Positions 1-64,000 of a stretch of DNA of 64,000 bases are shown in pieces (position 1 is the stretch's first letter; each line of letters starts with the position of its first letter). The notes under the pieces were generated by a model. That model did no database searches, was not told where the DNA came from, and was given only the letters and a program-made list of their open reading frames with translations. The DNA lies in the NCBI GenBank assembly GCA_019448385.1, contig JAGTXO010000009.1:744001-808000 (forward strand), read 5' to 3'. The stretch is from Diacronema lutheri. Taxonomy: Eukaryota; Haptophyta; Pavlovophyceae; Pavlovales; Pavlovaceae. The translations under genes were made by a program, and so were the position numbers.

Positions 1-779
1 GCGCAATGTCCGCGAGCAGCAGCGCGCCGACCTTATCGGCAATCTCACGGAACTTCGCAAAGTTCCAGTCGCGCGGGTAGGCGGATGCACCGGTCACGAT
101 CATCTTAGGGCGGAAGAGGAGGGCCATCTTCTCGATCTCGTCAAAGTCGAGCAGCCCAGTCTCGTTGCTCACGTGGTAGGGCAGCGACTCGAAGTAGATC
201 GACGTCGCCGAGATGCGCTTCTTGGGCGTGTAGTGGCCGTGCGTCAGGTGGCCGCCCGACGCGAGCGCGAGGCCCATGATGCGGTCGTGCGGCTGGAGCA
301 GCGCCGTGTACACGGCAAAGTTGGCTGCGCGTGCACGGCACGTGCGCGCGTTGGCAGCACCGAACGTGGCGTCGCGCTGAGCGCGGACGCGCAGAACGCG
401 CGCCCCAGCGCGACGCTGCTCGGCTGCGCTCCGCAGCGCTCGGCGGCGCGAGCGCGTGCTCACCCGGGCTGCCCGAATAGGGCTGCACGTTGACGCCCCA
501 CTCCTGCGGGTCGACGTGGAATACCTCGAGCGCGCGCTTCACGCAGAGCAGCTCCATCTGGTCGATGAACTCGTTGCCGCCGTAGTAGCGGTGGCCCGGC
601 ATGCCCTCGGAGTACTTGTTCGTCATGCACGAACCGAGCGCGTCCATCACGGCCATTGAAGTGAAGTTCTCCGAGGCGATGAGCTCGATGCCCTCGCGCT
701 GTCGCATGCGCTCCTTCTCAATGATGTTCCACACCTCCGGGTCGGACTCCTTGAGCGCGGTGTTCGGCTGCGTCGGCAT
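1..779 (-). CDS. SHMT: Serine hydroxymethyltransferase, 5' part (runs off the left edge)
   Basis: PLP enzyme interconverting serine and glycine with tetrahydrofolate, serving one-carbon metabolism and, in algae, photorespiration. Two exons are visible on the minus strand: 779-464 and 324 to beyond base 1. The intron (325-463) starts GTGAGC and ends CGCAG, and joining keeps the frame (..[15 protein letters not shown]..). Family hallmarks include [14 protein letters not shown], the tyrosine-rich [12 protein letters not shown] stretch, [19 protein letters not shown] and [15 protein letters not shown]. The PLP lysine and the C-terminal half lie outside the window. The start at 779 gives [12 protein letters not shown]; no targeting peptide is evident, so a cytosolic form is most likely. 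Upstream in-frame residues (to about 1058) look like non-coding sequence shared with the divergent cyclin promoter. Confidence 0.95.
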
Positions 780-951
780 GGTGAGAAGCTCCTCGAGCGG
801 AGGAATGGCGTGTGCGTGTGACGGAAAAGACGCACCCGGACCTACAGGACCAGCTCGAAGTTCAAAAGCCCTTCTCTTGGCGCGTGAAAGTCGAGGTCGT
901 TGCGGGAGTGGCAGGTTTGTGCTCCGCGCCGTCGCCCGACGCCGGATGAGC
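780..951. promoter_or_regulatory. Divergent promoter of SHMT and cyclin
   Basis: 172 bp separate the start codons of two head-to-head genes, so both promoters must lie here or within the first exons. No TATA box or well-known motif stands out. An A-rich core (ggaaaagacgc near 820-830) is one of few AT-containing patches. The assignment rests on gene arrangement only. Confidence 0.45.
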
Positions 952-2185
952 ATGTTCGACGACACGTTCGGCGCGGCGGATGAGGATCTGTGCGGCGCGG
1001 ACGAGCACACGCACAGCGTTGCACTCGAGCGCCTGCAGCACGATCTGCGCCTCACCATGCGCGCGCACGAGCAGCGCGCGCGCGGCTGGCCGTCGGCCGG
1101 CGCGTGCGGCGCCTTCGCACGCCAGCGGCGCGCGCTGATCGAATGGATGTGCGACGGCGCGGACCGCCTCGCGCTGCATCGTTCGACTTTTCACACCGCC
1201 AGTGCGCGCGCCGCTTGACGCGTGCGCCCGCCCGCCGACGGCGCGGTGTGCGGTGCGCTGCCACCGGCTGCTGACACTGCGCGCGCGCGCGGCGCGACGC
1301 TCGGGCAGGCAACCTGCTCGACAGGACACTGTCGCAAACCACGCTCGCGCACGAAGGCCGACTCGGCCTTATCTCGATCGCGTGCCTGCGCATCGCCGCG
1401 AAGCACTGCGAGGCCGAGTCGGCGGTGCCGCACCTCGCCGCGCTCGTCGCCGAGTGCGGCGAGCGGTACACGGAGCTGGACATTGCGCGGATGGAGATCG
1501 CGGTGCTCACGCAGCTCGAGTGGCGCGTGCACTGCAACACCGCCTACGACTTTGTCGGCGTACTCGGCCTGACGTCGCTGATCCGTGCGGGCGACGAGAT
1601 CAACGGGATGGCCGTCGGCCCGTCCGACCCGCCAGGCCCGCACACCGCGGACGTCGACCTGCTGATCAGGCGGTACGCCGGCTTCTTCGTCGATCTTTCC
1701 GTGTATGAGTTCCCGCACGGCAGCCAGCCCGCGTCGCTCACCGCCGCCGCCGCCGTCGCGGCGGCGCGCGTGCTCTTCAGCGTGAGCCCGACGTGGCCCG
1801 ACTGCTTACGGCGCGACTCGGGCTACGCGCAGCCCGCGCTGCACGAGACGCTCTCTATGCTGCTCGAGTGCGCGCGCCGCCACCGCCGCGCGCGCGCGCC
1901 GTGCGCGCGCCGCGCGCTTGCGCGGGCTCAACCTGTGCCTGCCGCTTCCGCTTGCGTGTCCTGCCGCGCAGCATCTTCATGCACGACTTCAGCGACGACT
2001 GGGCCAACCTGCAGCAGATGGCCTCGGGCATTGCGCCCTTCGCTGCCGGCCTCCGACTCGGTGAGCGCCGCTCGGACATGTCGTGCGAGCAGGTGCTCTC
2101 TCCGACGTCGGTCGCCGACATCGCCGCACTGTCAGCGCACCATGCCCCTGGGCAAGTGACAGCGTGCTGCCGACACAGCTACTGA
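952..2185 (+). CDS. Cyclin, two cyclin-box folds
   Basis: Regulatory subunit of a cyclin-dependent kinase. Exons 952-1201, 1309-1867 and 1972-2185 join in phase to 340 residues. The N-terminal cyclin box carries [20 protein letters not shown] and, across the first junction, [36 protein letters not shown] and [19 protein letters not shown]. The C-terminal cyclin fold has a [20 protein letters not shown] helix. Both introns start GTGCGC and end in CAG (107 and 104 bp). A/B versus D/E class cannot be decided: the usual MRAILVDW motif is altered and no destruction box was recognised in the short N terminus. The last exon is less certain than the first two because it has little conserved sequence. 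Confidence 0.8.
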
Positions 2186-2302
2186 GAGTGCGCACCGGCC
2201 AGCGCAGCACACCCCGAATTTTCTTTTTCTTTTACGGCCGCTCCAGCACGGCTGGCGCGCATCGGCGGGCGGTAGGAGCACTGCTGAAGTCCCGACAAGC
2301 GC
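2186..2302. other. Convergent 3' spacer between cyclin and ProRS
   Basis: 117 bp between two facing stop codons. It contains a T-rich tract (tttctttttcttttac, about 2220-2235), the only AT-rich patch, possibly part of a 3'-end processing signal for one of the genes. No AATAAA is present. Confidence 0.4.
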
Positions 2303-2588
2303 TCAGTAGGCGCGTGCAAACAGCGCCATATGCGTCGCGGGCCGGCCCGAGAAGAAGCACGCCTTGCCCTCGGCGCGGTGCTGCTCCGCGAACGGGTAGC
2401 AGCGCAACGTGGCCTTTGTCTCCTCCTTGATGGTCGCCTCGTTGGCAGCGTCGTCCGCCCACGGGACGAGGAAGAAGCCCGAAGTGGACGGCTCGTCGGC
2501 TGCGAACGTCGGTGGGTGGGCGGTCGCCGCGCGGGCGGCGAGCGGACCGGCGCGCGTGGCGCCGCGCGCGGCGGGTGAGTGAAGCGCG

Positions 2589-2622
<34 letters not shown>

Positions 2623-4000
2623 CGCGGAGCGGGGCGAGCCTCGGCACGGGTGCGTCGCCGCTTTGCCCGGGAGCGCGCGCGCGCGCGTGACGCGCACAGT
2701 TGAGCCGCGCGGCCATCTCGCCGTACGAGCTGAGCTCGAACGTCGCAGCGGCAATGCGCGCGCGCGCCGTGTCGAGCAGCGCGGCCTGCATCGCCTCAAG
2801 CTCCGCGTTGATCGTCGCTGCGGCCGCGCGCATGTCCGCGAGCGGCAGCGGCAGCTTCGCAGAGTCGGTGCGGCGTGACATCTTCGTCTCGCCAGAAGTC
2901 AGATCGCGCGGGCCAATGTCCACGCGCAGCGGCACGCCCTTGCGCTCCCACTCAAAGTACCTGGGCGGCGGGGCGGCAGCGGCACCAGGGAAAGCGGCGG
3001 CTTGAGTACGATGTGCGAGCGCGGGGCCAACAGCGGCATGGCGCAGTCGCAGCGAGCGGAGGCAGAGGCGCGCCGGGCGCGCGCGCGGCCGCCAGCGCGG
3101 CCGCGCGTACTTGGCCCCGGCGCGCAAATGGTCGCGCGCGTCGACGTGCACGCGCACGCCCTCCGCCTCGAGCGCACCGCGCAGCTCAGAGACAGCCGCG
3201 TCGACGGCTGCGGCGTCCGCCGGCTCCTTGGCGGCAAACGGCACGATCACCACCTGCAAAGGCGCGATGCGCGGCGGCAAGACGAGGCCTGCGGACGGAG
3301 CATGCCAGTCAGGGTGGGTAGGTCAGTCAGGGTGGGGCAGGTCAGTCAGGGTGGGTAGGTCAGTCAGGGTGGGGTATGTCAGTCAGGGTGGGGTAGGTCA
3401 GTCAGGGTGGGGTATGTCAGTCAGGGTGGGTGGGATGGGCGGTCAGGGTGGGTAGGTCAGTCAGGGTGGGTGGGATGGGCGGTCAGGGTGGGGCAACAGG
3501 AGCAGCGCGAGCGACTCGCGTCGATCCGGCGCGCGCGCGCGATGGCCAACTGGCCGCGTGCCTGCGTGCGCTGGCCTCGTCCACTCCGTGGCGTGGGGCG
3601 TGGCGTGGCATGGCATGGCGCAGCGTCGCGTCGCGTGGCGCGTGGCGTGACTCACCGGCATCGTCCGAGTGCGACATGACGAGAGCACCAATCAGGCGGG
3701 TCGTCATACCCCAACTCGTCGCCCACACGTGCTCGAGGCCGCTGTCGCTCGTCTGGAAGCGCACATCAAAGGCCTTTGCAAAATTTTGGCCGAGGAAGTG
3801 GGAAGTGCCGCACTGCAGCGCCCAGCCGTTCTGCGCAGAGAAGGCAAGGTGCAGGCGGGTGGGTGGGCGCGGCAAGAGGGGAGGCGGGTGTCCGGCAGAT
3901 GGGCGCGAGGGCGGACGCGCGGCCGCATGCGCGCGCGCGCGGCGAGGGAGCGGTATGCTCGAGTGCAGCAGTTTTGGCCCCGCCGTTCTGAACCTTCCCC

Positions 4001-4031
<31 letters not shown>

Positions 4032-5106
4032 ACCCACGCACCCACGCAGAAACGAAAAGACAGGCATGGCACCTGCATCAAGCCCTCGATCGTGTACGTT
4101 GCCTCCGCGCCCGCAAAGCGCTCCGACGCCGACTTCTCGCCGCGCACGACGGGCAACGCGAGGAGGGACTCGCACACGTCCGCGTACCTGAGAGAGAGAC
4201 GAGGTGAAGGGAGGGGAGGGGAGGGGCAAATGGCGGCGGCAGCGCGACAAGCGGCCGTGGGCGCGGTGGGTGGTGCGAGCGACGAGCAGCCCGCCGCGCT
4301 GGCCGCGGGCGCGGGCGGCGGCTCGCGCACATATCGAGGACCTCAGCCGCGAGCGCGTTGGCCTCGGCGGCGGTCGCGTGCGCCGTGTGGCCCTCCTGCC
4401 ACAGGAACTCTGCCGAGCGAAGGAAGGGGCGCGTGCGCAGCTCCCAGCGGAGCACGTTGGCCCACTGGTTCACCTTGAGCGGCAGGTCACGGTACGACGT
4501 GATCCATTTGCCAAACATGTGCCAGATGATCGTCTCAGACGTCGGCCGAACGATGAGCGGCTCCTCGAGCCGAGCGTCCGGGTCGGGCTCGACGCCGGTG
4601 CCGCCGGGCACAGCGCGAAGGCGGTGGTGCGTGACGACAGCGCACTCCTTAGCAAAGCCCTCCACGTGCTCCGCCTCCTTCGAGAGGAAGGAGACGGGGA
4701 TGAGAAGCGGGAAATAGGCCGACTGCACGCCTTTCGCTTTGATCCGGCGGTCGAGCACGTCGCGTACGCCCTCCCACAGCGCCATGCCAGCGGGCTTGAT
4801 GACCATGCAGCCGCGCACGGGGCTCGCATCCACCAGGTCGCCCGCCGCGATCACATCGAGATACCACTGCGAGTAGTCGCTGCTCCGCGCGCAGATGCGC
4901 TCGCTCTGCGCCGACGACGCCTGCGCCGCTCCGCCGCCCTTGCCGCCCTTGCCGCCGCCGCCACCGCCGCCGCCCTTTGCGAGCACGGCTGCACGCGCGC
5001 GAGGCACACGCACGAGTGGCACGCGCACGAGCGGCGCCGAGCCCCGCGCCGCGCCGCCCCACGCGCGCGCCCCAACGAGGAACGTAATGAGGAGCGCGGC
5101 CGGCAT
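2303..5106 (-). CDS. Prolyl-tRNA synthetase, archaeal/eukaryotic type, organelle-targeted
   Basis: Class II synthetase charging tRNA-Pro. Six exons on the minus strand (5106-4331, 4187-4073, 3830-3656, 3288-3111, 2960-2698, 2499-2303) join in phase to 567 residues. Motif 2 ([18 protein letters not shown]), [19 protein letters not shown], motif 3 ([17 protein letters not shown]), [14 protein letters not shown] and the C-terminal [19 protein letters not shown] zinc/anticodon region identify it. The first about 65 residues ([18 protein letters not shown]..., then a Gly/Lys-rich stretch) look like a signal plus transit sequence, so plastid or dual plastid/mitochondrial delivery is inferred. Donors are GTGCGC, GTGCCA, GTGAGT, GTACGC and GTGCGC. 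Three of the five introns carry a G/C homopolymer or a minisatellite. Confidence 0.93.
2590..2620. repeat. Poly-G run inside ProRS intron 5
   Basis: About 31 consecutive G on the plus strand (C on the sense strand) within the last ProRS intron (2500-2697). Tracts this long form quadruplexes in vitro and are prone to length change and assembly error. Confidence 0.9.
3304..3494. repeat. 18-19-bp minisatellite in ProRS intron 3
   Basis: About ten head-to-tail copies of a unit built on gtcagtcagggtgggtag, with length variants ending ggggcag, ggggtat and gggtgggatgggcg. They lie wholly inside the 367-bp intron 3289-3655. GGGTGGG-type elements on the plus strand give it quadruplex potential. Confidence 0.9.
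4002..4031. repeat. Poly-C run inside ProRS intron 2
   Basis: About 30 consecutive C on the plus strand (G on the sense strand) inside the intron 3831-4072, followed by acccacgcacccacgc. Confidence 0.9.
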
Positions 5107-5762
5107 CGTGGCAAAGGCGCGAAGACGACAGCGTCAAACTTGTGACCGATGCCGGCTTTGTGCGCGCAGCGGCGCACGCTAGCCAGCATCGATGGCGTTG
5201 GCTCCGCGCAAGCATGGAAAAGGCCATGCGCCAATGCGCGCACACAGCCAGCACCGACGCCGCACAGGCGAGAGCGCGCGGCGAGCGCGCGCGCTTTCGT
5301 CCGTCCGACGCACTGCCTGCATTATGGGTGTGGGGATACTGCAATGCGGCCCAAGAATGTGATGACTCACACGATGTTGCTCAAGAAAAGAACGCGGAAT
5401 GCGCGACTGCACTGCGTCACAGCGTGGTGCGCGACGTCCGCAGCTCGTGGCGTGGCGTGGAGGCCGCCCACGGAAACTCGTGCCCACCGCAGTACGTTCA
5501 ATCGTGCAGAGCCGGCCCTGTCCGATCCTGCACCGCAGTACGATCGATCGTGCAGGTGTCTGCCGTCCAGCGTGCACGCTCGATGGGAGGCGCAATCGGC
5601 GGCGCGGCCTCGGTCCTTCACCTGCCCGACACACAACAGCGCTCGATGCAGTGCAGATCACGCTAGCGCAGGGCGCGGATGGGGGGGAGGGGGGGTGAGC
5701 GGGGGAGGTTCGGCGGTGCACCCAAGGCGGTGCACCCAAGGCCGAGAGGAAACAAAGCGTCC
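5107..5762. promoter_or_regulatory. Spacer between VPS13 stop and ProRS start
   Basis: 656 bp without a convincing gene; it must hold the ProRS promoter and the VPS13 3' UTR. It contains two related elements, gcagtacgttcaatcgtgcag (near 5490) and gcagtacgatcgatcgtgca (near 5535), the second including the perfect 12-bp palindrome acgatcgatcgt (5540-5551). It also has a G-rich tract near 5680-5710 and a tandem pair of ggtgcacccaaggc (about 5713-5742). Open frames here have no recognisable family and look like composition artefacts. Confidence 0.4.
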
Positions 5763-8700
5763 TCAACCCGCGTCTGACGCGCAGGTCAGCGCGAGCACAT
5801 CAACCGTGGCGAAGCGCTCGAGCGCCGGCGCCGCCACCTCGAGGTGCGCGAGCGCCTCGAGGAAGCGGCACAGCGCGACGGCGCGCGCGCCGATCAGCGC
5901 TGCTGAGCGGTTGCCGAGCAGCACCTTTGGCGGCAGCCGTGGCAGCGCGCGCACGCCGCCCGCATCGGCCGCCGCCACCTCGGCGCGCAGCGCCACAAAG
6001 TCGGAGTACCGCTTGGCACAGAGCACCACATCGCCGCCGCCACGCGGCACGCGCGCGCGCTCGCCTCCGCCGTCGTCGCCGCGCACTCGCACGTGGCCGG
6101 GTGCATTACCAAGCGCAGCCGAGCGCGCCAGGCGGAGAAGGAGATGGTAGCGCACGTGCGCGCCGCCACCGCGCGCGGCGCGCGCCGCCTCCGCGTGCTG
6201 TGCGTGCGAGGGGCTTTGCCACGATGGCGGATGCGCGGATGCCTGGCGCGTACGGACGTCGTGCCCAACGACAGCGACGCTCACGAGCTGTGCGCATCCT
6301 CGCGCGCGCGGCGGTGGCGCGGCAGACGCGGGTGTGTGCACGCTCGCAGCGCCGCGCGCGTGGAGAGCGCCGGCCGCCGACCGGCTGCAGCGCGCGAGCA
6401 CCTGCGCGTGCGACACGAGCTCGTCCGCGGCGCGCGCGTGCGAGCACATGACGAGTCGGCCGAGCGCGCGGGGCGCATGCCCGCGCGCAGCCGGCGCGCC
6501 GATGAGGACGACCGCGCCGCGTGCGCCGACGCGCGCGGCGCCGACCAGCGCGTGCGCATCAATCTGCCACTCGGCCGAGCGCGCCCCCGGCCGGACGAGC
6601 GCGATGCGCCGGCTGCTCAGAAGTAGCACGCCCCGGGCGAGGGGCGCGCGCGCGGCCGAGCCGCCCGTCGACGCGAGCGGGATATGCGCCACGTAGCCCT
6701 CCGCCTCCTCGCCGCCGCCGGCGTCGGCGTTGGCGACCACAGCCGGACGCGCGCGCGCCGTCGCGGGCGAGGCACGAAGTAGCCGGCTCGCCAGCGCTGA
6801 GCCCTCGGCCGCTCGCTCATCGTACGCGAGCACCGCGCCACCCGGCTCGAGCGCGCGCGCGAGCCGCGCGCGCCGGCGCGGCGGGCCCGCAGCAATGCGC
6901 GCGGCCGCGCACGCGACAGCCGACGCTGCGGTGAGCACAGCCGTCGGCGGGAGGAGCGCAAGGCGCACGGGGGCGAGGAGGACGCTGCCCAGCGCGCCGG
7001 CGGCCACGGTCGCGCTGCGCGGCGAAGGCGGTGGGCGCGCCGCGTCGGCGGAGGCCAACGCCGCGCGCGCACGACAGCGCGCACGCGCATCTGACGCGGA
7101 TGCGGCGCGTGCGCTCGCATCTGCCGGCGCGGCCACGCCAATGGCCGTCGCGTTTGCGCCGGTCTGACCTGACGGAGCGCGCACGGCCACCTCGATCTCG
7201 CAGATCGCGCGCGCGCCACCGTCGCACCGCTCGTCCCCGCGCGCGCGCGCGCCGACGGCTATCTCGGCGGCGGCGGCGTGCGCGACGCGCCGCGCCCGTC
7301 GGAGCCGCAGCCGATGCGTCTCGTCGAGCGCGGCAAAGAGCGCCTCGGGCCCGCGGCCGAGAAGCTCGGCTGCTCGGCGCATGAGCTCGAGGCTCGCCGC
7401 GACGCCCGCGAGCACGCCGCGCGCCACCGCCACCGCCATCTCGCACCCGCCGCCGACGAGCGCGGCGGCGAGCGAGGCCGGGCCCGAGCGCACGCTCGCG
7501 CGCGCGCGCTCGCCGAGCGCGCGCGCGCCCGCGCCGATCGCGTCCGCGAGGTGCGCGGGCAGGCCGAGCGCGCCCGCGTGCCACGCAATCGTGCCGAGCG
7601 TAGCGAGCCCGTGCGCCGCAAAGTGCGCGCGCAGCTGCGCGCCGATGGGCGGTGCTGCGCGCGCGCCGACGGCGCGCGCGCGCCGCGCCGCGCCGCCGAC
7701 GCGCGCGCCGGACGCCGCGCGCTCGTCCGCGCGCAGCTCGCACGCCGGCACGCGGCACGGCGCGCGCAGCACGTCTGCGAGCTCGACCGTCGCAAGGGCG
7801 AGCAGCGCTGGGAGGAGGTTGCGGCTGGCGCGCGCCCACGCGAGTGCAGCGTCGGGTGCGAGCGCGGCGGCAAGCGCGCGCGCAGCGCCGTCCTGCAACG
7901 TGAGCGTCGCGCGCAGCGGCGAGAAGCGCAGCGAGCGGAGCGACGCGCCGCGCGGCGCTGCCACCACGCGAGCGCCGGCCTCGCCTCCTCCGCCGCCGCC
8001 GTCGCGCACGGCGCGCGGCGCACGCGGCGCCACGCACAGTGCGGAGGCGGCCGCGTCCGTCCACGCGCGGCTTGGGCGCCTGCCAAGCGCGCGCGTGCAC
8101 TCGGCGCGCGAGCGAGCGGCGGGCGAGCCGTCGGCCGTCGAGGCGCCGCCGCGCGCGCCGTCCGCTCGCGGCGCCTCGAGTGCGCGCGCGCGCTCATCTG
8201 GCGTTCCGCCCGGCCACGCGGCCGTGGCGGCGGCGGGTTTGGTTACGCCGCGCGCCGCGCGCACGTAGCATCGCGCGGCGGCGCCCGCGTCGCGACATGC
8301 GCGCAGCATCGCAAAGACGCTGTTGATCGCACCGCCGTCGACCGCGACGTCGAGGTGCGCCAGGTCGACACCGAGGTCGACGCGCAGCGCGCCGCTGCCG
8401 TCATCCGCACCGCCGCCGCCACGCGTCGCGCGCAGCGTGCACGCCACCGCCGCGCAGCCGAGCGGCGTGACGTCCGGTGGCGTGCGCGCGCTTCCACCGA
8501 CGGCGTCGGCCCCGCGCGCGAACGCGCGCGCGAACGCAAGCTCGTCCAGCTGGCTGTCCGGCTGACTGCCCTCGCCGTCGCACCGGCCACCGCCGTCGGC
8601 CTGGCAGCGGTCGCCGCACGTCGGCGCGGCCGGCGCGCGCACGGGGCCGGGCACCGCGACGAGCAGCACACCGGGCGGGCGCAGCGCGGCGTGCTGCACG

Positions 8701-11700
8701 GGCGGCCCGCATATGCCGACGCCGCCCGCGCGCGTGCGCGCCTTGTCGTCGCTCGCGCCGGCCGCCGCGCCGGCCGCACTTGGCGTGGTGGCTGCGCGTT
8801 GCGGCCGGTGAGTGCTCGCGCAAAGCGTCTGGCGCGCCCCTCCCCTTGCGCGCGGCTGCGGCTGGTCGAGCTGCAGCTCGCGCGCGCACGCATGCGCGCC
8901 GAGCGCGCAGACTTGGAGCGCGCCTTCGCCGCGGCGGACGACACGATCGTCGCGCGTGCCGACGGCGCCCAGCTCGGCGTGCGCTGCCGCCGGCACGACG
9001 GGCGGTGGCCGCACGCCGAGCTGGGCGCCGAGCGCGAGCTCGCATCCGCCCAACGTGAAGAGCAACGCTTCGCGCGGCGTGCGGTCGACGAAGGCGACGT
9101 GCACGGCTCGCAGCCGCGCGCGCAGCGCGAGGCTCGCGCGCCGCGCCGCGCCGCCGTCGTCGGCGCGCGCCGCGCTCGCGCCGCGGCAGACCGCCGACGC
9201 GGCCGCGCCGCTGTCGGGCGCACCGAGCGCACACCAGCGCAGGGTCGCGGATGCCATCGCGAGCGCGTTTCGAGCCGCCGCGCCGCGCGCCGCCGGTCGC
9301 GCGCACCGCCGCAGTCGCAGCACGGCGACGGACGCGCGCGCGGCGTGCGGGCGGCCGTCGCTCGCCGTCGGGAGCGGCAGGGCCACGCTCGCGATGAGCA
9401 CGCGCCCGCCAAGCGTGCGCACGCCGCCGGCGCTCGTGCTCGCGCGCGGCGCGGTCGTCGGCGATGGCGCGGGCAGCTCCGCCCAAAACTCGAGGTGCGC
9501 AAAGTCGCGCCACAACGCTTGCGGAAGCGGTGGCGCGGGCGCGCTCGCGCCGGCTGCGGCGCGCGGCGCGGACGGCGCACGTGTACCGCCGCATGTGCGC
9601 ACGCGCGCGTGGGTGTGGCGGTGCGCGCCGCCCTCGGCCGCGGCCAGCTCGGCGTGCGCGCTGGCGCCGTCGCCGGCCATGCTCGGCGGGCTCAACGCCA
9701 CGTCGCCGCCTCCCGCCAGCCGACCAGCCTCCATGCTGCCGGCCGTGCGCGTGTGCGGTGGCGCGGCGTCCGTGCGCGCCAGGCGGAGCACGCACGCGGT
9801 TGGCGGCGCAATCAGCTCCCACCCGCCGGCGGCGACCGCGGCGCTCGGCGAGGCCGTCACGTCAACGTTCCGCGCGCGCAGCCGGCAGCCGAGCAGCGCC
9901 GCCGCCGCACAGCCGGCGACGCCGCCGCCGAGCCGCGCGACGCACAAGACGACCGCCGGCTCGAGCGGCAACGTTGCACTGCAGCGCCCGCCTTCGTCGC
10001 CGTCGGCGCGCGGCGGCGGCGCGGCGTCGAGCCAGGGCGGCGAGCCGGTTCCACAGAGCCGCACGTCGCTCAGCAGCAGGCCCAGCGCCACGCCACCGCC
10101 GCCGCCCTCGAGACCGCGCGCCGCCGCGCCCCGCGCGGCGCCGTCGCCCGCCCACTCCTCGCGCGGCGCGAGCGCGTCCGGTGCGCGCAGCGCCACGCCC
10201 TCGGCCGCTTCCGCGCCGCGCACGGCGTGGCGCGGCGCCTCGGCCGCGAGGTGCGCCGCGGCGCGCAGCCGCAGCAGCGCCCGGTGCACTTCGAGCGCGC
10301 GCGCGCAGGGGAGCAGCGTGGCGAGAAGCTGCGACCGAGGTTCGTCGGCCACGCGCGTGCGCGCCGCTGGCGAGCGCGTGCCTCCGTCGGCGCCGAGCGG
10401 GCGGTCGTTCGCGCTCGACGCCGCACGCAGCAGCCATGCATGCAGACGCACGGCCGTTACGGGCCTCAGGATGCGCTCCCGCGCGGCCGCGTCGGGCGAG
10501 ATGGCGGCCGCGGTCACGTCCGCGGCGCCCGCCGCGCATGCCGCCGCCTCGGCCAGCCACCAGCCATCCACTGCACGCGCGCACGTCGCGTCGCGCTCAT
10601 CGCTGCAGCCGCCGCGCCCGCGGCACGCCCCGCAGCCACCTTCGCCGCACGTCGCGCACGCGCCGCAAAGGCCTTCGCGCGGCACGCCGTCGCCGCAGCG
10701 TCCGGCGCTCGCGCCGCCGCCATCGTCGCGCGAGCGGCCGAGCGTGAGGAGCTCGGCGAGCAGCGCGCACACGTCCACGCGCACCACGCGCTCCCACACG
10801 CCAGCGCCGTCGCTCAGCGTCAGACTGAGGACACGTGGCGGCGGGTGGCGCGCGCCGCCAGCCTCCGCGCGGCGCGCACGCGGCGGCGGCGCAAGCGCGC
10901 GCCGCGGCTCGGACGGCGCGCGCGCCGGCGGCGAGCGCGCGCGACGAGGTGCAGACGGCGCGCGCACCGGCGGCGACGGCGCGCGCGCCGTGCGCGGCGC
11001 AACGGAGCGCGCGCGCGCCGGGTGCGTGAGCATGGCGACGCCGCGCGCGGCGCGGCGCGTCAGCCGCGCGGCGTGCGCGAGCATGAGCCAGCGGATGGGC
11101 AGCTTGAGCGTAACTGTCGGCGCCGCCGCGGTCGCGCTCGCCGGCGCGCGTGCCTCGCCAGCCCAGTCGAGCAGATCCTCCACGCGCATGCACACGCTCG
11201 GCCAGCGCACGTCGCCGCACCGCGCGGCCACGCGCACGTCGCTCGCGCGAGGCGCGTCGGCGGCGGGCGCGCCCTTGCTCGGCGCCGCGCCGGCGGTGGC
11301 AATGGCGGTCACCGGCTCGGGAGGGTTGCCGCCGCACGTGCGATGCCTCACGCCGCGCGTGCGCGCGAGCGCTGCGAGCCGCACGATGAGGAAAGCAGCG
11401 GCCGGTTCGAGGGGCGCGCGCTCAGCCGGTTGGAGGGCTGGGGCCGCGCGCTCTGCCGACGGCCCGTCGGCAGCCTCGCCGCGCCAGCGACCGCCATCGC
11501 ACTCGCCGCCGCCGTCCGCAGCGTGTCCGCTGCGCGCCGCATGCGCGCTCGACGCGCTGCCCGGCGCGCGGCCGCGTGCGATGGCTTCCGCACGGGCGGT
11601 CGGCAATGGCGAGACCGCGCGAGAGGAGGACGGGCACGCGCCACCCTCGTCCACGCTTGGTCGCGCGCATGCGAGCGGCACGCGCAGCCCGGGCGGACGG

Positions 11701-14700
11701 CGCGCGGTGGTCGGCGGCGGCACGGCCGGCGCCAGCCGCTCCACAGGCTCCCGCGCGCTGGACGGTGCGTCGGCCGCAAGCGCGCGGCCGTTGCGCGCCG
11801 CGCCGCGCGCGCCGGCGATGAGGGCGTCGAGCCTGCCGAGCTCCGCCGCGAGGGCGCGCGCAGCCGCCTGCGCGCCCGCGTCCACGTGCAATGGCAGCGC
11901 CGCGCGCGCGCGCGCGCTGGTCGCCGACAAGTCCACGGCACGCACGGTGGGCGCGACGGCGAAGCCGGGCGGATCGCCGACGCTCACGACCAGCCGCTGC
12001 TCCTCCCCCTCCGCCTCCGCCTCCGCCTCCGCCTCCGCCTCCGCCTCCGCCTCCGCCTCGTCGTCCTCAACGCACGCGTCCTCAACGCACGCAGCCGCGC
12101 CCGCTGCGCGGGCGTCCCGCCCCAGGCCGCCGCCCCCTTCGCCGCCATCGCTTCCGTCGCACAAGGAGCGGCGCACTTCCGTCCACACGCGCACGGGCAC
12201 GCGCATGCCGCCGAGCCACACCCACGCGAGCGGCTCCGCACGGCGCGCGTGCTCGGCCGAGCCATGCGGATCGCGCAGCACCAACCGCACCTCCGCGCGA
12301 GCGCCCGCCGAAGCTTTGACGGCGCTCGGCACGACGAGGGCCTCGAGGGCGAGCACGACCTGCGCGGCCGCGTCGGCGCTTGCATCGGGCTCGGCGTCGG
12401 GCTCCGAGGCCGACTCGGACTCCGCGCCGGAAGCGCTGCCAGACGACGTGCCGGACTCCGCGTCGGCGTGCGGCGCGCGAATACCGCCGCGCGTGCCCCG
12501 CGCGTGCGCCATCTGCGCGGACGCCCACTCGATGCCGCCGTCGCACGCCGAGGCACCGACCGGCCCGGCCGCGGCGGCGCGTGCGCGCGCGCCGGCGGGC
12601 GCGTACAGGCAGAAGGGCGTGGCGGAGAAGGGCTGCGCGCGCACCGCGCTGAAGGGCGGCGCGTGCCTCTGCCGCACGGTTGCGCTCGCGAGTGCGCACC
12701 AGTTGTCGAGTCTGTGCGTCGCGTACCGCGCCTCGGTGACGGTGACGGTCACACGCCCGCGCGCGCGACGCACGGTGACGCGCAGCGCGCAGCTGCGCGG
12801 CGTGGCGACGAGCCCAGCGGGCGCGTAGCCGCCAAGGCCGCGCTGCGCGCTCAGCTCGGCGCGTGCGGCGCGCGGTGCGTCCGGCCGGGCGGGCGGCGCA
12901 TCCGGACGCGGGAGCGCCGCCGTGCGCAGCCGCTCGAGCGCGAGCGTGTGGCGCGCGGTGCCACGCGCGCGGCCGAGCGGGACGGGCCCCGTCCACGCCC
13001 ACGCACAGCCGCCGCCTTCCTCGCCATCGCGCGTATGTCCATCATCGCATTCGCCGCCGGCGCCGCCGCTTTGGCCATCGCCGCCGCCCGTCCCGTCCGC
13101 GCCATCGCTGCCAACGTCGCCAGCGCCGTCGGCGCCGCGCGCCGCCGTGCGCCGCGCCGACGGGTCGTCGCCGGGCAGCCGCACGGGCCGAAACGAGAGC
13201 GCGCGTGGCGCGCTCGCGTCCGCCCAAATCACCGGCGCCTCGGCGCCCGGCCGCACGCTCGCCGCGGCGCAGGGCGCGCCGCAGCCGCCTCCGCCGCGCG
13301 CATCGCCCCAGCCGTGCTCGTCGGCGCGACGGCCGTCCGCGCCGAGCAGCGCCCTGCCGAGGCTCAGGTCGAGCGCGGCGCCCGCGTACTCATCGCCCTG
13401 CCGCACCTCGAGCGCGTGCGCACGCAACGCATTCACGATGACGATGCGGTGCGTCAGGACCACAAGCGAGCTGCCGCCGAGCACTCCACGCAGCGCGCGG
13501 CGCGTCACGCCGAGCTCGGCGAGAGGCGCGCGCGCGGCTGACGGCGGGCCGTACCGTCCGTCGCCGCTTTCGGCCGCGCCGCGGCCGCTCACGCAGCGCG
13601 GCACGAGCGACGCGCGCACGAGCAGCGCGCGCGGCGTGCGCGCGCGCAGCAGCGGAGCGCCGGCGCCGATGAGCGGCGCGGACCAGACGAGGGCGAATGG
13701 CGCGCGCTCGGCGAGCCAGTCGCTAACAGTGGCGCGCTCCGCGATCGCGACGGCGGCTTGCGCGCCTGAGCGCCGCGCAGCGGACGGGCGCCGCGCGTGC
13801 GTCGCCTCGTTCGCCTCGTGCGCGCCGCACGCGTTGCCCTCACCTCGCGCGCGCGCGCGCCTCGGCCAGCCCTCGACAAAGCCAACGTGCAGCGACTCGC
13901 GAGGCGTGTGGGCAGACCACAGCGCGAGCGCGTGGCGTGCCGCCGTGGTGGCGCCGTGCACCACGCCGCCCGATGCGTCTGCCGCACGCACGCCGACCGT
14001 GCCGAGCTGTGTGGCTGGCAAGTGTGCCAGGCCTGGCGTGGGCGGTGCGCCCGTCCCGCGCGCGCCACAAATATCGACATGCACAGCCGCAAGCGTCGGC
14101 CAACTGCCCGCGCGGCGGCCGTCGGCGCCACTCTCCGCGTGCGCGCGTGCGGCCGGCGCGCCGCCGCACCGGCGCGGCGCGCGCTCGACCGCGAACGCGA
14201 GCCCGAGCCCGGTGCGATCGTCGAGCCACGCGTCCACGCTCACACTAAGCGCGATAACGGGCGCGCCGTGCGCGGCGAAGAGCGCGTCGGGCAGCGCGGC
14301 GCGCACGCGCAGCGCGACTGGCGCGTAGCGCGCGCGCGTGCCCCACCCGCCGACGGCGAGCGCGCTTTCGGGCGGCGCAGCCGGGAGCGGCACGCACAGG
14401 CTCTCGCACTCCGTCGCTGGCGACGGTGCAAGCGCTACCGGATCGCTCCAACCCGTGAGTCCAGCGAGCCGGAGGCGCAGGCGCGGGCGCTGCTGCACGC
14501 CGTGCCACGCACGCCGAGCGCCGCGCGCAGCGGCTTCGAGCGCGCGGTTCGCCGCGCCGCTCGCGACGAGGATCCGCGAGACGGGCGCCCAGACCTGGCC
14601 GGGCAACAGGCTGGTCTCGGCGTCAGGCCCGCCGTCCGCCGGCGCCTCGAGCCGCACGTCGAGGGTGGCGGGTAGCGCGTTGTGCACTGCAAGGGGCGGC

Positions 14701-17700
14701 GAGGCGTGCACACGGACGAGCGCGGCGAATCGCGCCGCAGCGTCGAGCGGCGCGCCGCGCACGGCGCGCGCGCGCTGGTGGGCGTGCGCCGAGCGATGCG
14801 CGGCGGCCGCCCGCCCAACCCCGACCTCGCACGCCGGCTCGGCGTCCGAGTCGGCGCTCGTCTCGGCCTCGGTGCCACGAGCGCGCACGCGCGCGCGCTC
14901 GCGCCCGCACTCGCCCGCGCCCGCGTCGACGCTCGAGCGAATGCGGCGGCCTGCGACCAACTCGGCGCGCAGGCAAACGCACACGCACTGCCGCGGCGCG
15001 TGGGAGCTCGTGATGGCGGCGCATGGCAGCGCCACGACCAACGGCGGCGGCAGCATGGCGTCGCGCCCGGCCGTTGCGCGGCCGGCGCCGGCGCGTGCGT
15101 CGCGCGCGGCTGGCGCGCGCGGCTCGCGGGCCATCCGGCGAGCGGCGTCAGCGCCGACGATCGCGGCGCTGGCCGCCACGCCGAGCCACGCGGACACGTC
15201 GACGCCCGTCTCAGGTGGGCAGCCTGCGACAGACAGGAGGAGAGAGCGAGCGCCGCCATCGTCCGGTGCCGCGCGCGTTGCGCTCGCACGCGCAGGAGGC
15301 GGTGGAGGCGGCGGCGGCTGCGGCGGCAGCGCGAGCAGCTCGGCGCGCCCAGCACGGATGCAGCGGAGGGAGGACGCGGCGGTGCGCACGTCGCTGGCAG
15401 ACGCGTTCGCACCGCCACCCTCACCGCGCGCCGCATCGGTGAGGCCGTTACGCTTGCCGCAGGCCTCTGCGCTCGCGCCGCGCCGCACGCTCGCGAGGAG
15501 CAGATCGATCTCGAGGTGGTTGCACAGGAGCGCGTGCAGCGCGATGGCTTCAGGTGCCTCCGGCGCGCCCGCGCACGCCGCACCGTCCGACGCGCCCTGC
15601 TCGGCGCATGGCGGCCCGCCGCCCGCACTCGGGCGCCACTCGAGCGCCGCGCGCTCGCCGGACTGCGCGCACGCCGCCGGACCTGGCTCTGCCGACTGCG
15701 ATCGCAGTGGCGCGGCGGATGCAGCGGATGCCATCCCCTCGCGCGGCTGGGCGCGCGCGTAGGCGTGCTGCTCGCAAGCACGCTGCGCGCGCGCGCGCGC
15801 GAGCTCGGCAGCGGTTGGCGCGGCGGTCGTCGCGGCGGTCTGCGCCGCGCCTCCAGCGCCCGTCGTTGCATCGGCCCGCGCCGCGAGCGCCGCGGCCGCG
15901 CCGGCGTCCGCGTCGAGCGCCAGCATCTTGGCCCAGCGCTGCAGCGCGCGCAGCAGCGCCGTGCTCAGCGTGAGCTCGGCCGCGCCCGGCGCCTCGACCG
16001 ACACCCACGCCGAGCCGGCGCCCTGGACTGCCCCACGCCCACCGCCCGCGCCGCGGCACGGCGTTGCGAGGTGGGCGAGGACGAGCAGCGGCCATGGGTC
16101 GACGGCAGCCTCCCACTGCACGCCGTCCAATCCGTCGCCGCCGTCGTACGCGCGCGCAGCCTCGGCCCTCGGCTGCTCCGTAGGCTCCGCCGCGCGCGCG
16201 CCTGTGCCCGCGTCCGAATCCTCCGCGTCCGCGTCGCTCTCGGACGAAGCGCCGCTGCTGCTGCACTCGCCCACGGCACACGCGCCGCCGCGCCATCCGC
16301 GCGCGCGCCGCGCGAGCGTGCGCGCGCGCGCGCACCTGCAAAAGTCGACGCATGGTGTGAGCGCGAGCTCGAGCTGCGCGCTGCGCGCGCCCAACTCCGA
16401 ATCCGCCGCCGCGCCCGCGCCGAGCGCGTCGGCTGGCACCGGTGGGAGGGGCCACAGCGTCGCCGAGCCCGCGAGCAGCTGCACGCGCAGCGCGCCGGCT
16501 GCGCCGCGCAAGCGCGCTAGCTCGGGCGGACTCGCGAGCGGCCATGCGCGCACAGAGCGGCGGGCGGGCGCGGGCGGAACGAACAGAAGCGATACGCCAC
16601 CAACTCCGAGCTCGGCGCGGATCCCGCCGCTGCCGGACGCCGCGCGCTGCAGCACGGCGGCAAGCGCGCTGCACTCGGCGGCAAGCGCGAGCGGCCTGCC
16701 ACCGCAGCGGCCGCCGCCGCCGCCATCGCCGCCGCCATCGCCGCCGTCCCTTTCGTCGCTCGCCGACCCCGCGCGGTCCGCCGCCGGCTGCGCTGAGCGT
16801 GGCGGGCACGGCCACGGCGGCGTTGACGGCATGCGGCTCGCCGCTTGCTCGCCGAGCGCCACGGCGGCCTCCGCAGCGGCCGCTTTGCCACGTGCGCGCG
16901 CGCGCGGCGAGCCCTGCGCCGCCGCCTGCTTGCTCGCATCCTCGCCGCCGTTCGCGTCGCCTCCAGCGCGGCGCGTGCCGTCGCGCTCGCGGCCACTCGC
17001 CGCGTCGCGGCGGTCAGTGCCCACATCCGTCGCGCGCGTCGCGGCGCGCTCTGCCGCGCGCCGGCCCGCCGCGCCGCCGAGCAGCGCCCACGCCGCCGCC
17101 ATCGAGATCACGATGGGCGCGCGTGCGCCAAACGACAGGGCGGCGCCCGGCCTGGCAAGCCGTGCAGCCACGCTGGCCGGCGCTGGGCGCGCGAACGGCA
17201 ACGTTGCGCACGCGCTCGACGCGGCCGCGCTCGTACGCTCGCGGAGCTCGCAGCTCACGCGCAGTGCTGGTGCGCTGAAAAGCACAAGCGGAGGGCGCGC
17301 CGGCGCGTCGGCGCGCGATGTGCGCGCGCGCTCGCGGTCCGCCGTCGCGCCGCGGGCGACGTCGTTGTACGCGTCGGCGGCGCACGGCACGATCCACTCG
17401 AGCGCACGCACGCTCGCCGCCGCGCGCGCCGCAAGGAGCTGCGCGCCGCGGTTCCCGGCGTTCGCGCCGTCGGCTCGATGGCCGTGCGCGTGCCCGCCCG
17501 CCTCCAAGGCGGCAGCGCCCGCCTCGCCGCCGGCCGCGCCGACCGCGCTCGCGGCGGCGAGCAGCTGGAGTGGGGCGCTCGGGCTGAAGCGCGCGTCCAA
17601 GCCCACGTCAAAGCCAAGCGAGAGCGTGCCCACGCGCGCCGAGGCCGCGCTGTGCTCCGACACGCACGCCGCGCGCGCGCCGCGGTCCGCGCCGCGCGTC

Positions 17701-20700
17701 GAGCGGTCCGCCGCCCCTCGTGACCCAACCGACGGTTCAGCCGACAGTTTGGGTCCTCGTCCAAACTCCGCGCGCACGGCCTCCGCGCGCACGCGCACGA
17801 GGAAGCGCTCGGGTGGCGGCGGCAGCAGCGGCGCCAGCAGCCGTGCCCATCGCACGCCGCGGATCGCGCGCGCGAGCGCATCGAGGTGCGTCGCGCGCGC
17901 CGGCCGGAGCGCGACGCGCAACGCGATGCCAACTGCGCGTGGAGGGCGCGGGGCGGCGGTGGCGGCGGGAGCGGAGACGCGCAGCCCGTCCGGACGCTGT
18001 CCGGTGCCGGTCTCGGCGCCGGCGCCGGCGGCGCCGCACCCGCGCGCCCCAACGCGCGCGCCGAGCGCCTGCACTGCCAGCGCCAGCCGCACCGCCGAGC
18101 CCTCCTCCCCCTGCTCGCCGTCGCGCACCACAACGCACGGCAGCACACGCCCTGCCTCTCCGCCGCCTCCGCCTCTCCCATGGCCGTCTCCTCCACGGCC
18201 GCCTTCGCCGCCGCCTCCGCCATGCCCCTCCGCCCGCCCTTCCTCCGCCTCCCACTCGGCCTCGCTACCGCGCGCAGGCGATGGCACAGGCGATGGCGGA
18301 GGGGCGAGGTTGAACGAGGGCGCTGCCTCCGCCGGCGGCGGAACGCCGACGCGCACGCACACGGCGACTCGCGACGCGCACAACTCGACGGAGGCGAGCG
18401 CGTCTGCTGGCGCTGTCGCTGCGGCGGCGCCGCGAGCTCCGCCCTTCTCCCTCCCGTCACCATCACCGTCACCGTCACCGTCACCGTCACCGTCGCCGTC
18501 ACTGTCACCGTCAGCGATGCAGTACTCGCTCTCCGCCAGGCCCTCGCCGCGCGGGCCCTCGCCATCTTCTCCCGCTGCACCCGCCTGCACGATGGCCGTC
18601 GCCCCGCCCGACGCGCCGCCCATCACCACGCGCCACGCGCAGACGAGCACAGAACGTGGCTCTCGTCGCGGCTCGTGCTCCACGCCGTCCACCGCCGCCG
18701 CGCGCCGCGCGCCCGCTGCGCTGCCTCCGTCACCGTCGCCCGCCTCGCCGCCGCCGCCCGCCTCGCCGCCACCGCCACCACCACCACCCGCCACGCCGCC
18801 GTCGCCGTAGCCGCCGGCATCGCTGCCGTCCTCGGCGTCGCACGCCAAGGCGACGGCCACGAGCCCAATCTCAGCGTCGACACGCAGCCCAACCTCAGCC
18901 TCCGGGCCCGGCGCCTGCCCAGCGCCAGCGCCAGCGTTGGCGTTGATCGCCCCGCCCGCAATCTGCGCCGCCTCCGCCGCCGCCGATGCTGCCGCTGCCG
19001 CCGCCACGGCCGCGCGAGCCGCGTGCGCGCGAAGTCGCGCGGCGAGAACGAGGAGCGGGCGAACGTGTGCGCGCCTGACGGACAGCAGCGCCGACTCGAG
19101 CGCGATTCGCAGCGGAGCGCGGCGCGGCGCGCAGGGCGCGGGTGGCGCACGCGACGACGGCGGCGGTCCGGCGGGCGCTCGGTGCGCGCGCGCGGCGCTG
19201 TCGCTGTGCTGCACGCCAGCGCCGAACGGCGGCTCGGCGCCGCGCTCGGCGGCATCGGCAGCGCTGCCGCCGCCATCGACGTCGCGCGGCTCGCGCGCGC
19301 GCGAGAACGGGGCAGCGCCGGCCGCACCGAGGGGCGCGCGGAGTGCACCCGCGAAGCCGTGCAGCAGGAGCAGGGGCGGCTGGGGTGGGCTGTCGCCGCT
19401 CGCAAGCGCCCGCCCTCCGCCCGCTTCGGAAGCGCATCGAGCGCACCGAGCGTCGTGGTCCTCGATCCCGTCCGCACAGCCGCTCGCGCCCCCGCTGCCG
19501 CCGCGACGACCGTTGCCGCCGCCGCCGCCGCCGCCGGCCGCACAGTCCGCACCACCGCACAGCTCGAGCGACGCCGACGCGACGCGCCAGCGGAGCAGCT
19601 CGCCTGCGCCTCCGCACGCACCTGCGAGCGCCGCGTCGCGACCGCCGGTACCGCCGCCCGCCGCCTCGCGCGCGCCGCCGCCTGCCACGTCAGCCGCCAC
19701 GCCGGCCGCGCGGTGCGTAACGGCAAGGGCGCTCGCGCGCAGCACCGCGTGATACAAACTGTCGTCCGATCCGCCTGGTTGCGCCGCGCCCGTGCCCTCG
19801 CCCGCGCTCGCGCCTGCGTCGGCGGCGTGCGCTTGCGCGTGCGCTCCGAGCGCCGGTCCACTCGCCTCGCCGGCAACTGACATGCCGAGCAGCGCGTCGG
19901 CCACCTCCGCCTCCGCCCAGGCGCACACCCAGCCCGGCGCGGCCGCAGCCGCCGCAGCCGCCGCAGCCGCCGCAGCCGCCGCCTGCCGTGCGGCGCGCGT
20001 GCCAAGCGCCGGCGCTGGCGCGCGCGCGTGGCGAATGAGCGCGCGCGCGCTTAGGCCGTTCGCGCGGCAGAGTGCGGAGCGCGCACCGAGCCGGCGCGCC
20101 GCGCTGACGGCTGGCAGCGCGCGCAGCGCGCTCGGCCACGGCGCGGCCCAACCTGCGCTCGGCTGCGTGGCGCTGCCGCTGCCTCCGCTCGCTGCCGCCG
20201 CGCCGCCGAACGCTGCGTCGCCGCCGCCAACTTCGACGGAGACGGCGCGCACGCGCGCGTGCAGCGCCCACGACTGCGGCCAGCGCAGCGCGCCCGCCGC
20301 CTCGCCGCCGTCCTCGTCGGCGCGACGGCCGGCAGCGCCGCTCTGCACGCCAACGCCTCCTTGTGCCTCCGCGCTGGCGCCCGCCGCGCCGAGCCGCGCG
20401 CCGGGCGCGGCGCGCGGCGGCACGCCGGGCTCGCGCGGCCGCACGGGGCTCGGCGAGCGCGGCAGCGGCGATACCGATCGGCTGCGTAGGCCGGCGCGCC
20501 GCGTGCCGAGCGCTCGGGCGCGAGCAGCTGCGCGCGCCGCCGCGGCCACGTCCGCATCGTCACGCGCGCGCGCGGCCGCGGCGGCCGCGTCCGCCTCGGC
20601 CTCTGCGCGCGCGATCCGAACGCATGCGTCCGCCGCGCTCTGCCCGATGCACAGCGCGACGGCAGCCGCGCGCGCGCGCGCGCGGCCGCGCGCGGCCGCA

Positions 20701-21409
20701 CCACCGCCGAGGCCGCGCACCGGCCGCGCGCGTGGCTGCGCCTCGTCCGTCAGCTTCGTCAGCTTCGTCAGCTCGATCAAATATCGGCAGAGGAGCGCGG
20801 CCCCGAGCGCACGCCGCAGGCCACCGCCAGCGCGCGCGCCGCCGGCGCGCGCGTCCGCGCCGGCGTGCGGCCAGGGCCGCTGCGCGTCGAGGGCGCGCGC
20901 CGCTGCCCAGGCCCACCACTGCCGCGTGATTGTCGTCGCCTCGGGCCGCGCGCCGCCTATACCGCCGGCATTACCGCCGCCGCCAGCGGCGCCACCCGCG
21001 CCGGCCGTGCGGCGCGCTGCCGCGTACGGCCGGCGGACGGGCGGCAGCGCGCTCTGGCCCAGCGAGGCGCGCAGCGGCGAGCGCGCGGCGGCGGCGAGCC
21101 ACGCGAGCGCGCGCACTGCATCCACGTCCGCGCGGAGTGAGACCGCACCCACGTCGAGCGTCGCGGCCGCGTCCACGCGCGCGCCGCTCGGCGGCGCGGG
21201 CGCTGGTGGCGGCGGCAAGCGCGCGTGCGTGCGGGCTGGCTCAAGCGCGGCTGCAACGGCGCACGCCGCGCTCGACGGCGGCGCAACTGCCCAGCACGCG
21301 CGCGCTCGCGGCGGAGGCGGCGGCGGCGGCTCGCGCGCGCGCGCTGCCGCCGCCGCGTGGCGGCAAGCGCGGTCGGCCGCGACGGGCGAAGCTTCTGCCA
21401 CAGCGCCCA

Positions 21410-21440
<31 letters not shown>

Positions 21441-22628
21441 GCCGGCGCTGGCGCGCGCGGACGGCACGACCGCTTCGGTCGCGATGGGCGTAACTGCGCC
21501 AGCTTCCGGCCGCGAGGGCGCAGCATATCGCCACGCGCCCGGCCGCGCGCGCGCCAGCACGCCTCCGTGAGAGTGCGCAAGCGCCGACGGCGTTGCGGGC
21601 GGCGTTGGCGGCGGGGTAGGCGCGGGCGTGGGCGTGGGCGTGGGCGTAAAGGGCGCGAAAGCGGGCGCGGCGATGCGTAGGCTCGCGTTGATCGGGCCGA
21701 TGAGCGCGCTGCCGCCGCGCGCCGCGCCACCGCAGACCGCGCGTGCGCCGTCGCCGCTGGCGGCATCGGCGCGCGCGTGGCGCGGCGGCGCGGCGCGCGG
21801 CGCGCGCCCAAGCGCGGCGAGCTGGTCGGAGGAAGGCGAGCCGGCACGAAAGGTGAGGACGGAAATGCACGCCTCGCGCAGGACGACAGTCTTGTCCACC
21901 GCCGGCGTTGAAGCAGCTTGGCCGCCTCCGCGCGCCTCGTGCGCACGGCAAGCGCCGCCGCACGCGCCGGCGCTGCCGCGCCGCGTTGGGGGCCCAAGCG
22001 CGGCAGCGGCGGCGGCAGCAGGCGCGGCGGCGGAGGGGGGCGCCAAGCCGTGCGGCGTGCGGCGCTCGTCGCTCAAGAAGAGCGCCTCGACCGACAGGCA
22101 GAAGAGCGCGCTCGGCGGCCGCACGCCGGCGCACGGCGAGCGGTGCGCGCCGGGCAGGTGCGCGCCCTCCAGGTCTGCGCAGCTCGCAAAGAGTCGCACA
22201 TCGATTGAGCTGACGATCAATTGGAGGTTGCGCAGCAGCTTGGCCACGGCCGGCGGCACCGCGCTCTCCGCCGCGCCGCCGCCGAGGGGCGGGTCGCGGC
22301 ACGTGCCGCCGGCGCTTGCGCGCGGCGTGCCGAGCGCGCGCTCGGCGCCGGCGATGACAAGCGTCGCGTCGAGGCCGTGGAGCTGCAAGATGGTGGGCTG
22401 CGCGAGGTTGGCCCACGGCACCTGCAGGATCAGCCGGCCGACCGTCCCCGAGTGGATCGCGAGCGTGAGCGGCCCGGCCGGCAGAAGCGCGCCGCGGCGG
22501 AGCCGCACGTTGGTGAGCTCGACATCGCCGCGCCACACGCCAATTTGCAGGCGCTCGGGTGTAATGTCTTCGAGCCACTCGCCGAGCGTGGCCGACAGCG
22601 CGCGCGCGACCAGGCCCTCCAGCACCAT
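5763..22628 (-). CDS. VPS13: Giant intronless VPS13-family bridge lipid-transfer protein with C-terminal PX domain
   Basis: VPS13 proteins form long hydrophobic grooves moving phospholipids between membranes at contact sites. One uninterrupted frame encodes 5621 residues, above the roughly 3100-4400 usual for animal and fungal members. The start MVLEGLVARALSATLGEWLE and WRGDVELTNVRLRRGALL are a typical chorein N terminus. A SHR-BD/VAB-like part (VLTHRIVIVNALRAHALEVR) falls near residue 3060. A Gly/Ala-rich DH-like C-terminal region lies at about 4995-5120. A PH-like domain (GVLLLSSRRIALVRPG) follows at about 5220-5450. A PX domain (KRYSDFVALR...LPRLPPK) occupies about 5490-5620. Simple repeats interrupt it, including (Gly-Asp)n near 1380 and (Glu-Ala)n near 3530. 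The middle is Ala/Arg/Gly-rich and weakly conserved, so hidden introns there cannot be excluded. Confidence 0.88.
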
Positions 22629-22762
22629 CGGCCGTCAGCGCGCGCGCGCGTCGTCTGCCATCCTGCGAATATTTTTCCCGCGGTCTGCCAGCCCGGACCG
22701 CTCCGGGAATCCCTCGGCCCGTGAGCAGCGGCAGCATTCGTGTTTGCGTTCTCTCGAAGACC
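22629..22762. promoter_or_regulatory. Divergent promoter of VPS13 and ferredoxin
   Basis: 134 bp between two head-to-head start codons. It contains gaatatttttcccgcggt, whose TTTCCCGC (22674-22681) matches the E2F/DP consensus TTTSSCGC. Whether E2F acts here is inference; the same 8-mer class also occurs in coding DNA of this window. Confidence 0.45.
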
Positions 22763-23522
22763 ATGTTCCGTCTCCTCCTCATCTGTGCGCCGCGGCGCGC
22801 AGCTCGCGCGGCGGCGTGGGCGGCGGCGCGTGGCGGCGCAGCCGCGCGCATCGCCAGATACTTCGCCGCCACCCGCCCCGCCGCGCGCGCTCGTGCCGCT
22901 CGCGAGCGATTCGTGCCGCACGCGCGCGCGCGCCGCACGCGGCGCGTAATTATCTGCGCGCCGCGTGGCTCATCGCGCCGCACCTGCGCACCCGCGCCGC
23001 GCGCGCGCCGTGTGCGCGCCGCGCCCGCTCCGCACAGCCGCTTGCCTTGCGTACGCCTCGGCGTTCAACGTCGCCACGTCGGCCTTCCGCCGCACGGGCG
23101 CGGCGTCGACGGTGAGCATGTACACGGTCACGCTCAAGACCCCGTCGGGCGAGTCCAAGATCGAGTGCCCGGAGGACACGTACATCCTCGACAAGGCGGA
23201 GGAGGAGGGCATTGACCTCCCGTACTCGTGCCGCGCCGGCGCGTGCTCCACCTGCTGCGGCAAGGTCGCGTCCGGCACCGTCGACCAGTCCGACCAGTCG
23301 TTCCTCGACGACGGCCAGATGGAGTCGGGCTTCGTCCTGACGTGCGTGGCGTACCCGAGCTCGGACTGCACGATCGAGACGCACAAGGAGGAGGACCTCT
23401 TCGTACGCGCGCGCGCGCCAACCCGCAGCTCGAGCGCCGCGCGGTGCGCCTGCCGCGCGCGCGCGCGACGCCGACCGGCTACCTCGCCCACCCGCCCCGC
23501 TCCCTGTGCGCGCGCGCAGTAA
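22763..23522 (+). CDS. petF: Plastid-type [2Fe-2S] ferredoxin with bipartite presequence
   Basis: Photosynthetic electron carrier from photosystem I to FNR and other stromal acceptors. Exons 22763-22784, 23038-23402 and 23520-23522 encode 129 residues. Exon 1 gives only seven codons plus one base. Splicing to exon 2 yields [18 protein letters not shown], a hydrophobic signal peptide with the ASAF cleavage motif, then an Arg-containing transit region ([11 protein letters not shown]) and mature ferredoxin from about [11 protein letters not shown]. Cluster ligands are Cys72, Cys77, Cys80 and Cys110 ([24 protein letters not shown]). Exon 3 supplies just the TAA stop directly after the acceptor, so the protein ends KEEDLF. 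Introns are GTGCGC..CACAG (253 bp) and GTACGC..CGCAG (117 bp). An in-frame TAA at 22947 excludes a simple upstream extension of exon 2. Confidence 0.93.
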
Positions 23523-23872
23523 ATCGGCTCGAGCAAGCGACGCCCTGGCCGCAGAGCGATTGGCCCCTCGTCGCACTTGGGCGAGCGGCACATCGCGCGT
23601 GCACGCCGGGTCGGTCGTCGTGCCCGCAAGGTTGACTCCGCGGAAGCGCGGGTGAATCTGCGGGCGCTACGCCGCCTGTCAGGCCGCCCATCTGCGCCCA
23701 TTGGCCGCGCGCGGCGCTCTCCGCCGCCCGCGCACATGTTGCCGTGCTGCTCGTGACGACCGACGACGTTCATCCTGAAGTCGACTGCATGAACCCTTCT
23801 GCGTCCTGAAATAACCCTCGGAGGTGTGGAGAGTATGCCGCGGTTTTGAAAGTCGGCAGCCCCCGTGCGCCA
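23523..23872. other. Spacer between ferredoxin and the RCC2-like gene
   Basis: About 350 bp with no recognisable gene. It is less GC-rich in its second half (cctgaaataaccctcgg near 23806), consistent with a promoter for the downstream plus-strand gene, but no specific motif was recognised. Confidence 0.4.
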
Positions 23873-26796
23873 ATGCTGAAGTCCCAGGCGCGCGCGCGGG
23901 TGCCAGCGATTCGAGTACTCCGCATGCGGTGAGCCTCACGCGTGTCTCGCCGCGCTCGCCCGTACGCGCGCTTCGCGCCAGGCGAACAAGTGGTGCGCCG
24001 CCAACCCGCTCCGCCAAAAGTTCACCGCCGATGAGAAGAAGACGTGGACCAAGGCCGAGCGCGGCATGTGCGCGCGCGCGCGCGCGCGCAGGCCATCTTA
24101 CGCGCGCTCGCGGGCGCCGGGACGGTGGGGTTTGAGCTCGTGCTTGCCGCATCGCGCCGCGTTGCCGCCCCGCCGACAATGCCGCGGCGCCCGTGTGCCC
24201 CGCCCTCGTGCGCGCTGAGGCGCAGGTACAAGAGCGCGTACGAGCTGGGCGGCGAGCCGCGCGCGACCGCGGTGATGCGCAACTACTTTGCGCAGCAGCA
24301 AGTCGATGCTGGCGCGCCCGCCAGTGCCGACGACGGCGCGCCGGCGGCTGCCGAGTCGGCCGCGGGCGGCGCCTCGTCGGCCGCGCCCGCCGCGCCCGCG
24401 GTGCAGACGCCGGCGGCTGGCGCATCGTCCGCGGGCGGCGCCTCGTCGGCCGCGCCCGCCGCGCCCGCAGTGCAGGCGAGCGCGCCGTCGGCGGGCGGCG
24501 CGGCGGCCTCCGACGCCGAGCTCGTGCGCATCGAGCCCGCGCCCCTCTCCGAGCGCAAGGGTGGCAAACTGCTCGTCGCAGGCTCCGCCGCGTGGGAGGA
24601 CGTGCGCGCGCCAGACGCGCCGCGCGTCGCCCCTCCGCGCGCGCGCGCCCGAGGCGGGCACGGCTTTGCGGGCACACCGCTGCTGTTCGCCCGCTCCGCC
24701 CGCCCTCGCCGCCGCGCACGCGGCACGCCGCACTGTGCACGGGCACGCGCGCGGTGCGGAACGCACGCACGCCCCGGCTGCGCGGGCGCGCGCCCTCACG
24801 CCATGCGCACGCGCGGCGCCGGCAGGTCGGCAAGCGCACGCTCAGCTTGGAAGACACGCTCGTCCTCCCATCCTTCCACGCAATGCTGCCCGGCTTGACA
24901 ATCGCGCTCGTGATCACCGGACCGTCGGCGTCGCACGCGCTCGCGCTCACGGCGACGGGCGACTGCTACGTGTGGGGCCGGAATTCAAACGGCCAGCTCG
25001 GCCTCGGCCATACAGAGCCGACGCCGAAGCCGACGGCGCTCGCGCTGCGCGCGCGCGGCGCGCCCGCCAACGCGCCCGCCGAGTCGATCGTCGGCGGTGC
25101 GGTCGGCAAGGCGCACACGCTCCTCATCACGGCGCGCGGCACGCTCTACTCGTGCGGCTCGGCCGCGGCCGCGCAGCTCGGCCATTCGGGCGCGGCGAAG
25201 CAGGGCAAGTTTGTGCCGACGCCGCGCGCCGTCGCGTGGCCGCACGCCGCCGCGCCGCCGTGCCGCGTCGCGGCAGGTGCCGACTTCTCGATCGCGACCG
25301 ACACGGCCGGCCGTCTGTACAGCTGGGGGCACCCGCAGTACGGCCAGCTGGGCAACGGCACGACGGGCGAGTTCCTCGAGCGCTCGCGCCGCGTCGACTA
25401 CGCGTACCGGTGCGCGCGCGCGCCGCGCCGCGCACGCGCCCGCGCGCCCGCGCACGCATGGCGTGTCGCGGGTCTCGCCCGCCTCCGCCGCGCGCGCGCT
25501 GCCGCCGCGTCCGGCGCTGAGCCGTACCTGCCGAGCGCGGCTCGTGGCTTTCCCGCTCCTCGCCGTCGCTCGCCGCGGCCCCGCGTGACGCGCGCGCAGC
25601 ACGGAGCCGGTGCTCGTGCAGCAGTGCGCGCCGTCCTCCGCCTTCTCGTCGACGCTCCTCCCGCCGATCGGCCCGATCGCGTGCGGAGACCGGCATGTGC
25701 TCGCATGCTCGACGAGCGGCCAGGTCTTCTCGTGGGGCTTTGGCGGGTATGGCCGTCTCGGCCTCTCCGATCAGGCTGACCGGCTGCGCCCGACGGCCGT
25801 GCCGTTGCCCCACGGCGCGCGCATCGTCGACCTGGTCGCGGGCGGCACGTGCTCGTACGCGGTCACGCGCTCTGGCGGCTGCTTCTTCTGGGGTCGCACC
25901 AAGAGCACGGGCGAGGCGACGATGCGCCCAAAGGCGCGGCGCGAGAGCAACGCGTCCGACGCGCGTGCTTGCCCGCTGCACCCGCTGCCTCCGCGGCCGA
26001 CGCACGACTTTCCCTCCCCACCCCCCCCCCCCCCCCCCGTCCTGTTCCGTCCCGCCCTGCCCCCGTCCCGCCCCCGTCCCCTCCGCGCGGCAGACCGTCT
26101 CCGAGCTGCACGGCTGGCCTCTTCGCTCCATCGCGTGCGGGCACACGTCCACTTTTGTCGCGAGCGGCCGCTCGCTCATCTCCTGGGGCCCATCGCCATG
26201 CTATGGCGAGCTCGGCTACGGCGCGGCCGGGCCAGGCTCGTCGACGACGCCCAAGTTGGTCGACGATCTCGAGGGCGCGCTCGTGGAGCAGGTCGCAGCC
26301 GGGTGCGTGCGGCCGCGCCCGAGCGAGGGCGTCCTCGCGGCTTGAGCTGTCTGCCGCGGTGCTCCGCGGTAGGGCGCCAAGCGTGCACGCGCCTGCGCCC
26401 GCCCCTCGCCCCGCGCGCTCGCGCAGCTACGCCTTCTCGGCCGTCCTCGTCTCGGCGCAGGACGAGGAGTCCGCCGCCGTCCTCGCCAAGCGTGCCGACT
26501 ACGAGCAGGCGCTCACCGCGATGGCGCACCCGTCGGCGGCCGGCGGCGAGGGCAAAGCCGCAAATGGCGGCGGCAAGGGCAAAGCGGGCAAGGGCAAAGC
26601 GGGCAAGGCGAAAGCGGGCAAGGGCAAGGGCGCCGACGGCGACGGCGAGTCGGAGGATGGCAGCGGCGACGACGATGAGGAGAGCGGCGGGTACGCGAGC
26701 GGTGACGCGGACGACGACGATGGCGACGACGTCAGCGACGCGAAGCCGACGGCGGGCAAGAAGCGCGGCCGCCCGCCCGCGAAGAAGAGGAAGTGA
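23873..26796 (+). CDS. RCC2: RCC2-like seven-bladed beta-propeller protein with C-terminal AT-hook tail
   Basis: RCC1-superfamily propeller; animal RCC2 binds small GTPases and chromatin/centromeres. Exons 23982-24067, 24226-24601, 24826-25409, 25600-25933, 26094-26302 and 26427-26796 join in phase. A short first exon 23873-23914 (MLKSQARARVPAIR) is plausible but tentative, giving 666 residues. Blade signatures are GDCYVWGRNSNGQLGLGH, GRLYSWGHPQYGQLGNG, GQVFSWGFGGYGRLGLSD, GGCFFWGRTKSTGEATM and LISWGPSPCYGELGYG; their order and the GEATMRPK-TVSELHGW junction match RCC2 rather than RCC1. The intron 25934-26093 has a GC donor. The tail is Gly/Lys-rich, then acidic, and ends KKRGRPPAKKRK, an AT-hook/NLS. 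The first about 75 residues have no recognised homology. Confidence 0.85.
26021..26038. repeat. Poly-C run in RCC2-like intron
   Basis: About 18 consecutive C within the GC-AG intron 25934-26093, upstream of the acceptor, in the position of a polypyrimidine tract. Confidence 0.85.
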
Positions 26797-26978
26797 GCCA
26801 AAGTCGGGGCTGTCAGCTGTGCCAGAAAGCATGTCCGTGTCAACTGTGGGCGACTGTGAGTGTACGTAACCCGCGTGCGTGCGTTTGGCCATGCGAAACG
26901 GAACGTACTCACTTGATTACTTATGAGTACAACGTAGTTTCCCTGAACGCTACCATCGCCGAGGAGGGCGAGAGCGCG
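26797..26978. promoter_or_regulatory. Promoter region of the myosin gene
   Basis: 182 bp between the RCC2-like stop and the first myosin ATG. It is one of the least GC-rich spots in the window (cttgattacttatgagtac near 26911-26929), consistent with a promoter or 5' UTR. No defined motif was recognised. Confidence 0.4.
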
Positions 26979-29900
26979 ATGGCCTCGGCGATGGCCTCGC
27001 CGGATGACTTGACAAAATTGCCGTCGCTCGACCCCGCGTCGATCGAAAAGGCGCTTAAGGCGCGCTTCGACGCGGGCAAGATTTACACCAAGGTCAACTC
27101 ACTGCTCGTCGCGGTCAACCCGTACAAGACGATCGACGGCATCTACACCGCCGAGACGCTTCGCGCGTACACGCAGTACGCTAAGCTGCCGCCGCAGCCG
27201 CACGTCTATTCGGTCGCGGCTGATGCGTATCGCGGGCTCCTCGAGTCCCATTCGCAGACGCTCATCATCTCGGGCGAGTCGGGCGCAGGTGCGCGCGCGC
27301 TCGCGCGAGCGTGCGCCGCGAGTGGCGGCGCGAAGCGGCTCGCGCAGCGCGTGGGCCGAGCCGCGCGCGCGCGGTCCATAAACCACCGCAGGCAAGACGG
27401 AGACGTCCAAGGTGGTGCTGCAGTTCCTCGCGCACGCCGCGACGAGCTCGTCCTCCTCCACGTCCGCGTCTGGCCTCGAGGGGCGGATTGTCGCGTCGAC
27501 GCCGGTGCTCGAGGCTTTTGGTAACGCAAAGACGCTGCTCAACGACAACTCGAGCCGGTACGGCAAGTTTCTAATGCTGCAGGTGCGCGTTGCTGCTTGC
27601 CGGCCCGCGCTCGCTGCTCGCCGACCCGCGCGCGTCGTGCTCCGCGCGCGCGTAGTTCAACCACTCGGGTAAGATTCAGGGCGCAACGATCTCGACGTAC
27701 CTGCTCGAGAAGAGCCGCGTCGTCTCGCACGCGCCCGGCGAGCGCAACTACCACGCCTTCTACTGCCTGTGCGCGTCCCCACTCGCGGCCGGGTTCGGGC
27801 TCGGCGGTGCGGACGGCTACGCGCTCTGCGGTGCGGGCGCGGCGCTGCCGTCGGACGGCGCGCTGTTCGACGGGACGGACGCGGCGCTCGAGAGCGTCGG
27901 CTTCTCTCCCGTCGAACGAGAGTCCACGTGGCGGCTGCTCGCCGCCGCGCTGCTGCTGGGCAACGTGTCGTTTGGCGACGCGCCCGAGGCAGACGCAGCG
28001 GTCGGCACGGCGGGCGCGATGGCGGCGATTGCGCGGCTGCTCCAGGCGGACGAGTCGGAGCTGAGCTTCTCGCTGACGAAGCGCAACATCCGCGCGGGGC
28101 GCGAATTCATCGAGTCGCCGTGCACGGCCGAGCAGGCCGGCTTCTTGCGCGAGGGGATGGCGAAGGCGATCTACTCGAAGCTCTTCGACTGGGCCGTCGG
28201 CCGGGTGAACGCCTCGCTCGACCTGAGCGGCGCGAGCTCGCGCTCGGCCTTCTTCATCGGCATCCTCGACATCTTTGGCTTCGAGCAGTTTGAGCTCAAT
28301 TCCCTTGAGCAGCTGTGCATCAACTACACGAACGAGAAGCTTCAGGTGCGGCCGCTCGTCCCCACACCGTTTACCGACGGCACCGCGCGCTGGCACAAGC
28401 AGAGCGCGCTGCCAGGCTGAGCAGAGCGCGCAGCCAGGCTGAGCAGAGCGCGCTGCCAGGCTGAGCAGAGCGCGCTGCCAGGCTGAGCACAGCGCGCTGC
28501 CAGGCTGAGCAGAGCGCGCTGCCAGGCTGAGCAGAGCGCGCTGCCAGGCTGAGCAGAGCGCGCTGCCAGGCTGAGCAGAGCGCGCTGCCAGGCTGAGCAG
28601 AGCGCGCTGCCAGGCTGAGCAGAGCGCGCTGCCAGGCTGAGCAGAGCGCGCTGCCAGGCTGAGCAGAGCGCGCTGCCAGGCTGAGCAGAGCGCGCTGCCA
28701 GGCTGAGCACAGCGCGCTGCCAGGCTGAGCAGAGCGCGCTGCCAGGCTGAGCAGAGCGCGCTGCCAGGCTGAGCAGAGCGCGCTGCCAGGCTGAGCAGAG
28801 CGCGCTGCCAGGCTGAGCAGAGCGCGCTGCCAGGCTGAGCAGAGCGCGCTGCCAGGCTGAGCAGAGCGCGCTGCCAGGCTGAGCAGAGCGCGCTGCCAGG
28901 CTGAGCAGAGCGCGCTGCCAGGCTGAGCAGAGCGCGCTGCCAGGCTGAGCAGAGCGCGCTGCCAGAGCGCGCGCGCGCGCTGCGGCGCCTCGCGGCAAGG
29001 CTCTGTCACGCATGAGGCCCGCTCGCTGCCGCCGCGCACGCGCGCGCCTGCGCTCGCGCGTGCGCGAGGCGGCGCGTAGCCGCGGACGCGCGCGCGCGCC
29101 CACCCGCCGCCGCGCGCCGCGCCGGCCACACGCAGGCGCGCTTCAACAACGCCGTCTTTGCGAGCGCCGCCGAGGAGAACGCTGTCGAAGGCGTCGCCAT
29201 CGATGACGCGGACCTTGCCGACTTTGACAACTCCGAGGTGCGCCGCTCGCGCCGCGCCGCGCCGCGCGCACGCCGCCACCGCCGCCTTGCCCTCGGCGCG
29301 CTCGCACGCGTGCGCGCGGGGCGGGCGCCGTTCGTCGCCCACCATCGCCCATCGCCACGCGAGCTGCGCGCGGCAGGTGGTGACGCTGATCGAGCACCAC
29401 ACGACGGGCGTGCTCGCGCTGATCAACGAGGAGTGCATCGTGCCCAAGGGGACGGACGCCAGCCTGCACGAAAAGCTGGCCAAGCAGCATAACGGCTGCT
29501 CGCGCTTCAAGAAGGTGATCAAGGCCAAGGACCGCTTCGCGATTGTGCACTACGCGGGCGCGGTGCAGTACTCGAGCGCAGGTGCGCGCTCGGCACGCGC
29601 GCGCCGTCGGCCGAGCGGCCGGCCTTCGGCCGCGCGCGCCGACTGCGCTGCGCCGCGCTTACGCGCGGTACCCGACATGCGCCTGCTCTGCGCGGACGGG
29701 CGCGTGGCGCGCGTAGGCATGCTCGGCAAGAACAAAGACTCGGTCTCAGAGGACATGCTCGTGCTCATGCAAGCCTCCGAGGACCCGTTCATGCGGAGTG
29801 TCTTTGCCGACGCGCCCGAGACGATCGCAGCCGCGGCGCGCAAGCGCGGCGCAAAGTTCCAGGGCGTCGTCGCAAAGTTTGGCAGGCAGCTTGGCGAGCT

Positions 29901-32900
29901 CATGGACGTGCTCGACTCGTCCGACATGCACTTCATTCGCTGTGCGCGCCGCGCTGCCCCGCGCCTCCGCGCCGCCCAGCGTGCGCGCCCGCGCGCGCGC
30001 CGGCCGCGCACGCGCGCGCTGCCAACGCACCGCGCCCGCCGCACGCGCGCGCTTGGCCCAACCCGCCCGCCCGCCCGGCGCAGGCGTCAAGCCCAACATG
30101 CACAAGGCTGCGGGCGAGTGGCAGTCGGAGGCGCTGATGCGGCAGCTGCGCTCGTCGGGCGTGCTCGAGGTCGTGCGCGTCTTCGGCATGGGCTACCCCG
30201 ACCGCGTGCCCCACTCAGAGATCGTAAGTCGGTTTGGGTGCATCCCCGCAAAGCAGGACCGGCCCGACGCCGCGCTCGCCGAGCGCGCGGGCGCGGAGGT
30301 GACACTGCGCGCGCTCCTCAGCCAAAAGGACTTTGCAATCGGCGCGACCAAATCCTTCCTCAAGTCGGGCGTGCTCGCCGGCCTGCGACTGCGGCGCGAG
30401 GAGCTCGTCGCAACCAAGGCGTCCTACATCCAGGCGCGACTCCGCGGCATGTTCTCGCGCTCCAAGTGGCGAGAGGCGGCACAGCAGCTCCTCGACCGCA
30501 AGGCGATGGAGGAGGCGGAGAAGCGGCGGCTCGCCGAGGAGGCCGAGCGCGCGCGCGAAGAGGAGGAGGCGCTCTCGCTGCTCGAGGCCGCCGACGCGGA
30601 GAAGGGGCGCGCAGCGCTCGCGGCCGAGAAGGCCGAGGCCGAGGCGGAGCTTGCGCGCCGGCTCGCCGAGGAGAGCGCGTACGAGGCGGCGTTCGCTAAG
30701 GCGCAGGAGGAGGCGGTAGTCGCGTCTGTAGCCGCTGCCGTGTCGCCGCCAGCGGCGCCGGCGGCGGCGGCCGCCGCCGCCGCCGCCAAGTCGGCTGGCG
30801 GTGCGCTCGCGCCGCCCGGCACGAACGCGCACGCCGACGCGATCGGGCCACTCCTCTCCGCGCGCGCGCGCGGCGAGCGGCCGCCGCTCTCAGCGCGCGT
30901 GCACGAGCAGTTTGCGGCATCAATGCCCAAGGACGTGCTCGAGTATGCGCTCTACCTGGGGATGGACCCGACCGTCGACCAGGACCTGCTGTGGATCGCG
31001 GAGGAGGCGCTCAAGACGCCTGACCCGCCCGGCTGGGTCGAGATGCTCGACCCGCGCGGCCTGCTCTACTTCTTCAACGAGACGACGGGCGAGTCGAGCC
31101 GGCAGCACCCGCTCGCTGAGCACTACCAGCAGCTCTACTTTAAGATGAAGCTCGAGAAGGCCAGCGACGGCGCGCCCGCCAACGGCCAGAAGAACGAGGG
31201 CGGAGGCGCGCACGTCGGCGGCGGCCACCTGTTGACGCCCGCAAAGGTGCAGGCGTCCTTTGCGCGGCAGAACACCTTCTCGATCAACCTGGGACCGCAC
31301 ATCACGTCCATGTCGAAGGCGCTGTCCCTCGCCACGCCGCGCTCAAGCAAGCTCGTCGCCGAGCGCTTCGGCATCACCACACCCGGCGCGGACGTGCGCG
31401 CGCTGCTCGTCGGGCCCGCGCGGTGGGACGGCACGTCGGCGGCGCTCCACGAGGCGACCGTGAGCAAGGAGACGGCAGGGCTGTTCACGCGGCACACAAT
31501 GTACCTGCTGCTCTCCGAGGCGTACCGCGCTTTTGCATTCTCGGCGACGCGCCACTCCACCTCGCGATTGACAGAGTACGCCATCTCGCTCGACCAGATC
31601 GCCGATGAGAAGGGGAGCGCCTTTGCTGGGCGTATGCGCACCAACCAGCAGGCGCGCGAGTGGATCCTTTACGACAACAATGACGACGCGTACGGGCTGA
31701 AGACGGGCACGCCGCGCACGGAGCTTGGCCTTATCGTGTACAAGAAGAAGGTGCTTGGTCCGATCCAGGTCGAGGTGGCCGTGCCAAAGGTCGCGGCGGA
31801 CGGCATTTCGTACGTCAAGCTCGCGCCACGCACGCCCGAGGAGACGATGCTGCAGCAGTACAAGGCGGGGCGGCTCGATGGCATGTCGGTGCTCAAGTGC
31901 TCGATCGTCGTCCAACCCGGCGCCGGCGCCGTCGAGCTCGTCGCCGACGAGCCCGCCGCGCTCGCCGGTCAAACGGTCTTCAGGGCGCTCAAGAATGTGG
32001 ACGGCACCTGGTCCCTCTCGTACGCGCACCCGCTCTCGGCGATGCACGCCTTTTGCTTTTTGCTCACGATCGTGGTCAACCCGCTCACGATGGTGCTCGA
32101 CGTGCCGCCGCGCGCTGGCCGTGGCACGTGGACCGCCGGCGGCAAGCAGCCGCTGCCCGCCGAGATCGCCGCATCAATCGGGCAGGGCCTGCCAAACGTT
32201 ATCAACTCGGCGACGCTCGGCTGGCTGTCCGACGCGCGGCTCGCAGTTTACTCGCTTGCCGTCGTCGACAACGTCGTCTTCTCCGGCCTGTTCTGCGGCG
32301 ACATCCGCGTGTGGCACACCGATCGTTACAAGTCGCTCGTCGATGCCGAGTCTAAGCCCGAGTACGACACGTTGCGAGGGCACCGGGCGGCCGTGACCGC
32401 GCTGCTCGTCGACGACGGTCGGCTCATCTCGTGTGCGGAGGACAAATTGGTGGTCGTGTGGGACCTGACCACGCTCAAGCCGCGTGCTACGCTCTCCGGC
32501 CACGTGCTTGGCGTGCGCTGCCTCGCGCTCTCCGGTTCGGCGCTCGTCTCCGCCGGCCACGACCGCTCGATCAAGGCGCGTGCCCGTCCCCCCCCCCCTC
32601 CCCACGCACGACGCGCCACGTCGCGTTGTGCCGCGGACGGCAGTCGCGCGCATGCGCGTGCAGCGGCAGGATATTGATGCTGCCAACCCACCCACCCCCC
32701 TCCTTCATCTCTCTCCCATCCGCCCCCCCCCCCGCCCCCCCCTCCTCTCCTCTCCTCAGGTGTGGGACACAAAGTCCATGTCCCTCACCAAGTCGATCGA
32801 CGAGGCGCACCGCGACTGGATCCGCGGCGTCAAGGCGCGTGCGCGCGCAGGCTCCGCCGCTGCCGCGCGCCCGTGCTCGGCGCGGTGTCGCCTACCGCCA

Positions 32901-33697
32901 CTCGCCGCCCGCCACTTGTATTGCTCGCCGCGCGCAGGTGTACAAGGGCTCGGTGTGCGCGACTGGCTCGAAGGACAAGACAGTGAAGCTGTGGGACTTC
33001 CGCTCGTGGGAGGTGATGGGCACGCTCAAGGCCACTTCGGACGTGCATGCGATCGAGGTCGCGGATGGCCTCGTGTACGCGGCGTGTGCGGACGCGAAGA
33101 TCCGCAGCTGGAACATGCTGACGCTCCAAAAGGCGCATATTCTCATCGGGTGCGGACGGCGCGCGCAGCAGAACCGGTTGCGCACACATGCCGCGCGTGC
33201 ACATCAGGGCAGAAAGGTCGCCAGCGGCGTGCAGGCGGGCAGCGCACGCCCTTGCAGCCGAGCAAGGAGTTTCGCTTCGCGCTCTCTTCGCATCCAATGC
33301 GCCCAACCCTTGCGGGCCTCTCGGTCGCCCGCGTCCGTCGGCACTGCGCAGGCACACGGGCACCGTGCGCGGGCTGCACCTCGAGCCAAGCACGCAGACG
33401 CTCTATTCTGCGGGCGAGGACAAAAAGGTCAAGCTGTGGGACCTCAAGACGTTGACCTGCGCCACGCTCTTCGGTGCGCACACGCCGCGCGCCCTGCAGC
33501 CCCAAGCTGGGATCGAGCAAAGTGTCGCGAGCGCCTGCGCGAGAGTCACTGCGCGACTCTGCGCGGCCACCGCCCGCCTGCGCTGCGCAGGCCACTCGCG
33601 CTTCATCCGAGCGGTCGCGTACAACTCCACGACAAAAAAGCTCTACTCGGGCGGGGACGATGCACGCGTCAAGATGTGGGAAGCCACGAGCGCTTGA
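26979..33697 (+). CDS. Unconventional myosin with IQ, coiled coil, WW, Tubby and WD40-repeat tail
   Basis: Actin-based motor with a composite tail. Exons: 26979-27288, 27392-27582, 27656-28345, 29136-29237, 29377-29581, 29717-29941, 30084-32575, 32760-32834, 32938-33149, 33352-33473 and 33591-33697; all join in phase to 1576 residues. The motor (1 to about 680) has the P-loop [12 protein letters not shown] (split by intron 1), switch [11 protein letters not shown], switch [22 protein letters not shown] and HFIRCVKPN. An IQ motif ([15 protein letters not shown]) precedes a Glu/Ala/Arg coiled coil. A WW-like domain ([20 protein letters not shown]) lies near 890-925. A Tubby C-terminal domain spans about 1040-1260 ([45 protein letters not shown]). 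WD repeats fill the rest ([40 protein letters not shown]). There is no N-terminal SH3-like subdomain. The introns at 32576 and 32835 use GC donors. Confidence 0.92.
28395..28965. repeat. 22-bp minisatellite in myosin intron 3
   Basis: About 26 nearly identical head-to-tail copies of a 22-bp unit containing gcgcgctgccaggctgagca, with a few single-base variants (gagcacagcg; one gcgcagcc). It lies inside the 790-bp intron 28346-29135, by far the longest intron of this gene. Confidence 0.95.
32576..32759 (+). other. GC-AG intron with C-rich acceptor in myosin
   Basis: Splicing AAG|GCGCGT to CTCAG|GTG restores the WD40 frame (DRSIK-VWDTK). The 3' half is a strong C/T tract (tccttcatctctctcccatc, then C runs), a clear polypyrimidine tract. 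No GT donor gives the correct phase. Confidence 0.75.
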
Positions 33698-33899
33698 ACG
33701 CGGAGACGGCGACCGACATTTGTAGCAGGCCATGCCTTGCAAACAGCTGACACCTGACAATCAAATGGAACCTCTTTGCACGCCGTCTGTGTCAGGGCAA
33801 ACGCCGTCTACCTCGCGCGCGCGCACGAGCCCGGCGCCGAGCAGCGTGAGGCGGGCGTTACGAGCTGAGTGCATGTCGGCCTGCAACGTCGCGCGCGGT
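33698..33899. other. Convergent spacer between myosin and FANCA-like gene
   Basis: 202 bp between two facing stop codons; the first half is relatively AT-rich (cttgcaaacagctgacacctgacaatcaaatgg). No gene seen. Confidence 0.4.
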
Positions 33900-35451
33900 C
33901 TACACCGCCGCCGTGCGCGGCGCGAGCGGGCCGCTGCGTTCGCCGCCGCGAGCAAACGCCGCGGCCGCATGCACGTCCCAAGCGATGGCCGCCATCGAGA
34001 TGGCACCGGCGCGCTTCGCGCCGTGCGCTCCGGGCTCCGCGCACGCGTCGAACCGGAACGTTGCGCGGAAGCCGACGGCGCCTGGTGCAGCGTCCGACGC
34101 GCCCACTGCCGCGCCTGTGCACTCGACGACGCCCTCGTGCGCGCTCTGCGCGACGGCGAGTCCTGCGACTGCCCAGCCGGCGCCGAGCGCGGCGCGCAGC
34201 GCGGCGCGGAGCGCGCGCAGCCCGCGCTCGCCCGCGAGCAGCTCTGCGCCGCCCATCCAACTGTCGACCCAGATCGTGCGCTCGGTCACGTGCGCGAGCG
34301 CAGCCATGCATGCCGCTTCCGCCGCGCCGGGCTCGGCGGCTAGTCCGCGCGCCTGGTACTCGTTGTCGGCGCCGCCACCCGCATCGCGTGGCCGCGCGCC
34401 CGCGTCCGCACCGGCGCCGTCGCACGACAGCGCGGCCCAAACGCGGCGCACCGCGTCGGCGCGCGCATCCGCCGACGAGCCGCTGGCCTTCAGCTCGGCA
34501 GGAGCGGGCGCGCGCGCGCGCGCGCGCGCGTGCGCGGCGAGCGCGGCGACGTGCGGCTCGGCGAGCGCGGCGCGCGCCATCGCGACAAGCGCGCGCACCG
34601 ACGCGCCGTCGCGCGCGCGCGCGCGCGCGCGCTCGCATGCCCGGCCGGTGGCTGAATTGAGAGGCGCTCGCACCACTCGCTGATCCTGGCGAGCAGGTCA
34701 ACGGGCATAACGGCTCCGACCGCGAGGCTCGCGTCACGCGCCGCCGGCGCGTCGGCGCCCAGCGCATGCATCGTCGGCAGCGCCGGCGGCGGCGGCGGCG
34801 GCGCGGCGGCGGCGCGCTGCCGCTGCGCCTCGCGCGCGGCCGTCGCACCCGTTGGGGAACTCTGGCGCATCAGCGGCGCTGGCGGGGCGGGCAGGTCGGC
34901 ATCGAGCACCACGGCGTCGAAGGCGCCGGAGACGAGCGCCTTCGCGTAGCACACGCCAAGCCGAATCGCCCAGCGGGCCGCCGCGTCTGCGCCGTGCGCG
35001 TTGCCGTCGACACGCGACGGCGCGACGCGCGCGCCGGCCGCTGCGTCGGCGCCGATCGGCGCCGGCACGAGCGCGAGCAGAAGCTTGCACGTCTCGCGCG
35101 CGTCGGCGAGCGCGGCGGAGAAGGCAGCGCGTGAGGCACGGTCGGCCGGCGTGGCGGCCGAGCTACTCGCGCCGAACGCCGCCGAGTGCGCGGCGAGGCC
35201 CGGCGCGCCGTCCGCGCCGCCAGCCGCGGCGGCGGCGATGGGCACAGAGCCGAGGTGCGCGAGCGCAAGCGCGAGCGCGGCCGCGTGGTGCGCGCCCAGC
35301 TCGTCCGCCGGCCCCGCACGTAGGCACAAGTCGCGTAGCCGGCCCCAGAGCGCTGCGCGCAGCAGCGGGCGCGAGCGTGTCGGCAGGAGGAGGAGGGACG
35401 CAAGGTCGCGCTCGCGCGCGCCCGCACTCGGCGCGCGCGCGCGCTCAGCGC

Positions 35452-35487
<36 letters not shown>

Positions 35488-38400
35488 GCGCGGCGCTGTT
35501 ATCGGCGTGCGCATCGTGCGCGCCGCCGCCGCCATCAGCGCCCGTCCGCACCCACCCGCAGCCGGCGCGCGCGCACTCGCCGCCAGTCTCGCATGCGCTG
35601 CATGCGCCGGCGGCGGTCGGCGGCCCGTCGCGGCGCCGCGCGCCAGCGGGCGACAGTGGCGCAATGGCCGCATGCTCGTGCGACGGCTCGGCCGCTTGCT
35701 CGGCGGCAAGCGCGCACAGCCAGCCGTTGAGCAGCAGCTCGGCGCGCGCCGAAGGCGGCAAAAGGTCCGCGCCGCAGTCGCCGCCCTCCACCTCCGCCTC
35801 GCCCGCGCACGCGGCCGGGGCCACAGCGGCGCCAAGGGCGGCGCCACCGCCGCTTCCGCCGCCAGCCTCGTTGTCGCAGCTGCCTCGTACCACTGCGCTC
35901 TCGCCCGGCGACTCGCGCCCGCGCATGAGGGCGCGCGCGAAGCGCTCGAGCGCCGCGTGCGGCACCCCAACGCCGCTCGCGCCGCCATGTCCGTCGCCAC
36001 CGCCGCCGGTATCGCCGCCGGCAGCGCCGCCGCCGTCGCCGCCGCTGGCCCGGGCCGCGACGATCGTCGCGCGCGTGGCGCTCAATATCGCCTCGAGCGC
36101 AACCGCCCAACCCTCGTCATCCGAGTCGGCGCCCACGCGCGCGTCGGCGCGCGCGCGCTTGCGCGCGGGCTGGCGGTGCTCGCCCGCGCCGTCGTCGCCG
36201 CTGTCGACGCCGCCGTCGGCGCCGCTGGCCACGACGCCGTCTCGCACCGCGCCGAGCGGCGTCCCAGCGGTAGCCGCACTCGCGCCGCGCCAAAGGAGCT
36301 GCTGCGCGTCCGCGCGGCGAGCGGCGCGGTGCCTCTCAACCACTTCGGCCGATGCGACGCCGTTCGCGACAAGGCACGCGAGCAACGCGTCGCCCCGCTC
36401 GGGCGCGAGCGCGAGATCGCGATCAGCGACGCCGCCGACGCGCCCGCCGACGTCCCCGCCAAGCAGGGCGGCCGCACCGGCCGCACCGGCCGCGTCGGCG
36501 GCGGCGGTGGCGCGCGCGCGAGCGCCGTCACAAAGGCGCACGAGCGCGGGCAGCACGGCGGTCTTGAAGAAAGTCTTTTGGAACAGCTTGAGGTTGCGCG
36601 CGAGCGCGAGCAGCCTCTTGTCGCCCGGATCCGCCTCGCCGCTGCCTGCGCGGCCCGCGCCGAACGCCGCGGCGAGCTCGTGCGCCTTTGCGAGCGCGCG
36701 CGCGCGCAAATCGCCGCCGCCACCGCCGCCGGCTGCGCGCCCGCCGCTGTGCGCGTCGCTCGCGCCGTTTGCCGCGCCCGCGCCGTCAGCTCCACCGCCC
36801 AGCTCGACCAGCCGCCCCTGCGCCACCGCAGCGTACTGCAGCAGCGCGCCGTGCAGCGCGGCAGCGAGTGGCGACGCCGGCCCGACTGCCGCGCCCGCGC
36901 CACCCGCGCCACCCGCGCCGGCCGTGCCGGCCGCGCCGGCCGCGGCCCGCGCCGCCGCGCGCGCGAGTCGATTGTGGGCGCTCACCCACGCGAAACCGTC
37001 AACCGTGAGCATGCAAAAGAGAGTCCGTACGATGGCGTGCGCGTATCGGCGCGGCGCGGCGCACTGCGCGGGCGCGGCTGCCGGCGCCTGCTGCGGTGGT
37101 GGCGCCGGACACTCGACGGCGTCCTGTGCGTCCGGCGCGCGTTCGCGCGCGAATGGAGGCGGCGCGCCGCCCTGAGCGGGCGCGGGCTTGCCGCGGGCGG
37201 CGACTGCCCGCTGGTCGGCCCCATCGGCCGACGGCTGCGCTGCGCCGGCGGGCTGCACGTTGGCCGCCGACACGCCGAGCGGCGCGACGCGCGCCTGTAG
37301 CGGCCGCGCCCGCACGCCGATTGCGGCGATGGCGTTGGCGATGGGCTGCGGGCGCGGGTGCGGCTGCGGCTGCAGCTGCGGAAGCGCGCACAGCTGCTCG
37401 AGCCACCACAGCGAGTAGTCGGAGCGCAGCAGCTCGACGCTGCCCGCCTCGTGCGCGCAGCCGCCACCGGCGCACGCGCTCGCGCCGGCGCCGGCGCCGA
37501 GCGCGCCGCGCGCCGCCCAGCGCGCGCACGAGTCCGTGCGCTCGGCGAGCCGCGCCGCCCACGCGATGGCCGCGACGGCGAGCACGGACGGCGCGAGCTG
37601 CGCGCGCAGCGCGCGCGGCGCGTCGACGAGGAGCGCGGTGCGCAGCAGCGCGCGCGCCACGCCGCCTGCGCGGGCCATCGCCGCGCACGCGCCGAAGAAG
37701 TGCGGCCAGGCGACGGACCGCACGTCGGCGCCGAGCGCGAGCTCCGCGAGCCGGCCGCTCGCCTCCGCCTCGCCCGTCGCGACAAGCAGGTGCTCATACG
37801 CGCGCGCCCACGCGCGCGCGGCCGGCTCGCGCGCGACGAGCGGCGCGCCGTCCGTCGCGCGCGCGGCAGCGCGCGCGTGCGCGCCAGACGGTGCGGAGGC
37901 GCACGCGCCACGTGGCGCGGACGGAATGTCCGCGTCGAGCATGTCCGTGCGCGCCGCCTCTGCCGCGCCCGCCGCCGCAAGAAGCGGCAGCTCTCTGTCG
38001 ACGCGAGCGCTCTCAGCGGCGCCGCCATCGCGTCCGTCGCACCCAAACCCGCCGACTCCGAGAACGAGTCCGACGTCGCCCGCCGCGTGCGTGGCGGCTG
38101 CCGCCTCAGACCCGTCAATGAGCAGCGAAGTCCAAAGCGCGCCGAGCAGGGCACGTGCCGCTGCAGCCGAGCCCACAGCGCCGCGGGACGGCGCCGCACG
38201 CGGCGGAGTTCGCAGCGCGTCCGTGCGCGCCGCGCGCGCGCCGGCGCCGGCGGTGGGCCCGCTGCGGCGTGCGAGGAGCGCTTCGGCTGCGCATGCGAGC
38301 GCGGTCGAGGCGAGCGCCGCGTCGGCCTCTTCCCCGTCGTCGGCGTCGTCGTTGCGCGCCGCGGTGCCGAGCGGCGCGCGGGGGGCTAGCGGCGCGGCAG

Positions 38401-39218
38401 CCGGCCGGAGAGTGGATCGGAGTGTTGGCCTGAGAAGGGCAGCGAACGTGCGCTTGGCGAGCGCCGCCGTGTCGTCCGCGCCGTCGCCTCCGCCCAGCGC
38501 GAGCGCGACGAGCTGTGCGAGGATGCCTGCACACGAGCGGGACGGGCATGGATCGTGGCGGCGCGAGGCGCGACCATGTGACGGCATGCGTGAGCAACGC
38601 GAGGCGCACGGCACGCCTTGCGCGCGGCGCGGCGTGGCGCGGATTGGTGCGCCTTTGGCTTCGGCGGGCGATGATCGCAACCGTGATAGATGCGTGGCTT
38701 TTCGCTCAGGACGGCGTACGCGCACGGCGCGCACCGCGGCACGCGTCGATGGCAAACGGGCCTCGAGCGTGGAGGACGCGTAGTCCGTCCGAAAGCCTCT
38801 GCGCGTCGTCCGCGCGCAGCGTGCCGAGCCAGTCGGTGAGGAAGACGACGCCGCTCGCGTGCAGCGCGTGCGCTGCCATGAGCGGCAGTGGGCGCGTCGG
38901 CGCGTCGGCGGCGCCCTCGTCGGCGAGGCACGCGGCACCCTCGGCGCGGAGTGCGTCGAGGAAGGCGACGCGCGACACGCCGGTGCACAGCGCACGCGCG
39001 CTGCTGCTCAACCGCACCATGAGCTCGCAATCGGTCACGGTGAGCGCGCGCAGGCCGTCGAGCGCTCGGACGAGCTCGGCGACGATGGCGGCGGGCGTCC
39101 GACCGGCAGGCGGCGGCGCGGCACACTCGGCCGGCGCGCGCCCGGCCACGCGCGCGTCGTCTCGCCGCGCCACGTGCGCGTGCGCGCGCAGCAGCCGCGC
39201 CGCATCGGTGGCTAGCAT
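33900..39218 (-). CDS. FANCA: Fanconi anaemia group A-like protein (FANCA-like)
   Basis: FANCA is a scaffold of the Fanconi core complex in interstrand-crosslink repair. Exons 39218-38735, 38526-34674 and 34482-33900 join in phase to 1639 residues (human FANCA has 1455). Recognition comes from collinear helical blocks compared from memory: HALHASGVVFLTDWLGTL; LLRTALLVDAPRALRAQLAP; LFQKTFFKTAVLPALVRL followed by LLACLVANGVASAEVVERH; and LWGRLRDLCLRAGPADE then AAALALALAHLGSVPI, which resembles the FANCA segment before its C-terminal domain. Similarity is diffuse and Ala/Gly-rich insertions are long. The last exon (from CGSSADARADAVRRVW) does not match FANCA clearly. Introns are GTGCGC (208 bp) and GTGCGA (191 bp). 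Alternative: another HEAT/helical-repeat protein. Confidence 0.55.
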
Positions 39219-39291
39219 GCCCCCCGCGACGCACAACCAAACGTGCAAAACTGGCGGATTTTTGCACGACGCCCCTCGTCCGCCATTTTTG
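39219..39291. promoter_or_regulatory. 73-bp divergent promoter with perfect inverted repeat (FANCA-like / DJ-1)
   Basis: Only 73 bp separate two head-to-head ATGs. At its centre cgtgcaaaa (39242-39250) and ttttgcacg (39260-39268) form a perfect 9-bp inverted repeat around ctggcggat. This arrangement suits a dimeric regulator serving both directions, but that role is inference. Confidence 0.55.
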
Positions 39292-40049
39292 ATGGGCGTC
39301 GGCCTCTTCTGCGCCATCACCCTCGCATTTTCGCCGCTCGTGCAGCACACCGCCTCGCGCCCGCCCGCCGCCTGCCGCCTCGCCATGGCTGACGTGAAGA
39401 AGCAGGTGCTTGTGCCCATCGCCGACGGCTCGGAGGAGATCGAGGCCGTCTGCATCATCGACACGCTCGTGCGCGCTGGCGCGCACGTCACGGTCGCGAG
39501 CGTGATGGACCAGCACCAGGTGACGTGCAGCCGCGGGGTGAAGATCGTGGCGGACGCGCTGATCGGCGATGTGGGTGCGCGCACCTTTGACGCGATTGTC
39601 ATCCCCGGCGGCATGCCCGGCGCCGAGCACCTTGCCAAATCGGAGCCGCTCGCTGCGCTGCTCAAGGCGCAGGCGTCGGCCGGCAGGCTCAACGCCGCCA
39701 TCTGCGCCGCGCCGGTCGTCGTGCTGCAGAAGCACGGGCTGCTCGTCGGCAGGAAGGCGACGGCGCACCCAGCCTTCTCCGACAAGCTCCTTGACCAGGC
39801 CCCCGTCTCCGAGCGCGTCGTGGTGCGCCACTGCGCGAACGAGCGCCGCGCGGGCGCGTGCAAAACGCCACCGCGCCTCGACGCACCTCACCGCGAGCGG
39901 CGCACGCGGCGCGCGCGGCGCAGGTTGATGGCAACCTGGTCACAAGCCGCGGCCCGGGCACCGCCCTTGAGTTCGCGCTCGCAATTGTCGAGCTCCTCTA
40001 CGACACGCCACAGGCTAAGGCTATCGCGAATGCGATGGTCGTCGCGTGA
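39292..40049 (+). CDS. DJ-1: DJ-1/ThiJ/PfpI family protein, probably plastid-targeted
   Basis: DJ-1 proteins are cysteine-dependent stress proteins with reported glyoxalase/deglycase or chaperone activity. Exons 39292-39822 and 39924-40049 (GTGCGC..GCGCAG, 101 bp) encode 218 residues. The nucleophile elbow AAICAAPVVVL places Cys138. Glu51 (SEEIEAV) and His159 (ATAHPAF) occupy the other conserved positions, and VTSRGPGTALEFALAIVELL is a family signature. The extra N terminus MGVGLFCAITLAFSPLVQHT is hydrophobic with an AFSP motif, suggesting import through the plastid ER. A second in-frame ATG at 39385 in a strong context (cgccATGG) begins the canonical domain (MADVKKQ), so two isoforms are possible. 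Confidence 0.93.
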
Positions 40050-40331
40050 GCGCGCCGGACGGGCGGCGGGGATTGGAATCCGTCTTCCCTCGACCAGTCA
40101 AATCCCTCAGGTGTTTTTCCGATACATCGCGGCCCCGGCCACGAGCTGCGCCGCGCGCCGCGCGCCAGGGCAGACCGCAGACAGGCTCGCGGGCACCGTG
40201 CATGAGCATGACGGCTTCACACAGCAATGAGTAGTCACAGTGCGTCACGCTCACGGTCTCATTGCGTCGCGGTCACAGTCACAGTGCGTCACGTTTACAG
40301 TCCACAGTGCGCGTGCTGTGAGTGCCCGTAC
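40050..40331. other. Convergent spacer with short repeats between DJ-1 and the membrane-protein gene
   Basis: 282 bp between facing stop codons. Near 40236-40320 the motif cacagtgcgtcacg recurs in variant form several times (cagtgcgtcacgctcac, cagtgcgtcacgtttac, cacagtgcgcgtgc). No gene is supported. Confidence 0.45.
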
Positions 40332-42025
40332 TCAGAAATTGCTTGAGAAGGGCGGCGATGCGGTTGAGCGGTGCTCGCGGCCCGGCGTGGGCAAATCCGC
40401 CTCGTTCTCTTCGACCCGGCCTGCCGTCGCGACGACGCGCGGCGCAAAGGTGGCGAGGTTTGCGCGCAGGACGGGCTGGCGCGCACGCCGGCGGGAGGAG
40501 GGGTAGGGGGGGGGGGGGGGGGGGGGGAGGCGGGAGGCAGGAGGCGGGCCATCCTCCCCCTCCCATACTTGCAGCTGCGAGCGGCGCGCGCGACGCACGG
40601 CGTGCCGAGTCCCGCCTCCACACGACGGCCGTGGCGAGCAGCACGACGGGCTTGAGGAGCGCGGCGAGGAGATAGCAACCGTCGGCAAACGCCTGCGCGC
40701 CAGTCATCGCCGCCCACGCGGGCATCGCGCCGAGCCGATACACGTCGACAAGCAGCGAAAGGGACGTGAGCGCGAAGAAGGCGAGGAGCACGTCCGTCTT
40801 GCCCGTGTCCACGAAATGCAGCCCAATCAGCTGCACCAGTGCCTGCCACTCAATCTGCAGCCGCGAGTCGACGACACATAAGCGCGCGCGCCGTCGGCGG
40901 CGGCCGAAGGGGCGGGCGCGCGCGCGTCGGTGCACTGCGCACTGCGCACTGCGCGCTGCGCGCAGCGCGCAGCGCGCAGCGCGCAGCGCGCAGCGCGCAG
41001 CGCGCAGCGCGCTGCGCGGGCGGCGTGGCGCAACTGCGGCGTGGCGCCTTGCCTGCTTGAGCGCGCAGCCAAGCAGCAGGAGGAGCTGCGCGCTCAGCGC
41101 GAGCGCGAGCGCCTTGCGCGCGTTGTCCATATCGAGGAGCGTGACCCACAGCCCGCGCGCACTCCCAGCGTCCCAGAGCGAGAGCAGCTGCGCGAGCAGA
41201 GCGGAGAGCGCGACGGTCATGATCACAAACGCGAGCTGCAGGACGCCGAACGACGCCTCGAGGCCGACCGCGCCCCAGCCCAAACTCGATGGCGCCGCGT
41301 ACGCGAAACAGCTGAGAGAGATGAACAGGAAAAACCAGGAGCTCGTCCAGCAGACGACGAGCGCAAGCGCGAGCGCAGCATCGGACAGGCCGGCGGCGGC
41401 GAGCGCGTACCGGGCGCTCTTGGCAGCGCCGAGCGAGCTGGAGAACCAGAGGACGCCAGACAGCGTTGCTGCGACCCACAGAGGCAAATAGCCGAGCAAT
41501 AGGAAAGATTGCGCGCGCGAGCCGGCGCGCGCGAGCTGGCACCAGACGGCCTGGTCAGTCTCCGATGCGGGCACGCGTGCGTAAGGCAGCGGCGCCGACT
41601 CGTCGGTGCACAGCTTGCGTAGCGCGGTCGGGTGGGCGAAGCGCACGCCACGGTTCGCCTGCGGCTCGCCAAAGCGGACGGCGCCGAGCGAGACGAGCGC
41701 GTCTCGAGGCCGGCCGAGGTGCATCGACGTGCCTGACATCAGCGGCGCGCGCAGGACGCACGGCGTCGGAGCCGGCAGCACGCGCGCACGGATCGAGCGC
41801 GTGATCCGACGGCGCGCGCGCGGATGCACGGCGTCGGACCAAGCGCGCGCCGGCGCGCGCACCGCGCAGCCACTCGTGCCCGTCGAGCGAGATGCCGACG
41901 AGGAATATGCAGAGGAGCGCGGTAAATGTGCTGCCCGGCGCAATCGCGTCGAGGCTCGATGCCGCGAGCCGCCGGCTCGCCGCGTCGCGCACCGCGCGCG
42001 CCGAGTCTCGCGCCGAGTTGAGCAT
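40332..42025 (-). CDS. Polytopic membrane protein with AGTRAP-like C-terminal segment
   Basis: Function unknown. Exons 42025-41863, 41732-41053 and 40854 to about 40600 join in phase; the 3' exon ending near 40332 is uncertain because several donor/acceptor pairs are possible. Seven or eight hydrophobic segments are visible, such as FTALLCIFLVGISL, SFLLLGYLPLWVAATLSGVL, WFFLFISLSCFAYAA and VIMTVALSALLAQLL. The segment TGKTDVLLAFFALTSLSLLV, then a Pro-containing loop and LLAALLKPVVLLATAVVWRR, resembles the membrane part of angiotensin-receptor-associated proteins in spacing and residues, but this is a weak match by eye. Intron 1 starts GTGCGC (130 bp). Intron 2 (40855-41052) uses a GC donor (CAG|GCAAGG) and contains a palindromic GCGCAGC-type array. 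Confidence 0.6.
40506..40527. repeat. Poly-G run in the last intron of the membrane-protein gene
   Basis: About 22 consecutive G on the plus strand (C on the sense strand), probably in the final intron. Confidence 0.85.
40924..41020. repeat. Palindromic GCGCAGC-type simple repeat in a GC-AG intron
   Basis: A run of cactgcg and gcgcagc units of about 8 bp (gcgcagcgcgcagcgcgcag) fills half of intron 40855-41052. Each unit is self-complementary, so the transcript could fold into many alternative hairpins. Confidence 0.75.
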
Positions 42026-42078
42026 CAGCCTGCCCGTTCAAACAGCGCCAAATTTTGGGCGGGCCCTTCCATGGGAAG
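42026..42078. promoter_or_regulatory. 53-bp divergent promoter (membrane protein / RING-CH-AlgH)
   Basis: Two head-to-head ATGs lie 53 bp apart. The spacer holds gcgccaaattttgggcgg, in which GCGCCAAA (42045-42052) is an E2F/DP-type site on the minus strand. Confidence 0.5.
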
Positions 42079-43320
42079 ATGGCCGCGATGCCAGCTGGTG
42101 ATGACATGGCGGACGAGCCGACCTGCCGAATTTGCTGGGAGGCGCCGGCGCGCGAGCCGCTCCTGCAGCCGTGCGCTTGCCGCGGCACACACGCGCACGT
42201 GCACGCGTCGTGCCTCGAGCGGTGGCGCGCGCAAGTCGAGCGGCCCGACGTGTGCACCGTCTGCCTCGCGCGGTACCATGGCGTGCCGGCGCAGCGTCGG
42301 CGCGCGCGCGGTGCGCACAGCGCGCGCGCCCGTTTGGCCGGCCTCGCGCTCACCGCGTTGGCTGCCCTGTGCGCTGCCGCCGCGGCGCGAGGCGCGCGCT
42401 GCCCGCCGTGGCTCGCGCGTCCGCTCGGCGCGCTCGAGCCCGCGTGGGCGGGGCTCAGTCCGCTCAAAGTGCTCGCCGGCGCTCTCGCGCTGCACCTCGC
42501 GGCCATCTTGCACGAGCTGCGCGCCCTTGCCGCCGCGCTCGCACCCGCGCCCGTCCGCGCGCTCCGGCGCGGTCTCCTCCTCGCCGCGACCGACCGGATC
42601 GGGCCGGACTCGCCGTTCCAACGGTCCGTTGTACTCCTCACCGCCTACTCGCCGGAGCTCGGCGCCGCCGGCCTCGTGCTCAACAAGCCGCTGCCGCAGC
42701 GCGCCAATGCGCAGCGCTACGCCGACGCGTACGGCGGTCCCGTCGGCGCGGGCGCGGGCGCGGCCGCGTTCGCGCTGCTCGCCGGCGGCGCGCTCGGCGG
42801 CGGCGGCGGCGGCAGCGCGCGTCACTGGCTCGTCATCGCCGACGCGGGCGCGCCCGTGCCGCGCGGCGCGCAGCTCGCGTTGCCCGGCGTGAGCGTCGTG
42901 CCGCAGGACGCGCGCGTTGACGCCGACGCCGACGGCGAGGCAGCCGCTGAGGCCCACGGTGCGCGAGAGATTGCACGCGTCCTGCTGCATGGCTGCGCGG
43001 GCTGGGCGCCGCGCCAGCTCGACGGTGAGATGCGTCGCGGCGCGTGGCGGCTGCTGCACGCTGCCGAGCCTCGCGGCGCGGCACTCGGCAGCGGGCACGT
43101 GCGCGCCGCGCTCGTCGCCGCGCACGGCGCGCACGGGCTGGGCGGTGGCGGCGACGGCGCGATCCCCTTGGATCCGCCGGTGGCGCCGCGCGACGGCGGC
43201 GCCGGCGTCGAGCACGCCGCGGACGGGGCCGGCGCGGGCGAGGAGCCTCCCGGCGAGCTGCTGTGGCGTATGCTGATGGCCGACGAGGCGCGGCACGTGC
43301 CGCTTGACCTCGACGACTGA
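42079..43320 (+). CDS. RING-CH (MARCH-type) E3 ligase fused to an AlgH/UPF0301 domain
   Basis: Single exon, 413 residues. Residues about 14-68 form a C4HC3 RING-CH finger: CRICWEAP, CACRGTHAHVHASCLERW, CTVC. Two hydrophobic segments follow (LAGLALTALAALCAAAAA and LKVLAGALALHLAAILHEL), as in membrane-bound MARCH ubiquitin ligases. From about residue 165 to the C terminus is a complete AlgH/UPF0301 (DUF179) domain: LLAATDRIGPDSPFQRSVVL, GLVLNKPLP and the signature HGCAGWAPRQLDGEMRRG. UPF0301 proteins are normally single-domain and of unknown function. The start at 42079 is the first ATG; an upstream in-frame codon at 42055 is TTG. No intron is needed and the frame is continuous across both domains. 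Confidence 0.9.
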   Translation: MAAMPAGDDMADEPTCRICWEAPAREPLLQPCACRGTHAHVHASCLERWRAQVERPDVCTVCLARYHGVPAQRRRARGAHSARARLAGLALTALAALCAAAAARGARCPPWLARPLGALEPAWAGLSPLKVLAGALALHLAAILHELRALAAALAPAPVRALRRGLLLAATDRIGPDSPFQRSVVLLTAYSPELGAAGLVLNKPLPQRANAQRYADAYGGPVGAGAGAAAFALLAGGALGGGGGGSARHWLVIADAGAPVPRGAQLALPGVSVVPQDARVDADADGEAAAEAHGAREIARVLLHGCAGWAPRQLDGEMRRGAWRLLHAAEPRGAALGSGHVRAALVAAHGAHGLGGGGDGAIPLDPPVAPRDGGAGVEHAADGAGAGEEPPGELLWRMLMADEARHVPLDLDD

Positions 43321-43602
43321 CGGGTGAGAAAATTCTGACGACGGCATCAGACACTGACGCTCTGACAGCCAAGCCGTCAAGGCTCGAGGCGCGCGGATCG
43401 GCACGCTCGGCTCACGCACAGCACGTCGCACACGCCCCCCCCCCCCGACGCGGCGTACTGGGCCGACGGGCGGCGCAGCGTCGCGCCACGCGCGCAGCAC
43501 GGCCAGTAGGTAGGGGGGGGGGGGGGCGGCTTTCGCGCAGCTCGCCTCCGCGGCATTGGACCCTCGCGGGGTGCGGTGCGAAGAACGCCAGCGTGACCGG
43601 CG
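43321..43602. other. Convergent spacer with C and G homopolymers
   Basis: 282 bp between facing stop codons, with a poly-C run (about 43435-43446) and a poly-G run (about 43514-43526). These are complementary and could pair across some 70 bp. No gene seen. Confidence 0.5.
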
Positions 43603-46531
43603 CTAGGAGCGGGCGCGCGAGCGCACGAGCGTCGCGGCGACGCCGACGGCGAAGCCTACGCTGAAGATGACCACCGACGTAGCGATGCTCATCGGCCGGT
43701 AACTGCCATACGATGGCGGCGGCATGACGGGCGCGTACGCATTGCGCGAGCTTCGGCGCGCGCTCAGCGCGACGGGCTCGTCGTCGGCCACGTGCGCCGG
43801 CGCGTAGCCCGTCGCCTCGGCGAGGAAGGTGCGCAGCCCGGAGAGGGGGAGCAGCGACGTGTGCCGCCTCTTCCGCACGAGCTTGCTCGCGTTGATCGCC
43901 TCATTCATCGCCTCGTACCGGCGGCGCAGCTCGTCGGCGCTGCCTGACGTCGAGCGCGCGCGCACGACCGCCGGGCTGGGCGAGAGGATGGACGTGTGGT
44001 GCTCGAGCACGAAGACGCGCGACTCGGCCTCGAGCTGGCGGATTGCCGCAACATCCTCGCGCACGACGCTCTCGTCCGAGTGGCACAGGATGACCGAACC
44101 GGCCTGCTTGTGCGGGAGGAAGAGTGGAAGGGGGGGGGGTGGGTTTGCAGACGTACGGCGCGGCGCGGTGCGGTGCGACAGGACGGGGCGGGGCGGGGCG
44201 GGGCGGGGCGCGCGGCGGCGTTTCATACAGCGGGCGGGTTGTGCATGCGCGCTCTGCCGCGCGAGCGCGCGCGCGAAAGAGCAGAGCGCGGGCGTGCGCC
44301 GCCACGCGAGGCGAGCGCGCGCTGATCTGCGGCGCGCACGAGCCCGCCGCGCGCCGCGCGGCGGGCGCAGGCAGCGCGCGCCTGCGTGAAGACGTCCACG
44401 GTGCGCTCGAGCGTTGAGCCGACGTGCACGCCGGTCTCGAGCGAGACGAAGGAGCGGAGCTGCTTGAAGGCGTCGAGGCCGGGCGTCGCGACCACCTTGC
44501 CCTCGTCCGTCGAGACGAGGAGCACCTCCTGCCCCGCCGCGCGGAACGGGTGCGGCGGCCGGCTGGGCAGCTTTTCAAAAGCGGCGCCGGTCGGCTCGAA
44601 GGCGTCAATCGTTGCGTCGACCTGCGGGCGCGGCGCGGGCGCGACTGGCGCGGTGAGCGCGGGAAGAGGCCAAGCGCTTACGGTGGAGCGCAAGGGGCGC
44701 TGCTTTCTCGACAGCGCGCACGCGCGCCAAACCCGCAGGCCAAACCCGCACGCATAACCCGCTTGCAAAACCCGCACGCATAACCCGCTTGCAAAACCCG
44801 CACGCATAACCCGCACGAATAACCCGCTTGCAAAACCCGCACGCATAACCCGCGCGCCAAACCCGCACGCATAACCCGCACGCATAACCCGCACGCATAA
44901 CCCGCACGCATAACCCGCGCGCCAAACCCGCTTGCAAAACCCGCTTGCAAAACCCGCACGCATAACCCGCTTGCAAAACCCGCACGCATAACCCGCTTGC
45001 AAAACCCGCACGCATAACCCGCTTGCAAAACCCGCGCGCCAAACCCGCTTGCAAAACCCGCTTGCAAAACCCGCACGCATAACCCGCTTGCAAAACCCGC
45101 ACGCATAACCCGCTTGCAAAACCCGCGCGCCAAACCCGCTTGCAAAACCCGCACGCATAACCCGCACGCATAACCCGCTTGCATAACCCGCTTGCATAAC
45201 CCGCTTGCAAAACCCGCACGCATAACCCGCTTGCAAAACCAACCGCGCGCGCAGACCTGCGAGTAGCCGCCGGTAAGGCCGCGCGCGAGCGGCACCCACG
45301 CGCCGTCTCCGCCGTGCGTGCGGCAGTTCATCTCGACGAGGCACGGCCCGCTCTCCGTGAGCATCACCTCGCCGTGTGACGGGCCGTTACGGATGCCGAG
45401 GGCGTCGAGCACGCCGAACGTGTACGGCACGATCACGTTGATGACGGCCTGGTCGGCCACCGGCAGCTGCGAGCGGCGAGGGGCGCGCGCACGGCGCGGC
45501 GCGGCAGGCAAGCGGGCGTGAAGGCGCAAAGGCGCGTCGCGCAGGCACGCGCGGCCGGACGGGTGGAGCGGAGGTGGGGGGGGGGGGGGGGGGGGGGGGG
45601 TAAGCGAGAAGAAAGACGCGAGGCGGAGGTAGTGGACAGCGCGCGGAAGCAAAGCGCGCCGTCGCGCGGAGACCCCGCCGCACACGGCTCCCGCTAGCGA
45701 CGCCGTGCGCCCCGCTGCGCCCCGCGCTACACGCCGCGCCCCGCCCCGCGCCCCGCCGGCCGCCGCGCCGCCCCGCGTCGCGCGCACCATGTTAAAGTAG
45801 ACGAACGGCGCGCCGTTGAGTGGTCGCTTGTCGTACAGCCACACCATGCACGCTTTGTGCACGCCGTCGCGCGAGACGGAATCGACGACGTACTCCTTGC
45901 CGCGGAGGAACTCCTGCACGAGGATCCCCGCGCCCTGCGCGCCGAACTTGCGCTGCTCGCCCGCCAGCTTGACGAAGTGCTCGTGCGCCTCAGCGGTCGA
46001 CCTGCACAGCTTCACACCGTCAGAACCCGCCGACTCGACGGGCTTGACGATGACGGGCATGGGCTCGGAGGCGACAAAGGAGGCGACCTCGTCCCACGTC
46101 GTGCCGCCCGCCTCGCGGCACGAGCGCAGCCCCGCCGCGCGCACCGCCTCCTGCTGCACCTTTTTGTTCCGGCGCGAGTCGGACTTGGCCGAGCCGTTGG
46201 TCCGAAGCCCAACCGCCTCCGAGACGCGGTCGGCGACCTTGACGCCCGACTCGCACCCGCACACGACGGCCATCAGCTCCGTCTCGCCCAGCGCGCCGCG
46301 CAGCGCCGCGACCGTGTCCTCGAGCGTCGGCCGCTCCTCGACCTCGGCCGCGAAGCGGAGGTGCGACGCGACGCAGATCGGCACGTGCGAGCGGAACGAC
46401 GGCGGCAAATCGAGGGTCCAGAGAGCGATGACGGCGTACCCGCGGAGCAAGGCCTCGAGCGCCACGTTGGCGCCCGTCGAAACCGGGTCCACCACGACGA
46501 TCGAGCCCGTGGGCTCCTTGGCTCTCGGCAT
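43603..46531 (-). CDS. ATP-grasp carboxylate-amine ligase-like protein with C-terminal membrane anchor
   Basis: ATP-grasp enzymes couple ATP hydrolysis to acylphosphate formation and ligation of an amine or thiol; the substrate here is unknown. Exons 46531-45788, 45466-45257, 44621-44382 and 44103-43603 join in phase to 564 residues. Features include an N-terminal Rossmann-like preATP-grasp fold (SIVVVDPVSTGANVALEALL), ATP-binding PVIVKPVESAGSDGVKL, FLRGKEYVVDSVS and the Mg2+-binding ESGPCLVEMNCRTHGGDGAW. This pattern resembles L-amino-acid ligase and dapdiamide-synthase relatives. The last residues, MSIATSVVIFSVGFAVGVAA then LVRSRARS, are a tail anchor with a basic end. Intron donors are GTGCGC, GTCTGC and GCGCGC; introns 1 and 2 hold a poly-G run and a 13-bp minisatellite. 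Confidence 0.85.
44728..45241. repeat. 13-bp mosaic minisatellite in ATP-grasp intron 2
   Basis: About 39 uninterrupted units of acccgc plus seven bases, in a few discrete variants: acccgcacgcata, acccgcttgcaaa, acccgcgcgccaa, rarer acccgcttgcata and acccgcacgaata. Variants are interspersed, not blocked. The array fills most of the 635-bp intron 44622-45256. Confidence 0.95.
45576..45600. repeat. Poly-G run in ATP-grasp intron 1
   Basis: About 25 consecutive G on the plus strand (C on the sense strand) inside intron 45467-45787. Confidence 0.9.
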
Positions 46532-46673
46532 CGCGGGGAGGCGACTGTCGACGGATCGATCTCTTCAACCTCTGCAAAACGCGGTCGTAATCCCGGTCTC
46601 TGTTGCAGACTTGCATTGCAGTGTGCCGGTCTGAGCCTCTGAGGTGACGTTTGGGGCGCGCCGCGCCGCGCGC

Positions 46674-46943
46674 TCAGCCGCGCTCGCGCTCTTTTTTGCG
46701 CTGCTTCGTGAGCTGGCGCTTCTTGTTCTTGAGCTTCCTCTCCTTTGCAACCTGCTTGCGCGCACGGCGCGACACGTCCGCAGCGGACATGCCGCCATCG
46801 AATGGCGCGGCTCTCGCGCGCGCGGGCACGCGCGTGCCGACGCCGACGCGCGCCGCGAGCGCGCCGCGACCTGCGCGCGCGGGCTTGGTCGGCGTTGGCC
46901 GTGACACGCGTGACTGCGCCCCCCCGCGCCCCGCCTCGCCGCG

Positions 46944-46982
<39 letters not shown>

Positions 46983-48563
46983 CAGCCTGTCTGCAGACAT
47001 CGACTGAGACGCAGAGTCCGAGTCGGCCGCGACGAACGCGCCGGCGACGTCGCCATCCGGCGCCTCAGCATCGTCGTCGCCGGCCTCAGCGGCAGCGCCG
47101 TCGCCGCTGAGCCCAAGCCAAATCTCAACGCTCGATCGCGGGTCGCCAAACGTGCGCTCGTCCTCCGCACCGCCCGTGCCGCCGGCGCCGGTCGCGGCGA
47201 GACGGGCGGCCGAGGTCGGCGCCGGCGCGCGGCGCGCGCCGACGCTCCCGCCGCCCGCGCTCGGCAGCACGGGCGGCGGCACCAGGATGGGCGCCGAGAG
47301 GAGCGCGCCATCGGCAGCGTACTTGCCCTCCAGCCGCGCACACATGAGCGCCTCCACCTCCGGGTCGAAGATCACGCCGAGCACGCGCAGCCGGCGGCCG
47401 GCGGCGGGCTCGAGCGCGGACGCTCGGCCCTTCGGCGCTCCGCTGCCCGCGTCCGACACGTCGCGCATCGCGGCGAGGAGGGCGTAATAGGACTGGGAGA
47501 AGGCGCGCCGCGCCGCGCCGATATTAAAAGCCGGCCGGCCCGTGTCCGCGCTCGGGTCGAGCGGGTTCTCGATCGCGAGGAGGTGCGGCCGGTCGGCGAC
47601 AAGCCACCCGGCGCGCGACCGCTTTTCAAAGAACGCGCCGCCGTGCCGGAGCGACAGGCCGGTGGTCCGGTAGTTGAGCTTTACGCCGTACAGCTCGAAA
47701 AAGTCAAGCAGCGCCGAGCCAAGGGTCAGCTCGGGCGATGGCGGCGGCGGCTCGCCGCCGCCGCCCGTCGCGGCCGCGCGCGCGGCCGCGGCCTCGGCGA
47801 CGCGCGCGCGCGACGCGGCGAGCGGCCGGAGCATCAGCATGGCTGCCACCATCAGCTGAAGGAGGTATGAACCGATGCCGCCAGTGAAGGTCTCGTGCAG
47901 TCCGCGCCGCTGCAGCCACAGCTTGAGCACGACGACGAGCGGCGCAAACCCGGGCAGCTCGCCCACATAGGAGCGCATGAGGCGCGTCGACTCTGCGCCC
48001 GAATCCGCATCGAGTGTCAGGTCGATCGCCGTCAGGTGCGATGCACAGACGAAGCGGATGATGGGGATGCGCGCGGAGGCGATGACCTCGAGCTCGTGCC
48101 CCGCCGCCGCGTCCTCGCGCGCGAGCCCGCGCTCGCGCAGCAGCGCCGCGAGCTCGCGCAGCGTTCGCTCCTTGTCCTTCTTCGACCCGTCCGGCAACCC
48201 GCGCACACCCACGTCCACGTCCGACGTGGGCAAGTAGAGGCCGCTCGCGAAGGAGCCAAAGGCGATGGCGTCGGCACCGGGCCAGTGCTCGCCCACCGCC
48301 GCGGCGACCAGCTCGAGCGACTCGCGCCGCCGCGCGTGCTCGTCGACCGTCGGCACGAACGCTGCTATGAAGTCCTGCACGTCCTCGTGCAGCACGAGGA
48401 ACGGGTCCGAGCCGGCGTACCGGCGGCCAGGCGCGCGGCGCGTCGGCGGCGGTATCGGCAATGGATCGTTGGGGATCGAGCCTGCCGCCGCGCCCGCCGC
48501 CGCCGCCTCTTCCACCTCGTCGTCCGAGGACGGTACGCAGATGTAGTCGCCCAGCGCCTCCAT
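46674..48563 (-). CDS. Trf4/PAPD-type non-canonical poly(A) polymerase
   Basis: Nucleotidyltransferase of the Trf4/5-PAPD5/7 group, adding short A tails that mark nuclear RNAs for exosome decay (TRAMP-like). Single exon, 629 residues. The catalytic pocket is GSFASGLYLPTSDVDVGV, with the metal-binding Asp pair, and the third Asp is in LTAIDLTLD. LVVVLKLWLQRRGLHETFTG, GGIGSYLLQLMV, SALLDFFELYGVKLNY and LLAIENPLDPSADTGR complete the central and PAP-associated domains. The C-terminal third is low-complexity: Ala/Gly-rich, then a poly-Asp tract, and finally a highly basic tail (RKQVAKERKLKNKKRQLTKQ) typical of nucleolar proteins. Trf4-type proteins commonly have such basic tails. Confidence 0.92.
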
Positions 48564-48769
48564 CGTGGTCCTCCAGAGGCCACCGGGAAGCGAGGCGCGT
48601 GGTCGGATGTCGGAACGACCTATGTGAGTTGCGAGTTGCCCTTTGGGTCCGAAAATCAGGGCTCATCACAGTCTCAGCGCACACACCAAGCCGCGACCGG
48701 CGCTCGCCGTGCGGAGAAGTGGGCATGGCAAGGCTGGAGCGCCAATCTGCACGTCGACAGCCTCGCGCT

Positions 48770-49324
48770 TCATCTGTACTCTTCCAAACCCGCCCGCTCA
48801 GAAATGAACAGCTCGCGGAAGCCCGTGCGCGAGTCGTCCCGCCGGTCGAAGCGCAGCTGCTCAAGCTCTCCGATGATGACCTCGGCCGTCGTGCGCACCG
48901 TGCAGCCCTCGAGCGCATGCCCGCCCAGCACGTTGCAGGCCTCATCCGCGACCGCGAGGTGCAGGTGGTGCGCGTCCGCGCTGAACGTGCCGACGAGCGA
49001 GGTGATCTCGTAGTTGCCCTCGAGCACGCGCGGCTCGGAGCGCCCGGCCGGGCGCAGCGTCGTGCGTGAGGTCGATCCGACGCACGTGAGGACGCACGCC
49101 GCGCGCAGGCCGCGCTCTGCCGCAAACGCGCGCAGGCTGCGCACGAGGTCATCCCCCGGGCAGAGCCTGAGCGCGTGCGCTGAGATCGTGGACGCCACGG
49201 CGCTGGACAAGCCGCTGCGCGCTGCCGGCCCGACGGCGGCGCGCGACACAGTCATGAGGCCACAGGCAACCGCAACCGCCACTCGCCTCCGCGCAAACCT
49301 CCCCCCGTCCGCGGCGGCGGCCAT
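48770..49324 (-). CDS. Stand-alone PPC (DUF296) domain protein
   Basis: The PPC/DUF296 fold forms trimers; in plants it is joined to AT-hooks, in bacteria it occurs alone. From the ATG at 49324 there are 184 residues; the alternative start at 49255 gives 161. Conserved stretches are LRLCPGDDLVRSLRAFAAER, CVLTCVGSTSRTTLR, LEGNYEITSLVGTFSAD, HHLHLAVAD, GGHALEGCTVRTTAEVIIGE and TGFRELFI. No AT-hook is present. The longer start adds an Arg-rich then hydrophobic stretch (FARRRVAVAVACGLMTVSRA) that could act in targeting. Most organisms use this domain in still poorly defined roles, so function is open. Confidence 0.85.
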   Translation of the reverse strand: MAAAADGGRFARRRVAVAVACGLMTVSRAAVGPAARSGLSSAVASTISAHALRLCPGDDLVRSLRAFAAERGLRAACVLTCVGSTSRTTLRPAGRSEPRVLEGNYEITSLVGTFSADAHHLHLAVADEACNVLGGHALEGCTVRTTAEVIIGELEQLRFDRRDDSRTGFRELFISERAGLEEYR

Positions 49325-49394
49325 CCGCAACCGCACGAAACCGTCCGACCTCCGAAGGTGCTGTGAAAACGCGCCAACCGTGCCCGCCGTCCAG
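49325..49394. promoter_or_regulatory. 70-bp divergent promoter (PPC protein / RPE-like)
   Basis: The spacer between the two ATGs (using the 49324 start) contains tgaaaacgcgc at 49364-49374. The same 11-mer occurs, reversed, in the 43-bp divergent promoter at 62024-62066. Confidence 0.45.
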
Positions 49395-50186
49395 ATGCTG
49401 AGCACCCTCCTGGTCGTGTGCAGCGGGCTCGCGCGCAGCCTGGTGGCTGATTCCGTGCGCGCAGCGCGCGCGCCGGGCCGGGTGGTCATCTCCCCCAGCG
49501 TTGCCAAGGCTGACATGCTCAACCTCGGCCGCGAGTGCCGGGACGTGGTCGAGGCGGGTGCCGAGTGGCTCCACTTCTCCGTGCAGGACGGGCGAATGGT
49601 GCCAAAGATCTCGTTCGGCTCGCCGGTGGTGTCGGCGCTGCGCGCGGAGCTGCCCGAAACCATCTTTGACGTCAAGCTTGGCGTCGTCGACCCCGAGCGC
49701 CGCATCGACGAGTTTGCCAAGGCGGGCGCCGACATTCTGAGCGTCCACCCGGAGGCGACGCTACAGCTCGCCGCGACGCTGCACGAGATTGACGCTGCGG
49801 GGATGGCGCCCGGCGTGGTGCTCAACCCGGGCACGCCAATTTCGGCTATCGAGCACGTCCTGCAGCACGTCGACGTCATCGTCGTGATGCTCGTCTCGCC
49901 CGGGCACGGAGGGCCGAAATATACCGACGAGGCGTGCCGCAAAATCCGAGCGCTGCGTGCGCTCTGCGACGAGCGGAACGTCGCGCCGTGGATCGAGGTG
50001 GACGGCGGTGTGGGCGTGTCGAACGTGCGCTTGCTTGTCGACGCGGGTGCCAACGCCCTTGTCGCGGGAGGTAGCATCTTCAACGCTGCGGACAAGCGCG
50101 CGGCGCTCCAGGAGCTACGGGCCGCCGCTGGCGAGGGCGCACAGGCCGGCCACACTCGCCACACGGTGTCGGCGGACGGGCGCTGA
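49395..50186 (+). CDS. Ribulose-phosphate 3-epimerase-like protein lacking catalytic residues
   Basis: TIM-barrel protein of the RPE family (263 residues, single exon), normally interconverting ribulose-5-P and xylulose-5-P in the Calvin and pentose-phosphate pathways. Homology is clear over the full length: VISPSVAKADMLNLGRECRD, RMVPKISFGSPVVSALRAEL, VVLNPGTPISAIEHVLQHVD and WIEVDGGVGVSNVRLLVDAG. Key positions differ from active RPEs. The H-x-D metal/acid-base motif reads His60-Phe-Ser62, so the Asp is lost; Met is Gln64. The second metal histidine in the DVHLMV motif is Lys94 (DVKLGV). The NPGFGGQ loop is SPGHGGPK. Asp203 remains. The N terminus (MLSTLLVVCSGLARSLVA) is a likely signal peptide. 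Catalysis as an epimerase is doubtful. Confidence 0.85.
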   Translation: MLSTLLVVCSGLARSLVADSVRAARAPGRVVISPSVAKADMLNLGRECRDVVEAGAEWLHFSVQDGRMVPKISFGSPVVSALRAELPETIFDVKLGVVDPERRIDEFAKAGADILSVHPEATLQLAATLHEIDAAGMAPGVVLNPGTPISAIEHVLQHVDVIVVMLVSPGHGGPKYTDEACRKIRALRALCDERNVAPWIEVDGGVGVSNVRLLVDAGANALVAGGSIFNAADKRAALQELRAAAGEGAQAGHTRHTVSADGR

Positions 50187-50409
50187 GCTCGCTGCTCATC
50201 GGACGCGATGTATCATTACGCAAACGCCGGGCCGTCGGCAGGCAGGGCGCCGCACGAGCGCTCACCCGCCACGAGCAGACGTGCGTTGCCGGAGCTGGTC
50301 GGGCGGCGCGGGGCGCGGCGAGCGCGCGAACTGACACAGTGCGTCGATGCCATCATCGCCCGCGCGCCGCCGGCGCGTGCGCACGCTCAGCGCCGCGCCG
50401 AGCCCGGGC
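50187..50409. other. Spacer downstream of RPE-like gene
   Basis: 223 bp after the RPE-like stop; no gene or motif recognised. Confidence 0.3.
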
Positions 50410-51060
50410 TCAAGCCGCGCGTGCGAGAAGAGTGGCGCACCGAGCACGAGCTCGTCCGAGGGGGAGAGAAGAAGAGGTCCGCAGCTCGTTGTAGTAGTTA
50501 GCGCAGCCGGCGGTCGGCGCGAACGTCATCTCGGCAGATGCAGCGCCGCCGCTCGCGCCGGCGGCAGGCGCACCATCAGAACCGCCGGCGCCGCTGCCAC
50601 CACCGTCGGCGGCGCGCTGCACGCGTGCCGCGAGTCAAGTGCCGTCGACATCGCCGCGGCCCTCGCTGCCGCTCGGCGCTCAGGTCGGCGGTGAGCGCGC
50701 TGGGGCGCGCCTCGTCGCGCGTGCACGCCCACACGAGCGGCACGGCTCGGCCGTCGCGCGGCGAGCCGAGCTCGGGTGCAAAGACGAAGGCGGCATAGTC
50801 GCCAATCCAACGGCTGGTGAGGGCAGCGCACGCCCTAAAACTCGCGCGACGCGCCGTACCCAGGGGCGCGCTCCGACGGGCGGAACCACTATGAGCCCAG
50901 CGTGGTCGGCAGGCCGGCGAGCGCCCACGCATTGGAGCCGCACAAGTGCGCGATGGGCGGCAGCGTGTTTTCTTTGGCTTAAGCGACTTGGCTAGCGACG
51001 AATTCGCCGGGATCGAGCCCGCAAACGCGTTCACGTAGCTGATCAGGAGCGGCATGCTGC
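50410..51060 (-). other. Possible minus-strand gene or gene remnant, exons unresolved
   Basis: Several minus-strand stretches have the codon character of genes here but sit in different frames. Examples are NTLPPIAHLCGSNAWALAGL (about 50950-50900), RWIGDYAAFVFAPELGSP with VPLVWACTRDEARPSALTAD (about 50815-50690), and EMTFAPTAGCANYYNELRTS ending at 50410. I could not find a consistent set of splice sites linking them, and stops (for example just after the first segment) intervene. Either a multi-exon gene of unknown family or a decayed one; no function can be given. Confidence 0.3.
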
Positions 51061-51354
51061 GCTCGGCGTTGGGCGCGCGCGCGCTTTGCGAGCTCGCCCC
51101 GTTCGTGCGCGCGCCTTCGAGGGCGCTGCGCTTGGCGTGCGCGCACAAAAAGCTCGCGCTCGGCATCACCATGGACGCCCTCCCGCCCAGCGCGCGCCGC
51201 CGCCCGCCGGCCACGCCGGGGCGGCGCCGGTGCGGACGGTGCGAGCTGGAGCTGTGCGTACTCGGCCCTGTGGTACTCGTCACACCCATCGATCCTGGAC
51301 AACCTGCAGCTGCTGCTGGCGAAACGATTCTGCGAAACGACCGCATAAAAATTC

Positions 51355-53505
51355 ATGTCGGCGATTCGTGGCCGCGACGATACGACCGCGCTCGAGCGCG
51401 CGCGGGAGCAGCGCGCGGCGATGTGGAGCGACACGCGGGAGACGGTGCTCATGCAAATGCTCGCTCTTGAAGAAGCACTCTCCGTCTCGCGCCGCGGCGA
51501 GGCCGGCGCGCTCTCCTTTGCGCAGGCGGCCGACGTGCGTATAGCGTCGCTCGAGGCGAACGAGTCGGCGGCGCGCACCGAGCTGCGCAACGCGCGCGTG
51601 GAGATCGTGCGCCTCACCGAGGAAGCGAGCGAGCTGCGCGTGGCACTCGACGATTGTCATCGCCTGAACGCGCTCAACGCGGACGCTGCGCGCGCCTCCC
51701 CGCGCGGCGCGCGCGGGAGTCGCGCGCCGCCCGACTACACGTGGCATGCGGCGTCAGCGCAGCACGGCGCGATGCTCGCCATCTCGCGCGCAATCCACGA
51801 GGCGAATGCGGATCTGGACGTGCTTCACCGCGCGCTCGACGATGCCGCGCGTGTGCGCGCCTCCGCGCACGACGATCTCGTGCCGCTCGCGCATCGGCTG
51901 CTCGCCTCGCTCGCCGCCGCTGCGTCCGCGCACGCCGACGCGCACGCGCCGCCCGTGTCGGACGGAGGCGCGCGCGAGGGCCCGGCGCGGCGCGCGCACG
52001 AACGGCTGCGCGAGGCCGAGGCGCTTGCGCTGCGCCTCCACGCCGCCCTCGGCGCGCTTGGCGAGACCGATAGCGCGCGGAGCACGCCGCCAGCCAGAGC
52101 GGATGCGCTCGGCGGCGGCGGCCCCGTCGGCGCGGCGTTGCGCGCAGTTTCCGCCGCGCTCGAACGCGCAGCGTCGGAGGTGAGCGCGCGGCAGGCGGAG
52201 CTCCAGGCCGAGCTGCACGCCGCCGCCGAGACATCGCCGCTCGCAACGCCGGACCCCCGCGCGGCCGAGCCGGCCGCCGGCGCGGCTGGCGCGAGCAGCG
52301 GCGCGCGCGGCGCGCCGCCGAGCACGCGCCCCACCGCGCAGCGCGCGGCTGAGCTCGACTTCGGCGAGGACGAGCTTGGCCATCTCGCCACGAGGAGGCA
52401 CCACGCCGCGCGCATGGTCGCGGCGCACGCGCACGCCGACGCGGCTCGGCGCGAGGCGGAGGTGGAGCGTGCGCGCGCCCGCCAGAACGCAGACGACGCC
52501 GCGCGCGCGCGCGCGGACGCCGAGCAGCTGCGCCGCCGGCTCGACGCGGACGCGGACGCGGCGGCGCGCGCGCTGCGCGATGCGCGCGCCACGCGCGACG
52601 CGGCTGAGCGGCGCGTCGCGGCACTCGCTGAGGCAAACAGCGCGCTCGAGGCGGAGGCGGTGCGGCTGAGGTCGGCCGCGCGCGCGCGCGACGCCGCACT
52701 CGACGAGGCGCGCGCCGCGCGCAGCGAGGCGACGGACGCAGCCGCGACACTGCGCGCGCGCGCGGCGTTGGCGACGGGCGCGCTCGACGCCGCACTCGAC
52801 GCGCGCGTGGCGGCCGAGCGCTACCGCGAGGAGGCGGAGCGGTCGGCGGCGCGCGAGCGGCTGCGCGCAGCGAATCTGATCGCGCGTGCGGCTGAAGGCA
52901 GCGCGCGCGGCGATAGCCCGTCGGATGGCGCGCGCGCGCTCGTGTGCGCGCCCGAGGCGGCGCACGCCGCGCTGCTCGAGTGCGATGCTTCGGCGGACCC
53001 GGCGCTGCGCGTCGGCGGCGGGTACACGACGCTCGGTGCCTTTTTCGGCTCGCTCAGCCCGCGCGGCGCGGGGCAGCACGCGCGCCTCGACTCGGACGAG
53101 GGCCACCCGGACGAGCTCGAGCAGCGGCTGCGCGCGCTCTCGCCGCCCGGCGCGCGGCCGGCGGCCGGCGGCGCGGGCGCCATTGTGCGCGGCGGGCGCG
53201 GCTCAAAGCTGCGCGTCGTCACCGCGTTCGACGAGCCCGAAGCGCACGGCTCGCCCGCGCGCGCGATTGGCGCGTCGCTCGCGGCCGGGCGCGGCTCGTG
53301 GCGCGGGCGCGGCGGCGGTGGCAGGAGCACGCCGCGCCTGGCGAGCGCATCGAGCGCGCGCAAGCCTGCTGCCAGCGGGGCGCGCGGCGGCGCAGCGCGC
53401 GCGCCGTCGCCAGTATTCTCGGCCAGCGCTGCGAGCGTACGCTTCTCGCCGTCGCTGGCGCGCGCGTCCGAGCGTCCAGCGCCGAGGAGCCCGCGAATGG
53501 ATTGA
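51355..53505 (+). CDS. Long coiled-coil protein, function unknown
   Basis: Single exon, 716 residues, Ala/Arg/Glu-rich. Heptad-like helices run through most of the protein: ARTELRNARVEIVRLTEEAS near the start, then from about residue 340 REAEVERARARQNADDAARA, AEQLRRRLDADADAAARALR and AALAEANSALEAEAVRLRSA. The C-terminal 200 residues are Ser/Gly/Arg/Pro-rich and probably disordered (RGGRGSKLRVVTAFDEPEAH, TPRLASASSARKPA). No catalytic or binding domain was recognised; a cytoskeletal or centrosomal scaffold is a guess from composition alone. The ATG at 51355 is preceded in frame by TAA AAA TTC, so the start is well bounded unless that TAA is read through or spliced out. Confidence 0.7.
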   Translation: MSAIRGRDDTTALERAREQRAAMWSDTRETVLMQMLALEEALSVSRRGEAGALSFAQAADVRIASLEANESAARTELRNARVEIVRLTEEASELRVALDDCHRLNALNADAARASPRGARGSRAPPDYTWHAASAQHGAMLAISRAIHEANADLDVLHRALDDAARVRASAHDDLVPLAHRLLASLAAAASAHADAHAPPVSDGGAREGPARRAHERLREAEALALRLHAALGALGETDSARSTPPARADALGGGGPVGAALRAVSAALERAASEVSARQAELQAELHAAAETSPLATPDPRAAEPAAGAAGASSGARGAPPSTRPTAQRAAELDFGEDELGHLATRRHHAARMVAAHAHADAARREAEVERARARQNADDAARARADAEQLRRRLDADADAAARALRDARATRDAAERRVAALAEANSALEAEAVRLRSAARARDAALDEARAARSEATDAAATLRARAALATGALDAALDARVAAERYREEAERSAARERLRAANLIARAAEGSARGDSPSDGARALVCAPEAAHAALLECDASADPALRVGGGYTTLGAFFGSLSPRGAGQHARLDSDEGHPDELEQRLRALSPPGARPAAGGAGAIVRGGRGSKLRVVTAFDEPEAHGSPARAIGASLAAGRGSWRGRGGGGRSTPRLASASSARKPAASGARGGAARAPSPVFSASAASVRFSPSLARASERPAPRSPRMD

Positions 53506-53539
53506 GTGCACGGCCACGGGCACTGGCCGACGAGCGTGC

Positions 53540-54609
53540 GGAGGTGAGCCCAGCTGAAAGCAATAGCCACGCGCCGTCCACGCGTCGTCTGCCGGCTCTA
53601 GCGCGAGGAAGCGGAGAGGCTTGGCGTGGACGCGCACGGTCAACAGCAGAGGCAACTGCGGATGGGCGCCGGCGCGCTCGTACCACCACCGCGCCAGCCT
53701 GACGGCAGTGCAGCCTGCCGGCGCGGCGCCCGAGCTCGCGTCATCCGTTCCGCCGAGGCTCGCAAAGTAGTGCCACCAAAACGCGGGTGCTCGCCCTGAT
53801 GCAAGAGGACCTCTGCGCCGCGCGTGCCCGGCAAAGGCTCGTACCCTGCGCCCGCGCCGGCGGCCGCGGCAAAGCGCAGCGCCTACGTTGGCGGAGAGAC
53901 GATCGCGCGCTTCCGGCCTGCGAGCAGCAAATGCAAACTATGGGGGTCGAACGCGTCTCATTGGAGGTGCGTGATCGATCCTTGTGACGAGATGCAGCAG
54001 CCCAGATGCAGCAGCCCGTCTTGTCGCGCGACGGCTCACGCGAGCGGACGTGCGAGAACTTGCCGTCGAGCGTGGCGAGTGCGCCGGCGCACGCGGGTCC
54101 GCCAGCGGCCAGCCGCTCGGCACGCGCGTCGACGCCCGACACGCCCCAGCACGCGCTGCCGGCCGGCAGCCGCTCGAGCTCGGCGAGCGTGTGGCCTGGG
54201 CCAAAGCTTGCGTGCAGCGCGCCGCGCGCGTAGCGCCAGAGGCGAACGTAGGCGCGGTCGGGCGGGCCGCCGCGCCGCGTGCGCGGTTGGAAGCGTACCG
54301 GCAGCTCGACGCCGTCGAGCGCGGCGCGCAGCTCGGCCTCCCATGCCGCGGAACCGCGGTGTCCGCGAACTTAAAGATGGCCGGCTCAACGGCGTGAACG
54401 TGCGCGAGCAGCTCATCGAGCGTGTGGGCGCGTCGGATCGGGGGTACACGGGCCGTGCCGCGACGACGGCCATAGATGAAACGTGTACCGCAGTGGGCAG
54501 GAGCGGCTCGAAGGCGCGCGCGCGACTCGAGGGACAAGGGACTGATGGCGCGTGGTGCCGTCACTCTATTCGCGGCGTGCCCCTTCGTGCAGGCGCCCGT
54601 CCTCTCCAT
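53540..54609 (-). pseudogene. JmjC/cupin-8-like gene with frame lesions, probably decayed
   Basis: Minus-strand segments read in order as a JmjC-type cupin: RAHTLDELLAHVHAVEPAIF, WEAELRAALDGVELPVRFQP, ATLDGKFSHVRS, FDPHSLHLLLAGRKRAIVSP, GAEVLLHQGEHPRF and WWHYFASLGGTDDASS. They do not form one intact frame. A one-base shift is needed near 54341-54354. TAG at 53883-53885 interrupts an otherwise continuous frame after IVSPPT. A one-base shift lies in the AAAA at 53778-53781 (GEHPRF | WWHYF). An intron at about 53957-54039 (GTGAGC..GAG) would join SHVRSH to AFDPH. The 3' end runs into the coiled-coil gene without a clear stop. Sequencing error in homopolymers could explain some lesions. Confidence 0.45.
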
Positions 54610-54845
54610 CCTGGTCCCCTCCGTCGGCCTTGACCTGCTCGAGCTTCAAGACGTTTTGCTCATGCCCGAGCGCTTCGCCGCGATCGTGACCGCGTGAACG
54701 CCGCGGCAGCGGCGTGCCTTTGAGCGACGCTGCTACCTGGACGCGGTATTCACCCGCTGCTCTACGGCGCGTTGCTCCACCGCCGCGGCACAAAGCTCGC
54801 GCATCCAAGGCCCTGCCATTCCGCATTATTTTGTTTGTGCGCACA
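54610..54845. promoter_or_regulatory. Upstream region of the IMPACT homologue
   Basis: 236 bp ending with an AT-containing patch (ccgcattattttgtttgtgc, 54821-54840) immediately before the ATG, consistent with a core promoter. A short plus-strand frame ending at 54697 lacks recognisable homology. Confidence 0.4.
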
Positions 54846-55811
54846 ATGGAGGATGACGGCGCTCGACGACGGGAGGAGGCCGAGGCCCTCGCGTCGATCT
54901 ATCCGGCTGACGAGTTTTGGTGCTCGGACGACGGCCTGGTGTGGACGGCGGTCATCTGCCGTGAGCCGCGCGCCGAACTCCACCTGCACCTGCCGCTCAC
55001 GTACCCGTCGAGCGAGCCGCCGGCCGTCGTGATCGACGCGCCGTCGCTCCGGCCTACGAGTGTTTCGCGCCTCGCGGAGGAGCTCGCCGTGCTGCAAAGC
55101 CAAAGCGTCAGCCTCGAAATCGGCTTTGCATGGATCCAGCACGCCGCTCAATTCGTGGCGGCCGAGCTCGAGGCATCCGAGCTCGAAGCGTCTATAAAAG
55201 CCGCAGCCGATGCGGCCTCTCCCCTTCCCTCGAGCGGCACACTCAGCTCGCAGCTCACCGCGGAGGCGACGTACGCGCCGCCAGCGGCGTGCGCCGGCTG
55301 CGCGGCGCTCGCCGAGCTGCCGCCCGTCATCTTCAGCGGCGAGCCGCTCACCGACCGCAAGTCAACGTTCCAGGCGCACGTGGCGCGGTGCGCGTCGACC
55401 GCCGACGTGCGCGCCGCGCTGCGCCACCTGCTCGCCGACCGTAAGATTGCGCGCGCAACACACAACCAGTTCGCGTGGCGCTTGTGGGACGCCACGCGCG
55501 GCGCGCAGCTGCACGACAACGACGACGACGGCGAGTCGGGCGCAGGCTCGAAGCTCGCCGAGCTCCTGGAGCTGATGGGCGCGAACGGCGTCCTCGTCGT
55601 CGTGTCGCGCTGGTACGGCGGGATCCTGCTCGGAGCGGATCGGTTCAAGCACATTGTCGCGACCGCGCGCGATGCGATCGAGCGCGCAGGGCTGATGGAG
55701 CAGCCGGCCGGGGCGCACAACGCGCGCCCGGCGGCTGCCGGCGGCGCGGACGGCGCGCGCTCTCCGACGCGCAGCGCAGGCTCGGCGAAGCGGCGAGCGA
55801 GGCATCGGTGA
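54846..55811 (+). CDS. IMPACT: IMPACT/YIH1 homologue (RWD domain plus UPF0029 domain)
   Basis: IMPACT/Yih1 binds GCN1 through its RWD domain and inhibits GCN2, adjusting translation under amino-acid starvation. Single exon, 321 residues. The RWD domain (about 1-110) shows EEAEALASIYPADEFW and HLHLPLTYPSSEPPAVVID. The UPF0029/IMPACT domain (about 155-290) shows FSGEPLTDRKSTFQAHVARC, ATHNQFAWRLWDA, DNDDDGESGAGSKLAELLEL and VVVSRWYGGILLGADRFKHI, the family signature. The C terminus is basic (GSAKRRARHR). The ATG at 54846 begins directly with MEDDGARRREEAEAL, as expected for the RWD start. Confidence 0.94.
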   Translation: MEDDGARRREEAEALASIYPADEFWCSDDGLVWTAVICREPRAELHLHLPLTYPSSEPPAVVIDAPSLRPTSVSRLAEELAVLQSQSVSLEIGFAWIQHAAQFVAAELEASELEASIKAAADAASPLPSSGTLSSQLTAEATYAPPAACAGCAALAELPPVIFSGEPLTDRKSTFQAHVARCASTADVRAALRHLLADRKIARATHNQFAWRLWDATRGAQLHDNDDDGESGAGSKLAELLELMGANGVLVVVSRWYGGILLGADRFKHIVATARDAIERAGLMEQPAGAHNARPAAAGGADGARSPTRSAGSAKRRARHR

Positions 55812-55866
55812 GCTTTTGCTCGTCCATTCCCACAGTACATTCATTGCTATGCCCGCGCTCCCGGCT

Positions 55867-56048
55867 TCCACGACCATGATGCTCAAACGTCAAGAGAACG
55901 ACTGGCCTCCACGACCATGACGTTCAAGCGTCACAAGGACGACTGGCCTCCACGACCATGACGTTCAAGCGTCACAAGGACGACTGGCCTCCACGACCAT
56001 GACGTTCAAGCGTCAAAAGAACGACTGGCCTCCACGACCATGATGTTC
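55867..56048. repeat. 41-bp tandem repeat spanning the 3' end of the metallopeptidase gene
   Basis: Four full units (starting 55867, 55908, 55949, 55990) and a fifth partial unit (56031) of a 41-bp sequence beginning tccacgaccatga. The partial unit and unit four encode, on the minus strand, the last residues of the metallopeptidase (NIMVVEASRSFDA-stop). Units one to three are downstream copies in its 3' UTR, each repeating the stop-containing end. 41 is not a multiple of three. Confidence 0.95.
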
Positions 56049-59000
56049 GCAAGCTGCGCCTCGACCTCCGCCTCGGGCCGCGTGCGCCACGGCATCGCCC
56101 ACGAGCCCGACGACGCGCCCGACACCGTCGCGACGACGGGTGGCGCAGCAGCCAGCGGCGGGTGCGCGCGCACAGCGGCCGTCGGCAAAGCGCCGGCGGT
56201 GCGCGTTAGCTCTCGGCGCGACGTGCCCGAAATTGAAAAGCGCCGCTCGAGCGCGAGCGCCGACCTGCCGGGCGCGTCGCCGTCCGCCATGCCCGCCCCG
56301 ACGCCCAACGAGCGCACGTTGGCCGTGCTGATCGCTGGCGCCGACCGTTGGCGCGCAGGCAGCGGCGCGGCCATCGCATACGACGGCGCGAGCCGTTGGT
56401 GCACGAGCCACAGGCTCGACACGCGCGCGCGACGGTCGGGCAGTGGCTGCGCCGCTCCGCCGGTCGCCGGCTCGTCGCCCGGTTTTGGCGGGCGCGCCCT
56501 TCGCCTCGCGAGCAGCGCTGCGAGCGCGCCGAGCACGCAGCACGCGCCGGCGCCCGCCGAGATGATCCCGATGAGTAGCCGCTCGTGCAGATCGACGACG
56601 GTGCGCGACGTAACGTTTTCGTAACGGTCGATCACGGTGATGGACGTGACGCTCGGTGACGCCTCGACGGTCGCGCCCGTCTCCTCTCGGACGGCGCGCG
56701 CGATCCACTCGCGCGTGCTCGCGCCCGACAGCTTCTCCGCGACCGAGGCCGCGTCCGTGTACGCGGCCGTCTGGAAGACCGTGAAACCAAAGCGAACAGA
56801 CGCCGCGCGCAACGTGTCGAGGCGTACGTCGTCCACGGCGACGTTCACGCCGCGCGCGATGCCGCGGCGCAGCCGCAGCTGTCTCGAGGTGTCGACCCAG
56901 TCATCCACCGAGCCGCTCAATGTAATCTCCGCACGCACCTCAATGCGGCTCCCCACCCTTGTCGTGGTCGCCGCGCTCGCACCGATTGTGGGCGTGGCGG
57001 ATTGCATCGTCGCGGTGGGCGTGGGCGATGGGCTCGGCGAGGGCGGCGGTGGGCTCGGCGGCGGGCTGGGTGGCTGGCGCGGCGGCGGCGGGCTCGGCGG
57101 TGGGCGCGGCGGCGGCGGGCTCGGCGGCGGGCTCGGCGGCGGCTTTGGCGGGCTTGGCGGCGGGCTCGGCGGCGGCGGGCTTGGCGGCGGGTCTGGCGGC
57201 GCGGGCGGCGGGCTCGGCGGGCTCGGCGGGCTGGGTGGCGCGACCGCACGCACCGACCGCTGCACGTCGGCTGCGCCTGCTATCGGCTCGAGGCACGGCG
57301 CGAAGCCGGGCCCACCGACGAGGAGCTTGGTCGTAAGGTGTGCGCAAATCTGCGCGCCGGAGAGGCCGTCGAACGCCGAGTTTTGAAGGTTGATGACGCT
57401 GCTCATGATGCCGGCGGGCGTGTGGTAGGCGCCGAGATTGTGTCCCAGCTGCGCAAGGGAGGACGCACGGGGCGAAGCGCGGCGGGCCGGGCGTGCGCGC
57501 CGGCGTGGGCCACAGGCGCGCCGCGGTGCATCGGCCGAGCGTGCGCCACGCTCGCACGCCCGTCCGCTCTGCACGGCGGCAACGACGGGCGTGCGCAGCC
57601 GCGAGCGCGCCGCGCGTCTGCCCGCACGCATCGGAACGCGCGCGCGCGCACCTCGTGCGCCATCACCATCCACGTGAGCGCACCGATGTGCTGCGTCCAG
57701 CCCGTGTTGTACCCGCCCTGCGCCTGTGCAAGGCAGTCCGCCTCGACGTACGCGTAACCGACCGTGAAGGAAGGCACGTCGCAGCCAGTCACCATGTGCC
57801 AGAGCGGCCGGAGCTCCGCGTGCTCGGCCGACCACAAGCGCAGACCATCGAGGAGGTCGTCCTCGTCGAGCAGGGAGCCGGCGGCACCTTCGCACGACGC
57901 CGCCGTGCCCGCCCTCGCCGGGTAGCTGGGCGGGAGGCCTGCGAGCTGGGTCGCGCCGTTCTTTTCAAAGATGATCACGCGGTCGACGACGATTTCAACG
58001 TTGAGCTGCAAAGAGGCGGGGCGCGCGGCGAGGAGGCGCGAAGCGCGCGGCCGGCGTGTGGGCGAGGTGGGTAAGTCAACGGAGGCGGGGCGCACGGCGG
58101 CGAGGCGCGAAGCGCGCGGCCGGCGCGTGGGCGAGGTGGGGGTGGGCGCAACGCGTGCGCCCAACGGGCGCTTAGCGGCGCAACGCGCGCGCCGAGCGCA
58201 TGCGCGCCAAATTTGGCGCGCGCGCCCAGCGCCGCGCGCCAGTCGCCCCACGCCGCGCGCCGCGCGCTCCAGGCGGATGCATGCAGCTACCTGCTCGCGG
58301 TAGATTGCATTGCTAAGGGTAAGCATGTCTGCCAGGAAGGCGAGGGCGCCGTCGGCGCCGGTGCCGAGCTGCGCGACGAAGAGCTGATCGAGGACGACGC
58401 CGATCACCAGCCGATGCCGAGTTTGCGGGCAGCTCGCGAAGAGCTCTCGCAACCGCCGCCGATCGCCGCCACCGTCCGACCCGCTGGGCCCGCCCTCGGC
58501 GTGCTCGACGCCGGCAGCACCGTCCGTGCCGTCCGCGTCCGCGCTCGGAGCGTGGCGAGCGTGGGGTACCGTGGCATGCTGGTGCACACGCCCTGCGTGG
58601 TTCGCTCGCCCGCCGCCCGCTGCGCCGCGCGCGCTCGGCGCGCGCAGGAGCCGCTCGCCCTCGCCGATGTCGAGCTGCGCGTCGTGCGCATAGTAGGCGA
58701 ATGGCTTGCCCGCGTGCGGCTGCGGCACGCCCGGCGGCAGGTCGATGTGCGCGGTAGCTGCCGGCTCAATGATGAGGAAGTGTGCGCCATCGCGCACGAG
58801 CGCACGCACGCCGCCATCCGCGTGCACCGTGCCGCTCGCGACGAGGTGGCCGCGCGCGTCATGCGCAAAGTAGGTGTGCAGGCGCGGCGGTGCGCGCGGC
58901 GGCTCGCGCTGGCGGCCGCGCACGACTGATACGGAGGCTCCGGTGGCGAACGGCTCCGCGCGCGTCAGGTTCAGCGTGTGCTGCCGCCCCCTCGCGCCAA

Positions 59001-59181
59001 AGGAGAGCGCCAGCTGCACCGCCACGTCGACGGTCGCGCCCGCGAGCGTCGTTGTGCGTTCGGCTCCGCCGTGCGTGACGACGCGCAGGTCTGTGACGGC
59101 GTGCCACTCTCGCAGTTTGAGCACGGGCTGCGCGCCGCGCGCCACGCCAGCCACCGCCGCGGCAGCGAGCAGCCAGCGCAT
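56006..59181 (-). CDS. ADAM/reprolysin-like zinc metallopeptidase, type I membrane protein
   Basis: Exons 59181-58291, 58005-57652 and 57448-56006 join in phase to 895 residues. Signal peptide MRWLLAAAAVAGVARGA; a propeptide-like region follows to about 230. The catalytic domain begins near RHRLVIGVVLDQLFV and includes YVEADCLAQAQGGYNTGW, WMVMAHELGHNLGAYH (HExxHxxxxxH zinc site, split by intron 2 after HE) and the Met-turn GIMSS. A long (Ser-Pro-Pro)n linker follows, as in algal cell-surface glycoproteins. Then comes a roughly 100-residue folded segment (ITLSGSVDDWVDTSRQLRLR), a membrane span (LLIGIISAGAGACCVLGALA, near 700) and a basic cytoplasmic tail. Likely a cell-surface sheddase or matrix protease. 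Introns are GTAGCT (285 bp, with an internal duplication of about 57 bp) and GTGCGC (203 bp). Confidence 0.88.
58014..58140. repeat. Imperfect direct duplication in metallopeptidase intron 1
   Basis: Two copies of a roughly 57-bp segment beginning gaggcggggcgc (58014 and 58082, offset 68) and ending gtgggcgaggtggg, differing at a few positions, inside intron 58006-58290. Confidence 0.8.
58202..58221. repeat. Perfect 20-bp palindrome in metallopeptidase intron 1
   Basis: gcgcgccaaatttggcgcgc reads identically on both strands and contains two inverted E2F-type half sites (GCGCCAAA is the reverse of TTTGGCGC). It lies about 70 bp from the intron's 5' end on the sense strand. Confidence 0.85.
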
Positions 59182-59347
59182 CTACGAGCGCATGAGCCCG
59201 CCGAGTTGGTTGGGGCTGTCAAGGGAAATGTTTCTGAGACCATTCTCACAAATTTCCCGCTGTGCTCGCAACGGTGTCATGAATACTTTAAGCCAACTGT
59301 CTTCGTTGGCCGGGCAACCGTTTGAACCGGCAAGACGAGGCTCATGA
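59182..59347. promoter_or_regulatory. Spacer between myotubularin stop and metallopeptidase start
   Basis: 166 bp that must hold the metallopeptidase promoter. It is unusually AT-rich for the window (cattctcacaaatttcccgc, 59241-59260) and includes TTTCCCGC (59253-59260), an E2F-type 8-mer. Confidence 0.45.
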
Positions 59348-62023
59348 TCAGAGCTCGCGACACACGTGGCGCAAGAAGTGGCCCTCCCAGAGCCGCAGCC
59401 TCTTGGGCGCCGAGGCGGGGTAGAGCACCGCGCCTGCGCCCGCGTACGCGCCCGCCGCCGGCGTGGGCGCGGCCGGCGGTGCGCCCGCACCCGCCCGCGG
59501 CGGCGCGCGCGCCGACGCGGCCGGCATCGCGCCATGCGGCACGTACGCGGCGTTGAGGAAGGCGGCGCTCGGCCTGCCGAGGCGGCCGTCCTCGCCCGGC
59601 TCGAGGACCGTCGCCCACACCGACGGCGGCGCGCACAGCGCGTCGCGCGCGAGCGCCGCTCGCTCGAGCGCGCAGTTCGCCAAGAAGTCACAGAAGCGTG
59701 CCGACCGGCTCGCGTCGGAGAGGTGCGCGAGCAGGCGGCCGTCAAATTCAAAGTCTGTGGGGAACTGCGCGAGCAGCTGCCACACCGCGTCGAGCCACTG
59801 CACGAAGATCGGCGCCTCGCCTACGTCGCCGTCAAGCGCGCCGCCTGCCGCGCCGCCGCCCGCCGCACCGCACGCCGCCGCGCCGCCGCCCGCCGCGCCG
59901 GCCGCGCCGCTTGGATCGTCCACGCCGCTGCGCGCGAGCCCCGCCCGGTCGCGAAAGCGGAACCCCATCGCGCACCACTCACGCTCGACGAGCGACGCGA
60001 AGCCAACGACGGTGCGTGCGCGCGCGTCGACGAGCAGCTGGGTGAGGCTGACTACCTGGCTCGTCCGGTCCCAGCCGTCGGAGCAGTGCACGAGCACCGC
60101 GGCGCCGGCGGTGAGCAGTTGCGCGGCGCGCGTCGCGGCGCGCAGAAGCGACGAGCTATGCGCGAGCCAGCCAGTCGCGTGCACGCGCTCGAGCCACGGG
60201 CCGTGCGACAGCGGCCGCGCAGCGGCGGCCGAGTTGTCCCAGCCGTGCGCGCCGCCAAGCGTGGGCGCGCCACCGGCGCCGAGGCCGCCGCTGATCGCGC
60301 CGTCGGCAAAGCCCGAGCCGCCGTGCACAGCCGCGGCAACCGCGCCGCGTTCGGTGCAGAGTCGACGAAGCCGTCCATAACTCGCGCGGACGGCGGCCGC
60401 GTTGGAGATATCGCAGAACTGCAGCTCGGCAAATGGGTAGAGGCGCGTGTCCTCCGAGCCACCGCCGCGCACGCGATTGGCCGAAGCAGCCAAGTGGCCG
60501 CGCAAATCCAAAATGTACAAGAGCCCAATGGCGGACGCGCGCGCAGCCTCACGCAGCAGCGCCTCGTCTGCGCGCGAGCGAGCACCATCGGTTGCGCCGA
60601 CGAGCGGCTGGCCCGAGCGGAGGAGCGCGGGCGCGTGGGCGGAGGCGGCGACAGGCGGCCGCCAGCAGAGCACAGGCAGGCGGCCACGCGCGCGGAAGCA
60701 AGCCGCCTCGTCCAGCTCCGCATCGCTCACAGCGGCGGGCACGGCGACGCGCGTCGGGTACGTCGCGCACGCGCGGAAGCTCGCGTTCCACGCGCTCAGC
60801 CTCCAGAGCGGCGACGGCGGCGCGTCGGCGGCGGCGGGCGCGTCGGCGACGGCGGGCGCGTCGGCGCGCTGTGCGCCCGCGCCCGCCACGCCGCGCGGCC
60901 ACAGGCCCATCGCCGTCAAGTCAGCATCGACCGCGTCGCCGAGCGCGGCGGCCGCCGCGCGGCTCGCGTCCGCGTCGACGCCGCCGCCTTCGAAGGCGAA
61001 GGAGCCGAGCGGCGAGGCGGCGAGAGCGCGCAGCCCTTCCTGCACCCAGAGCGCAATTCCGTTGAGTCCGGACGCCGCGAGCGCAATTCCGTTGAGTCCG
61101 GACGCTGCGCACGCCGCCGACGCTTCCGGCCGTGCGCGCTCGACGCCGCCAGCGGCCGCGCCGAGGCCGCCGGCGGCGGCGGCGGACGGCTCGGCCGGGG
61201 GCGAGTGCGCGCCGATCGCGCGCTCCACGGGCGCGCTGGCGGCGGTGGCGCGCGGCGCGCCGGAGGCGAGCTGCGCGCCGGCGGCGGGTTGCGCGCGGGG
61301 CGGCGAGACGTCGATAGCCACTTTCCACGGATCGTGGCACTTGATGCGGAGCTGGAGCGCGCGGCGATCGATGCGGGTCGTACGCACGTTGCCGATCGGC
61401 AGGCTGACCAGCGCCGGGCCGGGCCGCCGGCCGGGCGCGGCAGCGCACGCGCCGCCGGCGGCGCGCGCGGCGCCCGCCGCGCCGCCGGCGGCGAGCGCAC
61501 CGAGCGTCGGCTGCGCGGCGACGCCGAAGAGGCCCTTGCCGAGGCCTTTGACCAGCCCGACCATGCCCTCGTCTCGCAAGCCCGAGAGCGGGTGCGCGAA
61601 CAGCCCCTCGAAGCCCTCCTTGAGCCCACGGCCGACGCCCTTACCGACCGCCAGGATTCCGTCATGCGCGCCGCCCTGCCCGAGGGACGTGTACCCGCCG
61701 GCAAGCTCGCCAAGCGCGGGCTCAGGCTCGGGCTCGCCTCGCGCCCGCGCCGCGACGAGCAGCAACCGGTACGACGTGACGAGCGCGTCGCCGCGCGAGC
61801 CGCGCGCAAACTCGGTCGTCGCAAACTCGCACGGCACGGGGCCAAAGAGGACGCGCTCGCGCGCGAAGAGGAGCGCGGCGATTTCGGGCGAGACGTCGGC
61901 CGGCAGCGGCGGCGGCGGGAGCGGCGCGCCCGCCACCGCGATCGGCAGCGCGCCCTCCTCCCCCTCTTCCTCCCCCTCCTCCTCCTCCCCGGCCGCCGTG
62001 CCCGTCCGCCTCGGGTCGCTCAT
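59348..62023 (-). CDS. Myotubularin-family phosphoinositide 3-phosphatase with VPS13-like N-terminal insert
   Basis: Myotubularins dephosphorylate PI3P and PI(3,5)P2 on endosomes. Single exon, 891 residues. The CX5R active site HCSDGWDRTSQ (near residue 645) is intact, so the enzyme should be active. Flanking signatures are LLYILDLRGHLAASANR, HATGWLAHSSSLLRAA, LVEREWCAMGFRFRDRAG, PIFVQWLDAVWQLLAQFPTD and DFLANC. The N terminus resembles a GRAM/PH fold (ERVLFGPVPCEF, VTSYRLLLVAA). It is interrupted at about 115-175 by GKGVGRGLKEGFEGLFAHP and GLVKGLGKGLFGVAAQPT, which look like the Gly-rich repeats of the VPS13/ATG2 C-terminal region. A ten-residue tandem duplication (ASGLNGIALA) sits near 310-325. 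Start MSDPRRTG at 62023 overlaps a plus-strand ATG. Confidence 0.9.
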   Translation of the reverse strand: MSDPRRTGTAAGEEEEGEEEGEEGALPIAVAGAPLPPPPLPADVSPEIAALLFARERVLFGPVPCEFATTEFARGSRGDALVTSYRLLLVAARARGEPEPEPALGELAGGYTSLGQGGAHDGILAVGKGVGRGLKEGFEGLFAHPLSGLRDEGMVGLVKGLGKGLFGVAAQPTLGALAAGGAAGAARAAGGACAAAPGRRPGPALVSLPIGNVRTTRIDRRALQLRIKCHDPWKVAIDVSPPRAQPAAGAQLASGAPRATAASAPVERAIGAHSPPAEPSAAAAGGLGAAAGGVERARPEASAACAASGLNGIALAASGLNGIALWVQEGLRALAASPLGSFAFEGGGVDADASRAAAAALGDAVDADLTAMGLWPRGVAGAGAQRADAPAVADAPAAADAPPSPLWRLSAWNASFRACATYPTRVAVPAAVSDAELDEAACFRARGRLPVLCWRPPVAASAHAPALLRSGQPLVGATDGARSRADEALLREAARASAIGLLYILDLRGHLAASANRVRGGGSEDTRLYPFAELQFCDISNAAAVRASYGRLRRLCTERGAVAAAVHGGSGFADGAISGGLGAGGAPTLGGAHGWDNSAAAARPLSHGPWLERVHATGWLAHSSSLLRAATRAAQLLTAGAAVLVHCSDGWDRTSQVVSLTQLLVDARARTVVGFASLVEREWCAMGFRFRDRAGLARSGVDDPSGAAGAAGGGAAACGAAGGGAAGGALDGDVGEAPIFVQWLDAVWQLLAQFPTDFEFDGRLLAHLSDASRSARFCDFLANCALERAALARDALCAPPSVWATVLEPGEDGRLGRPSAAFLNAAYVPHGAMPAASARAPPRAGAGAPPAAPTPAAGAYAGAGAVLYPASAPKRLRLWEGHFLRHVCREL

Positions 62024-62066
62024 GGAAGAGCGCGTTTTCAAAGCATCGACCCGGCCAGAGCGCGAG
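62024..62066. promoter_or_regulatory. 43-bp divergent promoter (myotubularin / PLGG1)
   Basis: If PLGG1 starts at 62067, only 43 bp separate the two coding regions. The spacer includes gcgcgttttca (62030-62040), the reverse complement of the tgaaaacgcgc in the divergent promoter at 49325-49394. Confidence 0.45.
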
Positions 62067-63611
62067 ATGAAGGCCATCGTCGGGCTCGCGCTCGCGGCGT
62101 GCTTCCTCGCGCAGGCGTCTGGCGCCGCTGCGGCGGCGGGCGCGCGGCTGGGCGCGGTGCGACCGCGCGCAGCACCGCTGCGGCCGCGCCTTGCGCGCGC
62201 CGCCTCGCTCGCCGCGAGCGGCGCGGCCGCGGCGGCCGGTGGCGCGCGCGGCTCGGCGGACGACGACGCGCGGCTCGCGCAGACGGTCGACGAGCTCAAG
62301 GACGCGCGGCGGACGGTGGGCTCAGTGCTGCTACTCGGCGCACTCAACGCCGGCCTCGCTCGCGCGCTCGGCGCCCTCGGCCTCGCCTCCTTCCCGCCAT
62401 CGCTCCTCGGCATGGCGCTTGTGTTTGGCGCGCTCTCCGTCGCCGAGCGTGCGTCCGCCGACGTCGAGGCGGCGGTCGTCGGCGCGCTCCGGCCGGGCGT
62501 GACTTGGCTGACACGTTGGATGCCCGTCTTCTTCGCGCCCGCGCTCGTTTCGCTTCCACTGGCGCTCGCGCCCCTGCCCGCCGCCGAGCTCGCGCGACTT
62601 CCCGTCATCCTCGTGTGCGGTTACCTACTCACGCTGATCGCCACCGCGAAAGCCGTCGGCGCGCTGCCGCCGGGCGAGGCGGCACCGGCGGCACCGGCGG
62701 CACCGGCGCCGCCGCGCCGTTTCACCCGCCCATTCGTCGTGCCGCTTCTCACGGGCACATGGCTGACGACAGGCGCCGCCATTGCTCTATTCTGCGTTTG
62801 CGGCGCTCCGCCGGCCGCCGCGAGCCGCCTCGTGCAGGCGCACTGCCTCGCGCTGCTGTGCTGCGCGTACGCGGCGGCGGAGAAGCTGCCGGCCAACGTG
62901 CGCGGCGTCGCGCACCCCACGCTCCTCGCCGCCGCCGCCACGTGGGCTGCGCTCCGTCTCGGCGCCGGCGCGCTCGCCTGCCCCGCCGCGCCGGCCGCCG
63001 ACGCGGCCGCCGCCGCATCGGCGGCGGCGGGCGCGGCGAGCGCGCGTCTCATCACCGCGTTCAACGCGCGCGTCGGCGGCGGCGGCGGCGCGCTGCTCGG
63101 CATGCTCCCGCTCACTGTCCTCGGCTTTGGCCTTCAGCTCCACGATCGACGTGCGCAGCTCCGCGCCGCCGCGCCGCGCATCGGCGCGGCGGTCGCGGTC
63201 GGCGGCGTGACGGGCGTCGTGTGCACGGCGCTCGGCGCGCGCGCGCTCGGCCTCTCCGCGCCGCTCGCGCGCGCGCTCGTCACGCGCACCATCACGGCGC
63301 CGCTCGCGCAGCTCGCGGCGGGCGAGCTCGGGGCGTCCGCGTCGCTCGCCGTCGCCGCGACGGTCCTCTCGGGCGTCATGGGCGCCAACTTTGGGCGCAA
63401 GTTGCTCAAGGCGCTGGGCGTGGTCGACCCGGTCGTCGTCGGCCTCGCGATGGGCACGAGCGCGCACGGCCTCGGCACCGCCGCCCTCGCCGACTGGCCC
63501 GAGGCGCTCGCCTTCTCAGCGCTCGCGCTCGCGCTGAACGGGCTCGTGATCGCCGCGCTGCTCGTCTCGCCTGCCGGCGCGGCGCTCGCGCGGGCGCTGC
63601 TTGGCGCGTGA
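62067..63611 (+). CDS. PLGG1: Plastid glycolate/glycerate translocator (LrgA-LrgB fusion)
   Basis: PLGG1 exports glycolate from and imports glycerate to the plastid in photorespiration. Single exon, 514 residues. The presequence MKAIVGLALAACFLAQASGA plus an Arg-containing region is a signal/transit peptide for a complex plastid. The N-terminal half is LrgA-like (SFPPSLLGMALVFGALS, WLTRWMPVFFAPALVSLPLA). The C-terminal half is LrgB-like, with VVGLAMGTSAHGLGTAAL the family signature. About 11-12 hydrophobic segments are visible. A second in-frame ATG at 62022 (MEERVFKAS) would put charged residues before the signal and overlap the myotubularin ATG, so 62067 is preferred. Functionally this gene pairs with SHMT at the other end of the window as part of photorespiratory carbon recycling. 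Confidence 0.92.
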   Translation: MKAIVGLALAACFLAQASGAAAAAGARLGAVRPRAAPLRPRLARAASLAASGAAAAAGGARGSADDDARLAQTVDELKDARRTVGSVLLLGALNAGLARALGALGLASFPPSLLGMALVFGALSVAERASADVEAAVVGALRPGVTWLTRWMPVFFAPALVSLPLALAPLPAAELARLPVILVCGYLLTLIATAKAVGALPPGEAAPAAPAAPAPPRRFTRPFVVPLLTGTWLTTGAAIALFCVCGAPPAAASRLVQAHCLALLCCAYAAAEKLPANVRGVAHPTLLAAAATWAALRLGAGALACPAAPAADAAAAASAAAGAASARLITAFNARVGGGGGALLGMLPLTVLGFGLQLHDRRAQLRAAAPRIGAAVAVGGVTGVVCTALGARALGLSAPLARALVTRTITAPLAQLAAGELGASASLAVAATVLSGVMGANFGRKLLKALGVVDPVVVGLAMGTSAHGLGTAALADWPEALAFSALALALNGLVIAALLVSPAGAALARALLGA

Positions 63612-64000
63612 GCGGCGGGCGGGTGGTGCGAGCTGCGCGGTGGGCGTCACACTGCACACGCACACTCGACGAATGGCGGCGCGGCGAGCGTGTTCTTTTG
63701 CTCGCACCGTCTCGGCTCTGGGCTCTGGTTGCCGGCTTGCCGCCCTGCCAGTGTGAGCGCGGCGGCACTCGGCACACACACACATCCGCCGAGCGCGGCC
63801 ACCGCGCATACTGGGAGACAGGGTGAGGCCGTGCCGACACTCAGTGTGGGTGACGCAGCTCACACTGACGTCGCCGACGGGCGAAATGATCCCCACCACG
63901 CGCGTCCTGTGACTCCTGTCAGATGACCTCCGCGGGACCGCCAATAATAAGTCTTTTGACTTTTGACTTTTCCAGAGTGAGTTTTCCTCAAACTCGCCCC
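63612..64000. other. 3' flank of PLGG1 to the window end
   Basis: 389 bp with no supported gene. It contains a perfect 8-bp inverted repeat, tcagtgtg (63841-63848) and cacactga (63861-63868), and an AT-rich end with tandem gacttttgactttt (about 63957-63970), possibly the promoter of a gene beyond the window. Confidence 0.4.

Follow-up and report, generated by a model that had tools for sequence, protein, structure and literature searches.

An open reading frame of the haptophyte Diacronema lutheri that joins a RING-CH finger to an AlgH/UPF0301 domain

Introduction

Do a RING-CH finger, which attaches ubiquitin, and an AlgH/UPF0301 domain (DUF179) belong to a single protein of Diacronema lutheri, and if so, what might AlgH do there? 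The AlgH/UPF0301 domain is found in bacteria and in plastid-bearing eukaryotes, and we know of no agreed function for it. A first-pass annotation, made from the sequence alone, had reported the two domains as a fusion. Because such a fusion naturally joins AlgH to an enzyme of known activity, it makes the role of AlgH testable: proteins bound by AlgH should be ubiquitinated by the attached ligase, or should control it. We therefore analyzed the locus in a window of 64,000 nucleotides (contig JAGTXO010000009.1, positions 744,001 to 808,000), to which the positions given below refer.

A RING-CH finger and an AlgH core in one frame

The two domains are coded in one open frame of 413 codons (Table 1), and its coordinates and stop codon agree with those of the first-pass annotation. 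In a search with PF12906 and PF02622, both domains scored above the Pfam cut-offs (RINGv, 41.1 bits with a cut-off of 21.6; DUF179, 49.3 bits with a cut-off of 27, at residues 177-330), which upholds the reported fusion. The RINGv match covered the full profile (1-47 of 47), and all eight C4HC3 ligands (C16, C19, C32, C34, H42, C45, C59 and C62) were present in the RING-CH spacing C-x2-C-x12-C-x-C-x7-H-x2-C-x13-C-x2-C. Thus, the finger is complete, as had been claimed. Its best four PDB sequence matches were 2m6m and 8pd0 (both DOA10), 1vyx (viral K3) and 2d8s, which was deposited under the title cellular modulator of immune recognition; all four are RING-CH ligases or viral kin of these. The sequence of the finger predicts E3 ubiquitin ligase activity.

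Chance was assessed with 2000 shuffles, in which the compositions of residues 1-75 and 76-413 were kept apart. A RING-CH profile built from six other RING-CH fingers of the D. lutheri genome scored 46.2 bits with the protein and at most 8.0 bits with the shuffles; for the bacterial AlgH profile described below, the corresponding values were 50.2 and 3.9 bits. Because the observed scores were far above the best of 2000 shuffles, a chance origin of both domains is excluded.

Table 1. Features of the RING-CH–AlgH locus (window positions).
Feature	Positions	Strand	Evidence or remark
Whole ORF	42079..43320	+	413 aa, stop TGA, stop-to-stop frame 432 codons
RING-CH (RINGv, C4HC3) finger, residues 16-62	42124..42264	+	PF12906 41.1 bits, eight ligands
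Possible membrane span 1, residues 84-103	42328..42387	+	KD 1.78, marginal; AlphaFold helix 74-103
Possible membrane span 2, residues 126-144	42454..42510	+	KD 1.81, marginal; K130 and H139 inside; AlphaFold helix 128-154
AlgH/UPF0301 (DUF179) core, residues 164-329	42568..43065	+	Pfam, bacterial profile, conserved residues, fold
Gly/Ala-rich insert in AlgH domain, residues 225-251	42751..42831	+	pLDDT < 50; tandem repeats 42746-42821
Low-complexity tail with short predicted helix, residues 391-400 near ELLWRMLM	43066..43317	+	Model, low confidence

The AlgH half

The AlgH half carries the core motifs GLVLNKP (198-204), YGGPV (218-222) and HGCAGWAPRQLDGEMRRGAW (304-323); HGCAGWAPRQLDGEMRRG corresponds to residues 304-321 of the protein, and the cysteine of the HGCAGW motif is C306. 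For comparison, we built a profile of 48 diverse bacterial AlgH proteins, for which 120 pattern-matched loci gave 109 recognised ORFs, 97 of them of suitable length and start. This profile aligned to residues 164-329 (best domain, 47.8 bits). Identity was at least 95% in 21 columns of the 48 bacterial rows, one of which was dropped as an artefactual start Met. The AlgH half keeps 18 of the remaining 20 columns and differs by G312R and E315D. Eight of the 20 columns were fixed by the selection of the sequences, seven by the fetch pattern and motif and one (N202) by a second required motif; the 12 unselected columns are all kept (L168, A170, D177, F180, G195, G198, G219, G220, P221, V222, G305 and W323). 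We assign GGPV from the bacterial alignment; when the protein was aligned with its D. lutheri paralogs in a small MAFFT set, another GG, near residues 228-236, fell at this motif.

The domain had been described as full. The core is indeed present, but it contains a Gly/Ala-rich insert near residues 225-251, and the sequence after residue 329 is of low complexity. The helix predicted in this tail is possibly the counterpart of the C-terminal W..AL helix of bacterial AlgH, judging by eye from its likeness to the consensus. Further, the best match to the NCBIfam YqgE/AlgH equivalogs reached 40.1 bits, far under the cut-off of 225, and we therefore regard the AlgH half as a divergent member rather than a standard bacterial AlgH.

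An AlphaFold2 model was built on the bacterial AlgH alignment, which had no rows for the finger. Its mean pLDDT was 60.9, with values above 90 in residues 161-200 and 311-320, about 60 to 90 in most of the remaining AlgH domain, and below 50 in the insert, most of the finger and the tail. When the model was compared with the PDB using Foldseek, seven matches were obtained at E<=0.001 (identity 15-19%, TM-score by target 0.48-0.61), including P. aeruginosa AlgH (2mui). All seven were AlgH-family chains that were also found by the AlgH profile, which matches eight distinct PDB sequences. The fold supports the sequence result but is not independent of it, as AlgH rows went into the model. Bacterial AlgH/YqgE (UPF0301, PF02622) thus has in common with the D. 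lutheri protein the fold and the 12 unselected columns, including GGPV. In contrast to the bacterial proteins, which stand alone (97 of the 109 recognised ORFs are 165-225 aa long with a Met start), the AlgH domain here lies C-terminal to a RING-CH finger and carries the insert and the two substitutions.

What AlgH might do in the fusion

The architecture is a new one made from known parts. An N-terminal C4HC3 finger is common to this protein, to MARCH and viral K3-type ligases, and to DOA10, which has many membrane spans. Here, the finger is followed by a pair of helices, which are marginally hydrophobic, and, unlike in these ligases, by a C-terminal AlgH domain. Kinship with MARCH was not seen beyond the finger, outside which Pfam reported DUF179 only; the PDB matches of this region at E<=1 were one UPF0301 chain and three enzymes. 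In two-span MARCH ligases, the parts outside the finger select clients.

We propose, with a probability of roughly 40%, that the fusion is an E3 bound to a membrane, with an AlgH domain that recruits clients at the cytosolic face. The N-terminal finger would recruit an E2 in the cytosol, and the short helix pair would probably anchor the protein in the membrane as a hairpin. The C-terminal AlgH domain, which would then likewise face the cytosol, might dock a client protein, or else an adaptor, at the membrane and keep it in place while ubiquitin is transferred. The role in substrate recognition or membrane quality control that the first-pass annotation had suggested is an inference of the same kind. 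If AlgH does act on or through the ligase in this way, the fusion would suggest what the bacterial and plastid AlgH proteins do. It hints, in a form open to test, that AlgH may select proteins to be removed.

Plant members of the family bear on this proposal. According to the accessible part of a study of Arabidopsis, DUF179-3 and DUF179-1 are CLPC1 interactors of the plastid stroma, the former 4.6-fold in the trap and the latter 1.3-fold and "independent of trapping" (PMC8889267). The same part of the source discusses the CLPC1 interactors of unknown function collectively as possible adaptors or anti-adaptors of CLP, and assigns DUF179-3 to a coexpression module with many genes of ubiquitin and autophagy pathways; the DUF179 family is weakly connected in coexpression, and DUF179-2 is predicted to be secretory and is no CLPC1 interactor (PMC8889267). 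The CLPC1 association of DUF179-1 and DUF179-3 suits a recruiter role for AlgH. These two are likewise eukaryotic DUF179 proteins linked to regulated proteolysis, but are plastid stromal; in the part of the study at hand, no RING finger is named for the Arabidopsis DUF179 proteins, and a figure legend gives an F-box-like domain with the family unspecified (PMC8889267). A more general reading, in which AlgH/UPF0301 is a client-recruiting quality-control domain that works with the CLPC unfoldase in plastids and is wired here to a cytosol-facing RING-CH ligase, would give a long-uncharacterised and widespread domain a direct link to ubiquitin-dependent degradation, but is a speculation that we consider improbable.

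The bacterial neighbourhood of AlgH points to thiol redox rather than to proteolysis. We surveyed 75 ORFs beside 48 AlgH genes; the rule used to choose them was crude, and some may be non-genes. Among the 25 families listed of 46, the commonest were DsbD_N (10 of the 75 ORFs) and RuvX (six); there were three Redoxin and three AhpC-TSA matches (possibly in the same ORFs), two of Thioredoxin and, as peptidases, one each of Peptidase_M24 and M28. All ten DsbD_N-like neighbours, recognised by similarity, were transcribed divergently from AlgH; Hyphomicrobiales and Rhodobacterales contributed five each. We therefore keep as the main rival a real fusion in which AlgH has a regulatory or redox-sensing role: it would respond to thiol or oxidative conditions and switch the ligase or set its position. 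The accessible part of the plant study has a point on each side, in that a figure legend covering DUF179 and other families lists PDI/thioredoxin domains, whereas the CLPC1 association of two DUF179 proteins points to proteolysis (PMC8889267). On the bacterial side, the DsbD neighbourhood, drawn from ORFs chosen by the crude rule, was confined to two alphaproteobacterial orders and may mirror one ancestral arrangement. The plant PDI/thioredoxin domains are presumably those of DUF179-2. On balance, we judge a redox-regulated ligase to be a serious rival, somewhat less likely than the client-recruiting reading.

The divergent AlgH–DsbD_N pairs (L027, L029, L035, L046, L055, L057, L067, L074, L109 and L121) may in their own right be a clue to AlgH function.

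The linker helices

The proposed client-recruiting ligase would be anchored by the linker, for which the first-pass annotation had claimed two membrane spans. Two helices are predicted after the finger, but their hydropathy is marginal (Table 1). The helices recurred nearly unchanged, at low confidence, when residues 1-165 were modelled without an alignment (mean pLDDT 58.8). When the whole protein was shuffled 2000 times and scored with a residue hydropathy scale, the hydropathy of span 1 was reached by 267 shuffles and that of both spans by 24. On this scale, the Gly/Ala insert was between the two spans, above span 2.

These values raise the alternative of a soluble or peripheral RING-CH E3, in which the helices would form a soluble Ala-rich hairpin instead of membrane spans. 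Along with the marginal hydropathy of both spans, this reading is favoured by a comparison within the genome: of 11 other RING-CH frames, eight have a stronger best hydropathy window. However, residues 86-103 form a continuous uncharged stretch of 18 residues, the modelled helices are 30 and 27 residues long, and in two of those eight frames (L008 and L010) the second window is likewise weak. We consider the soluble form doubtful, and membrane spans plausible. Lys and Arg are most frequent before the first helix (six, compared with three between the helices and four after the second); thus, if the spans are real, both ends would be cytosolic, as the client-recruiting reading supposes.

Integrity of the gene

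The frame starts at its first ATG, which is in good context (A at -3, G at +4), and lies in the interior of a 1.21 Mb contig. Its Met codons are residues 1, 4, 10, 318, 398 and 400. As the Met codon at residue 10 is followed by none before residue 318, AlgH could not initiate alone from an ATG of this frame. Further, GC3 is even along the ORF (finger, 0.85; linker, 0.87; AlgH, 0.89; tail, 0.92). On the minus strand, a divergent frame has its ATG at 42025, 53 bases from the start, which leaves little space for upstream exons. The first-pass annotation had called the gene a single exon; the frame is open throughout, and the claim rests on this open frame. For comparison, 45% of the annotated D. 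lutheri genes are single-exon, as given in the accessible part of the genome report (PMC8379373).

We take the locus to be a real nuclear gene, most likely of D. lutheri, that codes for one protein. An assembly join or a wrong gene model, in which two adjacent genes are read as one, might be suspected since no transcript was seen and no ortholog was found in the collections covered. Further, long chance frames arise in a genome of 73% GC, and an antisense frame of 491 codons overlaps the locus. Against a join stand the single open frame over both domains, the lack of an internal ATG for AlgH, the even GC3 and the position inside a large contig. The accessible part of the genome report for strain NIVA-4/92 gives 43,502,671 bp in 103 contigs, with 73.25% GC and a PacBio coverage of about 315x (PMC8379373). 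A join is accordingly very improbable.

The divergent start codons at 42025-42079, 53 bases apart, suggest a promoter region common to the RING-CH–AlgH gene and the minus-strand gene.

Relatives and origin

We searched the genome (43,492,796 bases in 103 contigs) for both domains by exon and scored only the best candidates, so that the counts are lower bounds. There were at least 12 RINGv matches in 12 places and at least six DUF179 matches in five frames. Among the matches found, C36 was the only contig on both lists, and the RING-CH–AlgH gene was the only joined pair. In L007, RINGv scored over the Pfam cut-off. With the whole protein as the query, two contigs with AlgH frames, C82 and C69, also gave RING-like matches that ranked under the RINGv list; on C82 the match was ~30 kb from the double AlgH frame, and on C69 it was hundreds of kb away from both AlgH frames of that contig.

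Two of the other AlgH frames have features of their own. In L003 (1075-2871; G000:C82), one frame has a presequence-like region at its N-terminus and codes for two AlgH domains in tandem. In L004 (minus strand; G000:C69:1332425-1332850), an AlgH domain ends a frame of 517 codons in which an N-terminal stretch is hydrophobic and about 300 residues match no Pfam family.

In protein databases, no relative was found with the whole protein or residues 155-340 as queries among 7997 and 7996 word-sharing candidates, respectively, which were probably drawn in by Ala-rich composition; with residues 8-72, for which there were two candidates only, none was found either. These negatives carry little weight. 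The collections covered were prokaryotic, viral, or uncertain for other algal proteins. Viral contigs gave no match to the whole protein. With the finger as the query, one locus (L147) was obtained, on what looks like a phage contig; we rejected it, since the match spans just 21 residues of the query and its frame lies antisense to a different open frame. Among the literature listed for AlgH/UPF0301/DUF179, for RING-CH architectures and for the symbiont-specific ubiquitin ligase, no entry named a RING-CH–AlgH fusion.

In a tree of 54 domains, the AlgH domain of the fusion stood apart from the five other D. lutheri AlgH domains on a branch of 5.32. A single clade for all six was not rejected (p-AU 0.416). 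Because the branch is very long and a single clade is compatible with the data, we claim no separate or bacterial origin for this AlgH domain.

Haptophytes have red-algal secondary plastids, and a SELMA-type symbiont ligase acts in plastid import and carries an N-terminal bipartite plastid targeting sequence. That the protein is such a ligase of the periplastid compartment, with AlgH as a plastid-derived passenger, would fit these plastids and the signal-like hydrophobic stretches near a plausible start in at least two of the four other AlgH frames (L002 and L004), but the protein starts MAAMPAGDDMADEPTCRIC and, by eye, has no signal peptide or transit-like region before the finger at residue 16, which makes this the least probable of the readings.

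Other frames of the window

Four other frames of the window were scanned with Pfam; three had no match, and one had matches over the cut-offs to ATP-grasp families. At 40951-41018, ~9.7 copies of the 7-base unit GCGCGCA lie in a minus-strand frame that, by eye, looks like a multi-span protein and has no Pfam match. Further, ~40 tandem copies of a 13-base unit (CGCACGCAAAACC) lie at 44721-45240 in the minus-strand frame with the ATP-grasp matches; this array is possibly an expanded intronic minisatellite.
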